From Capitulum mitella (Eukaryota; Arthropoda; Thecostraca; Pollicipedomorpha; Pollicipedidae), in the NCBI GenBank assembly GCA_030062745.1, contig CP099840.1:1364001-1428000 (forward strand): DNA of 64,000 nt. The letters run 5' to 3'. The position numbers and the translations under genes are program-made. Below the pieces are notes generated by a model. It searched no databases. It saw nothing but the letters and a program-made list of their open reading frames with translations, and had not been told where the DNA came from. Positions 1-64,000 of the stretch are shown here, piece after piece. Position 1 is the stretch's first letter; the number at the start of each line of letters is the position of its first letter.

Positions 1-1615
1 ACGTTGCAGGCCAAATTCACGATGTTCTCACCGAAAACGCCGTAGTCGGTGATTTCCGACATGGACCGACAAAATGCGGTATGAACGACCGGAAAAATGG
101 CTCCGAACGTCCGAAGTCATTTTCTTTTATTTGCATATCACACATTCCGTAATCTCAGTACATTTATCTAATCTGCGGACCACTGCGAAGATGTAGTTAC
201 ATACTTCCACGACAGACAGCTGTGTCGCATCGCCTTGACCCACATTGGACGTCACAGGGAACTGCGTCGCCGCGGGGCCGTAGAGCGCCAAAGCTCAGTT
301 GACAAAGGCGGTAATCCGTCCAGTACTCGACTGGCGCGGACACGACGGACGAACGGAATGACGTCACCCAGATTTTGATGGCGTCACACCCCGACGAACG
401 CGACCGAAAGTACAGTCAGTTGATTCTGTTCAGCTCATCATTCCCAGCAGATTCGTTTGTTTCCTTCTGCTTTGAGGCACGGGATTTTTAAGGACCGTCC
501 ATTGGGCCAATCAGATCCACCCTTGCCGTACCACGTGAGTGTCTGAGAGCACACTGCCCTTTCCAAATCGCGAGCCGTACCCATAGAAGAACAAAAGTAT
601 CGCTGGATAGGCCTTAAAAGTAGAGCTTACATCATACAAAACAAATCAGTTACACTAAAAAATGTCATCGTAATTCGCAAGTAAACGTTTCTGGTTTTAC
701 AATGCGCTCTTCCGCCCACGCCATGCAGCAACAGGCGAAGCTTACCTGCTGTTTCACTCTGTCACTTCAGCCGTATTAGGAGAGGAGGAGACAGGCAGCA
801 TACTGCCTTCTTTGTCCCACAAAACATAAACATAACTGACGAGAAGACATGGCGGCGCGGTATTGACACATATCATTCGTAATGAATGCGGCTTGGAGCG
901 CACACCATAACCGCCCAATTTGTACGAGCACGCTGTATATTAATATGCTCGTATCTTAAAATGACAAAAGCATGCCAAAATATTAAAAAAAAAACGTTTC
1001 CTATGCCTTTTCAGCTTTCTAACCATTTTTTTTTTTGCTCAAATGGGTCCTTGAATCGCGGTGACATTGAATGATCTCACGTGACTTTGACTCCGTCGAG
1101 TGCGTTAGGTGGTGCACATCAGGCCATGTGGGGTGGAAAGGCAGTGCATGCCATAAAACTGAAAAGATGTTGTCGCAAAATCCTTACAATTAACTCAGAG
1201 GAGAGGTAAAAAAAAAAAAAATAACGTTGACCTTGGCCTGACCTCGAGGGCATTGACCATTTTTTCATTTATGCTGGTGACGGTGTACAATAACTTTGCC
1301 CTCGAAATGCAAATCTTCAAGAAGAAAAAATACAGACGGTAAAATTTGTCAAAAATGGCTCAAAATGTTCTTTGGCCTGAGGTTACTGGCCTCATCTTTT
1401 CAAGAAATTGCAAGATAAACGTTTTAAGATCATTGGTACGATAAGGTCATGTAGCAAAACTTAATCTGATACCTTTCAAATTATTAATACTATGGCAGCC
1501 TAAACTTTTTTGACATGGGCCCCTTTAACCTGACCTAGATCAGTAATCTGACCCGACCCAAAATGTGCTCAGTGAAAGTGGGAAAAGGTAACGGAAATTT
1601 AAGAGCTCTGTGCGC
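1..1615. other. left-edge non-coding stretch, no gene seen
   Basis: No reading frame here resembles a known protein and no exon-like block with good splice borders was found. A perfect CRE-type palindrome TGACGTCA lies at 359-366. Scattered TGACC and GGTCA words around 1230-1260 and 1530-1560 resemble the interior of the TTAA elements further right, so old transposon debris is likely. Confidence 0.4.
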
Positions 1616-2835
1616 TTAACCCTGTTCTCGAAGGGCTACACGGTATGGCCGATTCCCGACGGAGGGGGGCGGATTCGGCGCCCCCTTAGATCTCGAGAAC
1701 TACATGTTCGATTTTATCGCAACAAACGACAATCAATTTGCCGTAACGTGAACTGCATTTTTTTAAAGTAACTTGAAAATTTTGAAAGGGGTAAATACAG
1801 GCGCAAAAATTTCGAAATAGGGGGACTTTTGGACTTCTTATAACGCTGTTATTTATCGGCCGATTTCAATGAAATTGACATGAATCAAGAGATTATGGAT
1901 GGGACTTCTACTGTTGACACACACATTTGAAATTTTGTGGAAATTCATTGGCGTTCACAGGGTTTCAAAAATAGGAGGATTAGTTTTCCAAAAACTGAAT
2001 GGAGAAAAAAGGTAAAAGCACTTTTTTGGCTTCTGCTACTCATGTCATGCTAAACAAGTACAAATCATATTACGGTGTTTGTACAATGTTAGCATAGGCG
2101 GTGCCAGGGACATGAAAAAGGGGGAACTGTTATGGTCAAGTGCTCTTCAGATGAACTTGTGACCTTTACCCTTAAATGATTCCCAGTGACCTTGGAGTCA
2201 CTTGGAATGATCTCGTGTGCATTTAATGGTATCTGTAAGCGTTTTCAATCATTTCAATTCACTCTATTTCAAAAATTCCATTTTATCCCTTTTACGGCCA
2301 TTTTGTGATAAAGGGCACGCGCACTGACATTTTAGTTCATAGCTCCGTGACCCGACCTGATATCAAGCTGAAACTGGATACACAAGTAGAAGGCACCCTT
2401 CTACGTCACATATATTCCGGGTTTGGCGTTTCAAAAAACAGCGCCGAAATTGTTACTATAAAACCAAATGTTGACTTTTGACCTTGACCTGACCTTGTAA
2501 AGTGACCACAGATGAACAAAATTATATTTGCACGTTGCCCAACTATTTTGCTATACATCCATATCAAAGTTCTAAATTCTATCTTAAAAACGTTATTTTT
2601 GGCAGTCATTTTCCTTTTACCCTTAACAGGGCCAAAATTAGCCTGAGGTGCCTCCCAAAAACATCGCCTGGCTCCGCCGTGAGCAAAACAGAATTTCGAC
2701 ATTTTGTTAAAGTACGTAGAAAGAAAAGCTAGGAAAAGTGACCAAGTTTCGTGAGGCTGCGTTAAAAACCCTGGAATTGGTAAGCAAAAAACCCGAGGGG
2801 GCGGACTCAGCCCGCCCTGCCGGGAATAGGATTAA
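1616..2835. mobile_element. TTAA-flanked non-autonomous DNA element, diverged
   Basis: A 1.2 kb segment bounded by TTAA at 1616-1619 and 2832-2835. Read inward, the left end is TTAACCCTGTTCTCG and the right end is TTAATCCTATTCCCG, an imperfect terminal inverted repeat. Each end is followed by a GC-rich inverted repeat (1664-1686 on the left; a gggggcggactcagcccgccc-type block near 2796-2816 on the right). There is no transposase frame. TTAA duplications with CCC-starting ends are the mark of the piggyBac superfamily, so this looks like a MITE-like piggyBac derivative. Its length matches the better preserved pair at 4.0 and 5.9 kb. The assignment is inferred from ends and length only. Confidence 0.5.
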
Positions 2836-4037
2836 GGGCGCCGCCATTTTCTCTCCGTTCTGAAAAAAAAAACATGAATGGGTGCGTCCAAACACATCAA
2901 CAGCGTCGAAGACGCCGTTCTCCACCGCCGGGAAAAGAAATGAAATTTGGCCTCCCTAGTGAGAGAGCTAAGAGACGATCTAGAAGGCCACGTCAGGTAT
3001 TTCCGCATGCCGTGGAAAATATTTAATGCCCTACTGAGTCAGAAGCTGCCTACATTGTCTGTGGGCAACTTGTGTCACATGCAGTATTTTCGAAATAAAA
3101 GGCCATCGGTCTCAAGGTACAGTGCCATCATATTAATCTATCAAGAATGTTTCAATGATGCTGTGGTGGCAAACATATCAACTACTCTCATTTTCATCCT
3201 CCTTTGTCCATTTTGGTACCGAGCCGCTTGGACTCACTGTACCGCCTGTTCGTTGCCCAGTCAGCGATGGCATCGGCTAAAAACTTGGACGTTTTAAATT
3301 TTGCGGTCGATTCCGTCGCGAACAAACCGATTTTTTTCTGGTATCTGTATTTCTATTCAAAGTTTATCCTTGGCAGCATCACGTGGTAAACTGACATACA
3401 TGCCATAGACCATTAATGCCCATAATTTGTATATCATATCCACCGGTAACGGACGGCAATTCCCAACATGCATATTTTCAGCCACTTTGTCGTAAATTAT
3501 ACGTGTATGTGCAGTGTAAAACATAAAAATGGGGATTTGTTCTCGATTTGAAATAAATTTAAGTCTTTTGGGAACTTTTTACGTGTCTGCAGTGTGAACT
3601 GGAATCACTGGGCACACTCTCAAAATTTGACCTTGAAAACAGGTTTCAGGGTCAAATAAAACCAGAAGAAATTTTAGAAAATGCGGATAACAGAACATCG
3701 CAGGATTCTATCCTGATCACAACGATATCCAGTTTCTGAAAAGATAGCATTGCTAACTGAAGTAATACACTGTATCTCACGTAGGGTTTGACCAAAAATC
3801 AGATTTATCGATTTCAAATTGCTTTAGCGCAAGAACCTCCTGTCGAACTGAACTGAAAAGTGAAAATCTGACATCCCAGCCACAGATTGACCCCTGGACA
3901 AAATTTCATCACAATTTTAGACTATGGTGTGTTACTCCCTGGTCGATCTCACGTGGAATGCCTCCATACAGGCATCTTCCACACATTCATAGTGACCGCT
4001 AAGCATCCACATAACAATAACGAATGCATGCCCAGGC
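2836..4037. other. spacer between TTAA elements, no gene seen
   Basis: AT-rich sequence without a recognisable coding block. Short open frames (for example around 2947-3297) are unlike any family I know and lack exon borders. TGACC and AGGTCA words near 3620-3660 suggest further transposon remnants. Confidence 0.35.
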
Positions 4038-5270
4038 TTAACCCGTCCCCGACTGGGGGGGGGCAGTTGACTGCCCCCCTGAGGTTTTTCTGGGATTGCG
4101 AGAGAACCAACAAACACAGAGTCACTAAACTTTGTGCACCTTTTGCTCCATCAATTTTACATCTCGTGTCAAAATTTTGACCTCAGGTCGAGTCAGGTGC
4201 CTGACCTAGGTCAGGTCAAACAGACCTATGTCAAAAAAAGTTTAGAGTCCTCTAACTTTTTCGCAAAACAAGATATTTCAATAACACTTTCAAGGATTAG
4301 TGATCGTGATAGATGCAACAAATCTGCTATCTCAGATTTTTCGGAATTTTTCGGGTCATTGACCTAAGGTCAAGCCCATTTTTAAGACATATCGTCGTTT
4401 TTTCGGAAATTGACGGGATGTTCCATAACATTTTTAGTGTGGAGTGAAGCAGACATCTGGTTGCCGTCATTGGGCAAAGTATCAGTGACTTCCAGCCATC
4501 GACCTGAGGTCAGGTCACGAATAACTGTAGTGGGCCAAAATGTACCACCGTCAAAATCGACGATGAATTACTCAGAATGGGTAGAAAATGGCAGAACTAG
4601 CTTGCACAGACGTGATTAATACCACGAACCTCAAAAAGTTTGAGAAAGTAGCATATTTTGCAAATAAACAGACTTTCGCGAATAAAGCTCCGCCAACTTT
4701 GCAGATTGGCAACTAATCAATTTTTCGAAAATTTAAGCACGCGAAACCATCACAAGAACCACAAAGATTAATAAAATTGACACAGATTGTCTTTTTTCGC
4801 GACAATAAGGGAACGCCAAAATTAGTTCCCGTCAATTTGGTACTGCATACGGCCGCGGCGCACACTGACGGCTGACGGGAGAATTACGGTGTCTTTAACT
4901 CAACGTTTCGGCATATATATTGAACAAATCTGGGGAAATTAGACGTGTATCGGCATCCGCGGACATTTACTTGTGCGCTGGTGCCTTTACCTATGCGTTA
5001 TTAGTCACAGCCCTTGAGATTCAGGCCATTTCTCGGTCTCATGCAGTCGGCTATGAGAAAACATATATAGGGCGTAAATTGGCTTAAATATTATCTAAAA
5101 CTAAAAAATGAGACCAGTTTCGAGCTCTACTCGTCACAGGCTTTCCAACGGTATGCTTATTTTTATCGTGCGACCAACCGTTCGCGAGTTAGAGGGGGGG
5201 GGGCAGTCAACTGCCCCCCCCCCCCCAGCCGCCGATGTTTGGGACGGACCGACGGTCGTGCGCGGGTTAA
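4038..5270 (+). mobile_element. piggyBac-like MITE, copy 1
   Basis: Bounded by TTAA at 4038-4041 and 5267-5270. The left end reads TTAACCCGTCCCCGACTG and the right end closes with GCGCGGGTTAA, so the outer bases form a short inverted repeat next to a TTAA target duplication. Just inside each end is a near-perfect hairpin of G-run, CAGT, ACTG and C-run (about 4054-4079 on the left, about 5196-5220 on the right). The 1.2 kb interior has no transposase but many AGGTCA/TGACCT words, for example around 4180-4220 and 4500-4518. It is a direct repeat of the 5947-7141 segment along nearly its whole length. Non-autonomous piggyBac-type elements would be moved by a transposase encoded elsewhere. Confidence 0.75.
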
Positions 5271-5799
5271 AGATAATATTTCTTTCATAGTCCCTATGAG
5301 AGTTATGCTGACACAGCGCGCTTCCAATATCTGAGTTGGTGAGCCAATATTGCTTGTGTTACCTTTGACTGCCATCCATTTCGGCCATCTTTCTCTTAGT
5401 CAACTCTTAATCACTTCTCTTTTCCTATGCTGCAGCGGAAACAATGTGGGTATGAGTGACAGTACCGTTAATGATACAGTTGCACGAATAAAAGGAAAAC
5501 AACATATTCGTATACAAAACAGGTGACAGAAATGTTCCAATCGTCAGTAGAACGTAGACGAATGGACATTGCTTCCGCTGTCATAATGACAGCGCTGTCA
5601 ATATGGACGTCAGAAACATGCGGTTTGGCTGCAGGGGAACGGGGTGTACGTATCCTCTTCACACCCATGGACCTTTCAAATTGGGAGACTTATAAAAACA
5701 TAGCAATGCTCTTAACTTGGCATCCGTGACGGATCCCCAAGTCTGAAAGAACTCCTACAGGCTCAGCGTGTTAAGGTTTGCACTAGTGGCCACTCAAAT
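5271..5799. other. spacer, no gene seen
   Basis: Unique-looking sequence between the first TTAA element and the outer element that starts near 5800. Two overlapping frames on opposite strands at 5468-5729 have no recognisable content and no splice or start context. Confidence 0.35.
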
Positions 5800-8604
5800 A
5801 TAACGCGCTCGGGTGGGGGTGGGTGTCGTTTTGACTCCCCACTAAGATATCAAAAACTAACGGCCCTAGACACCAGATTTTCAGCACAGATGCATCCATA
5901 AAAAAACTCTCTTGCGCATAAGTTTCATGTTTCTAGAACGTAAGCTTTAACCCGTCCCCGACTGGGGGGCAGTTAACTGCCCCCCCTGAGGTTTTTCTGG
6001 GATTGCGAGAGAACAAAGTAACACAGAGTCACGAAACTTTGTGTACCTTTTGCTTCGTCAATTTTACATCTCGTGTCAAAATTTTGACCTCAGGTGAGGT
6101 CATGTGCCTGACCTAGGTCAGGTCAAACAGACCTTTGTCCAAAAAGTTTAGCGCCCTCTAACTTTTTCACAAAACAAGTAATCGTGATAGATGCAACAAA
6201 TCTGCCATCTCAGATTTTTCGAAATTTTTAAGGTCATTGACCTAAGGTCAAGTCCATTTTTAAGATATATCGTCGTTTTTTCGGAAATTGACGGAATATT
6301 TCATAACATTTTTAGTGTAAAGTGAAGCAGACATCTAGTTGCCGTCATTGGGAAAAGTATCAACGACTTCCAGCCATTGACCTGAGGTCAGGTCACGAAT
6401 AACTGCAGTGAGCCAAAATATACCACCGTCAAAATCGACCATGAATTACTCAGAATGGAGAGAAAATAATAGAACCAGCTTGCACAGACGTAAGTAATAC
6501 CAGGAACCTCAAAAAGTTTCAAAAAATATCATATCTTGGAAATAAACAGGCTCTCGCGAATAAAGCTCCGCCAATTGTGTAGATTGGTAACTAATTAATT
6601 TTTCTGAAATTTAAGCATGAAAAACCATCACAAAAATCACTAAAATCAATAAAATGTACATAGATAGTCTTTTTTCGAGAAAATAAAGGAACATAAAATT
6701 AGTTTCCGTCAATCTGTTGCCGCATACGGCAGCGGCGCAAACCGACAGCTGGTGGGAGGATTGCCGTGTCTTTAACTCAACCTTTCGGCGTATATATTGA
6801 ACAAATCCGGGAAATTAGACGTGTATATCGGCATCCGGGGACCTTTACTTGTGTGCTGGTGCCTTTACCTAGGCGTTATTAGTCACAGCCCTTGAGATTC
6901 AGGCCACTTCTCGGTCTCATGCAATCGGCTATGAGAAAACATATATAGGGCGTAAATTGCTTACATATTATCTAGAACTAAAAATGAGACCAGTTTCGAG
7001 CTCTACTCGTCACAAGCTTTCCAACGGTATGCTTATTTTTATCTTGCGACCAACCGTTCGTGAGTTAGAGGCGGAGGCAGCCAATTGCCCCCCCGCCAGT
7101 CGCCGATGTTCGAAACGGACCGACGGTCGTGTGCGGGTTAAGGTCACTGAGCTAAATGAGGGTCAAATTCGGTGTGGCTCGCCAGACTTTCGCTTGTACC
7201 GCGAAAATCGTTCGCCACTGCGCGAATATGTAGCAGGCATTTTTGTAGAGCACATTAAACTGCAATGCATGATATAGATTCTGAGACGCTTGGGTCTGCG
7301 CTGGCACTTAAACAGGTACTTCAGCTCAATTTTAGCTCTATGGCATACTTTCACTATGCATGATATACTTTGTTTTGTGGGCTTCGAGTTGAATTTTGGC
7401 GCTGAATTCGAATTTACCGTTCAAAAATACCTCACAGATTCAACTTATGCCGTCAAGGTCCCCTAAAGTTCCCTGAGGTCAACCCAGATCACTGACGTAA
7501 AGTGACCTCGAAAAAGTAAAAATCGCGAAAATGTTCTCCACAGTGCCAACTACCGTCACCCAATAGAGTTTTCCATCTGAATCAAGTATTTTGCACCGCT
7601 AAGTAAAAAACTCCATCGCATCCTTCGGCTTCTTGAGAATAGCATGCTGGCATATCGCAGAATGCTAAAACGAAGGCAAACCCCATCTGATCCATTTCTC
7701 TTTGACACCTTTTTACTCCAACGTATGCCATACCCAGGTAATTTTGGCCAGAGGCGTAGCCAGGATTTTCGTAAGGGGGGCCGGAGCGCAGTGTAAGCTG
7801 AATTCGTACGAAAACCGCCTACTAGGAAGATGATGTGCAATGGTTTTCACGACAAATGGGGCCTGAAGGGGGCGGGCCCCCGGCCCCCTGGCTGCACCCT
7901 TGAATTTGGGCGTTGAACTCGAAATCAGCGTCAAAAAACAACAACTTAGAAAGAAAGCGTTCGCAGAAAAAGTGTAATAAGGTCAATGAAGTTTATCTCA
8001 GGTCATGATGATGACCTAGAAGAGATCAGTACCATCTGACCCTGTATTCGGTCATCCCTGATATTCTTTGTACTCTTTTAGCCATGAATTAGGCATTGAA
8101 TCGGCGGCGTGGCATTATTTGGCCTCTTCAGAAAACGAAATTACGCGAGCACAGTTTTGGTCATCTCTCTGTGACTTGACCTGAAACTTGTTACGCCGGT
8201 AGAAGATGAAGTGGCATTTTACAGTTTCATGATCGAAAATATTTTTTTTAGCCTTGACCTGACCTCGTGACCTAACCGCAGATCAACTAAATTATTCCTA
8301 CATTTTTGGGGGAAGTTATCTGTGCACCAATAAACAATCTGAAAGTCTGTCTCTAAACGTTTATTCATGGCAGTAGTTTGAAGTTTACCCCAAAAATGAT
8401 CATATCTGAAAACCATGATCGGACTTAACGCATTCTGACTTGGACATCTTGAATAACCTTAGCATTTTTTAACTATGAAAGATCCTTTGTTTTATTGTGT
8501 ACAGCTGTGCTAAATTTGGTATAGCTGCGCTGCACCGTTTGGGACCCATTTTGGAAAAACCTTAGGTGGGTCATATTGCCCCCACCCACCTGAGCGCGCG
8601 TTAA
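5800..8604. mobile_element. outer TTAA element split by a nested MITE
   Basis: The left end after position 5803 begins ACGCGCTCGGGTGGGGG-like sequence. The right end before TTAA at 8601-8604 is its approximate inverse (CCCCCACCCACCTGAGCGCGCG). The right flank is a perfect TTAA and the left flank is ATAA, one mismatch from it. The 5947-7141 MITE sits inside; without it the outer element would be about 1.6 kb. The remaining interior (7142-8600) has no transposase frame and many TGACC/GGTCA words (7470-7510, 7980-8030, 8250-8275). A secondary GC-rich fragment around 7745-7905 may be another old insert. Boundaries are inferred by eye from the ends. Confidence 0.45.
5947..7141 (+). mobile_element. 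piggyBac-like MITE, copy 2 (nested)
   Basis: Flanked by TTAA at 5947-5950 and 7138-7141 and collinear with the 4038-5270 copy. The left terminal sequence, the hairpin GGGGGGCAGT/ACTGCCCCCC and most of the interior are shared. The right-hand hairpin is degraded here. Compared with copy 1 it lacks a short block after 6174 (corresponding to about 4270-4305). Both copies contain the same small open frame (starting 5108 and 6984), but it ends in the G/C-run terminus and is not a credible gene. Same orientation as copy 1, but two separate TTAA duplications argue for two insertions rather than a segmental duplication. Confidence 0.75.
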
Positions 8605-10899
8605 AGGAAAGTGAGTTACTGAACTAGACCTATAGGTTCATGGCTGTGAAGGAACTGTGTTCCTTTAATCGGTTTGACGTGATTTTGCCTTTCAGATCAT
8701 GTAAAACGCAGAAAGTGCGGCCAGAACGACACGAGAGCGATCTGCTCACATGCGCGCAAAGTACACGAGGAGCCAGAAAAAGAAACGGGACACGGTAAGT
8801 TGATTTTGGCTCAATACAGTGCAGGTCTTTGGTCGATGATAGGTCTAGCATAAGCCCGCGGTGGTTATAAACGTTTTAGTTTACCCACGTACGTTCGGTG
8901 CTTCTGTCAGCTTGGTAGAGGCCAGCGGAACAACAAAGCCTAGAAAAACTTGATCAAACTCGCCGGACCGGCTTGCGCGCCATCCAGCAGTTTACCTAGG
9001 GATGGGCGTTAGCTCCAAACGCAGAAGATGGGCAAACAGAGCACACCAGTTAAACATAAGCTTACAAACACAGCTCCCGATTCGACAAAGAAGAGGAAAT
9101 TAAAGCAATATAAAGCTTTCAGGCAACTTTGACAATCGAAACAGTCCCTTTTCCATTGATTAAAGTTTCCTATGATCTAGACCGCGTGGACCAGAAAAAG
9201 ACCAAAATGCATATTTCTTAAAGCATGGTTTTCTCGACCCAGTCAATTTTCTATCGTGTTACTTTCTAGCGTGAAGCTAAAGCTACAGATATGAAACCAG
9301 CACATTCACACACTGGGTACACCCGGCAGCAGGTTTCGGCCAAAGGGTTCAAAAGGGCAACATTGGGAATGGATTCACACGCAGGGGAACTGAGCGCTTA
9401 AATATATTATCGCTTGACAATAAATCATTACTTTAATTTTGGTCTGAAATGTACTTTGTCGGTGATTTCGAAGCTCAAGCCTGTTTTTCCATACCTTATC
9501 ATGACACAGCCACCAGAACGATAAAATTGGCCTAGATTCACATGTATGCGATTATTTTAGCATTTTCCCCACTTTCAAAGCTGTCATTGGCACTGTATGT
9601 ACCATCGATGACGTTACTGTGACATGCAGACTTGTGCTGTAGTTCGCCAAACACAAGGACGCGGGAAACGGGGCCGGGGGCGGCTGCTCCCCTACCCAGC
9701 GTTTTTGAAATTTAAGGTTGACTCCTATGGGCCGTGATTAGAAAGAAATTGGCCCAAAATGCTTCTTTGCCCCTCCCCAACTGTGGAGGAGTTCTCGCGC
9801 TCCTGATCCTGACCAAAAATTGCCAGGTAGGCCTCGGGGCCATATGGCAGGGACCTTCATCGGACACGTTGTACGCGATAGATGGCACTACAGTCCCAAA
9901 TGTTTTGATATAGGTGGATACTTTGACGTCGATGACTGGCACTCGTCACAAGGTGAGTTCAAGACAAATGCCTTTGAGTTTACATGCCTAGCCATTTATT
10001 GTCATTGAGCAGTTTTTGTGTCATTCGAACAGGAAGTATGTATGTCGTGAAAAGTGTCTTTCTTCTGGTTTGAGCTATTCTATTCGCTCGTACCCTTTTC
10101 TGTTTTATTCAGATTCAGACCAAGCTTCGAGTACACTTGCATCTAATGGAGGAATGCATTTGAATTCATGGAATGGAAATGGATAAGCCGGGACTTGAAC
10201 ATCTGATTGAATCATTCCGCAGCCCGTCACGTTGACCTTTTCGTCCTACTGGGCGAAATGGACCATGAATCCTGATATGGCCATGGTTTCATTTTGGAGC
10301 TAATGAAGTTTGTGCATGTTAATCGGCAAGTTACGGTTGTCAGTCGCGAACAAGAAGTGTGAATGTCAGGACGTCCTTTTCTTAAGCTTTTCAGTTGTAG
10401 TTCGTCCGACGAGAATAATTAAATCAGAACATCTTAGTATCATTTGGTTTGTTTTTGATGTCGCGCCAGGCGTAAACAAAACGTCTGATCTCTCAAGCCT
10501 GTTATTGTATTCTTGTTTGCTTCTTTGCCAAACGGTGGGTTGTACCCACTTCCTAGGTTGGACCATCATCAAGGCCCATATGGTCGTAGCTTGGGCCGAG
10601 GAGAGCTTCAGTAAACGACAGTATGCCATTTCTCTTCACGCGATGACAAACCGGTGCGTATGTTCTGAAACGTTGCCTGACCGTGAGCCGGGCGAGGAGA
10701 TGGAGATACTGTGCAGGCAGCAAGTGAGCACGTGAGCGATGACATTTGCCACTCAGGGACGTTGCACATCCTGCAAATGTCGCCTGACGGACTTTCAGGC
10801 GAAACTGTGTACGTCACAGTTGGTCCTCGCCCGCGCGACACGTCGAAAGGTCCATTACCCGGCGATATCGCTGAAATATCAGCGATCGGCGATTGATTG
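8605..10899. other. spacer upstream of the secreted-protein gene
   Basis: No exon was recognised. The 10310-10735 frame on + is 141 codons long but has no family resemblance and no coding-like composition. A 9660-9700 block with runs of G and C resembles the GC-rich repeat fragments seen elsewhere. GC content rises steeply from about 10.9 kb into the promoter and first exon of the next gene. Confidence 0.4.
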
Positions 10900-11207
10900 G
10901 CTCGTGGCGTTCATTTCGTTCCGCTGTCGGCGCGGCGCGGCGTCCGCGCAGGAAGACGCGAAACTCCACGTCGTCTGGCCGGGACCGGGCCGCCTGCGTC
11001 CGTTTCGGCGGCCGGGCCCGGAACAGGCGGCGCCGGGCCGAGGCCGAGCCGTCGCCGCGACCGCCCGGCGTCGCCGCGACCGGCCGTGACGGCGCCGTCA
11101 GCGGCGGCCGCGGCCGCGGTGGGCGCTGCCGCGGCGGGGTCGCGGCCGCCGGCCGGCCGCCGCTGTCAGTCAGTGGCCGCTGACATTCGCGGCCGGGCGC
11201 GGGCACC
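10900..11207 (+). promoter_or_regulatory. CpG-rich promoter/5' UTR of the 11.2 kb gene
   Basis: About 300 bases of very GC- and CpG-rich DNA run straight into the ATG at 11208, while the sequence left of 10.85 kb is ordinary. A CAGTCAGT-type initiator-like word occurs at 11166-11173, about 40 bases upstream of the ATG. No TATA box is evident. The position suggests a CpG-island promoter with a short 5' UTR. This rests on composition and position only. Confidence 0.4.
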
Positions 11208-14200
11208 ATGTGGTGGGCGGCCGCCGCCGTGCTGCTGCTGCTGGCCGGCGCCGACGGCGCGTCGAAAGGGGTCCGTCTGCTGGGACCCGTGGAGAAGATG
11301 CGCAGCTCCCTGCTGTGGCTGCGCCACGGGGACGGCTTCTCGGCCGCGCGACGGGAGGCGGTCGCCTCGCGCCGGCCGCACCAGACCTCCGTCAGCCTGC
11401 TGATGCCCCGGCCGCCGCCGCGGCCCAACGGCTCGCGGCCGGCGCGCTCCGGCGGCTGGCTGCTGGGCCGCACCACGCTCTCGATGGCGCGGCTGCCGAT
11501 GCCGCGCCTGCCGGCCGGCTGGCCGCACGGCCGGCGGCGGCCGGCGGCGGACGCTGGGAAGCGTAACCGCCTGCTTCCGGGCGGCCTGCCGCTGAACATG
11601 GAGTCGTCCTCCATGTGGCTCAGTCGACCGTTCCTGTCGCCGCACCAGGCGCTGCCAGCTAAAGTTACCTACCTCCGTCTCTCCGTCCGGCCCGTGCGGC
11701 CCGTTCTGCTCCGGCGCGGTGTCGTCTTCGGGTCGCGGCTAAGTCCCTAAGCTGCGGGTCTGTCTAATGCTTGTCTGGGTTCCCGTCGGCAGTCCCTTCC
11801 CCGTGTCAGTTTGGCGGTCGAAGCCAGCCTAGCTGGGCCTTTCAGCCGGCTAGTCTTGAAGTGACTTCGGGTTGCATAGCAGAGCTGCAGTTCCTTTACT
11901 GAACAACGCCACCTTGTCTGTAATGCGATGCTGATTCACCTCTTGCTGCGGGTTGCGTATCACAGTTCCGGGTTCTGGTTCGTTCGGCGACGCTTGCCAG
12001 TCGCCTGGCATAGACGTCAGCTTGCCTGTCTGCTGGTGTCATTCCTCTGGCTGGGGACGTCAGTACATTTGGCGCAGAAAGTCAAATCGTCCGCTACTCC
12101 GAATAACGTCGAGCGTCGGTTCACTCGGTTCCGGATGCCAGTCCGTCTTGCCCATGTCTTGGCATTTGCCCCGATGGTTGCGGCGCCAGGGTTGTGGTAC
12201 AATCCATTTCTCGAAGTTTCGAGAGCTTACTTCGATTAGTTTTGTGTAGACAGGATATCTCACGATGCTTCGTGCGGATTCACAGGCAGCAAAAAAGCAG
12301 CAAGACTGTTTGACGAAGCGTTTGCTTCTGATGACTTCGGTAAGTTTTTATCTTGCTGGAAGCGCTCATCGTCTCACCGTTTTCACAATGGTAACAAACG
12401 TGTTGTTGTGTTTGACCCAAGAAAACTTTAAAATGTATTAAAATTGCTTTGAAAATAATGAGGAAGCTAATGACATTGTAAATATTGTTTAAAAGTATGT
12501 TATAGTGGGCATAACATCAGGAAAAAACGTCAGTGTGCATGATTTTCGACTATAAACCATGCAGGTATCCACATTGATGACGTTTAACTGTCTGGGGTAA
12601 AAACACATACGTATAGCGACTTTGGCTAGAATTAGCAAAATATTTTTGATTACGTTATAGTGCCACAGGATACTTCATCAATTTGCCTTTTGAGGAAGTA
12701 TATGAAAAACTCCTAAATACATTTGTTTGTATATAAGCGTAGCCTTTTGGTCCGTACATACACAGTTGCTTCGTAGAGCCAGTAAAATCAACGAAAAAAC
12801 GGACCCATTAAGCTGCGGTTCTTATAGCATGTGAGGCTAGGTGTTACACGCGGAATTTTACAATTGGCATAAGCCGATGATGTTCTTGAAAGAGACATCC
12901 CAAGGAAATGGAAGACATGCGAGCCCAAACAGGATATCATGTCTACGAATCAGGTTATTACTTCATAATACCCTTTACCGGATGGCCTGGTGTGAGCATC
13001 ATTATCCACTGTTATAAGGAAAGGTAGTTATGGTGCTTAGATAAAGATACTGAAAGACGCAGCAGGTGAACTTTGCGATTTAGATGAAGAAAGAGAGAAA
13101 GAGAGATAGAGAGAGGGAGAGGGAGAGAGGGATGTAGAAAATGCTGCAGTGCTCTAGTGGGTTGAAACTTTGAGTTTCAAACGTTTTTCGAAATAACCAC
13201 TTTCTTGCTACGAACGGTGAAAATGGCAACATCCATTTTTGCTACAGGGCATTTTGCAAACTTTTCTTGAAACGGCTGTTCTCCGTCGAGTGACAGAACA
13301 GCTTCAGTGAAAGAGCGATCGTCGCCAGTTGTCTCGCTGCCCCCTGGTGGCGATAACCTCAGACCTGGAGACGGTGCCTGGGGCTCTCCCGGCCCCCCCG
13401 GTCGCCCGGCCTCCCGGACGTCCGCTGCCTTTCAGGTCCGGTGATCAAGGTGTCCCTGCACCGCAACGACTCTGACACCGAGAAGCTGGAGCGGATCAAC
13501 AACGCGACCGAGCGGCGCCGAGAGCGACGGGAGCGGGTCGAAGGGGGGGACGACCCCCGCACCAAACGCCTCCGCGAAAAACAGGACACCGAGAGGCACA
13601 CCCTGCGCAAGACGGAAACCAAAGAGCGGCGTAAAGGACTCGGCATTGTCGTCTCCGTGGGTGAGTGGGCGTCGGGCGCATTCAAGCCTGCCTACGGAGT
13701 GCGGCGATGGGTGACAGGGTGGCGTGTGCTTCTCGCGTTGATTCATGACTGAGAAAGCAGCAACCTTCCAGCACGGACGTCAATAGCATTAATGAATGCA
13801 CCAGTATAGCAATCGTTTGCAGCAACGATGAGCTAGAAATTGCGAAGGAATCATGCATCTCATGCTGAACGCGAATCGCATTCCGTTGATCACCATGCCT
13901 CATGAGGAAGAATTCAGCAGCCGTGCCCGCGGTCCGTTCCTCACGCGAGGTATTTAATTTCCCTGCCTCCCGCGTCATCCGCGACGCTGTCGTTCCGGGC
14001 GCCGCCCAGTGGGCGCGCCACGCCCGTCGTCGGGGCGAACCATTCATCCCCGTCGCCCCTAATTGTCGGTCGCGCTGGAAATGTCACCGGCGGCGCCTCT
14101 GGCGCCCGTGCAGGCGGCGGGCCGGCGCTCGCTATCGGAGCCAAACACGGCAAAACCACCACCGACGTCCTGGAGAGGACGAGGAAGCGGCAGCACACCG

Positions 14201-16315
14201 ACACGGACACGGAAGCCGACTCGAAGAGAGGTAGGCCGACGGGCAGCTCGCATTGTCAAAACGAGCTGCATCGTCTTAGCCCGGGCTTAGTTCTTAACTC
14301 CACTTAAATGCGGTGTGTTTTGCTTGAAATCGATGCGGGAGGCCAGTGACCCCTCCCCCAGCCCATACATATCTGAACTGCCGATCTACTCGACCAGTTT
14401 CGACGAAACATGGCTGGAGCTAAAGCACGTGATCTTACTTAATTTTCCATTTGTATAAAAAGGAACAGCACTGACTTCCTCGGGATGGGCAAAAAAGCGT
14501 CAACATCAGATTTTTATTCCGTAACATACAATACCAGATTTGTTCACTTTGTTAAAAGCTTTTTAGCCTGTAGTTAGTATCAAGACATGATGAGAAACAA
14601 TTTCCAGACCAGTTGCTAATTGAGGGTCGTGAGCACAGGAGAGATATTACCAAAAATGTTGCTGTTTTTGCTGTCGGTGTCTGGTTACTACTGGTGTTTT
14701 TGTACTTTTACCTGAATAACTGGGTTAATTTCAGCATCCTTACCAGAGGCGATGGCTACTTTGTATGAGAAACACTAATGGTGCATCCAGGAAACTAAAA
14801 TGGGAGACCATACTGTATGGAAGTGTCAGTGTTGTATTCGGATAACCAAACCGTCGTTCTTACATTCCGTTTCTCTCCTTTATTTTCCCCTGGATCTACC
14901 TGTGAACACGCATGTATAAGTATCTGTCGTGCATGCGATGTCCATGAATGACATTGTGGGGTTGAATTCGATGATGGGAAGCATTGGCAATTGTGAGTCA
15001 AACTCTAGGCCTCCCAAATTACTATACCTGGCTCCGCCCTTGATCCCTACATATGTTCTATAAAACATGGCATTTGAAGAAAAAAACTGATGACTCGTAG
15101 AAAGGTTGTCTACTGAGCCATTCCTTGTTTTCGGCACGCATTACCCACTTACACATGACGTTGCATTGCCCCTAGCCCTGCATTCACCCTTGACAGTATC
15201 CAAATGTTTTTCGGCCATATGAATGGCCAGTTGTCATGAATGTCATGAACTGAAATCATATCATTGCAAAACATTGGTTTACAACACTGATGTCTAAAGT
15301 AGCGAGCGCGTGTCTTAAGCACCCGCAAAATCGCATGACGTGTCTCCCAGAAATGTCTCTTGAAGCCGCCCCTGGTTCACGCAGAGCGTTAAAATTTTGC
15401 TGTCATGTGTGTTAGGCTACCTACGTAGGACCAGTCGCCATATTTCAGCACGACGGCACCGCGGTTTACCTTTGGCGCTCGAAAAACCGCCAGTAGGAGC
15501 CTAATCGGTCCCATCAGTGCGCAGATATCATTAAAACGTCCGGTCTCGTATTACTTGGGACAAACGACAACCATGCGAAAAAACGTTGAGCGACTGACAA
15601 CATGGTGAAATGTATCATGGAAGATTATCATAAAACTCATTAATCAGTCCGACTTGGGGGGGCGGCAGATCGCGTTTTCGGCCGCCAGCGTGTTGCAAAG
15701 TGTGACGAAACTCACCTCTCTCGCCGCAGGCAGCGAGAAAACCAAAGTGAAAGAGCGCAGAGACAGAGCCTCGAAGGACAGGTCTAGAATCGTCAAAGTG
15801 GGTTCTGACCTCGGCGTAACGCTCAGCAATCATGACAACAGGCAAGTGATGAACGGTTGGTGGGAACTAAATACGTAGAACCACTTTGCACACCAGAATC
15901 AGAACATGTGACTTTTTTAATTACGTCATATATCAGAGCCATGCGATGCATTTCACACTGTCGGGTCATATTGTTAATAATTGATCCGCATGCCCGTCTA
16001 GCATAGATGTCCTCGAAAGAACAAAGAATGGGACCATTGCTCTAGATAGCAGTTCGTCGCCGAACAGCGTCATTTCTCTAAGACATGGCGTAGTAAGACG
16101 CCTGTCGGCCGCGTGGCCGGCTATCACCCCCCGCCCCCCCCCCCCTCCGCAGAGAGTCCGGTGACCAGGCAGACCGCGCGCCGGCACCGGAACCGTCCCA
16201 GCCGCCGTCCGCCGCGCCCACCGCCGGCCGGCAGGCGCCGCCCCGCAAACGCGGCATCGGCTCCATGTTCAGGGCGCTGTTTGACCTCGGCCGCAGTCTG
16301 CAGCGTTCCGGATAG
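11208..16315 (+). CDS. secreted basic protein, candidate peptide precursor (6 exons)
   Basis: I do not recognise the family. The start MWWAAAAVLLLLAGADGAS is a clear signal peptide. Exons: 1, 11208 to about 11565-11735 (donor unresolved); 2, 12286-12339; 3, 13436-13660; 4, 14114-14230; 5, 15730-15781; 6, 16153-16315 with TAG. Exons 2-6 have AG/GT borders and agreeing phases (1,1,1,1,2), which strongly supports one transcript. Exon 1 needs a phase-1 donor and has only weak ones (for example AAGC|GTAACC or CGCG|GTGTCG), so an extra small exon is possible. The product is secreted, rich in Arg, Glu and Lys, with a long charged middle (exon 3, KLERINNATERRRERRE) and several polybasic sites (RTRKR, SKR, PPRKR). 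After PPRKR the C-terminus is a 20-residue segment beginning GIGSMFRALF and ending in Gly, as if a processed and possibly amidated peptide. Exon 4 could have a different 5' border. Function unknown. Confidence 0.6.
13087..13131 (+). repeat. (GA)n microsatellite
   Basis: Imperfect GA-rich tract in intron 2 of the secreted-protein gene. Confidence 0.8.
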
Positions 16316-18084
16316 CTCGGACGGTCAGTACCGCCGGCTGCGGCAGCCCGGAGCTCGTGGACGCGTCGGACGGTGTCTTAAGCCGGGCTGGGCCATCAGC
16401 GTGGGAGTGTTTTGAAAGCTGAAGCCAGGGGTATTTTCCGGCAATTTATTCCCTGATGGTCTCATAGAAATAACCTTAAGATTATTTAGAGTTGGTACGG
16501 CCGCCACCAACTTCGCACAGCCGCTACGCTGCCTGCCCTTCGGGCTCCCTCACACGTGTGGTGGTGTGAAAACGGTGAACTGTACCGTCTGATTACTGCG
16601 CGCATTTGTTACGCTCCTTGCTCGGAGATTGCCTGGCATCGGCAAATCAATCATGCTGAAAGCAATAAGGCATCGCCTGATTGCTTCGCACATTTAACAC
16701 ATCACTTGCTGTTCCTGGAATGCACCATGCAAGAAATTTTGATGGAAGGCTGAAAAGAACACGTCCACCTTTCACATATTTCCTTTGTGTCGGTTATAGT
16801 CTATTTACAGATCAGCGAGCGGACAAGTTGTCTAGCATGGTCACGGAATGGCGATCCAGGGCTTCCTGCTCCTTTTGCTAGCATCTTTCGACAACTTCTT
16901 GACGGCAGATCGGTGCTACACTGTTAGTTCCAGGCCATAGACGGTGACCGACACCCCCGACGCGACGACACCAGCGATCGGCGCGATGTCCACGACAGCC
17001 TTGGGAAGACGGTGATCGCAAGAATTTCCGCACGTTTATGACGTGGGAACGTGTCGTCTTCTTCCAATAGTGCGTCTGCCAAGGAAAGACTGCCATTGCA
17101 GATCTGTCATCGGGAAAGCTCGATCAAGAAATGCATCTGTCTTCCCACCCCTGACAAGCAATTTTCTTACGGTGGCCAAAGGACCTGCAATGTAAGCTTT
17201 TGAAATAACACATGTATTTGCCTTGAGCAGAGGCACTAAGTGCTGCACTTCTGATGATTGCCGCAGCAGTCTGCTTCATTTGTGAAGTGAGTTATGTTTC
17301 TGAACAAAGGCAGCCTGTCGGGGTTTCCGGTCTCTTTAGGGCATACTGCACAGTGACTGGCACTGAAACAAAAGTAACTAACAGCTGAGGGATTCTGCTA
17401 TAGCATAACGTCAGAGATGATCGGCCAATTGTTTTCCAGAAGATTCACCTTGCTATGTGACTGCGTTTATATCACCAAACACCGATCGTATTGTTCTTCA
17501 CGTTGCTCACGTGGAGCTCACTCCGGCCTCCACATCCTGCGAGGACATTCAGAATCCAATGAAGACGACGAATCTTGGCACATTACTGTATTTATCCCGG
17601 TGCGTGACAACCGCTGTGCGTGCGTCATGACGCCACTAAAAATCAAGCTTGTGATCAAAACGCACCCACGAGAAGACCCGGCGCCGACCCGACACAGCGA
17701 CCGCGTCTCACTGTGCAGATGGGCAACAAAATTCTGCCACACCAAACACGAGATCCCAGGAGCCATCGCAGCGCAGCTAACGGCGGAGAGCTGAGCAGAG
17801 AACGACCACTTCACGGCAGAAAGGCAAGCCAGGGATGGCGGACATCTGATTTCTTTATCTGTCTGACAAAAAACTTATCAAACTGACTATTTTGTATAAC
17901 AATTTGGATAAATATTTGTGCTGTGTTTTACATGTTGTAATGTTAATGGTCAATGTTTTTTATGAGCTTACTTCAACTGAGCCTTGCAGTCATAATATTC
18001 GTTAACGATTACCATTGTAGGTCATCTTATTGAATGTCATAACAACACTGGAATTAAATAAAGTCAAAAAATGTCCTTGCGGGT
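16316..18084. other. 3' flank of the secreted-protein gene, possible unassigned exon
   Basis: Downstream of the TAG at 16313-16315 no further exon of that gene is needed. A block at about 17600-17880 has open frames on + with a plausible acceptor (CTGTGCAG before 17719) and basic, low-complexity-free content, but no family resemblance. The first clear poly(A)-like signal on + is AATAAA at 18056-18061, roughly 1.7 kb after the stop. This could mean a long 3' UTR or a separate transcript. Confidence 0.3.
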
Positions 18085-18159
18085 CCCTGGGCTATTGGCA
18101 TGATTATGAAAACAGACAGCCTTTTTATATCGGGAGAAACTTGGGTTTGAACACAAAAG

Positions 18160-18198
18160 ATATATATATATATATATATCTTTTGTGTATATATATAC

Positions 18199-18241
<43 letters not shown>

Positions 18242-18246
18242 ATATG

Positions 18247-18303
<57 letters not shown>
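18160..18303. repeat. (TA)n microsatellite
   Basis: Long alternating TA tract, interrupted by TGTGTATATG-type variants, within the left arm of the fold-back repeat. Confidence 0.9.
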
Positions 18304-18306
<3 letters not shown>

Positions 18307-19224
18307 CGAGGACTTACCGTTTCGGCCATACGCCATCGTCTGGGTTCAGGAGCAATGGAAAAAACAAGCTACAAAATTCAGAATGTTAAAGCACGCATCA
18401 ATCAAGCAACACCAACTTCGGAACTGCAGACACCAACATGAACAGGGAAAACAAAAAAAACATGAACAGGACAATGCCAAATGCCACCAATTACACAGAT
18501 GCAAACGACAACCTTAGGTTCTTTCTTATTGTGACCAGATATTATTTAGTGTATGAGCTGCAAATATCGATCATACAAACAAACAAGGACAGAACATTGC
18601 ATAATTATAATAATGTCATTGTACGCAGTCTAGGGCCTGTTATGTATTTTAAACCTTCACAAACAAGTTAAGTTATTGCACGCAGGTGGGAATAAAAACA
18701 ACGATACCATTAAGCCTCTCCCCGTAAACTCAAATGGTACACCAAGTAGTCTGTGTATTAAGATGTGGATGGAGTTTACAAATGGGAGATGACTCCAGGA
18801 CTTGAAGGTCCGCACTGTCATTAGCGGCGGCTAAAATTTCGATCGTGAATTTCGTGTGGGTGTCGGCATACTGCATGTTTAAGTGGTTTGCGGTCATATG
18901 CTTCCCTAGAAGCGTGTCCAGTCTTCGCAGTTTTGCATCCCGATATGTTCGTTCAATGCCTCGAATTTAACGAAAAGATTTAAGAGACAGGCAAATTTAA
19001 CGAACATCTCGGGGATGCAAGACTGCAAAGACCGGGCAGGAGGTTCAAAATAAATAAAGGACCCCAGTTTGCGTCGATTTACATTAGTGTAATGGCTCTG
19101 TTTTCCCATATTCATGTTGGTGTCTGCAGTTCCAAAGTTGGTTTTGCTTGACTGACGCGTGCTTTAGCATTTTGAATGCTGCGGCTTGAAGATGACCTAT
19201 GGCCGAAACGTTGAGTTCTTGTTT

Positions 19225-19228
<4 letters not shown>

Positions 19229-19263
<35 letters not shown>
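19229..19263. repeat. (TA)n / (TACA)n microsatellite
   Basis: TACATACA followed by alternating TA within the right arm of the fold-back repeat, matching the tract in the left arm. Confidence 0.85.
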
Positions 19264-19269
<6 letters not shown>

Positions 19270-19345
19270 CGCGTGTAACCCCAAGTTTTTCCAAGTATAA
19301 AGAAGGCTGTCTATTTCCATATTTTCATATTCATGCCAATCATAT

Positions 19346-19834
19346 CACAACAGCACGATTGTTTAATAACGTCTTTTTGGCCACTCAAGCAAATAATTTA
19401 ATTATTTACGGAGGGTGACCACAGAGGACGGAGAAATGTAACAATGATATGCGGAACGGTACACAGATATCATATTTGACTTCACAATGAGCAACACATT
19501 TCGTAGTAACTTTTGCCCGGAAGCGTCTTGCCACGATTATTATGGCTAATCACAAAAAAAAACATCGGAAAAGTAATGCCACCAACACAGAAAAGACCGG
19601 ACAACTCGTCTACTTCCTCACACAGCTGTGTTCAGCTTCACACACATTTCGCTCTTCCTGGCCGGACAAACTACTGACTTCGGGTCCAGCATTTGAACAA
19701 GACAACCGCAGAAGGTAACTACGCTTCGGCCACACCGCCCGCAGCTCCACGCCAAGCAGCCGTGCGAGCCGTGACCGGGCGGGCGCGCCCATCGCGCCAC
19801 ACGCCCTGGTGTTCCGGGACAGCGGGAGGCCGCC
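19346..19834. other. 3' flank of the MFSD9-like gene
   Basis: Lies just past the stop codon of the minus-strand transporter gene, so it probably contains its 3' UTR. No clear AATAAA was found on the minus strand in this stretch. Confidence 0.35.
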
Positions 19835-22843
<3,009 letters not shown>

Positions 22844-24726
22844 CTGAAAATAACAGCAACATTGTAAGACATTATGCATAAGCTAACCAGGGATAAAGCC
22901 AGTAATGTCATGGGGGCCTTGCCCCTCCCCCTGAGCCAAGCAGTCTACACTAGATATTAAGCAATTTCACAGGAATACAGAATAGTGAGCATATATATGT
23001 TGCAAAAGCAAACATTATGTTTTTTCTTGTGAGCTTAATTTGAGGTCAACTGCACAAAACTGCCACTTTTTAAAATGAAACTTGTCATATGCCAGTGGCT
23101 TGACAAAACTGGGCTTTTGGCACCCCCCCCCCAAAAAAAAATCCTGGCCATGTGCTCTGCAAAAAGAAGGTTAGCCAGCTTTGGCTAACCTTCTAAGTAT
23201 TAATTAAGGTTGAAAAATGGACCCTAAATAGAGATGGAATACAATGATTTGGTGACATTTTAAATAACACTTATAGCTAGAAAAATTAACATGACAAATG
23301 CTTGTCCCAAGAATATCACTGCCAGAAGTAACCATGGTTACCTAGGAAGGCTATGAAACAATCATTTGTTTGTTTGTTGCTGATTTCCTGGCTTCTTTTT
23401 CGATGGATCTGTCAGGCTTGACAAATAGTGCCATGGCTGAACGCTGATTAATCTTGTGTCAAATCGTGCATCTCATCGAAACATCCCTATGAAACCATTA
23501 AGTCAGAATAAATCATTTCAAAGTAGCCCAAGTTTTTACATTCGTGGATGTATTATACTGGCATTTCACACTCCTAACACCCAAATGCTACTCAGAACAC
23601 ATTTAATGTCAGACTGGCCTTCAGTCAAAATTCTGACATCGGTTGTCGTTTCAAGTGATCTGTATCAGTAATGCGTAGCATAAAAGCACCTTTTTGAGTG
23701 ATCGAATGCTGTTCTTGTTTCACGGAAGGTTGACAATGACCCAGTGCTGGGCCTACTGCAGCGTTTTGAACCTTTGATTGCATCTGTTTTTCTTGCGGCC
23801 TGAACGACCAACTTCACGGGTGTTTCACGATGCACTTCGCGGTTCCTGGTTTGCCTTAAGCGAGTTGCCGACTTCGATGTGCTGGAAACGCACCATATTT
23901 TGTCCGAGGTGAGCCAAATATGAACGTTACAGTGTTATAATGTTAAGGCTCGCCGCAGCCAAATTTAAATTGCAAAGACAGTACTGCGTCGTCCCACGGT
24001 CTCATGGGAGTTCGTCAACCTAAGATTGCGCCCTCCATTCTGTCATTCAAGGATGCCACTCCTATGTCTAATGCATCGTAAAGGCATTATATGGAGGGAA
24101 AAACCGCGGCTATACGCGACTTTTGTTCTCGTCGCTACCAGCGACGAGTTGTATTTTAGTCGTATCCCAGTATCCATATCGCTCTCTTCGGTCATCATGG
24201 TTAACTCTTAGCGACACAGAACTATGGTGCAGGGCCGTTCATAACATCCTTAGAACTTCCGGAGCATTGGAGTACGCACGATTGGCCTAAAAACAAGTTT
24301 GACTTATGACAGGCGTCGAACACTGATCACAGCGAACAATGATGGTAAAGTTGACCAACCAAATGGAAAACAGACCATGACAATTATCCAAAATCGAAAG
24401 CACGTCAAGTCACCATCGCTTAGAGACAACTGAGCCATCGCATCGCGCAGACTACATTTCTAAACCGCGCTGTCTGGTGGTGTTGCCATGATCTTTCAAT
24501 TAATTCGGTACTTTGGAGGGTCAGAAAGAACGCAAACTGGGCCCCTTCTGTACAAATCAATCATATGCATGTAGTAAAACAATCACAATGGCTTAACTGA
24601 AATCAAACGGTCAAGTTTCGCACAACACATGACTCGTAAGCACTCAGGTCCTCAGACGCACGAACGTGCAGTGCGGAACGCGGAAACAGTGGCGACTCTC
24701 CTGGCTCCTGCGCACGGCCCTCGGCT
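22844..24726. other. spacer between EMC4 and MFSD9, likely MFSD9 promoter region
   Basis: Both neighbours read leftward, so this holds the EMC4 3' UTR on the right and the 5' UTR and promoter of MFSD9. A perfect 12-bp hairpin with a GCTT loop is at 23166-23193. Two GC-run repeat scraps lie near 22910-22930 and 23120-23150. CpGs are nearly absent left of 23.35 kb and reappear from about 23.4 to 24.6 kb, which suggests the MFSD9 transcript starts around 23.4-24.3 kb. Confidence 0.4.
23166..23193. repeat. 12-bp perfect hairpin
   Basis: GAAGGTTAGCCA and its exact inverse flank the loop GCTT. It lies upstream of the first MFSD9 coding exon. Role unknown. Confidence 0.8.
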
Positions 24727-25350
24727 TCACATTTTGACGCCGCCAAAAGCGAACTCCACGCGCTCCTGGGGCTCGACAAACGCCAGCCAGTCGGAGGCGT
24801 GCGTGGGCAGCAGCCCCATCGACTGACACTTGTACAGCGCCAGTCCGATGCTGGCCAGAATGCCCACAAGGTAGACAAGCCGCTGCAGAATAGCGTGATC
24901 CCCTTCAATCATCTTGAACGTCTGCTGGATGGAGAACAGGGCCTTCACGGTGCGCAGCAACATCATCCCGATCATCATGATCGGGAATATTGAGATGGAG
25001 TCGCCAGCCATGTACATGATGAAGAGATTCATTGGAATCTGTAACAAACCACAAATGGTCGGCATCCAAGCAGTTTCCATTCCTATTTCCAAGAACATTC
25101 TCACCATGGATGAGACTTTCCCTCATGTGAATGAATGAACTCTTAAACAAAAATTAGCACTGTGCAGCAATAACTAAATATTACAACTGAAAAGAAGTTA
25201 ACTGTTCTATACCTTCTTCCTGCATGCTTCCTATATGGTACCTGCACCTTATTTAATCACTAACAATGATCTTTGTTGCAACCTGTGAGCATGGGAAAAG
25301 TATTGTACTCAGTGATGGCCACATGCTTATTCTGAAACCAATGCAATGCC

Positions 25351-25402
<52 letters not shown>

Positions 25403-27661
25403 TAATTTAAACAAAAATCAGCTCTTTCTAATCACACTGTCCTTAGCTCATGTACATAACATAATCAGATCTCAACAGCTTAACCCAGAGCCATGCATCC
25501 ATACTTCCCATTTTGACAATAAAAGTATATTTTTTAGCTTTTCCACAAAACATGTGAAGAAAAGCAAGTAACATGTTTACATCTGACAGAAATTTGAAAC
25601 AACCCAAATCTGCAAATCATTTTTAATTAAATCAGATAAATGATATGCAGTTACTGTACGAATGGAAAATGTAAGAAAATCAAACTGCATGCAAATGTCC
25701 AATCCTGAACTCATGAGAAGAATTCACATCAGGAGAGTATAGTTGTGAGGTTCAGCTACTTTTTGGTGTTTGCATATAGTAAGAAAAAATTCTTATTTTC
25801 ATCATTTTGGTCTGAGTGACTGAATTTGAACTGAAGCTGAAGTATACTGAATAGCCACTGAAGCCATCAGTATACAGCATCACAGCACAACACACCAAGT
25901 TAAATGGATACTGATTACATATTTGTGAGGTTCTGCTACTTTTCCACATTTGTATACAGTCAGAAAGGAATCATTATTTTTATCATTTTGGTCTGAGTGG
26001 CTAAACCCACCAGTATATAGCATTACAGCACAATGCACCAAGTTAAATGGATACTGATTACATATTGGCAGGTTACAAGCTATAATCCTATTTTGGTTAA
26101 ATATACCAGCATTCCAAATTTCACATGTTGGCAAATGGTCATTACACCACAGTAAATTAAAAAAACATATATGTATTAACATACCTACATAACACCACCA
26201 AAACATATAAACTTCAATGTCTCCAGGACAAATTTGACAATCCATCAAACTTCCATCAAAACATGAGGCAGCAGACATTACTTAAACTGTCAAACTTCCC
26301 ATCAAAGTATGGAATTTCACATCACATGAGAAAATTATATTTTTTATAGTACACCATAATGGCATACATCATGTGTGATGGAAATGAATAAAAGCCAGGT
26401 AAAAAGGAAACCTACAAGTACCTTATGAAAAATTACCAAAGCAGACAATGCAACAATGGAATCTGTGATCCCCACTTTACTTCAAAGTTTCTCATAACAG
26501 ACTGTAAAGCCTTTGACTAACACCAAAGTTTTTTAACACTTGTAAATAAAAGCATCAATGATTTTTTTCTGACAGAACTAGATACTGTATGATATCTTTT
26601 TTTGCCTAAAATTGTTTCAGGCTGGATTCACGCACAAGAATGTCTTCCATGCCTGTGAAAAAGCACAACCTGATTTATTAATGCACCTTCATTTAACCAC
26701 AATACATTATTCCATTCCATGGAAATCTTGGATGCAAGATGCTTCAAATGCCTCCTTCTCCTGTCCCAAATCCTCCTGAGACCACAAATATAATGCTGCT
26801 TAGCTAGGTTTGCAGTGGACCTGGGACCAAATGCTTCCTAATCTAACATGTTATGGCTGACTATAAAAAATGCAAACTTATAGATATATTGGCTCATACA
26901 ACCAGCAGGTAAGCTGTGTTGTTATGTCTTTCAAAATGCACTTATGGCAGGGTAGAGGAAAATGCATGCTAAAGGGAATGTTCCATTTGAATAAGATTTC
27001 CAAAAACAAACTTGATCAGCCTGGAAAATGACAATGATAGTGTTTTCAGTGCCCATTTTTTTTAATATTCATAACAACCTCCAGGACACAAAATCAAGAT
27101 TAAAACCTTATTCCATAGTCAATAATCAATGGTATAATAAAGGCATCTTTATGCCAATGTATGCATGCACTTGCTGGCCAAGCATTTCCTGGCTCACAAC
27201 ATCACACAACAGTTGTAAATATAATACAGCAGAATAAGGTGCATCAGAACAATGGAAAATCACTTCTGACCTTTGTAAGTATAGAGTTTTGAGGCATGCT
27301 ATATTGCACAATGACCTCTTAGTCTATGTATGGATTAAAACTTGGCCATATTACTTCAACATGCATATTAATGCAGAACACTCCCTTCAACAGATTCCAC
27401 AAAAAGGCTTTACATAGCTGCCATTTGGAGCATTTTCTTTTGGTGTTATAACATGCCACTCACCTGCTTCAGGGGTGAAAGAGCAAGATCCCAAGCTCGT
27501 TTGATCACCAGACTGGGATCATTTGCCTTGTTTGCTTCAGTGGTCTGGTTTACTGACAGGCTGTACCCAGGAGGTCCTGGCAGATCTGCGTTCCTGTCCC
27601 TGCCTTTTGCAGTAAAATCCAAATTCCATCGGGAGCCCTTGCTTGCCACCGTCTTGGACAT
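24727..27661 (-). CDS. EMC4: ER membrane protein complex subunit 4
   Basis: Two coding exons on the minus strand, 27464-27661 and 24727-25038, joined in phase 0 at LSPLKQ|IPMNLF, give 169 residues plus stop (human EMC4 has 183). Hallmark stretches are intact: [10 protein letters not shown] before the membrane region, [12 protein letters not shown] starting the first hydrophobic segment (about residues 67-85), a second at about 86-103, a third at about 121-138, and the closing [22 protein letters not shown]4 is a core subunit of the ER membrane protein complex, which inserts tail-anchored and multi-pass proteins. Start: MSKTVASK fits the family length. An in-frame upstream ATG at 27709 would add 16 residues and is less likely. 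The 2.4 kb intron is almost free of CpG. Donor CAG|GTGAGT and acceptor TTGTTACAG|ATT are good. Confidence 0.96.
25039..27463 (-). other. EMC4 intron, CpG-poor
   Basis: Intron of EMC4. It contains a (TA)n tract and a pair of similar segments at about 25795-25925 and 25975-26060, sharing TCATTTTGGTCTGAGTG and CACCAAGTTAAATGGATACT. No exon was seen inside. Confidence 0.6.
25351..25398. repeat. (TA)n microsatellite
   Basis: Alternating TA tract in the EMC4 intron. Confidence 0.9.
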
Positions 27662-27949
27662 GACAGCTGGATGCCAAAATTCCTTTTCAGTGGGAATAAT
27701 ACACTTCAAATGACAGTCAACCGAGGAATGTCAGTCCTACAAGTCACGCACACAGGCAGCCAATTCACCGACAAGTCTTGAATCAAACAGCGGACGAGAG
27801 GATTCGCCACTGATGCTACGTGTTTGCGACAACTGCGATCACCTTACACTCTAGGCGTGCGCACATTAGTATTTTCACATAGAATGCCCAATATAAGCTC
27901 ATTTTGCTGGTACCATGGCAAATCCATCTTAGTTCTAAGGTGTCAACTT

Positions 27950-28010
27950 ATGACGTCATGAAAACTTCAAGACCAATAAGACTGGCCATTGTTCTCACTA
28001 ATGACGTCAT
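27950..28010. promoter_or_regulatory. paired CRE palindromes with CCAAT box upstream of EMC4
   Basis: The 10-base palindrome ATGACGTCAT occurs twice, at 27950-27959 and 28001-28010, with CCAAT at 27973-27977 between. TGACGTCA is the full cAMP-response element bound by CREB/ATF bZIP dimers. The pair lies about 290-350 bases upstream of the EMC4 ATG and just beyond the CpG-poor gene body, a sensible promoter position. Binding is inferred from the motif only. Confidence 0.55.
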
Positions 28011-29689
28011 TATGACAATATCAAATGTAAATTTGTTCAGATAGGTCTAGCGTTCGCTTTGACGCAAGATCTTCATAAACGCCTATGCCGTCATTGATGC
28101 CAACTACGGCAAAATATCTTTTCGAGTTTTTCAACAGCAGTTTTTCTCTATGAATGACAGAAAATGGAAAAAGCATGCCAGTGACCATGTTTCTATCCGG
28201 AAGATCACGTTTGAAATACACTCGAGATGACAAATTTGCCCCTTGAACTACCTTGCCTTACAAAAAATCATGTGTGTGTGTGTGTATATATATATATAAG
28301 GGCGATTTACGATGACTTTTCCAGAGTGCTCTCTCGTTAATCGTTTCGTCTTTGGGAGGAAATCATTAAAGATTGTAAGTCGCCTTTGCTGGAATTTGTT
28401 TTTATTTTTATTTTCACCCTTCAGTTTTCTTGCGTTTTAGCATCTCAAACATGGTCGCCTGCCTCGTCATCTGTAACTTGCTTGTTAGGCAATAAAACGA
28501 CTTGGCCGCTCACGAGACGATGAGAATCGCAGCATCGGTGCCGGTGTACCAGTTGCCAAACGCCCTCCAACGGTCACTAGGTATGCATGCAGTACATATC
28601 ATAAAGTGATGCTTCGAAGTGTGCTCCCACATAACTAAATGATTCAAAATATCCTTCGTTGATAAGATGCTGCTTCGCGAGACTCTCGAGAGACTCTCGA
28701 GCGCAGCGCATTGTGGAATGCTCTCCTGGTTACGTTACACGGCGATGACCGCAGCGGTTGCTCTACTTCAAGCTGTTTTTTCTTTGCATTAGGGTCCGGC
28801 CACCCCCTACCCACTTAAGAAAATCCTGGCTGCGCGTTTGTTTGGCCTGGTCTCATCTGACTCGTGTTATAGAACCTACGTTAACCGGGTGTCGAGAACA
28901 TACCACCTTTTTAGGTGAGCGTCGAGTTGCTTCTCATTGATTCGCAGAGACAGAGCAGACGGCTGAGGAGGGGAGGCTATTCTAAGCGTTAACCACCCTC
29001 ATATTGAATTGATTTAACCAAAAATGCATGTAGCAACTCCGGACTTATGCATTTCAATGGATGGTTCTCTTTGGTGTGTTACTTCCTACCGTGAATAATT
29101 TTGTTATCTGTTTTTCTGCTCTCCGTGCATCACTTAGAACGTCACAAACATGTCATATCGACAATGTCGGTGGTAACCAAGTTTCTCAGTGTTACATTCT
29201 GCCGCAGTTCTCAGAAACTATTCTGGTGGCACATCTTGCAGAATTGAAAGTAGAGAAAACAATGAGTCCGATACATTGCAAAAATACAATGCATGACATG
29301 GTTAGGGACGGATCCAGGAATTGCCGGGGAGGTCGCAAATGGTCGCAAATGGCCAGCGCGGCGCTCCTCTCGGCCGGGCCTCCCATTTTTGCTCTTCGGA
29401 TATAAAAAACGTCACTGCGCTCAGGCTCAAGAGAAAATATTTGATTTAATTTGCGTTTTTTTTACTTTACAAAGTGACAACAACTCAAGCGCGCCACCTT
29501 GTTTCAGAAAATTTTCCGTTTTGTTCACCAACAAAGTGGCCGAAATATGACATCAACGGCGGGATTTTAGGCGACTGCGTCCCTCCATCCAGTTCAAATG
29601 TCGTGAATGTATCTGATCTTGGTGCCCCTCTGCCCCCTCGTAGTTTCTGGAGACTTTTTTGGTATGTGGGTTAGGTTCCTTCTTGCATT
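28011..29689. other. spacer, no gene seen
   Basis: Contains a (TG)n(TA)n tract at 28270-28298, a duplicated GAGACTCTCGA at 28679-28700, and GC-run repeat scraps at 28795-28840 and 29305-29395. A 70-codon minus frame ending at 28021 has unremarkable but protein-like content and no identifiable family. I do not call it. Confidence 0.35.
28270..28298. repeat. (TG)n(TA)n microsatellite
   Basis: TG repeat passing into a TA repeat. Confidence 0.85.
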
Positions 29690-31760
29690 TTCAAGGGCAC
29701 TTTTGGTGGTCCCAGGCCGTATGCGGTGTCAGGGCCCTTTAGTGGTTTCAGGTCCTTTTACAGTCTCACGTGTCCCACGGGACACCTCAGGCGCTCCTTT
29801 GGTATCTTCAGGGGCACCTCGGGTAGATTCATGGGCCCATCTGGCAGTTTTAGGGACGCTTAAGCCATCTCGCAGGGCGTCGATTCCTTTAAGTGATTTA
29901 GGGGGCCGAGCCGTGGGCCTGACATCCCAACGTGCCCCCAAATGTGGCTTTCTCAACGGATTTAGCGCTTTTTATTTTGACCAACAGAAATATATGTTTT
30001 CCTGTTACTGTTCATCATGCAAAAAAACTGCATTAGCCCCATGTGTATAGGCGTAGATATAGATAGAAGATAGCAGGACAGATAGATACATCGCTCTAGT
30101 AATTATTCTCTACCCTCTGCCAGTCTCTTATTTATTCCAGCCGTTCTTTTCGTTATCTTTACTCATTTCATTTTAAAACCGGCTGAAAGTATTGGGAGGT
30201 CCAAACCAACACCGGTGGGTCGAAATCAACCCTGGGTGGGCCAGGGCCCTCTCAAAAAATGCAAATCGACATCCTGCCATCTCGGGTTTCCTCCTGTCGT
30301 CCCTTGGGGATTTTAACCGTCTGAGGAGTCCCTCAGGCAGTAACAAAGACCCCCTGTAAGTGTCCCTCTGCCGTGAAGAAGCGCTTCTGAGAATAATGCA
30401 GGTCCTTTGTCCGTTTTAGGAGCTGTCTGGACGTCTCAAGGTTTAGTAGTTTCATGGGTCCCTTTGGTCGTCTCAAGGACCCCTATTGCTAAAGACTCCT
30501 AGTTATCGGTCTCAAAGGCCCCTCTTTAGCACTGTCAGTGGACCCCTAGCTGTCCTAGATACCCCTTTTGTCGACTCTGGACAATTGCCTTTTTCGTCAT
30601 TTTTTGTCCTTTTTTTGGTTTTGTCCTTTGGACAGTTGCCCAGCTACAAAAGACCTTTTGACGATTTTCGGGCCCCTGTGCAGTGTCATGGGCTCTCGGG
30701 ACGTCTTCGGTGGTCTCTATGGCTTTGTAAGGGGTCTTCTTCTGTTACATGGGGCGTATCTGGCAGTACTGGGGCCCCTCTAGCCGTATCAGACAAGGGT
30801 GCAGCCGGGGTTTTCTTAAGGGAGAGGAAGGACAGAGCTCAATGAGAACGGAAATCACACAAAAATTGCCTTCTGGGAGGACGATGTGCAGAATTTTTTT
30901 GTGGTTTTCACAAAAAATTTGGTCCAGGGAGCGCCCCTCCCCCTCCGTTTGCTGCAACGGTGGAATTAAGGGCCTTGTTGGCGGTTCAGGTGCCTTGCTG
31001 GCAGTCTCAGGAGGACCTTTTCCCAGGAGTCCGCCTGACACACTCGGGGGCCCTCTGGCCATCCAAGGCTCCCATACCGTCTCAGGGTCTTCTTATCGTC
31101 TTTGCCTGGCAGGGGCCTCCGACCTTTTTATTGCCGTGTAGGGACCATCTTGCCGTCTCTGGATCCAGCTGACCCTCCCTGAGCCCCCCGACGCATCGAG
31201 AACCCGCCAGTTTTTTTTTCAAAAAGACTAGTGTAGCTCATTTGGAGCCTCTCTCGAGGTTGGGAAGGTCATTCATTGATGAATCTCTCTTGAGGGGGCT
31301 CCTCTGACTGGCCAGGTTCTCTTTAGGTTTTTGCTGCTCCGGGCCTCTCTGGCATTTTTAGCGATCTCATGGACCCTTTGACGTTTTGGAGCCCCTCTTG
31401 AGGTCCCAGGGACCTTGAAAAGTTTCAGGGGCCCTTCTACCCATCTAAGGGGCCATCTCGCCGTCTCATGGTCTCATGAACCTTCCCGGAGGCCCTCTGA
31501 CTGCATCATGAACCTTCAGCTTTCCACACAGATCCGTGGAGCACACTCGGAACCCCTATGACATTTCAGGGGCTCCCATGCCGTCCTAAGAACTCCGTCC
31601 TCGTCTTGGCCTGTCTCCTGGGCCCTGTGACCCTTCTGGAGGTCTCAAGGGCAATCTGCCATTTTGGAGCCGCGTGGTGGCCTCAGGGGTCCTTTGGGAG
31701 CTCCAGGGGCCCTTCTATACGTTCCAAGGGTCATCTAACCCTCAAAGAGTCCCCCCCCCC
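29690..31760 (+). repeat. degenerate ~21-bp minisatellite array
   Basis: Through most of this 2 kb the same phrase recurs about every 20-21 bases, sometimes at double spacing: a CAGGGGCCC-like block followed by CTTTGGCAGTCT-like sequence. Clear stretches are 29700-29930, 30420-30560, 30650-30800, 30960-31140 and 31340-31740. Units are heavily diverged. Non-repeat sequence interrupts around 29950-30250. Open frames within it are a by-product of composition. Probably an old expanded tandem repeat. Confidence 0.6.
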
Positions 31761-33039
31761 CGACTGCATCAAGAATCCGTCATGTTTTGACAAAGACCTC
31801 GTGAAGCTCGTGCGGGGCCCCTTCGGGGCCCTTTTGGAGTCTGGGATGGCCCCTTCTCGGGCTTCAGGGGGACGCCCCCAAGTATGGGGGGGCGATTGCC
31901 CCCATCGTCCCGCCCCCACACTTGAGTCCGCCCTGACATGGTTTGACATGAAATTTAGTTTTTCATGGCAATGTTTGACGAAACGGAATAAATGTTGATT
32001 TTTCATCATCATTTGCTGTGTGACCAGGTAATCTGCACATTGCAAGTAAGATTTTGTATTGTTTGCTTCTGGCTTTGTTTTGCTTTGCGTCTGTATTTAA
32101 ACGTAGCCCATACCTTCATACAGGCCAAAACTGCGACATTTTAAGACGTACCTAAGGAATCTGAAACGATGAGTGTGCATTTTCGGAAGGTCAACAAAAA
32201 GGCACCAAAAAGGTCAGGCCCTCTTTTTGTTCATAAATCAGCACAAATTTGACACAATGTTGATTATTCTAATGGCTTGCAGGTCCTACAAATCGCGCCC
32301 ATTCTGCAACTGCCTTCGCGAAGATAACGGGAGTTTATAGGTCATAACCATTACGGCCATTTTCACCTTGGTAGTCGGGAACAAAATTGAAGTCGCCGGA
32401 ACTACGGCGTGGAAATACACAGTGACCAGGCAGGATGCAAATGCGATATGGCTTCATGGTTTAGACCCGGACTTTGCTCTTTCCTTTATTGTCCAATCCA
32501 GTGATATATGGGAAGCAGCTAGCATTGTTTCGATGAGCAAACGTACGTCGATTCACTCCCAGCTACCGTTTCGTCCTGGTCAAAAGCAAAAAACCAAACG
32601 TCCATCGAAAATGAGAATCCGAACACATAACCCCCAAAAAACACGTACCAACTGATCTATTTACATCTCTTTGAAAACTATGTACACGGTGCCAGCCCAC
32701 CACTGAAAATGCTCCATGGGGCTTAGCAACCACCGCAGACATAGATCTGCACGGCGCTAAATGCTGAACAAAGACATCCACGGCGCACATTGCCGTTCAA
32801 CGTCAGTGCCCGAATGCACGATCGCCACTCCCCGTCACTCGCCCTCGCACGGCTCTTACTAAGAAGCGACAGTCATGATGGCATCCACCTCGTCCATCCG
32901 CCTGCGTGGCGGCCTTGTCTCCGCATGGCTTTAAGCTCGGAAAAACCGGCCAGAGCGCGACACTGGTCTTTCTTGCCAACAACTGCGCTCCGCCCCGTGA
33001 CGTCACTGGTCAAATGACGCCTAGACGCGCGGCGGCAGG
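31761..33039. other. spacer and probable 3' UTR end of the olfactomedin gene
   Basis: No exon was recognised. AATAAA on the minus strand (TTTATT at 32485-32490) lies about 0.8 kb past the olfactomedin stop and could be its poly(A) signal. A perfect TGACGTCA is at 32998-33005. Confidence 0.3.
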
Positions 33040-33265
33040 AACAACTGTCCACGACAAAAACGCGCTGAACGTCATCAGCAGAGACCAGTTGGCCACCATC
33101 AGCTGAGACCAGACGGTCATCATTAGCAGAAGCCCATCGACTGTCACCATCCAAACCAGCGAATCATCGGCCGAGACGTCATCAGCAAAGACCAGCCGAC
33201 GATCATCAGCTGAGACCAGCCGGCCGTCACCAGCCGACACAGCACGCCGCCATCATCAGAGACCA
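33040..33265 (-). repeat. degenerate ~24-bp tandem repeat in olfactomedin 3' UTR
   Basis: The phrase CATCAGCTGAGACCAG recurs with about 24-base spacing, sometimes stretched. It sits immediately downstream of the olfactomedin stop on the minus strand, so it would lie in the 3' UTR. Confidence 0.6.
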
Positions 33266-33276
33266 GCTGGATTTCA

Positions 33277-34337
33277 TCAGTTGTTTTCATCCGACTTCTT
33301 GATGTCGTAGTCCCGGTCATTCATCAGGTCCTCGATGCTGGGCTCCTCGATGGAACCGTCGTAGAGGGCGTTGTACTTGATCGGGTAGGTCAGCTGGTTC
33401 CCTTTATCCCAGGAGTAGATCTCCTGCGGCGAGAGCGATTGCGCTGTTAGTTTCTGAAATGGATGCCTGGTTAAAGCTGTTGCCAAGCTCCGTTGAAGGC
33501 ACATGTCCAACGGCATGTTTTAATGCTGTCTCAAACAGTATGTGTCTTGAAGTTAGGCAGAGTGCGATGGGAGAATTTTGCCCGTTGGGTTGACGGAAGG
33601 AATATCTGTGTGCATCGTCATTTTTTGTCTCAACACTATATTATATCACACTGGGAATCTTTTGTCGGTCTGTACATACAAACAAGACTTGGCCCATCAG
33701 ACGCAGAACGTTCAAAAAAGCCAGCCATAACCTTAATGGTTTCGTTTTGAATGTTTCGTTTTCTTATTATGATTTAAACAAGGCGATGACAAAAGGCAAA
33801 AACACCTTACTTCACTGCAACCTGGTTAGCATTTTGTCGCTGTTCACGGGCATCGAACTGGCGCTTTACAAAAGTACGATTCACCTCAGTATCTGACTGA
33901 TGACTACGTATTGAAATGTCCGTATGAAGTGATCGCAATCACTTAACCACGGGTCATCTACCGCAACCGGGTCCAAGGCCACGCTATTGCTAATTACCTA
34001 CAGGGGAACTGCGATCGTAACGGCGGACAAGTGGACATTCCGACGAGACATTCACAAAAGTAACTGAGGAGAATGTAGGTTACCGATAAACCAAGGTGAC
34101 ACTATGTGCCGCGTGCAGGAGTGTCGATTTGTATTCTTTCGAGGGTGCCCTGGCCCACCCAGTGTTGATTGGGGCCCCTCCAATGTTGGCTTGGGCCCCT
34201 CCAATATTTTCTGCCAGTTTTAAAGGGACTTGGCAAAAATGACGAAAGAAACTGCAGCAATAGATAAAAGAAAGGCAGAAAGTAAAGAATAAGGCATAAA
34301 GCGATGTATCTAACTATTTTTCTATCTTCTATACATG

Positions 34338-34370
<33 letters not shown>

Positions 34371-37300
34371 CTATACACATGAGACATATACAAATTTTTA
34401 TTTGAAAGACAGTAACAAAGAACTCAAAAATTTCCATTGATCAAAACAAAGTGGGCTAAACCCGTTGAAAAACCCACATTTGGGGGAGGTTAAGTTGTCG
34501 GGCCTACAGCTCGGCCCACCCAAAGATTTTCAGAAATTGACGTCCCTGCCGCACTGTATTCATATGGAAGCAAAAAATGTTCTGAAAATCTTGAAGCTGG
34601 TTAATTGTATTCAGTTTTGTGCTGATGACTTGCTAAGTGATCTCTAATGCATCTAATGTAGGTTGATTGGGATGTCAAAACTTTAATTAGATTTTTCGTA
34701 GCTACATCGACTCACCACGGGATATCACGTTGGCTGACACCCGAATTTACCCATAAAGAGGTATGCGAAGACGTAGCTGTTGATACTACTTACGATACTT
34801 CTGCTTCCTGAAACGGAAGTAGATTGCAACTGAGACGTTAAGCCACATCCATCTATCCATCTCTGTCCTGTTCCATTACCACTGACTTGCCTTTTTGCGT
34901 GGATTGTAGCCGACCATCGTTGTCTGGCGGAACGGGTTGGTGAAAGTCAGATCACCGTATGGCAGCGACTGTATCGTGTACAGATCCAAAGCCAGGCTGA
35001 AAACGAACAAGTAAAAGTAAGTCGGAATTTTCGAAGTGCAGACAACAACATTAAAGATGTGTTTGTGAGGCTGAAGCGCAACGGTTAGTGTCAAACAGGA
35101 CGTATTGGAACACTAGCACAGCAGTTCCAAAACGACCATTAGGAATGCAGTAATTTACCTATTATTATGTACTAATATTAATAATTAATATTAGAATATA
35201 TTAATATTATATTTACAATTAATAATACTATTAATAATACCTATTATTAATATACTAATTATTAGAATTAGTAGTAATATGTAGTAATTTACCTGAATGT
35301 CTAGATATTCACAAGGCCCAGATGGCCCAGAACCCTGGCAGTGTCATTGACGTGCTGCACTGACGGCGCGCGATGAGCCCGCCGATACCGTGTCGCGTCT
35401 GCACACGGCGCTGCGTGCCGGGCGGTAATTCGGCGCTGTCCCGGCGGGACCGGCAGGCGTCGCGGCCTCCCCGGCCCGTTCCCCGGCCGGCAGCCGCCCC
35501 GCCCCCGCCCCCGCCCCCGCCCCGGTCTCCCGGCGTCCGCGGCGGTCGAACGGCGCCGAAATGGCCGCACAACTGCAGCCTGCAGATTCGCGGACGACGC
35601 GGCGAGATTGGGAAACGAGGCGCGACCCGCCACTCCGGCGTGTGTCGGTCCGGCCCTCGAATTGGAATCGGAAGCAGCGGAAATGTTTTGCCGGCCGGAA
35701 ATGAGGTTCGGGAACGAAGCCATTATACGTCGGAAACAAGGTAGCAGTTTCATTCCGAGTGGGTAAGGTACGAGCAGTGGACGGAAAGGTACGATGGCTT
35801 TGTCCGGCTGGTAGAAGCATGGGGCACGGCGTCTACATACATTCCAAGGTGTACATCTTAACCCTCGCCAGCACAAAGGAATCGGTGCAACCTTCCTCTC
35901 GTGAAATCTTCGTTGGCCCAGAATGACTCCTTCAATTGCTCTGAAATTTTTGGGCTGAGCTCTGGACTTTGTGACACATTTCCGGAAAATTTCAGATTAC
36001 TACCTTCGAAGATGAAGTACCTATGACCTCTTTCTTGAGAGCAATTAACGGAGATTTAACGATACTACGACGGTCTTCGTCGGATAGAAAAGGTTTGGTG
36101 TTTAATGATACTCACTCTTACTAAATTTCAGACATGAACGTCGATTTAGGTTGGAAACTGTTTTTTGTTCCTGGAGTCGGAGTGTAATGTTTGTTTTGGG
36201 GAATAACATTTTGCAAAGAGTAATACTGGTTTAAGTTGGCGTTCTTGGTGTAAGTCAGTTATGACATCATGCTTGCTTCGTACTGTCTGGAGACAGAGCC
36301 ATTTGCTTTCAGAGCAAAAAATGTGTCAACATGGTTGAAATGAAATTCTGATGGAGGCACTTGATCAGACTTTCGAAGTATGAACTATTTTGGAGAACAT
36401 ATTTTTCGTGTTCTTTAACACCCAAAAACAGTACCTTGTCCAACCCTGACGCCAACCAAAATGTCAGTGACCTCCGCACGGTAGTCCTTACTAGGGTCAG
36501 GGTCATCTTAGGTCAGAAAACGAATTGTGGCCAATGACCTTCATTGGCTTTTATCGATCTCAAAAGGGTCATGGTGCAATCGGAAACGCTCATCCGCTTA
36601 GAAATAGTAGTTTGAGTCCTTGTTCTTCCTTAGAAGTCGATCTGAGCCCATTGAAACCGCCTTATAGACTACGCTCCATAGGATCCAATGAAAACCAGAA
36701 TCCGATGCCATGATCTCTTTTAAGGTCGCGTGTACGATCAATATGTGACTTAACAGGGTCGACCTTGCTATCATCCTTTGGATGAAAGACAAAGCTTAAC
36801 GTTTGTTTTTGTTTCGTTCCCCTGTCTGTCTCGTCAGGTATCAAAATGACCGGTAAGTCGTTGCAGCTGTCGAAGGTGGTAATCTATAATCAACGTGGTC
36901 CCCTTACTCTCAAAGGTGGCCAAACTACGAATGCTGAAAAGTTTTAACGATTTGCGATGGGTTAGGCCTGCTGTTCCCAAGGAAAGCACCGAACGGCAAG
37001 CTTCACCACTACATCACATCGAACTGCAGGTTAAATCAATCGGTAAACGTAATGTTTGTCAGTTCTTGAATAGTGAATGTGAATGATGATGCTTCGTGAA
37101 TAAAAAAAACAAAATGAAGAAATGAAAAATGAATAGGAAACGGTTAGAAACGGAACTAAAATGAAGTAAAACAAATGGATGCACGTTTTGGCTCGAAGAT
37201 CCACTTTTTTGGAAGGCAGTGCCTGAATTTCGTTTCATACAGCGTCAAGGAACAATGGACACGCACCTGAACTTGGTGTTGCTCTCGGTGAGGCTCTTGA

Positions 37301-40300
37301 TGCCGTACAGCACGCCGCACACCAGGATCATGTCGCCGTCCTTGGCGTGGCTGTTGCCCAGGAAGGAGACGTTCCAGGTCTGCAGCACTCCCAGGTCGGC
37401 CGAGTCCAGCTTCACCAGCCCCAGGTTGTCCCTGACGGCATCAGGCACGTCTGTCGCATATTCTGATTGCGGAGTGCTTCTGAAACTTTTCACACACAAA
37501 ACATCCTGGAAATGCAATACAAGGCTAAACGCCAGACAGCCGACCTCTATTGCACTTGCAAAAGACTACCTCTCGACGCGCCGACTGCGACAACCTACGG
37601 CAGCTTACTTCGGCAGCGCGTAGATGACCCAGAGCCCGTTCTCGTCCACGGCGAAGTCGGCGTAGGTGTAGCTGGAGTTGTAGAGGAAGACGCTGCGGTT
37701 GGCGGCCAGCAGCGGCAGCTCGAGCCGGTGTGTGGTTCGGCTCTCCCGTAGGCTGAACCGCACGATCTCCGGCCGGCCACGCACGTGGTAGAAGAACGAG
37801 CCGTTGTACACCACGTGCGAGTTGCCCTGGTGCGGCTCGGGCAGCGAGATGTTGCGCGTGACCACGTTGCCGTCGAAGCTGTACTTGTTGGAATACTCGA
37901 AGAGGCGGCGCGGCTCGTGCTCGTGCGTGTACCAGTACTTGTCGGCGTCGGGCGTGCCGGGCGGCGCCGCCGCGTCCCGCATCCAGGCGCCGTACCGCTT
38001 GCGCGAGTATCGGTTGAAGACTGGCTTGCCGACGGCCGTCAGTTCGCAGGCTGCGACAGACGGTAGGAGATCAGCACGACAGGGAACAGCGCCGCCGTGT
38101 GGAGAGGCCATGAGACGCCAGGCAGACGAGAGGGTGCGGAATAGGACGAAGCGTCTGACGAGGCTTGGGCTAGAAGAATTCGAATGACAGTAAGTGTCCA
38201 GATTAAGGCGCGGAACAAAGTAAGACCAAATTGCAACGAAAACAGCAACAAGTGCACGTTGAATCGAAGCATATGATCATCAAGGCGAATGTGGCCTTGT
38301 AATAAACGACGTAAATGTGACCCGTATTCTTTTGAAACATTCGCTGGCTAATCCATACAGCTGTTCTCATGGAGCACAGCACTACAAAACACCTGCATTG
38401 GTCCGATTACGTTTTTTACGGTTTTTATGAACTGGAACGTAGAAAAGACCCACATTTTGATTCAAGCATAATAGCTAAAGACGACATGACATGTGTGTAA
38501 TATAATATTTATATAACACAATAATCATGTAATAAATATGACATGATAGTAGCCTTATACGGACAACAGATGCAATGATGACCGCTAATTCATAATCGCT
38601 AGTGAAGATTCACCGGTATAATCTTTGCAGACAAGCGTTGCCGCTTTGTCGCCACAGTACAGACATTGATGAGTTGCTGGCAAATATTTATTCATTAAAA
38701 CTGGACCTTATGTATGAATATCGTACAGACTCCACTTAGTTTCGAAGCCTGCTGCACCCATGTGCCCCTGTACCCATGACCATGTGTCCACAAGCCATGA
38801 GAACTGTGCAACAGACAGCACTAGATGGCTTACGACATGTTTGCGCGACGCATCCTGGATGCCATATCACGTGAAGCATGCTATCCATATAATATTTGAT
38901 GTCAAATTTAGAATGCATCACTTTGTTAGGATAAGAAATAAAAACGAGCGGGACTGGTGGCATACATCATACATCAGACATAGGTCTGCCTTCTAACCAG
39001 TAACATTACAATCAGCATGGTCCCAGAAATATATGTATAAAAAATACACTACGGAGTACCAGAGAACATTTTTGAAGCATTACAACGGAGGGGACTTTAC
39101 TGCACGTTGACGGTTTTTTGGTTACGTATTTGGTCGCATAATGTATCGCCAAGCAGTGCCAGCCAGCTGCAGTATGGCAATGCCCTAGCAGATTGGACGA
39201 AACCCGCGTGACTGAATGTGGCTGTTGGCTCCCACCACGTATTTCCATCCATTCCGCGCCTGAGGAGCTTCGAAACCTTATCGCTATGACCACCGTAAAC
39301 AGTGCTGACGAAAACAAGCCCAGTGCTGCGGTGTCAGCCACCGCCCATATCCCGTGATCCGTGCGGCCGCCGTCTGGGACGGCGTCAGCGCTGCAGGCAG
39401 GGTCGCGGGCAGGGTCGGCGCCTCAGGCAAGGTCGCTGTTTGCCTTGACCGTATTCTGCCGTCCCTGCTGGATCAGTTTGGGCCGGGCAGCCGCAGTGAC
39501 CGGACATGACGGGCAGAGGGGGCTGGCCGCGCGCAGTCAGCGCAGCCCGAGCTGCGAGAACAGGGCATGCGACAGCGGCACCACGATCAGACCCAGATGG
39601 TACGCTGGATCCGCCTTTACTGCATGACACCGGAACCCGCCGGTAAGTCGGATAACATGACGATAACGCGCTCGTGGTGGCGGGGTCCTGCGCTGCGCTC
39701 GCGCTCGCAGCCGTCGCCCCGGTGGGTTCCGCCAATCACAGCTCCGCCGGGGCTGCGACGAAGCCCGGCTTTAACGGCGCGGCCAGACGCGCGCGGGTCA
39801 CCGCCTTTACGAGCGCATTACCATAACGGCCGGCGGTCGCTGCGGCGCCCGGGGGCTGCTCCGGAGCGGACGGCCTCTGCGGACGGTTCCCACGTCCGGC
39901 CGGCCGGGGAGCGGCCGCCGGTGACGCGGATCGGCCCGTCGTGGCCGGCCCATCGGCGGTCCGGTGGCCGGGGACGGTGTCGCCCGGCCGCCGCGCGAAG
40001 GACGGCGCCGAGCCCGCTGCTCGGCGCCGCTTTCCCGGCCGGCTCGGCTGTGGCCGATTGTCGCTGCCCAGGGGCCGTGAGCAGGGCGGCGGCACCAACA
40101 CACAGGCTGCCGTCACGCCTCAGTCGCCGCCCGGCTTTGTGGTGGCTAATGAGAACAAAGCGTCTTAAGTGAGGTAAGATTATCGTCCCTCTGCGCTTCA
40201 CGCCTCCGATAGCCACCATTCACATTTGGATGCTAAACCAGATGGCATAGCCTCGTCGGAGCGAAAATCTACATTTACAGTCTGATTCACTTGGTTTCGA

Positions 40301-40892
40301 ATTTTCTGCACGAGTCAACTTGCCATGGTCATGTTCGTGGCGTTTAAAGGCTGCATATCATCCATTTAACTGCAGCTAGACTGGGGCCAGTCCGACTATG
40401 GAACTATGCGTTCGGCTAGCGGTGTTTACCATCCGTTTACAAATGGGTTTGCAGGTCTACGATGTTAAATGCAGGGGTTCGCAGACTCACATTTCAACCC
40501 AGTTCAGTCTCGGAAAGAGGCCGAAAAGCGCAATAGACTCTGGTCGAAGCCAACCAGCTCCATAATGTACCCTGCCACCACCGCCATACCTGTCACGAAG
40601 ATGAGCCCGCCCCCACCAGTGCCTCCTCAGCGGTCCCCAGCCTGGCGCCACTCACCCATGGTCCTGTTGTCGAGGCCCCTGGCCTTGAGTCCCTCGATCC
40701 TGGTGACGTTGCGCACCTGGCTGCCGTAGCTGACGGGGTAGCCCCTGCCGCCCGGGTAGGCGAGCGTGGGGCACTCCCGGCACGGCGCCGCCTCCTGGAT
40801 CGCGCACAGGCTGTCCTGGTCGGTGATGTTGGGCGGGAGGCGGCCGTAGTATACCTCGTTCTGCGCGCCCTCGTTCAGACCGGCTCCCGGGG
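33277..40892 (-). CDS. olfactomedin-domain protein, gliomedin/UNC-122-like (5' incomplete)
   Basis: Five minus-strand exons fit together: 40656-40892 (phase 1 in), 37609-38050, 37267-37431, 34891-34996 and 33277-33423 with stop. Exon 1 gives about 79 residues of linker with two N-glycosylation sequons and a CREC cysteine pair. The OLF domain starts at CELTAVGKPVF and runs through GAWMRDAAAP, NSHVVYNGSFFYH, YADFAVDENGLWVIY, VCGVLYGI and NPFRQTTMVGYNPRKK to the closing SWDKGNQLTYPI. The first Cys and the Cys of VCG are the conserved disulfide pair. GAWMRDAA and NQLTYPI point to the gliomedin/UNC-122 branch of extracellular OLF proteins. The intron after RKK uses a GC donor (AAG|GCAAGT). Relative to myocilin the calcium ligand Asp380 is kept, but Asn428 is Asp and Asp478 is Gly. 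The 27 residues after the domain are acidic. Upstream exons with the signal or membrane anchor were not found. Confidence 0.87.
34331..34369. repeat. (TA)n microsatellite
   Basis: Alternating TA tract in the last intron of the olfactomedin gene. Confidence 0.85.
35157..35293. repeat. AT-only tract of ATTATTAATA-type repeats
   Basis: About 135 bases almost free of G and C, made of ATTAAT, TAATATT and ATTATTA words. It is bounded on both sides by AATTTACCT, possibly a short duplication. It lies in an olfactomedin-gene intron directly before a GC-rich island. Confidence 0.7.
35330..35720. promoter_or_regulatory. intronic CpG island with GC-box array
   Basis: Very GC-rich block inside the intron between olfactomedin exons 3 and 4, with CCGCCC repeated in tandem at about 35494-35523, a classic Sp/KLF-type GC-box array. 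Frames here are open on both strands because of composition, without family resemblance. It could be an internal or antisense promoter or only a compositional island. Confidence 0.35.
35858..37031 (+). mobile_element. possible TTAA element with CTCGCCAG terminus
   Basis: TTAACCCTCGCCAG at 35858-35871 is the exact reverse complement of the right end of the 59-60.7 kb repeat (60715-60728). A second TTAA at 37028-37031 would give the 1.2 kb length typical of this family, and the interior has GGTCA/TGACC words (36490-36540, 36760). The right terminus is poorly matched, so only the left end is well supported. Confidence 0.35.
37432..37608 (-). other. short intron between olfactomedin exons 2 and 3
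   Basis: 177-base phase-2 intron. Donor AA|GTAAGC at its 5' end and acceptor GATGCCGTCAG|G rejoin the codon AAG (ALPK|DNLG). Confidence 0.7.
39360..40160. promoter_or_regulatory. intronic CpG island
   Basis: GC- and CpG-rich block in the first visible olfactomedin intron. A good donor-like site on + (CCGCCG|GTAAGTCGG at 39650-39651) follows an ATG-initiated frame at 39567, which could mark an antisense first exon. No family resemblance was found, and I do not call a gene. Confidence 0.35.
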
Positions 40893-40900
40893 CTGCGGGC

Positions 40901-41217
40901 AGAGGCTCCGGTCAGCCAAGGAGGGTCTGGTCGTGCCACGGAGGGTCTGGTCTGCCACAGAGGGTCTGGTCAGCCACAGAGGATCTGGCCAGCCACAGAG
41001 GCTCCGGTCAGCCACAGAGGGTGTGGCCAGCCACAGAGGGTCTGGTCAACTACACAGAGCCTGGTCGTTCACAGCAGGTTCGGTCAGTCACAGAGAGCCT
41101 GGTCAGTCACAGAGGCTCCGGTCAGCCACAGAGACTCTGGTCAGCACAGGGTCTGGTCAACCACAGAAGACCTGGATAGTCACAGAAGATTGATCAACCC
41201 CAGAGGGTCTGGTAGTA
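40901..41217 (+). repeat. 19-bp minisatellite
   Basis: About 16 imperfect copies of AGCCACAGAGGGTCTGGTC in tandem, with AGCCACAGAGGCTCCGGTC as a common variant. The array starts within about 10 bases of the acceptor of the 40656-40892 olfactomedin exon. Scattered copies recur at 42036-42082 and 42120-42180, suggesting a longer array broken by unrelated sequence. Confidence 0.85.
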
Positions 41218-43133
41218 ACAAAGGATACGTTATGGCTTTAGAGTTCCCTTATCTGAAAGCCTTCCAATGCCAATATTTTCTAAATTTCTAAATTTCTCAA
41301 GATTTAGGGACTTTTCTAAAAATCCCTTGTTTCCGAAGACTTTCTACAGCTACCAAACTTCTTCAGCTCTAGTTCTTCGAGTCGTCATCGAAGGGAGTCA
41401 GACAAAGACGTCTGAAAACGCATTTACGTCGTAAGTAGATCAGTCGTGCCGCAATGCCTCTATGTGATTTATATCCGCAATGTAAAACAATATTTCATTT
41501 CTTCTGAAGCGAAAAGCGCTCTCATGGCACAGAATCTCGGAATCATTTCATCAACCACTTTTGGGAACTGCAAGGCGTTCCCACACTCTCGTTTCTGTCA
41601 AATCTTGTCCTAGAACGTTTCGATTAAATCCCGCGTTCTAATTGGTTAGATATGATATCATTATGACATCACAACTGCATCACATCTTGCAATCATTCCC
41701 GTTTGTAGGCAGCAAATAAGCAGCGCCGGTTTTTGTTCAGGATATTAAGGCTCAAGCTCATGCTCAATGATACTCTGCGTGGAAGACGGTGATGGTGTGT
41801 GTGGTGTTAGCGTGAAGAGAGACGGCGCCCATAGTGTTAGTGTGAGAAGTGGTCGTGCATCTAGTGTGAGTGTATGTAAGGAGATAATATAGTGTTAGGT
41901 GCTTTCAGTCGTCTCTGGTCCGGTGCCGAATGGGTGACTGATGGTGAAGGCTGCAAGAGCTGAGTCGGTAAAAAAGACTGGCACAAACGTGGTCGCCAAT
42001 AGTAAAACTGTCACGCCAAACAGAGAATATAGTCACAGCGGGTCTGGTCAGCCACAGAGGGTCCGGTCAGTCACGGCGGGCAGCTGTGGGAAGACGATCC
42101 GGTCCGTCACGGCGAGCAGATGGGACAGAGGGTGTGGTCAGTCGCCGGGAGCAGCGGATGAGAGGGGTTTGGTCGGCCAAAAGGCGCAGCTGAGGAGACG
42201 GTTCCTGGTCATTCACAGGAAATTGCTGGGGCTAGGGGGTTTTGTCCAGTTGGGTCTTGTGGTCTTTGTGGTCGATGTGGTCTTCTGAGCAAGCAGTAAG
42301 CCTAAGTAACAGTTTTTCGGAAAACGCTTCAGTTAGCGTTGAGTGGCTACTAATCCCACTTATGGCATGGGCGCATTTTTTCAAAATCATACATATTGTT
42401 TTCGTGGAGAGATTTTGTACGTAAATGGTCTCGAACATTACCGCATTAATGCCAGTAAACAGACATGAACCGGACAAAATCTTTGTTCCGAGTTCCCCGT
42501 ACCCACTAAAAACATTCTTATAAGCCCTCCTCCCCGATGCAAAGCATTTTACCTTTTGTACTTGAAGAGACATGAACAGCAAAAATTCGTTCTCAAACCA
42601 CGCTGTTCACTGTTCACTGAAGGCGCCCATCGCAGCGGAAATGCGCGCTGACTCTTCTCTGGCAGGGACCGCCATCACGGGAATTTCCGCCGACCTCAAA
42701 ACCAGATATTGCGCAACAGGCCGCAGCCAGGGAACAGCTATGTTTCCGGTATCCGTGCGATTTTGGTGCCTAGTCGTCGTCTTAGAAATATAAAGTCCTA
42801 GAAATCTAAAAAACATGCAAATTTCTGAACAGAAGAGAATATGCGTATTTTCCCTTTCTGAGTTGTGTATTCAAGAGTCACTAGAAGTGTAGACAATATT
42901 ACCTTACTTTTAACGATGAATCATCATTCACTAGTTGAGATGAGCACAACATACTTATGCAAAGTTGTCGCCAGAAAACAAAGTTTATGAGTTAACGCAA
43001 TTCATTTATTCCAGTCTATTTCCTCTCGCAGTCTGGAAGGGAAGCTGTAAGTGTTTGAGTCTTATGAGGACTGCAGTGGCCCGAAAGTTGGTGCATCCAA
43101 GAAACATATGCGTCCTACTAGCACTTTTGTAGG

Positions 43134-43171
43134 ACAGAAGTACTAGCAGCACTTCTGTCCTACTAGCACTT
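43134..43171. repeat. inverted repeat
   Basis: AGGACAGAAGT and its exact inverse ACTTCTGTCCT surround ACTAGCAGC, and CCTACTAGCACTT is repeated on both sides, giving alternative pairings. Confidence 0.6.
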
Positions 43172-43469
43172 CCACAAAGACGAACAGAAAATTGATCATG
43201 CTATCATGTCGGCCTTCCTCAAAGGCGAATGGTACCTTAGTTTTAACGGTTCTTCAGTTGGTACAAATTCTGAGGCCTCAGAAAACCAGCAATACATCAG
43301 GCTTGCGCACGCACCTGCAGTTACGCTGAGTGTGGTACTTCGGTCGGATGCGAAACATCCTTGAACTTAAAACCAATGGTGTCAGTCATATGCTCTGCTT
43401 CGACTTTCGGTATTTCTCGTCCTTGGCCTTCTCTACAGCCCTTTGGGATGCCTTCTGACTTTGTCTGTG

Positions 43470-43506
43470 TAATGTGACAAATGCCTTCTGCATTTGTCAC
43501 ATTAGC
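43470..43506. repeat. long perfect hairpin
   Basis: TAATGTGACAAATGC and its inverse flank the loop CTTCT: a 15-bp stem about 500 bases upstream of the 43997 signal-peptide exon. Confidence 0.75.
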
Positions 43507-43996
43507 ACCCTACAAACAAATACTGCCAACGTCTCGTAGCGTTTGTAGCTCAATCATAGCTCCGGCACATTGAGGAGCGGATCCGGGATTTCTGAGCGGT
43601 AGGCGAAGCAGTTTCGGTAAAAGATCCTTCGTCCTGCCATTCAGCAAACCGTATAACTAACCACAAGCAACAGAAATGGAACAGAGGCGTCCTGACGCCC
43701 AACTCCTTCCCCTTCCTCGCCCATTCGTGTCTGGTATTTGGTGCGTGGTACTTAATGTCTTCAAGACATTTAACAAATAAACTTTGATGGCAAAATTTTG
43801 AAGTGGCGCATGCGCACTGGGTGCGAGTGTTCCTGCCGAGATTGCTATCGCGCTGGCTGCGAGAATTCCCGGCAGGGTGCCTCAGTCGTGGCTGCCTGTG
43901 TGCTATCAGCCAGCGTTTCCGCCCCAGCCTCACATCCGCGGCTTCGCCCTCCGCAGACGGTCTGACCCTGCTAGCGCACTTCAACCGCTTGGAGGC

Positions 43997-44042
43997 ATGA
44001 GACACCACGTGCTGCTGACAGTGCTGCTGGTCGGAGCCCTGG
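43997..44042 (+). CDS. signal-peptide first exon (orphan or alternative CUB start)
   Basis: ATG at 43997 opens MRHHVLLTVLLVGALG, a compact signal peptide, and the exon ends in phase 1 at CCCTGG|GTAAGACTC, a strong donor. The sequence upstream is GC-rich as in the other first exons of this window. No matching second exon was recognised before 46.7 kb. Its phase fits the second exon of the CUB gene at 47664, so it could be an alternative first exon that skips the 46759 exon, or the start of a separate small secreted protein. Confidence 0.5.
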
Positions 44043-46480
44043 GTAAGACTCGCAGTTAAAATTCAGCTGTATGGTTGTGCCGCTGCTGGTGTTCACTGTA
44101 ACCGTCATTAACGCACCACTTTGCTGGGTGCGTGTTAACACCCAAATTTTCACTTGCCATGTGACATCATAACTAAATCGTTCAGCGCTGACAAATCTTT
44201 AGTGCCCCCTAGCACACTCAATTGTACATATTTTAGTGAAAATGCTCGCGATCATTATGTAAGGTCATGTCAGAATGGCGTCAAAACGCCTTTTTTACCA
44301 TTTTACCGTTCTATAAGTTTTGCTCCATCTTCATCGATACACTGGTACTGCGAGACGGCCGATAGTGTGCAGTGTTACAGGTGTTACGAGTGTCGCACAA
44401 AGTGTGCAGGATGTGTGCGTGGGGGGACACGGATAAAGGCGTGTAAACACACAAGGTGTGCAGCATGCGTTCAAATGTCATTGGAAGTTAATGTAAACTA
44501 TGGGTGACCCTGTAGATGGTCTCGGTTGGCCCAATGTACGTGGTTGCGACTTTCAGATATGGTGTCATGTATGTCATTAAACCAGTTCCGACACCTGTTT
44601 GAAGATCTGCAGGGGTAATCACAATATCTAGAGGCATTTTGTGGAGTTTGATAGAGCATTAAGAATTGCATGCGTTATATTAAGCATACCTGCTTGAAAC
44701 AAATATATAATTGACCTCTTAGTATCGCACGACTCAGCTTGACGTGTGCCACCATTTTCCTTGGATAGACCTAGATAGATAGATGAGATAGGTATCTCAC
44801 GCACATCTTTGCACGAATTAGGCTTTAGGACGTCTATGTTATCCGATTGGTATGAAAAACGGCATTGACGAAATCAATCAACCATTGGTCTTTGACGTTC
44901 CTTGCGACCTAGAATATGATCTTAAGGGTCAAACACAAGCTAATCCAGGTCTATGTCATCAAGGAAATCCGAATGCCGTTTGAATCAGCGAAATTTGGCC
45001 CCATGGCTACGGAATTGCTGAGGGATAACATTTGATATCCTCCCCCCCCCGAGATATGTTGCAGCATGTTAACTCGCGAGTTACAGAGGAACGTTTCTTT
45101 TTTGATCCTCTTTGATGTATCCGCCATAATTTCCGAACGAGAAAAGAACGCGGCCCCAGATTTTCGATACCCCTACCTGAACAACACGGCCACCCTTTGG
45201 CGAAAAACAGCTGACTATGTGAACATAGATCGCGCCGTATGAGCGGGATCAAAGACTTATTTTTCAGTTCCTGTTAGGACTTCGGTATCTGTGTTCTCCT
45301 TTTCACATGACATGCAAGAGGTCCATCAGGAATGACACAAAGGCCAAGGATGATTTCGCACAAGTCATTAGTGACATTGGCTGAAGTAAACGATGATCAG
45401 GTGCTAGTGTTGGACATTGTCGCCTGTTTTCTGAGACAAATATAGTTATAGCGGTCAAGGTCTTGCATCTACAAAGAAATAAGTACCATCTGTGAGCTTC
45501 TTCGTGAAAACACCAAAAATATGCAAAAGGTCAAGGATCAGGCTATGGCCTAATGTCACCTCACGTTCTAGGTTGGGCCGCGTCACGTTTTAAAACAGCA
45601 TGTGCTAATTTAATTAACTGAATACGACATATGGCCGATTAGGACCATTCTGACACTACTTATCTGCTTCTGAAGTGATCGACGAATAATCGTCATACTC
45701 ATGATTTTGACCTGACTTGTGAGTGATCGGTGCCTTGAGGACAACAGACGTGGAATACTAGGGGCCTTAGGGTGCCCAAATGTCGATTTCCGTTTGAAAA
45801 GTCGAGATCAGACCATTGGTCCTCGAGATAGGTGGGATGAGGACAAAACTCCCCCCCCTCCCATCCCCACCTGTAACTGCGTGGTGGTGAAACGCCTCAG
45901 CCATCGCCCTCGCCAGGCTAGAAGACGACATGCCACGGGACTTGGTTCGATTGACAAACCGTGCTCCCATCGGTGCATGGTCTCCAGTTACCCTTCGTGT
46001 TGGTGAATTTATTACGAATCCTGTCATCGCCTCCAGCCGTCGACTGATGCTGGTACCCGAAAGCAGTGCTATTTGTCAAGAGGTGGCGAAGACAGGGAGG
46101 AAAGGCACCAATATTAGGATGCCCAGCCATGAATTTTTTCCCGCGCCTTTTTTGCAACATAATCGTCTTTAAGCACGGCTAGCAGAAGCTCTCAACCTGC
46201 AGCAAACACCCATAAGTGCCGAGACGTGCGGAACGTCATCGTTTTTGCCGCAGGCAGCTTGCGAGTGCTGCGCCGTCTCGAAATGGAAATGAGCCGGACA
46301 TGGTTCTCCTGACGCAACCGCCGTTCGTAAAAACAACAACGCCTCGGCGCATCCACAACAAAGCCCGTCGTCGCACCGCTGAATCGGGCCGAACCAACCG
46401 GCCGACGCGGCGCCTTTCCAAAGCGGCCGATGACTACACGGCCGTGCGTGGGGCTCCGGCGGACGGTGCACCCGCTCCGC
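44043..46480. other. non-coding stretch between first exons
   Basis: No exon was recognised. TGACC and GGTCA words at 44890-44960, 45530-45570 and 45705-45715 with a GC-run at 45045-45052 suggest diverged TTAA-type element remnants. Confidence 0.35.
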
Positions 46481-46758
46481 TCCGCTGCCCCTGCAGGCGG
46501 CCCCCGGCCGCTGACCGCCGGACGCGTCACCCCACTTTCTTCCCGGTGACGTCACGGCCGACCCGATCGACGGGCGCCGACAGCCGCGTCACGCGCGTCA
46601 CGGCAGTCAGCGTCCGGCGGTTTCCCTTTTGTTTACGGCCGCGTGCGGCCAAAACAAAAAACGCGTCCGCGCACCTCTTACTTTCGGGCGCGACGAGCCG
46701 GGCGGGCGCGCGTCGTGCGTCAGTCTGCCGCCGACCGCTGCCTCGCCCGGCCGCCAGC
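46481..46758 (+). promoter_or_regulatory. CpG-island promoter with CRE sites for the CUB gene
   Basis: GC-rich DNA upstream of the ATG at 46759. A full CRE, TGACGTCA, is at 46547-46554 and several CGTCAC half-sites follow (46525-46530 and a cluster at 46585-46603). They lie roughly 150-240 bases before the start codon. No TATA box was seen. CREB/ATF control is an inference from motifs. Confidence 0.45.
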
Positions 46759-49700
46759 ATGGCCTCGCCTCGCCTCGCGCTGCTCGTGCTCTGCTGTCTG
46801 CTGCCGCTGGCGGCTGCCGGCTCGTTCTCGGAGCTGCTGGCCGCGCGCGTCGGCCGGCTGTGGCGGCCCTGGCCGCGGCCGGACCCGAACCGCGGCCCAG
46901 ACCGGCTCGGCGCGCTGCGCTCGGTCAGCACGGACCCGCGCCGGCTCGACGGCGGACTCGAGTTCGGGCCGCGGCGCCGCTACCTGCGGCCGCAGCGCGA
47001 CTTCTCCGTGTACAACCGGGCGGCCGCCCAGCGCCGCCGCGACGGCCCGACCCGCGGACTGGCCGACGGCGGACACGGACAGACCAGGGACGGACACGGA
47101 CAGGCCAGGGACGGGCACGGACGTAGCGCCGCGGAGCAGACCAGCGACAGGAATGGACGGTGTAAGTGGGCCACCCGGCCTGAAGGGTGACAGGGATTTG
47201 GTTGCGGTCGCGAACATGATTCGGGAGCGGGAGCAGAGACCCATTTTTGGGTCGCATGCTAATATTTTCTTTTCGCCCGCGTTCTCAACCAAATGCTCGT
47301 CAGATATGAGATGTTTTCATGGAGATGTGCCGCTTCCGACAGACGAATGCATTTTCTAGTGGTATGAAAATTTAATATCCAGCAGATATGACTGGCATAT
47401 GAAAATTCAAATTTCATTCTTTGAGGTGGATTTTCAAAGAGGGGCTTATGTGTCTTGATTTCGGGTTTAAGTCATGAATATTCCGCTATCTCATTCGTCT
47501 TGCAGATATTATTGTCACGTTTGAATTGGACAGGAACGGAGTACCACTACCTGGCGAGTCTCTCAGAAGAGGACGGGCGAGCCGACGCCAGAACTGGTGG
47601 GGAGCTCGAAATTCCCGGCTGTACCGCGAGCGCGTCATTACCTCCGCCTATCCGCTCCGGCAGTTCTGTCGCTGCTGACTCTGGTGCGGTTCGACCACTT
47701 CACCTGCAACAGCTCCACTGGCGAGAACGGCACGTGCTACACGCAGCGCGAGTGCGACCAGATGGGCGGCGTGGCCGGCGGACCCTGCGCCGATGGCTAC
47801 GGCGTCTGCTGCGTCTGTGAGTCGGCAGCCGCACGCTTCGGCCCAAACGTGGCGTTAACGCACCACGACATCTTATCGTCACCTCATTTAATGCATGTAA
47901 TTCGACCTTGCTTCGCGTGGTTTGACTGCACAAAGTGTGCGTTGGAAACAAAACGGTTCAAGAGTACCAAACGCTTTCGAAAGGGAATGTCGGCTGATGA
48001 GCTCCAAGCACAGTACGAGTCAGATGATCAAAACGTGATGTTGATCTTCCTAATGATGAGATCAGAATATGATTTCATGGTTACCATGACTTTTTTAGTA
48101 CCTAAACGGGCTTCACGGTTTGAGCCATGAACAATGCTATTATTCAGCTGTTCCTCATGTCGCAGGACATGTCTAGTCGTGACGCGTGACGGTTCCGAGA
48201 AGTTCCAGTCGTTCTCTGGTGAACCGATCTCGGGTTACGGAGTGCTGCCCTGGCAGGCTAGCTGTGAAATGCCCGCGCCCTGTTCTTGTCCGATCGTGCC
48301 GTTTCCGGTCCGGTGCTAATCACCAGGATGTTCGGTTGTGAAAGAAGCACTGGACTGCAACGCGGCTAAACAGTGGAGCTGTTGGACGGAAACGAAAACC
48401 ATCTGACGGCTTCAGTGCTGCGGTCGATCTACCGGTGCTGGAGGCGTTAATCGTCTGTATAGTCCTTCATAGGGCGGCACAGCTTAGTTTACTTGAATAC
48501 GCCGTACTTCATTAAAACATACCTGATTCTGCTAATGGCACACTGGCATTCACATTCGGTATATTGCTAGACTTTTCAGCTATCAATAAACGTTAGGTCT
48601 GAAGGCTCATTTTGGCTGGATTCTGCCTTGGACCTTAATTGAGCTCGGAAAAGCGATGAATGGGGCTTCGGCTAATTCGGTCTGCCGTCTATTTCGCGTG
48701 AAAGGCTTATTTTTCCTGAAGCAGACTTATTTCCCAACAGAATTCCAATTTAAAGTACATTGAACTCGGCGGCGTTGATGCATTGATTAAGAAATCACAT
48801 TGGAAGCTGCATGAGCTAGACCCAAAACAGGGGTTTCAGAGGAGCAGAGTGCATGTTAGGAGATGCAGAGGGTGTGAAACTGATGGAGAGAGGGAAAGGG
48901 ACTGGGAAAGAGAGGGGAAAAGAGAGAAAGCAGACAGCCTCAGTTTTAAAATCAATAAGATGCCTCATGGGGGGGGCATGGTGAGTGACGTCTATTCCGT
49001 TTCTCGCTTGATTTGAGAACATATTTTCATATTGTTTCACAAATTATTCTCTTTTTGGGCATTTCATAGTACAAACTGATGTGTATCGATCCTTTTCGGC
49101 ATTTTGCAACTAAAGGATTGCAGGCTTAAGCGTCACGTATGTCCATGATATTGTTTGCTGTCCTTACTGAATAGGCCAAAAACGTGTAGAGAAAAAATGC
49201 TTAGAAATGCGAACATTACTCACGGAATAGCTGTGTTGACAAAACAGATTGCAAGCTGACGCATTGTGAATATAAATCCATAAGCCTGAATAATTCAGCT
49301 GCATTTTAGCAAAAATTTGGTGACTCGATGGCAAGTGGTTGCGAAGTTATTAGCCTCCGGAGAGCGTGACGACCTGGAACGCCCAGGCCGGCCGCTCAGT
49401 TCGATTCGTTCTGTTAGTTGAAGTAAGACCTGGCTCACGGCCTCGCTTGCCGTGGCAAATTGCCACGGAGAAAATCTGAAACCATGGTAACAGTTTATAT
49501 GCTACTGGATGGCGCACTTGAATGCTAGCACTTTCAGTACTTTCATTTGGTTGAATATGTTTGCGGCTTTAATGTCTTTTAGTATTCTGCAGTTATGGGT
49601 CATCACTCTGTTTGATGCTGGTTTATCCCTAAAACATGAACATTTTCATTGGAAACGGCATTAGGTGTAAGCGTTCGAAAACTCTCTAACCAAAACGACT

Positions 49701-52700
49701 TGAAATTCTTCTTTAGTCTTTGTTTAACGCTGTCATTTCAGTCACGAAGACCTGTGGCGAGCGTATCACCATGAACAATACCTATTTCGTGAACGAAGAC
49801 TATCCCGGGTCCTACGACGCCACCAGTTCATGTCAGGTCACCATTGACAAGGTCCACGATAACATCTGCCAGTTCAGGTGAGTGTGATCATCGCTGAAAC
49901 TTGATCCAATAGTCCGCCGCCCTGTGGTTGCTGTATTGTATCAGGTATGGCTGTCGCAGGCAGCAGTGAAACGTCGACACTTCAGTTGACCAACTGGACT
50001 TGGAATGAATGAAAAGGAATGTTTTATTTTGAACGCGTGTTTTGAATGGTTGCGTTGTAGTTGAATAGCCATCCTTCTGTTGAGTGTTCTCTTTTGAACC
50101 TTTTTATTCTGAGTTACTACTGAGACATATCTTCTGTACAGGATATGTCGTCGAATAATTCCTACTTAAGATATCACTACCCTACATTTATGGGGTTTTA
50201 AAACAATTCTCCACGCATTTTTTCTGCATCTCATTCATCCGTGACCTGTTGTCAGTTGTTACGCGACGAGGCAAACAAATGCATATGACAGTTTATGAAT
50301 GCATATATGACGGGAAGCCAGTATTACCTCAAAATTCATAAGTGGCGTAAGAACATGGTGACTTGATTTTCATGGCTATTATCCATGAACGTACGTCCAT
50401 CAAAAAACGAGTGCTCAACACGTTTTTTATGACTTTTCCGACCACCCCAGTCTAGTTATGAAAACATGACCGGGGTGGAACATTCCTTTTCACGTGGTCG
50501 TCGGTAGATGTTCAGCCCCTCTGACAGTAAGACCAGTTTGATTCATCGCGTACTGTCATCTGACGGTTCACGCCAGGATGGACTCTCTCAAACGTGAACT
50601 GGCCCAGAAACGGACGGTTCCGTTGCTCTCATTAACTGACGTGGTCAGAATCAGGATAATGTCAAATTTCGTGGGCTTTAATTTCAGTACAGTCCATTTC
50701 AAATAAGCAATGCAAACAACTAATAGGAAAAAAAACTCCAATGAGTCAAGTGCGACACTCAGCACCATCCTTCGACGTACAAAGCGTTATCAGCATGGGC
50801 AAGCAGATCAAATGCCGCGAAGCTCCAGTCGGCGGCCAGCGCTCGGCTATGCTATCCGTCGTTCCAGGCCTTTGTTCCTCAGCCCCTCTCGGGAATCCCT
50901 GCCAGGAATGGCCCCCCGATTGCCCCCCCCCCCCTCAGGAGGCCAGCGCACCTATCACTCTCACCTGTTTCCGGCTGAGTGTCCTCGCCGGCGCACGCAG
51001 TGAAACTGCCGGGGAAAAACTGACAGAGGCGCACGTTGCGCCACCAGCCCAGCCACTCTTCACTTGCGGGCCGTCCGCCCTGACCGGGGCCTGCTATTAG
51101 GCGTCGTTTTTCAACGCAGATCGCAGTTGGTAAAGCGCCGCGGAGAGCGCGTGATAAAATGACTTTCGGTCGCAACTGCCGTTTCCGTCTGAGCGGTTAA
51201 AAATAGCATTAGGAAGGTATTTGAGTTTGATTTCGGAGACATGAACGCATTTCTTTTTCGGGGGATTGGGGATTGGGGACCTTGATACCGCACATATATA
51301 TATATATCTATGTACCTGTATATATGTACATATATATACCTATATATTTGTAATATACATATCGACATATATATTGCAAAGTTATTAAGTCGAAGGCAGC
51401 ATCATCATCAGTAAACTTGGCATCGAAACAGGCACATCAGTTTGTTTTTCATTGCAATATTAAGTCTTTAGAATGCATTGACAACTAGGCCATTCAACTT
51501 CCATTGCAAATTCATTTGTCGCGAATATGGGGACCACCCTGACATTTTCCTGGTATTTTTCGAATCTAAAGCATTGTTGCTCCAAATATTTTCACTTCCC
51601 AGGATTACATCTGTTATAAGCGGCCATCAAAGCCAGTAAACAAGGAACACACACTTGCTGATCGCTAAAATCGGCGTCGCATAGGCTTTTTGATGTATGT
51701 TTGTTGTTAAGCATGACCGTCTTCACTCTTCTGTAATTTTCATACCCAGCACTGTCTGATCTTTGTTCGTGTACCTGCACTGTATGACGGCGATGAAATT
51801 TTCCTGTTTTTTACCGCCAGTGAACAACAAAAAAGGCAGATTTTGGTGTCTGAGCTGTAATCTGCTCAACAGCCGGAACAGGAGCAGAAACTATTTTGTC
51901 AGCATATAAATATCACCGACAAGCGCTTTCGTAGCATTTTTGGGAAGCATCAAGAAAGCGTCTCAACCTGGTTCAAATGCATTAATGGCGTCTCCTGCTC
52001 CTTTCATCTCATAAACCTTTGAAGAAGTATGCTAATGGACGACGCAAACTGAAAGGATAGCCATATTCAAACTCAGATAAAAACTTTAGTCAGTCCAGCG
52101 CTCTTTGTGGATGAGATGGCAGGAGCATTAGAAGTTCATTCCTTTGGTGCTCGTTCTGATGATTTTTACATTATTAATATCATTCACTGGACGAATTCGG
52201 GTATCTCCAATGAAAAAAACCGACTTCCTGCCATATTTTTCGTCACAGTTCCTAGGGAACTGCTAGAGATGAGACATGAGAGAGAAAGAAAGAGAGGGGG
52301 AAAGGGGGAGAGAGAAGGAGAGAGAGAATTATTTTTTATCACGCGATATGACTTCAAGTTTTGTGTCGGCTATCCTTCACCATGAATTCATTAGGGACCG
52401 TTTGAGGCATCCACGGATCACATCAGTTAGTGCTTTAGGTCATGATTTTATCCATTTTGTGTCATTTTCAAATGAATACAAAGAAACGTACATAAAATTG
52501 CCTCAACTATCAAAGCACTTCAGTCTGAGGGAAAAGAATGTACGATCTTTAAGTCGTACAATGCGGTTTCGTTTCTGGGAACAAGAATGCCGTTGTTGAC
52601 AAAAGCGTCCTGATCTTTATCTATCCGGTTTCCCTCCAGACTTAAAAAGGATGCATCTAGAGTCAGCAAATGAACGTTTCACGTCCAAAGCCACGCATTT

Positions 52701-55700
52701 CATGTCAGCACAGACTCCAGGATGCGACAATAATGCGAACGTCCTGCTCGCTTTTGAGTGCTTAGTCGCCGCTTTCATCCAAGTGCGTAGGAGAGACTGA
52801 ACTTCAGTCAACTCGTTCCGAGAACAAGTTTAACAGACGCTGCCACCCCAGAATGCCTTGAGTTTCAAACCTGCGACCAGCCTCTTCTCTGCTGTAACTC
52901 CGCCAATTCCAGACTGGATTTCGACACCTTCTCCATCGCCCAGCCCGAGCCGAACAACAACATCTGCATGAACGACCAGTTCTCCGTGTCCGGCTCGTCG
53001 TCGATGCCGCTCATCTGCGGCTACAGCACCGGCAACCACAGTAAGCCGATGACGGTCGTGATGGCCAGGCTCTCCGCTGGCGGCTCACGAGCCTCTGAAC
53101 CACGGCGCCGCTCGGCCGGATGAGTGCAAAAACGCAATAAGCTGCCGGTGGCCGACCGTGGCGGCGGAGGGGAATAGAGCTGGACAAAGGGAACGGCCGG
53201 CGTGCCGCGACAGGCCCAGCTCCGGCGAGGGGCTGGCTGTCGGCGGGGACCGACGGTATTGGCCGGTGTTGGTCGCGTTAACGGAGCTGCACTTCACGGG
53301 CGAACCTTCCAAATATTTAAATTAATGGCGAGAGCAAAATTGCAAAACTTTTACAGACACCTGGGGGCCGGGCCCATAGCCTGCACAACACGCTCGGCCT
53401 GGCGTGCAGGTCATCTAACCGCTACTCTACAATATAATAACTACAGCAAAGGCGAGGAAACATCCTCGCGTCATGTAGCATTACTGTTGATGGATCGCCA
53501 GCAATACAAAATCTTAACATGATGCCTTAGGGGTAGTCACAGCTATACATTTGCAGAAAAGTTTAAAGCATGTGGACAACTCAACTGATCAAAGTTGCCA
53601 GTGACCCCTTTTGGTCTCGATTTCAGGTCATAACAACTCAAAAATGTGTTTTAGAGTACGATTTGACCGACATGTACATGAATATGCGCCTTTTCCAGAT
53701 ACCTTGGTGCGGCTGCTTTAAAGTGAGGCAAAATTAAACTGATAACTTCGTAATGCTACTGGAAGCCAGAAGTAATTACAAAAATAATTCCACAGCCTTA
53801 GATCCGCCAACGTGATGTCCTGCTGACATGTTGGAAAACAGGACATGTCACCCGTCAGATGGTATGAATGGAAGCGTAAATTTATAAATTTATGGTGAAC
53901 CCAAGTTTCGGCTATAGCGTCACTAAAACCGCATATGTATCGTGCATAGTTCTTTGTCAGCCAAGCAGAGACCTCTGGAAGTCGCACATGAAATGGATGC
54001 TAGCAGAATGTATGCGATTTGTTTAGACGCCTGTTAACAAACCAGCCTGGTTTTTCATGTTTCGAATAACCGTCATCTGCACCACGTTGACTTCGGAATT
54101 TCTTCCATTTTCTGCAGCCCGAATAGACGCTGGCTCAGTTTGGTGGGCAGTCTCACTTGGCCTCCTAATCAGAAACGATTGCAGCCGCTAAGGCTTTTAA
54201 ACGATAGAAATAAGCCTCCTGGAACGTCTAGATAGTTAAGATTCTGGCTCCGACGTCTCGCTTCGAACTTCATTCTGCAGTGCTTTAGACTGAAAGCAAT
54301 TTTCTTCGTGTCGAAACGACGATCAATCGCAAAGCTGTTCTCTTGTCAGTTCGGTCGAGAGGAACCGTAACAAGTTCTTATATAGTTTCAAAGTCAACAA
54401 GTATAAGACAGACGGCAAGCATCAACGGCATAAATGCATAGATGGGTACGATCGACGAAGCAGAAAAGGAATTCGGAATGAGTCTGAAGAAAGGCAAAAG
54501 GTTAGATGAAAAAATATATGGATAAATAAGATTTGGAGAAGGAACTTAATCGACTGGGCATTGATCAGATCAGAAGGGGTTGGAGGGAGCAAGCAATTTA
54601 TTGACAGCAAAAAAGGAACGTCTCATCCATGTCGTCAGCTATCAGCTAGCAAGCACCCTCTCAATACGTTGATGTGTTGCAGTTGGCTGGGCATCAAAAC
54701 AGTTCGGGATACGTGGGCTGATGTGTCAACAGGGTAAGACGGATGGCAGCTGTGACATCAGCAGTCGGAGTGCCAAAGCCAGCGGCACTCTGCTCACAGA
54801 GCGGTGCAGTTAATAGAAAAGTACGAACAGATGTACCCAACAGGATGCATTTCTTTGAGCCGCGCGAAGCCGTAGTGGTATTACTCCATCAGACAGTTGT
54901 TATTGTTTATTTTGGCATGTCTTACTTGGTTTTCGTATTCGCCCACTCATCTATCTCTTCCGCCCTCTTTATGTTTTCTTTTCCGCCCCCTTTGCGCTCC
55001 CTTATCTCCTCATTATGTAGTCTTCAGTCACAGACCACATTCTCCTACTCCGAACCAGCTATTGTTCGCCTGCCGTTTCCTCCACTGCGGCGTCTGTTTG
55101 TTCCTAACCATGACTGGCGGGGGGGCCTATCACTGCCAGTCTGGTGGGAGCCGCATAATTCTTCATTGGACGTCCCGGCGCGCCAGTATTGACGCGGCCG
55201 TCAGAGGGGAGACGAACGTGGCGCAGATTGTGCCCGGCACTGACGCGCGCCCCTCCCGAGCGTGCCAGGGAGGACGGGGTGGATATCCTCCTCCTCGAGC
55301 CTGTCTCAGAGTGGAGGAGTTCGGGCTTGGATACTTATGAGAGAGGCGAGAAATTGGGAAGAAACAAACACGGGCTGAAGCCACCTGAAAATGAGAGAGT
55401 GGTTGAGAGGACGAGTGAGTGAGTGAATGAATGAGCGAATGAGCAAGTGAGAGGGGAAGGGAGAGAAAGATAGGAAGACAGGAGGAGAGATGGAGAGGGA
55501 ATGGGATAGCGAGGGATAGGAAGGTTAGAAAGGAAAGAGAAGGATAGAGGGTGATAGATAATGATAAAGAGGGGGTAAAGAGAGACGTGTACCAAAATGT
55601 CCTCCGCTTATTAATTTGAAATGGCAAACAATGAAGAAAAAGTTCTCGTCTTGTTGGAAAGCAAGAATAAGATTTTTTCAATAACAAGCAGACTTAGAAA

Positions 55701-58700
55701 TAACCCATCAAAACGAACGTCGCATGACAGTGCTGCTTTCCTCCATGTATGGACAAAAAATGGCCCGGCGCGACCTATGATCTTCCCTTGCATATGATAC
55801 CTGAGCTCTGCTGAACTGAATGACGGCAGCCAGGCCGCGATCCGACCCAAAGTCTGCCCCGGTCCGGCCTCGCCACACCTCATCTGCCCGGCGGCGCGAA
55901 CGGCCGCTCCTGCGCCACGTCCACCCCGCGTCTCGGCCGGCTGCTCTGGCCCCCTGTCCTCCGGACTGACGGCATTAGCTGTCGGGCCGTATCTGCGCCA
56001 TCACCGGCGCCGGGAACTCGTCGCCGCGAAATACAGCGTCACAAACGTCGCCGCCGCCCACTCTGGCCGCCCGCCGGCGGGGGCCTGGAGGGGGCCTGGG
56101 GGGGGTTAGTGCCCGCGGGACGGAAGGAGCAGCTCACCGCACCCTTGGGGGGCCAGCCGCCGGGTGGAGGAAAATGGGATGGTGGTCGCCGGGCTTGATA
56201 TCTAAGGCAGGGCCGATATTTGGACTGGCAGTTACGAGGCCGTTGGCGGGTCGGCTAGTTAAAGGCTCGCGTAGCGATGGCGTCTGACCCGGTTGAAGAA
56301 AACGCTATGTGTGTTCTCAGCTGCTCAACGGAATTATGTTCGGCCGCTGCTTTGCATCCAAGTAGGCTTTAACTTACTCATAAATCTAGCCTCGATCCAA
56401 GGGTGCGCTATTGGCATCCACTAAAAAAAGAGAAAAAAAACATTTTTAGTATATCCAAATGTTGCTGGGGTGATTTTAGAGATCAGAACCTGTGCAAAGC
56501 ATAGCTTGTTGCATAGAATTCGATCCGTACACCCGATCGAGCAATCCCAAGTAGCGGCAGCTTTTGCGATGTTAAACATGCCGCAAAAGGTGTGACCACA
56601 TTGTAGTCCGCGTAATTCTAACTTGGCCATTTACCAGCTGAGCCGCTGGCCAAATATCGAGCGCCGGGGCGTCTCAAACCCGTCTTGCCATGACGGGCAG
56701 ATCGATGATCTACCAAATGGCTGCCGATCACGTTGCTCAGCTTTCCCAGCATTCACGGACCATTCTTGCAATATTCAACAGAAAAACACTTATCAGACCC
56801 TCAGAGACTAGCAGTCTCGCTAAAACTTTATCTGACTGAACGTTTGTCCGACGTATTGCAGTGTACGTGGACGCCTCGGGGGGCGGCAGCGCGTCGCCGA
56901 CCACGCTCAACATCGTCACGTCGGGACCGTCGTTCGCGCGCTCCTGGAAGATCCGAGTGTCGCAAATCCCCTGCGGCACGGCCTACACCGGTGAGTGACC
57001 TGTCTCGTCCCCGACTTCGAGCGGAGCCGGTGTGAAACGTTGGACAAACGGCAGGCCCAGGCCGCTGCTGGATGGTGCGGGTATTTTCAAAACAGTCTCA
57101 GCCGTAAAACTATGACGTCAGTGCTCCGTGGTTCACGACGCCAATCCCAGTATCGTTCAATACGGGCAAGTACCTATTCCACGTTCCCAGCTAGTGAAGT
57201 TGTGCTCGTTACTTTAACCAGGAACCATCGCAGGTGGAAAGCAAAAGAGGCCTTCAGCCTCTTGGTTTCCTTTAGCCGCCTCCGAAGTAAGACTGTTTCT
57301 GGCACGCTAAAAGGAAAGGTAGTTTACATCCGCTTTTGAACTTTCTTCAGAAGTTTCGAAAAGAGCAGAAATCTTCCTTGAAAACTTTCCTGCTCAGAGC
57401 ACTCACACCATGAATTATACAGCTGTCGACGATGATGACGACACTGCTGGTCAGAACGGATGTGCGCAGTCGGGGTTCGCAGAAACAAAAACGCACGATC
57501 CGAACCTGACACGTTCGGCAGCTGGATTTGATCATAACTCATCCGCTGAGCATTTGGCGGCGCCAGACCGCCGCGGCCGGCGCCGCGCTCATAAGGCCGC
57601 CTCACCAGCTATTGTGATAAATGTCCGTGTTTACGAGAGCCGATGAGGGAGCAGAGCGCTCGTTTAGGATGGTGAATGCCAGCATCAGAGCCTCAGCGGG
57701 CCTGCTCGGGTGCGTTCGGGTGTGCTCGGGTGTGCCCGTTTGTGCTCGACTGTGCTCGGGGGTGCCGGGGCGTGCTCAAACGTGCGCCGCCGTCTGGCGT
57801 GGCGCGCCGGCGGTATTGTGATGGCGTCGGCAGCCGGCCCGATGAGCCGCCCATCACCCGACGGAACACCAAGCCGCCCCGTCCCCGCCCCCGTCCCCGT
57901 CTGGGCGGGCCGTCCGGCGGCCGCTGCAGCGTGACGGACCGCCGCCGGCCGGCCAGCTTGCAGAGGAAATATTTATGCCCGGCTCCGTCAATGTTCTGAG
58001 TCTCCAGGGACCCCCGCTGGACCGGATGACTCGGATTTGATCTGTTTGTTTGGTTTACCTGGTTATTTGGTATACCTATGGCTATTAACAACGAGCGTTG
58101 CAGTGTGGTAAATGACTTTGGCTGATAAACTGGTCCAAATTCCGTTGAGACGAAAATCCCGTTTTAAACGGGGGAAATTATATCTCCAATGAGAAATTTT
58201 GGGTTGCCTTAACAGCAACTCAAAAATAGCGGATATTTTGTCGGTTGAACCAGCTGAAAAGCTAAAAAAAAACGCAACACATATTCTGCTATGGCAATTC
58301 TGATTTCCCGTGAGGTCACCGCAATGATTTACCGATTTACTCCAACTGAATAACCTGTAGAGGACATGGCAACTGGCGTGTTCATCTGCCGGTGAGGACT
58401 CTGCATCCGAGCACGGAACGACCGATCGCAAGGTCGCCACCCCGCCGCTATGTCCCGCTCAGGAAAGGCCTCAGCGACCCAGGCAGACGACCACGGAGCC
58501 CAGCAGCCCGGAACGTATCGACACGGACAGGGCCGGTCGGCCGTCCCGGCGGAGCTTTTTACGGCAGCTGCGCCTTCAGCGGACCGGCGGCGCGCGGCCG
58601 CCCCGTCTCCGGGAGAGGGCCGGGAAAAACAGCAGCTCCCCGGGGCACCGTGCGGCACCGGGCTCTCGAGGCGACGGCCGACGGGCCGATTAATTCAGGC

Positions 58701-61700
58701 GCCGCGTCTCTCGGGTAACGACCTCGCGACGGAGCCGCCGCGCGCGCTCCTCTTGCCGTTTGTTTGCTCTTGGAGACAGCTGCAGATCGCGTTGTTCAAC
58801 ATACTGTTGATGTTGGTGGGTGTTTTGTTTGGTGTTGGCTGAACCGCGTATAAGCCAGGTGATGAAGGGAATAGTGGGTTGGGGACCATCAAGCCTTGCT
58901 GGATTTGGTCGATAAATCCAGCAGGACTGAGTTATGCTTGCATCGCAAATGTCGGTGATTATCGTATAAAATGTGCAAGGGAGGTACAAGAACGACGTTC
59001 AGGACATTGCATTCAAACGCTGTTATTCACGTCGGTGAAGCAGAATGACTAACAAGATGACCTGTGGTCGGATTTGCCTCATTTTTTCCAGTTACTTTGA
59101 AGTTAATTTTCGCTAGGCCGGGGCTTTAGAAGCGCCTCCCCCACCTTAAGTTTTCTGAAGCTAGCCGAAATAACTAAATCGCCAAAAATGCAGAACTCGG
59201 GTTACGTTTTCATATATTATTATGGCACCTCGTTTAAATTTTTAAACTCAAGATTACCGCAGGTCATTGGCCTAGGACAGGTCAAGTAAGACCATGTTCC
59301 AAAAAATGAAACTGGTATGAAATTGTGCGGAATGTTATCAGTTGACAATGAACTTGACCTATTGACAGAACATGATAAATGAAACAATTCTGTTATCTCC
59401 AATTTCTCGGAAATTTTCAGGCCACTGGCCTTAGGTAGGCTGAACTGTCGTCCTTTTTTACGTTTGGTATTAAGATTGTCGGACTGGTTCGGCGGTATTG
59501 AAACTCGGATATACACCCTGGTGCTTCTCACGTTATTTGCACGCGGAACTGTTCCCCTTGACCCGCGACCTGGGGTCAGGTTACGCCTCATATCGAATCT
59601 TCAGACCCGCATACAATTGCAATGTTTTTGGTGTACAGTCTTGGAATGTTTACTGGCAGTCATATGCGCCTCGACATCACTAATATATGATTAAAACCCA
59701 TTTTCCAAGGGTGATCCAAACTCAATTGACCCAGGCTGACCTGATTTGGCCTTTCGAAATTTATGTTTGTTTTTAATGCGAACGCACTTTGTATGGACAT
59801 AAATGATTAGAAATGATAACCCATGCCTTCTTTCTGTATTGCTTGTAATTCCCCAATACTCATATTCTTGTTCGTCCAAATTTTTTTTCCACCTTGATTT
59901 GTATAATGTTTTTGATTTGTATTTCATGTTATATAAGATTTTGTACTACCCAATGCTTCTGACGTCGCATAGATAATTTCCCGCCAAATATTAGGCTTTT
60001 GCCTGGCTACTGTGCCCACCGCCTGGCTCCTGAGTGAATCAAGTAAAAAGGCGATTTGAAGCACGAGCTCCATGACACAGAAGGGTTATTATATGATTCG
60101 ATGTTTTAAAATTTTGTGCTGTAACCGTGTTAATGTCAATGGTAATGATACTGTGGCAGATGATGCAACAGATGTCAGAAACACCCGTAGTATAGAAGTC
60201 AATCCTTTGACCTGGATTGACCTTGTTTGACTTAAATATGTTAGTTACTGACTTCAAATGCGTGCCAGACACATTTGCAGCGTATTCCAGTTAAGACACA
60301 TGCTAAAACATCCATAAAAAAGTGAGACCTCTGTCCTTACAAAAAAGCGATTTTTTTACTTCATTTTCCACCTTCCTTGAAATAGTGAAATTTATCCCCG
60401 ACTGCCCTTTTCCGTCCCACATAGGTAAATTAGGCTCCCATTTTTTACTATTTTTTATAAACCCCTTTTTAACCACGTGAAAGCCTCGGTTATGAACGTG
60501 TAACAGTCATTTGACTTAGGCTGACCTCCGGTGACCTCAGTATGGACTTTATTTAAAAAATTAAATCTGGGCGACTTCTAGTTTGGACAAGCTCTTTCCA
60601 ACCTTGTTTTTATTTTTCCGCTGGGTCTTATCGTTCTCGAGACCTGAGGGACGGTGGTCTCATGAACCCTGCGCCCCAATACCGTACGGATCCCCGAAGG
60701 TGGATCCGTACGGTCTGGCGAGGGTTAATGAAGACTTCAAAGGAATCGTGTAATCAAGTTGCCGCGTCATCACTTCTCCGCCAACTGAACCGAATTCTAA
60801 AAGCTGTGCAGTGAGAGCTAATTTCATCTGAACACTTCGACCCGCGTCTGGTGACTGGACCGGAAAGCGCCAACTCTGAAGTCGCGCTCACATGTGAAAA
60901 GCTCTATTAAAAGTTTTATTCAAGGGTTACACTCGTTAGACGGCCTGATAGAAACGTCTCGCGCCACTGCCTTGTTCGGAAACAGTTCGACGCGACATCC
61001 CAACTTTCCGTTCGTTGCCAATGGGCCATCGTAGCACGGATCCGAAGGAAAAAGAATGCATTTGGTTCAATAAGTCCGTTTTTCACATGAAGGTAAATAT
61101 GGCATTATGTAACGACAATCAGCGCAACGGCAAGCTCCTCGTGCAATGGCTGAAACCTGGAGTAGACCCTGCACGTTCAATGACCGATTTTGAGTTTTCA
61201 TATCCTTGCTATCGCACATGACCCACAATTGTCGCTCATTTTACAACCTTACGCCCCATTTATTTCAATGTTAGTCTGTTCTCCTTTCGCAACAACCGCA
61301 TTTGTTTTATCCGTAATTTTCGTGCGTTTCACAAACGTGCAATCCATCTTCTGGTGTCATTGGTGCACGAAGCACGGGTTGTCACGGACTCCTAACACTC
61401 CAGTCAGGTCCAGACCCCAATTCAGTTCAGTTCATTCCAGCCCAGTCCAGACTTCATAGTCAGCAACTCTCTGACCGCTTTATGACATTACGGAGATAAA
61501 ACAAGCACTCCAGCACCTCATCAAAAGTCTTCCAGAAATTTTCGAGGTGCCTGCAAAGGATCAAAGGGGGCCCAGTTCCACATAATAAACGCCTGCAGTG
61601 GCGCCGGCCTCTTCGGAGCGCGCTTCGTACACATGCGGCATACGTAATGCGTCATAATGGCCGCATTGCAGTCGGCCGGTGCGGGCAGAGTTATGACCGC

Positions 61701-62811
61701 GCGTCACACCGCCCCTCTCCGGCAGCGGAACCGGCGTGCCTGCAGTACCACACCGGAGTGCAGGGCGTCATCAAGTCCTACAACTTCGACTTCAGCAACG
61801 GCGCCGAGCTGGCCAACCAGGACTACACGGCCTGCGTGCGGATGGAGCGCAACTTCTGCGGCATCCAATACAAGCCGTGCCAGGACGCAGGTAGCCGGGT
61901 CGTGACCTCCAGGCGGGGAGGCCACGCGGCTGTGTAGGCACGCAGATGACTAACTGACCTGGGAGAGAAGATTTTGTACGAGCGGTTTAGAGAAACGAAA
62001 AAATGCATTAGGAAGGCGGCCGTCTTTTTGGCCTTCCCGAGTCATATATTACCTCCAGCAGTGTGTGAAAGTCGTGCCGACGTTTTTCGTCAGACGAAAT
62101 GGCAACGTAGCTGACGTAGGTCTGTGATACGGCTGACAGCTTAGATGGCATTATCTTGCCAAGCGGCGGGTTTTACATAAATGGTCCCGGGCCGAGAGTT
62201 TAGCAACAGAACGACCTTTGACGCAGATTCCGGACCCTGCGACATGTAACATGACGACTCCGACCTGCATGAATCACAGTTCATGGTTTTCTGTCAGACA
62301 CAACCCAGACTACATAGCCTTCCACTGCCTGGCGGGCGGCTGACTTGCAAACCACGCAGGCAGACGGGTCCACAGACTGACGCCTGTGAGAACAGGCCAT
62401 AGGGGGCTGGGGCCCGAGCCTTTGCGGACAGGGCAAAATGTGGACAGCCGAGGTGGGTCTGGTAAACAGGTAAGTCCACCGTACCGCGCTCTCGCGTGAC
62501 GCTGCTGTGTGGCACCGCACCAGACTGCGATCGCCGATCGACATGGCAACCTGACGCGACGAAATGACCGGTAAAGCAGGACGCGACGGAGCACGGAACG
62601 TGACGGGACGTACTCAAACCGCGCGCGACGCGTACCAAAGTGGCCTGAGATGCATGGACTTGGCGACGCGGCGATTTGATGAGCCGTGACCCCGGTGTTT
62701 CAGTGAACAACCAGTCGCAGTCGTTCTTGCTGGGCGGGGGGGACTCGGCTGTCGGCGCTCTCACCGGCGACTCGTGCTCGCGGGACTGGGTTTTCGTGCC
62801 CTGCCTGACAG
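46759..62811 (+). CDS. secreted protein with Cys module and two CUB domains (3' incomplete)
   Basis: Seven exons are visible: 46759-47161, 47664-47816, 49742-49877, 52913-53040, 56862-56990, 61726-61890 and 62704-62811. All have GT-AG borders and phases 1,1,2,1,1,1 that agree, giving about 407 residues before the window ends. Signal peptide MASPRLALLVLCCLLPLAAAG is followed by a basic linker to residue 134 with a six-residue repeat (GHGQTRDGHGQARDGHGRS). Exon 2 has LTLVRFDHFTC and a cysteine module ending GYGVCC. Exons 3-5 make a first CUB domain (CGERITMNNTYF, NICQFRLDFDTF, LICGYSTGNH, SWKIRVSQIPC). Exons 6-7 make a second, variant CUB with CLQYHTG, QDYTACVRMERNFCGIQY and CSRDWVFVPC. This arrangement is a crustacean and insect extracellular family without assigned function. 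CUB domains bind proteins or sugars, often with calcium. The family normally continues with more CUB-like sequence, so further exons should lie beyond the right edge. Confidence 0.88.
48880..48931 (+). repeat. GA-rich tract
   Basis: Purine-rich GAGAGGGAAAG sequence in intron 2 of the CUB gene. Confidence 0.6.
51293..51365. repeat. TA/TACA microsatellite
   Basis: TATATATATA, TGTACATATA and related words in CUB-gene intron 3. Confidence 0.7.
52266..52327 (+). repeat. (GA)n microsatellite
   Basis: GAGAGAAAGAAAGAGAGG-type tract in CUB-gene intron 3, about 580 bases before exon 4. Confidence 0.85.
53041..56861 (+). other. CUB-gene intron 4
   Basis: Holds a purine-rich tract of GAGTGAGTGAATGAATG words at 55388-55585 and a CpG-rich block at about 55850-56280 with G-runs. 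No exon was seen. The frame at 54743-55192 is unlike any family. Confidence 0.5.
55388..55585 (+). repeat. purine-rich (GAGT/GAAT/GAGA)n tract
   Basis: About 200 bases with almost no pyrimidine except T and C at regular spacing. GAGTGAGTGAGTGAATGAATGAG starts it and GGATAGGAAGG words follow. Confidence 0.7.
56991..61725 (+). other. CUB-gene intron 5 with GC island and diverged TTAA element
   Basis: Two parts stand out: a CpG-rich block at about 57540-58760, including an 8-10 bp periodic GTGCTCGGGTGTGC stretch at 57700-57785, and a transposon-like repeat at about 59090-60728. No exon was recognised inside. Confidence 0.5.
59090..60728. mobile_element. diverged relative of the TTAA MITEs
   Basis: The interior follows the 4038-5270 element in order: CTCCCCCACCTTAAGTTTTCT; CCTAGGACAGGTCAAG; then TTATCTCCAATTTCTCGGAAATTTTCAGG; then GACCTGGGGTCAGGTTACG. 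All are diverged. The right end is a perfect 13-bp hairpin (60681-60693 with 60702-60714, ACCGTACGGATCC) followed by CTGGCGAGGGTTAA at 60715-60728, so it closes on TTAA like the others. The left boundary is uncertain. No transposase. Confidence 0.5.
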
Positions 62812-64000
62812 GTGGGTACCCGAGGCTGAGTCTTCGCGCCCCGCCTGAGAGGTGTGTACATACTCTGAACAGGTAATCTTCTCGACAGGCATGTGCAGGC
62901 TGTTACCAATCTAAGGGTCTGGCGGATCTGCACTCGTAACAGAGACCTCAATCAATATGCGAGCACGCTCAATAACGACATGTTTACTGAGAGAAATCAT
63001 ACTCTGTGCAACGCCTCTCAGCCTTGTCATATTCCCGGGTTTTGCACGGCGTCATTCTAAGACGTAAATGGCGTGTCTTTTCCCCACTGTTTCAGCGAAT
63101 CGGAACATTTTGGGGACGATCCAGCGTGCTTCTTTCAGCTCTTCGGCGTGACGGGACGCCGTTTTTTAGGAGAGCGGTCCATAATGCAAAACCCGTGTCG
63201 CGTTTCACCGTCGAGCTGTTCTGTTTTATATGGGGCCGTTTTTTGCCGTCGGCGGACGCATTCAGTGGCGGTGGCGACGAGCCGGTGGGTAATCTAAATG
63301 ACGCCGACACTGGTAACGGGCAGAAAGTTTCTGCCCAGAGGGACTTAGCATGGCAGGCTGTGACAAACTGCGCCACCGACCCGAATCCTGCCGGACATAG
63401 ACGCTGGGTCAGCAGTCGCGTTGGTGGCCGTCCGGTCACGGAGGATGGGAGGGGCTTTGATCAGCAACTCCCACCGGTCCATGTGTGCATCTGCTTTGCT
63501 TTTCGGGTCCGGCACTCGGCTGTTGTACCGTGACGGGCTCGTCGCCTCTTCTCCGGCCGTTACGGCAAAGGGATCCCACTGGCTTCACCTTGGCTTGGGT
63601 GCCCCGTGTGAAGAAGTGTAAGTCTGGGAACGGTACTCCTACGCAGTTTTTTCCTTTCCTCGATAGCTGAAATCTGGGCTTCTGGCCTTCCCTTTGTCAA
63701 AGTTCTCGAGGCCTAGTCCCGACTCTGGGCCTTCTCTTCATCAAAGTCCAGCGCCTAAGTTCCGACTCAAGGCGTTTCCTCCGTCGGAGTCCTGTGGCCC
63801 AGAATCCTGGCTCCCGGCGTTTCCTGCGTCGGAGTCCCTTGGTCCGGAGTCCCGACTCCCGGCGTTTCTTCCAGCAGAGTCCCGGCGGCCGGGGTCCGGA
63901 CTCCGTCCGCTCGGTCGTGACTAACGAGGTGTCGCCAGTTCGTAGCGAGTTGGCCGCTGGCGGGCAATCACGCCGCCAGAGCCGAGCTGGAGCGGTAACG
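62812..64000. other. CUB-gene intron 7 (runs off the edge)
   Basis: After the donor at 62812 (ACAG|GTGGGT) no exon continuing the CUB family was recognised up to 64000. Long open frames at 63006-63533 reflect GC content. A 45-bp tandem repeat lies at 63684-63905. Confidence 0.45.
63684..63905 (+). repeat. 45-bp tandem repeat, about 5 copies
   Basis: GGCGTTTCCTCCGTCGGAGT at 63771 recurs with small changes at 63816 and 63861, exactly 45 bases apart. Older versions start at 63684 and 63728. Because 45 is a multiple of three, frames stay open on both strands and read as 15-residue repeats on + (LPAFPASESLGPESR type). It lies in what should be a CUB-gene intron, so a minisatellite is the simplest reading. 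Confidence 0.75.

Follow-up and report, generated by a model that had tools for sequence, protein, structure and literature searches.

A proposed secreted, basic, cysteine-free proprotein with a putative amphipathic C-terminal peptide in a probable two-copy gene family of the barnacle Capitulum mitella

Our preferred reading of the gene described here, to which we assign a probability of about 0.4, is that it encodes a secreted, very basic, cysteine-free proprotein from an orphan family of two copies, carrying a putative copy-specific cationic tail that is perhaps released as a defence-type peptide. The gene lies on the plus strand of a 64,000-nucleotide stretch of contig CP099840.1 (the window). 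That the gene is real is almost certain, and a family of two genes in this genome is very likely; secretion itself, judged from the sequence, is likely. The analysis adds a barnacle gene family, predicted to be secreted, that has no detectable Pfam or PDB relatives; barnacles attract study because of their settlement, their adhesion and the fouling they cause. A released tail would be a new peptide open to testing; a core that alone mattered would make the family a barnacle secretome candidate. In both cases, comparing the two paralogues provides a clean test of selection on the core versus the tail.

The gene was originally predicted to have six phase-consistent exons. This structure stands for the ATG, the stop, and the coordinates and phases of exons 2–6; it is not confirmed at the end of exon 1, which has no acceptable donor. 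Exons 2 (12286..12339, GSKKAARLFDEAFASDDF), 3 (13436..13660), 4 (14114..14230), 5 (15730..15841) and 6 (16153..16315), all on the plus strand, are open in the assigned frame with agreeing phases (1/1, 1/1, 1/1, 1/2 and 2), and the stop is a TAG at 16313-16315. We scored reading frames by codon usage, with a model whose training set was 544 codons from the window's own exons of MFS, EMC4 and olfactomedin, each stop counting −12 bits. The assigned frame is the best of the three plus-strand frames for exons 1, 3, 4, 5 and 6, with margins over the next plus frame of 125, 64, 26, 23 and 29 bits, respectively (~20 bits for the last 20 codons of exon 6). A minus-strand competitor gets to within 5.4 bits of the assigned frame in exon 5; in exon 6, one is 1.1 bits ahead overall and 1.8 bits behind over the last 20 codons. 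Exon 5 is open in one plus frame only, and this, together with its donor phase, fixes the frame of exon 6. Codon usage in this model lends exon 2 no support; we accept that exon because of its donor (12340, rank 17 of 3594 GT in the window) and the matching exon of a related gene. The last intron is GC-AG: the exon 5 donor, CAG/GCAAGT, ranks first among the 4238 GC dinucleotides of the window, and the exon 6 acceptor ranks 13th of 3570 AG. Splice weights, start-site weights and generic amino-acid frequencies were general values. A crude gene finder picked out exon 3, exon 4 and, with a lowered donor limit, the beginning of exon 1; it missed exons 2, 5 and 6. All candidates for a further exon in the interval from exon 1 to exon 3 scored below 0, the originally predicted exon 2 included (−10.2), and were rejected. 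An alternative frame of exon 6, open past the TAG as far as a donor-like site near 16325, was rejected as well, being 29 bits worse.

The gene had been considered an orphan. Searches of Pfam up to E 10 gave no family (the sole match had E 0.88), and PDB sequences gave no match up to E 1. It is nevertheless not a singleton, since a gene on contig 3 has matching exons. A genome search with exon 3 matched the contig 3 exon (G000:C3:9481091-9481312) at E 1e-4, and the reciprocal search returned the window exon at E 2.9e-4. The two exons align without gaps, with 26 of 74 residues identical. Codon positions 1, 2 and 3 are identical in 37, 42 and 34 of the 74 codons, against shuffled-codon expectations of 22.2, 17.7 and 28.7; positions 1 and 2 are kept but position 3 is not, which argues that selection acts on the protein. 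The counterpart of exon 2 has RLFD in common with it (343 of 20000 shuffles are equally good), and that of exon 4, like the window exon itself, carries TTTD (E 0.009 for a single comparison; 12 of 3000 global and 42 of 3000 local shuffles). Exon 5 agrees with the relative in place and phase only, its homology being insignificant (451 of 3000 global and 1164 of 3000 local shuffles; no BLAST alignment), and homology between the end of exon 1 and the relative's exon 1 is unsupported (1064 and 1604 of 3000, respectively). When exons 4 and 5 served as genome queries, the contig 3 gene did not come up. Like the window gene, the relative has phase-1 introns (by eye), its exon 3 carries both a sequon and a furin-type site, and no Pfam family matches it; across exons 2–5 it has three Lys versus 18 in the window gene, and seven sequons versus two.

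The relative yielded nothing that corresponds to the last exon; an exon-like stretch at L004 8272 was not supported in that role, as its phase and frame disagree (by eye). What the two copies are seen to share is the core, exons 2–4; neither the RKR site nor the final 20 residues gave a convincing second copy. A genome search at E up to 0.001 gave no second copy of the neighbouring olfactomedin gene, so there is no sign of a duplicated block, although one gene is a weak test. Exon 3 had no relative in a bacterial genome collection, and ten peptide strings did not occur in the literature searched.

How might such a protein be processed? Of the 413 ATGs followed by 40 open codons, four, the one at 11208 among them, reach that ATG's signal-peptide score, which comes from a simple heuristic rather than SignalP. 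We strongly infer that this signal peptide would route the proprotein into the secretory pathway. The predicted signal peptide and charged secreted precursor of the original prediction are upheld, and the protein is also free of Cys; its predicted pI is 11.4–11.6 and its GRAVY −0.80 to −0.95. The core, exons 2–5, may bear N-glycans: exon 3 contains the sequon NAT (13501..13509, plus strand), with NST in the same columns of the relative. Exon 3 also contains a furin-type site, RERR (13519..13530, plus strand), which the original prediction did not mention; the relative's RSRR lies two residues further on. Its position hardly differs between the copies, and we propose that a furin-like convertase cuts the core at RERR/RSRR, with about even odds. 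The frequency of basic pairs, in contrast, cannot serve as prohormone evidence: 14 [KR]R pairs occur in 358 residues (signal peptide excluded) versus 11.0 in shuffles (P 0.17), which is not above composition, KR and RR being expected by chance in so Arg-rich a protein.

The last exon would supply the copy-specific tail. The proposed basic cleavage site, PPRKR (16238..16252, plus strand), is followed by a predicted C-terminal amphipathic helix, GIGSMFRALFDLGRSLQRSG (16253..16312, plus strand). The last 20 residues have a hydrophobic moment of 0.659, reached by a fraction of 0.00055 of 20000 shuffles, a net charge of +2 and a Gly at the end. Among the 899 ORF ends in the window, three reach this moment, the tail itself counted, and one combines a basic pair, an amphipathic end and a final Gly. 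AlphaFold, given exon 6 alone without relatives, predicts residues 35–51 as helical, with a mean pLDDT of 92 over residues 41–50 and 72.6 over the whole model. The amphipathic cationic 20-mer behind a basic pair is thus borne out. A cut after PRKR might free it as a 20-residue cationic helix, or as a 19-residue amide if PAM were to take off the Gly. However, the furin rule demands Arg at P4, and PRKR lacks it and so is not a full furin site; with KR and RR pairs at chance level as well, release and amidation can only be conjectured, and we rate release of the tail as a peptide at somewhat below even odds. When the genome was searched with the last exon, none of the nine non-self matches was a convincing second copy (best E 0.17). 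The weak matches to exon 6 elsewhere in the genome include one spanning residues 6–51, at E 0.65 (L015).

Once freed, the helix would most likely work at membranes in defence, the conserved core being its pro-part. This is the weakest step, and taken on its own we consider it doubtful. By computation and prediction the tail is the cationic amphipathic helix expected of a defence peptide, at a charge of +2, which is low for one. In cathelicidins, a conserved pro-domain precedes a cationic peptide that varies, forms the C-terminus and is encoded by the last exon. The window gene may resemble that layout but its protein lacks Cys and has no cathelin domain match in Pfam up to E 10. An independent, cathelicidin-like plan in barnacles, in which a conserved, glycosylated, furin-cut pro-domain is kept in two duplicates and an exchangeable last exon brings each of them a different C-terminal effector, in the window gene the cationic amphipathic helix, is unlikely. 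Myticalins, linear cationic antimicrobial peptides of mussels, illustrate that a defence-peptide family can diversify its mature peptide and still retain the signal and the pro-part (PMC5577615). As described there (PMC5577615), they share with the window gene a signal peptide, a cationic linear part, a dibasic site and a phase-1 intron; for the window gene's family, a conserved pro-part with a variable mature peptide is a proposal. The mature myticalin peptide is central and Pro/Arg-rich (PMC5577615), whereas that of the window gene would be a C-terminal amphipathic helix.

Is the core instead the product? A structural or adhesive secreted protein of the cement, cuticle or shell matrix type, with a basic, low-complexity, beta-prone core and a tail that is a mere C-terminus, is a possible reading that we hold less probable than a proprotein. 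The genome is that of a barnacle, the predicted pI is high and Cys is absent; high pI and internal motif repeats are reported for several cement proteins, and CP-52k is reported to be glycosylated (PMC8561864, PMC12472103). We compared nine pairs of exon stretches for internal repeats, with 3000 shuffles each. The best of the nine, the end of exon 3 plus exon 4 versus exons 5–6, is a weak repeat (24 of 3000 shuffles); one other comparison fell below 100 (87) and the remaining seven gave at least 497. As described, CP52k, CP100k, CP19k and CP43k are likewise secreted, several are basic, and cement proteins are duplicated in barnacles; their composition, compared by description, differs from that of the window protein (PMC8561864, PMC12472103, PMC5099703). 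The GRAVY of the window protein lies under the range reported for homologues of CP52k, −0.55 to 0.55 (PMC8561864), its lack of Cys is unlike CP20k, and Gly, Ser, Ala and Thr do not dominate as they do by description in CP19k and CP43k.

A neuropeptide or hormone precursor, with the amidated C-terminal helix as the signal, is improbable. The signal peptide, absence of Cys, basic site, C-terminal Gly and helix are consistent with it, but there is a single candidate peptide, the basic pairs are at chance level, and Pfam and PDB searches gave no similarity to a known hormone family. Hormone precursors usually conserve the peptide itself, whereas here the core is the part common to both copies. A survey of barnacle neuropeptides started from known arthropod peptides and arrived at 16 predicted families (PMC3462748).

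About as improbable is a tail that is never released and whose C-terminal helix sorts the secreted protein to membranes or granules. Amphipathic C-terminal helices occur in peptide-processing enzymes, and the C-terminal helix here is amphipathic, but a basic cluster immediately precedes it.

The putative extent of exon 1 is 11208..11663 (possibly up to 11742) on the plus strand, covering the signal peptide and a proline/arginine-rich N-terminal part with the sequon NGS (11427..11435, plus strand). Its coding signal declines beyond about 11657 in the codon model, and its structure model is poor (pLDDT 57.6). Its ORF has no donor scoring above −1.6 except a site 5 nt past the ATG, and the top phase-1 donor (11719) scores −3.2. 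That the model is wrong at its ends, with exon 1 from another transcript or an assembly error or exon 6 in another frame, is very improbable: the missing donor, the relative's exon 1, whose signal-peptide and donor frames are likewise out of register, the exons missed by the gene finder and the competing minus-strand frame speak for it, but the plus-frame margins of exon 6, the phase set by exon 5 and a candidate donor in the relative, corresponding in position and in phase (by eye), speak against it.

The ATG at 11208 is the sole ATG within 10900-11215. Upstream lies TCAGTCAGT (11166..11174, plus strand), which we take to resemble the arthropod initiator consensus; its two TCAGT begin 42 and 38 nt upstream of the ATG. 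Paralogy with another secreted ORF in the window, at 46759, was rejected: with the low-complexity filter on there was no match at E up to 10, and with it off there were other-frame matches only (best E 0.0005). At that ORF, too, a TCAGT begins 39 nt upstream of the ATG.

When the Capitulum mitella assembly (477 Mb, 16 contigs) was searched with exon 3 (13436–13660, phase 1/1) of the six-exon plus-strand gene at 11208–16315, a single other locus was found, on contig 3 (C3:9481091–9481306, E = 1e-4). The reciprocal search with exon 3 of this relative (C3:9481091–9481312) recovered window exon 3 (E = 2.9e-4), together with two more matches at E > 2. For two stalked barnacles, PMC11331182 gives 16 chromosomes each, alongside a reported ancient genome duplication. 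The two exons align gap-free over 74 residues, 26 of them identical. Identities at codon positions 1, 2 and 3 number 37, 42 and 34 of 74, versus 22.2, 17.7 and 28.7 in shuffled codons; over these 74 codons, third-position identity is not above chance (P = 0.10). Both remaining frames of the pair are interrupted by stops, with 19 and 20 residues identical. Because the first two positions are conserved, the third is at chance and the other frames are broken by stops, exon 3 is under selection at the protein level.

Both copies share RLFD in exon 2, TTTD in exon 4 and, in exon 3, PVI.VSL.R, an N-glycosylation sequon, an Arg cluster with a furin-type R-X-R-R and V.GG..PR. Exons 2–5 hold 18 Lys and two sequons in the window copy, versus three Lys and seven sequons in the relative. 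Since the furin-type site recurs in the relative, convertase cleavage within exon 3 is plausible.

The relative's further exons were read by eye from two DNA stretches that carry it with its surroundings (L003 and L004), and tested afterwards where possible. In the case of exon 2, GSSLDDDDLSPRGSAQRLFDRQLFDSDQ (phase 1/1) in the relative pairs with window GSKKAARLFDEAFASDDF, equalled by 343 of 20000 shuffles. The exon 4 pair gives E = 0.009 as a single comparison, and shuffles were as good in 12/3000 global and 42/3000 local alignments. A candidate exon 5 lies in the matching place, shifts phase from 1 to 2 and ends much like window exon 5; the sequence score of this pair is not significant. 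Its possible donor, AG|GTGAAG (L004 2211–2216), overlaps an in-frame TGA, so the relative's protein may end there, depending on whether the site is spliced. For exon 1 (L003 5908–6246), a signal-peptide ORF starts at L003 5908, and a second frame, one out of register, runs to a good-looking donor, with a Pro/Thr-rich stretch between the two; the register break may stem from misassembly, or the gene may be broken. The relative was absent from the genome-search results for window exon 4 (the exon itself plus a single match at E = 1.64) and window exon 5 (only itself), and window exon 1 gave nothing below E = 0.25 among 14 non-self matches. The relative's joined reading matched no Pfam family at E up to 10.

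Secretion of the gene product is well supported. A hydrophobic leader opens the ORF at ATG 11208, the only ATG in 10900–11215, whose start context ranks 35th of 1177 window plus-strand ATGs with generic weights. Frames were scored with codon frequencies from 544 codons in Pfam-supported stretches of the neighbouring MFS, EMC4 and olfactomedin genes, each stop costing 12 bits. The frames of the original prediction lead the next plus-strand frame by 125, 64, 26, 23 and 29 bits for exons 1, 3, 4 (14114–14230, phase 1/1), 5 (15730–15841, phase 1/2) and 6 (16153–16315, phase 2). Exons 1, 3, 4 and 5 are also first among all six frames; for exon 6, one minus frame narrowly leads (-300.1 vs -301.2). 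Codon usage does not support exon 2 (12286–12339, phase 1/1; -112.3 vs -106.7 for another frame). Donors of exons 2, 3 and 4 rank 17, 24 and 57 among 3594 window GT sites, and that of exon 5, CAG|GCAAGT, ranks first among 4238 GC sites. Of the 3570 AG sites, the exon 3, 5 and 6 acceptors take ranks 49, 17 and 13; exons 2 and 4 have unremarkable acceptors (749 and 668). The model is weak at exon 1: leaving aside one site 5 nt past the ATG, no donor in its ORF scores above -1.6, the top phase-1 donor is 11719 (-3.2), and the coding signal declines near 11657. Our own crude gene finder did not recover the full six-exon model.

What might the protein do? The last 20 residues, GIGSMFRALFDLGRSLQRSG, follow PPRKR, carry a net charge of +2 and have a hydrophobic moment of 0.659, matched by a fraction of 0.00055 of 20000 shuffles. 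Among 899 stop-closed window ORFs of at least 40 residues, three ends attain this moment, the tail included, and the tail alone combines a basic pair, a final Gly and an end of 15–30 residues whose moment is 0.6 or more. Modelled alone with AlphaFold, exon 6 has a predicted helix at residues 35–51 (mean pLDDT 92 over residues 41–50). Release of this putative peptide from the precursor is possible. One result speaks against the original prediction: in 358 residues of joined exon peptides, signal peptide excluded, KR, RR and [KR]R occur 5, 9 and 14 times, near the shuffle means of 3.4, 7.7 and 11.0. A genome search with exon 6 gave nine non-self matches, none convincing (best E = 0.17, residues 4–37), and no tail-like ending was seen by eye among plus-strand ORFs of L004 2150–9900 (minimum listed length 30 or 34 residues). 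The missing second copy of the tail is compatible with a defence peptide, because such peptides are known to keep the pro-part and vary the mature peptide, as in myticalins (PMC5577615). The protein could almost as well be structural or adhesive; compared with published descriptions of cement proteins, its composition fits poorly. A hormone precursor ranks lower, since what the two copies are seen to share is the core.

Pfam searches of ten window ORFs, five of them without a family, placed MFS (19.8–21.2 kb), EMC4 (24.7–25.1 kb) and olfactomedin (37.2–38.3 kb) genes nearby, all on the minus strand; near the relative, a minus-strand ORF (L004 2823–3497) encodes a CYTH domain. At 46759–47162 (plus strand) the window holds another first exon of the CpG-island kind, which is Arg/Pro-rich, encodes a clear signal peptide (MASPRLALLVLCCLLPLAAAGSF...) and has a GT donor after it; TCAGT begins 39 nt upstream of its ATG. 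Minisatellite-like repeats, seen by eye in the ORF lists, occur near both genes (window about 40.8–42.3 kb; L004 6720–6975) and read as GSGQPQRVWP-type or RSPG.KRALSVTRG-type peptides.
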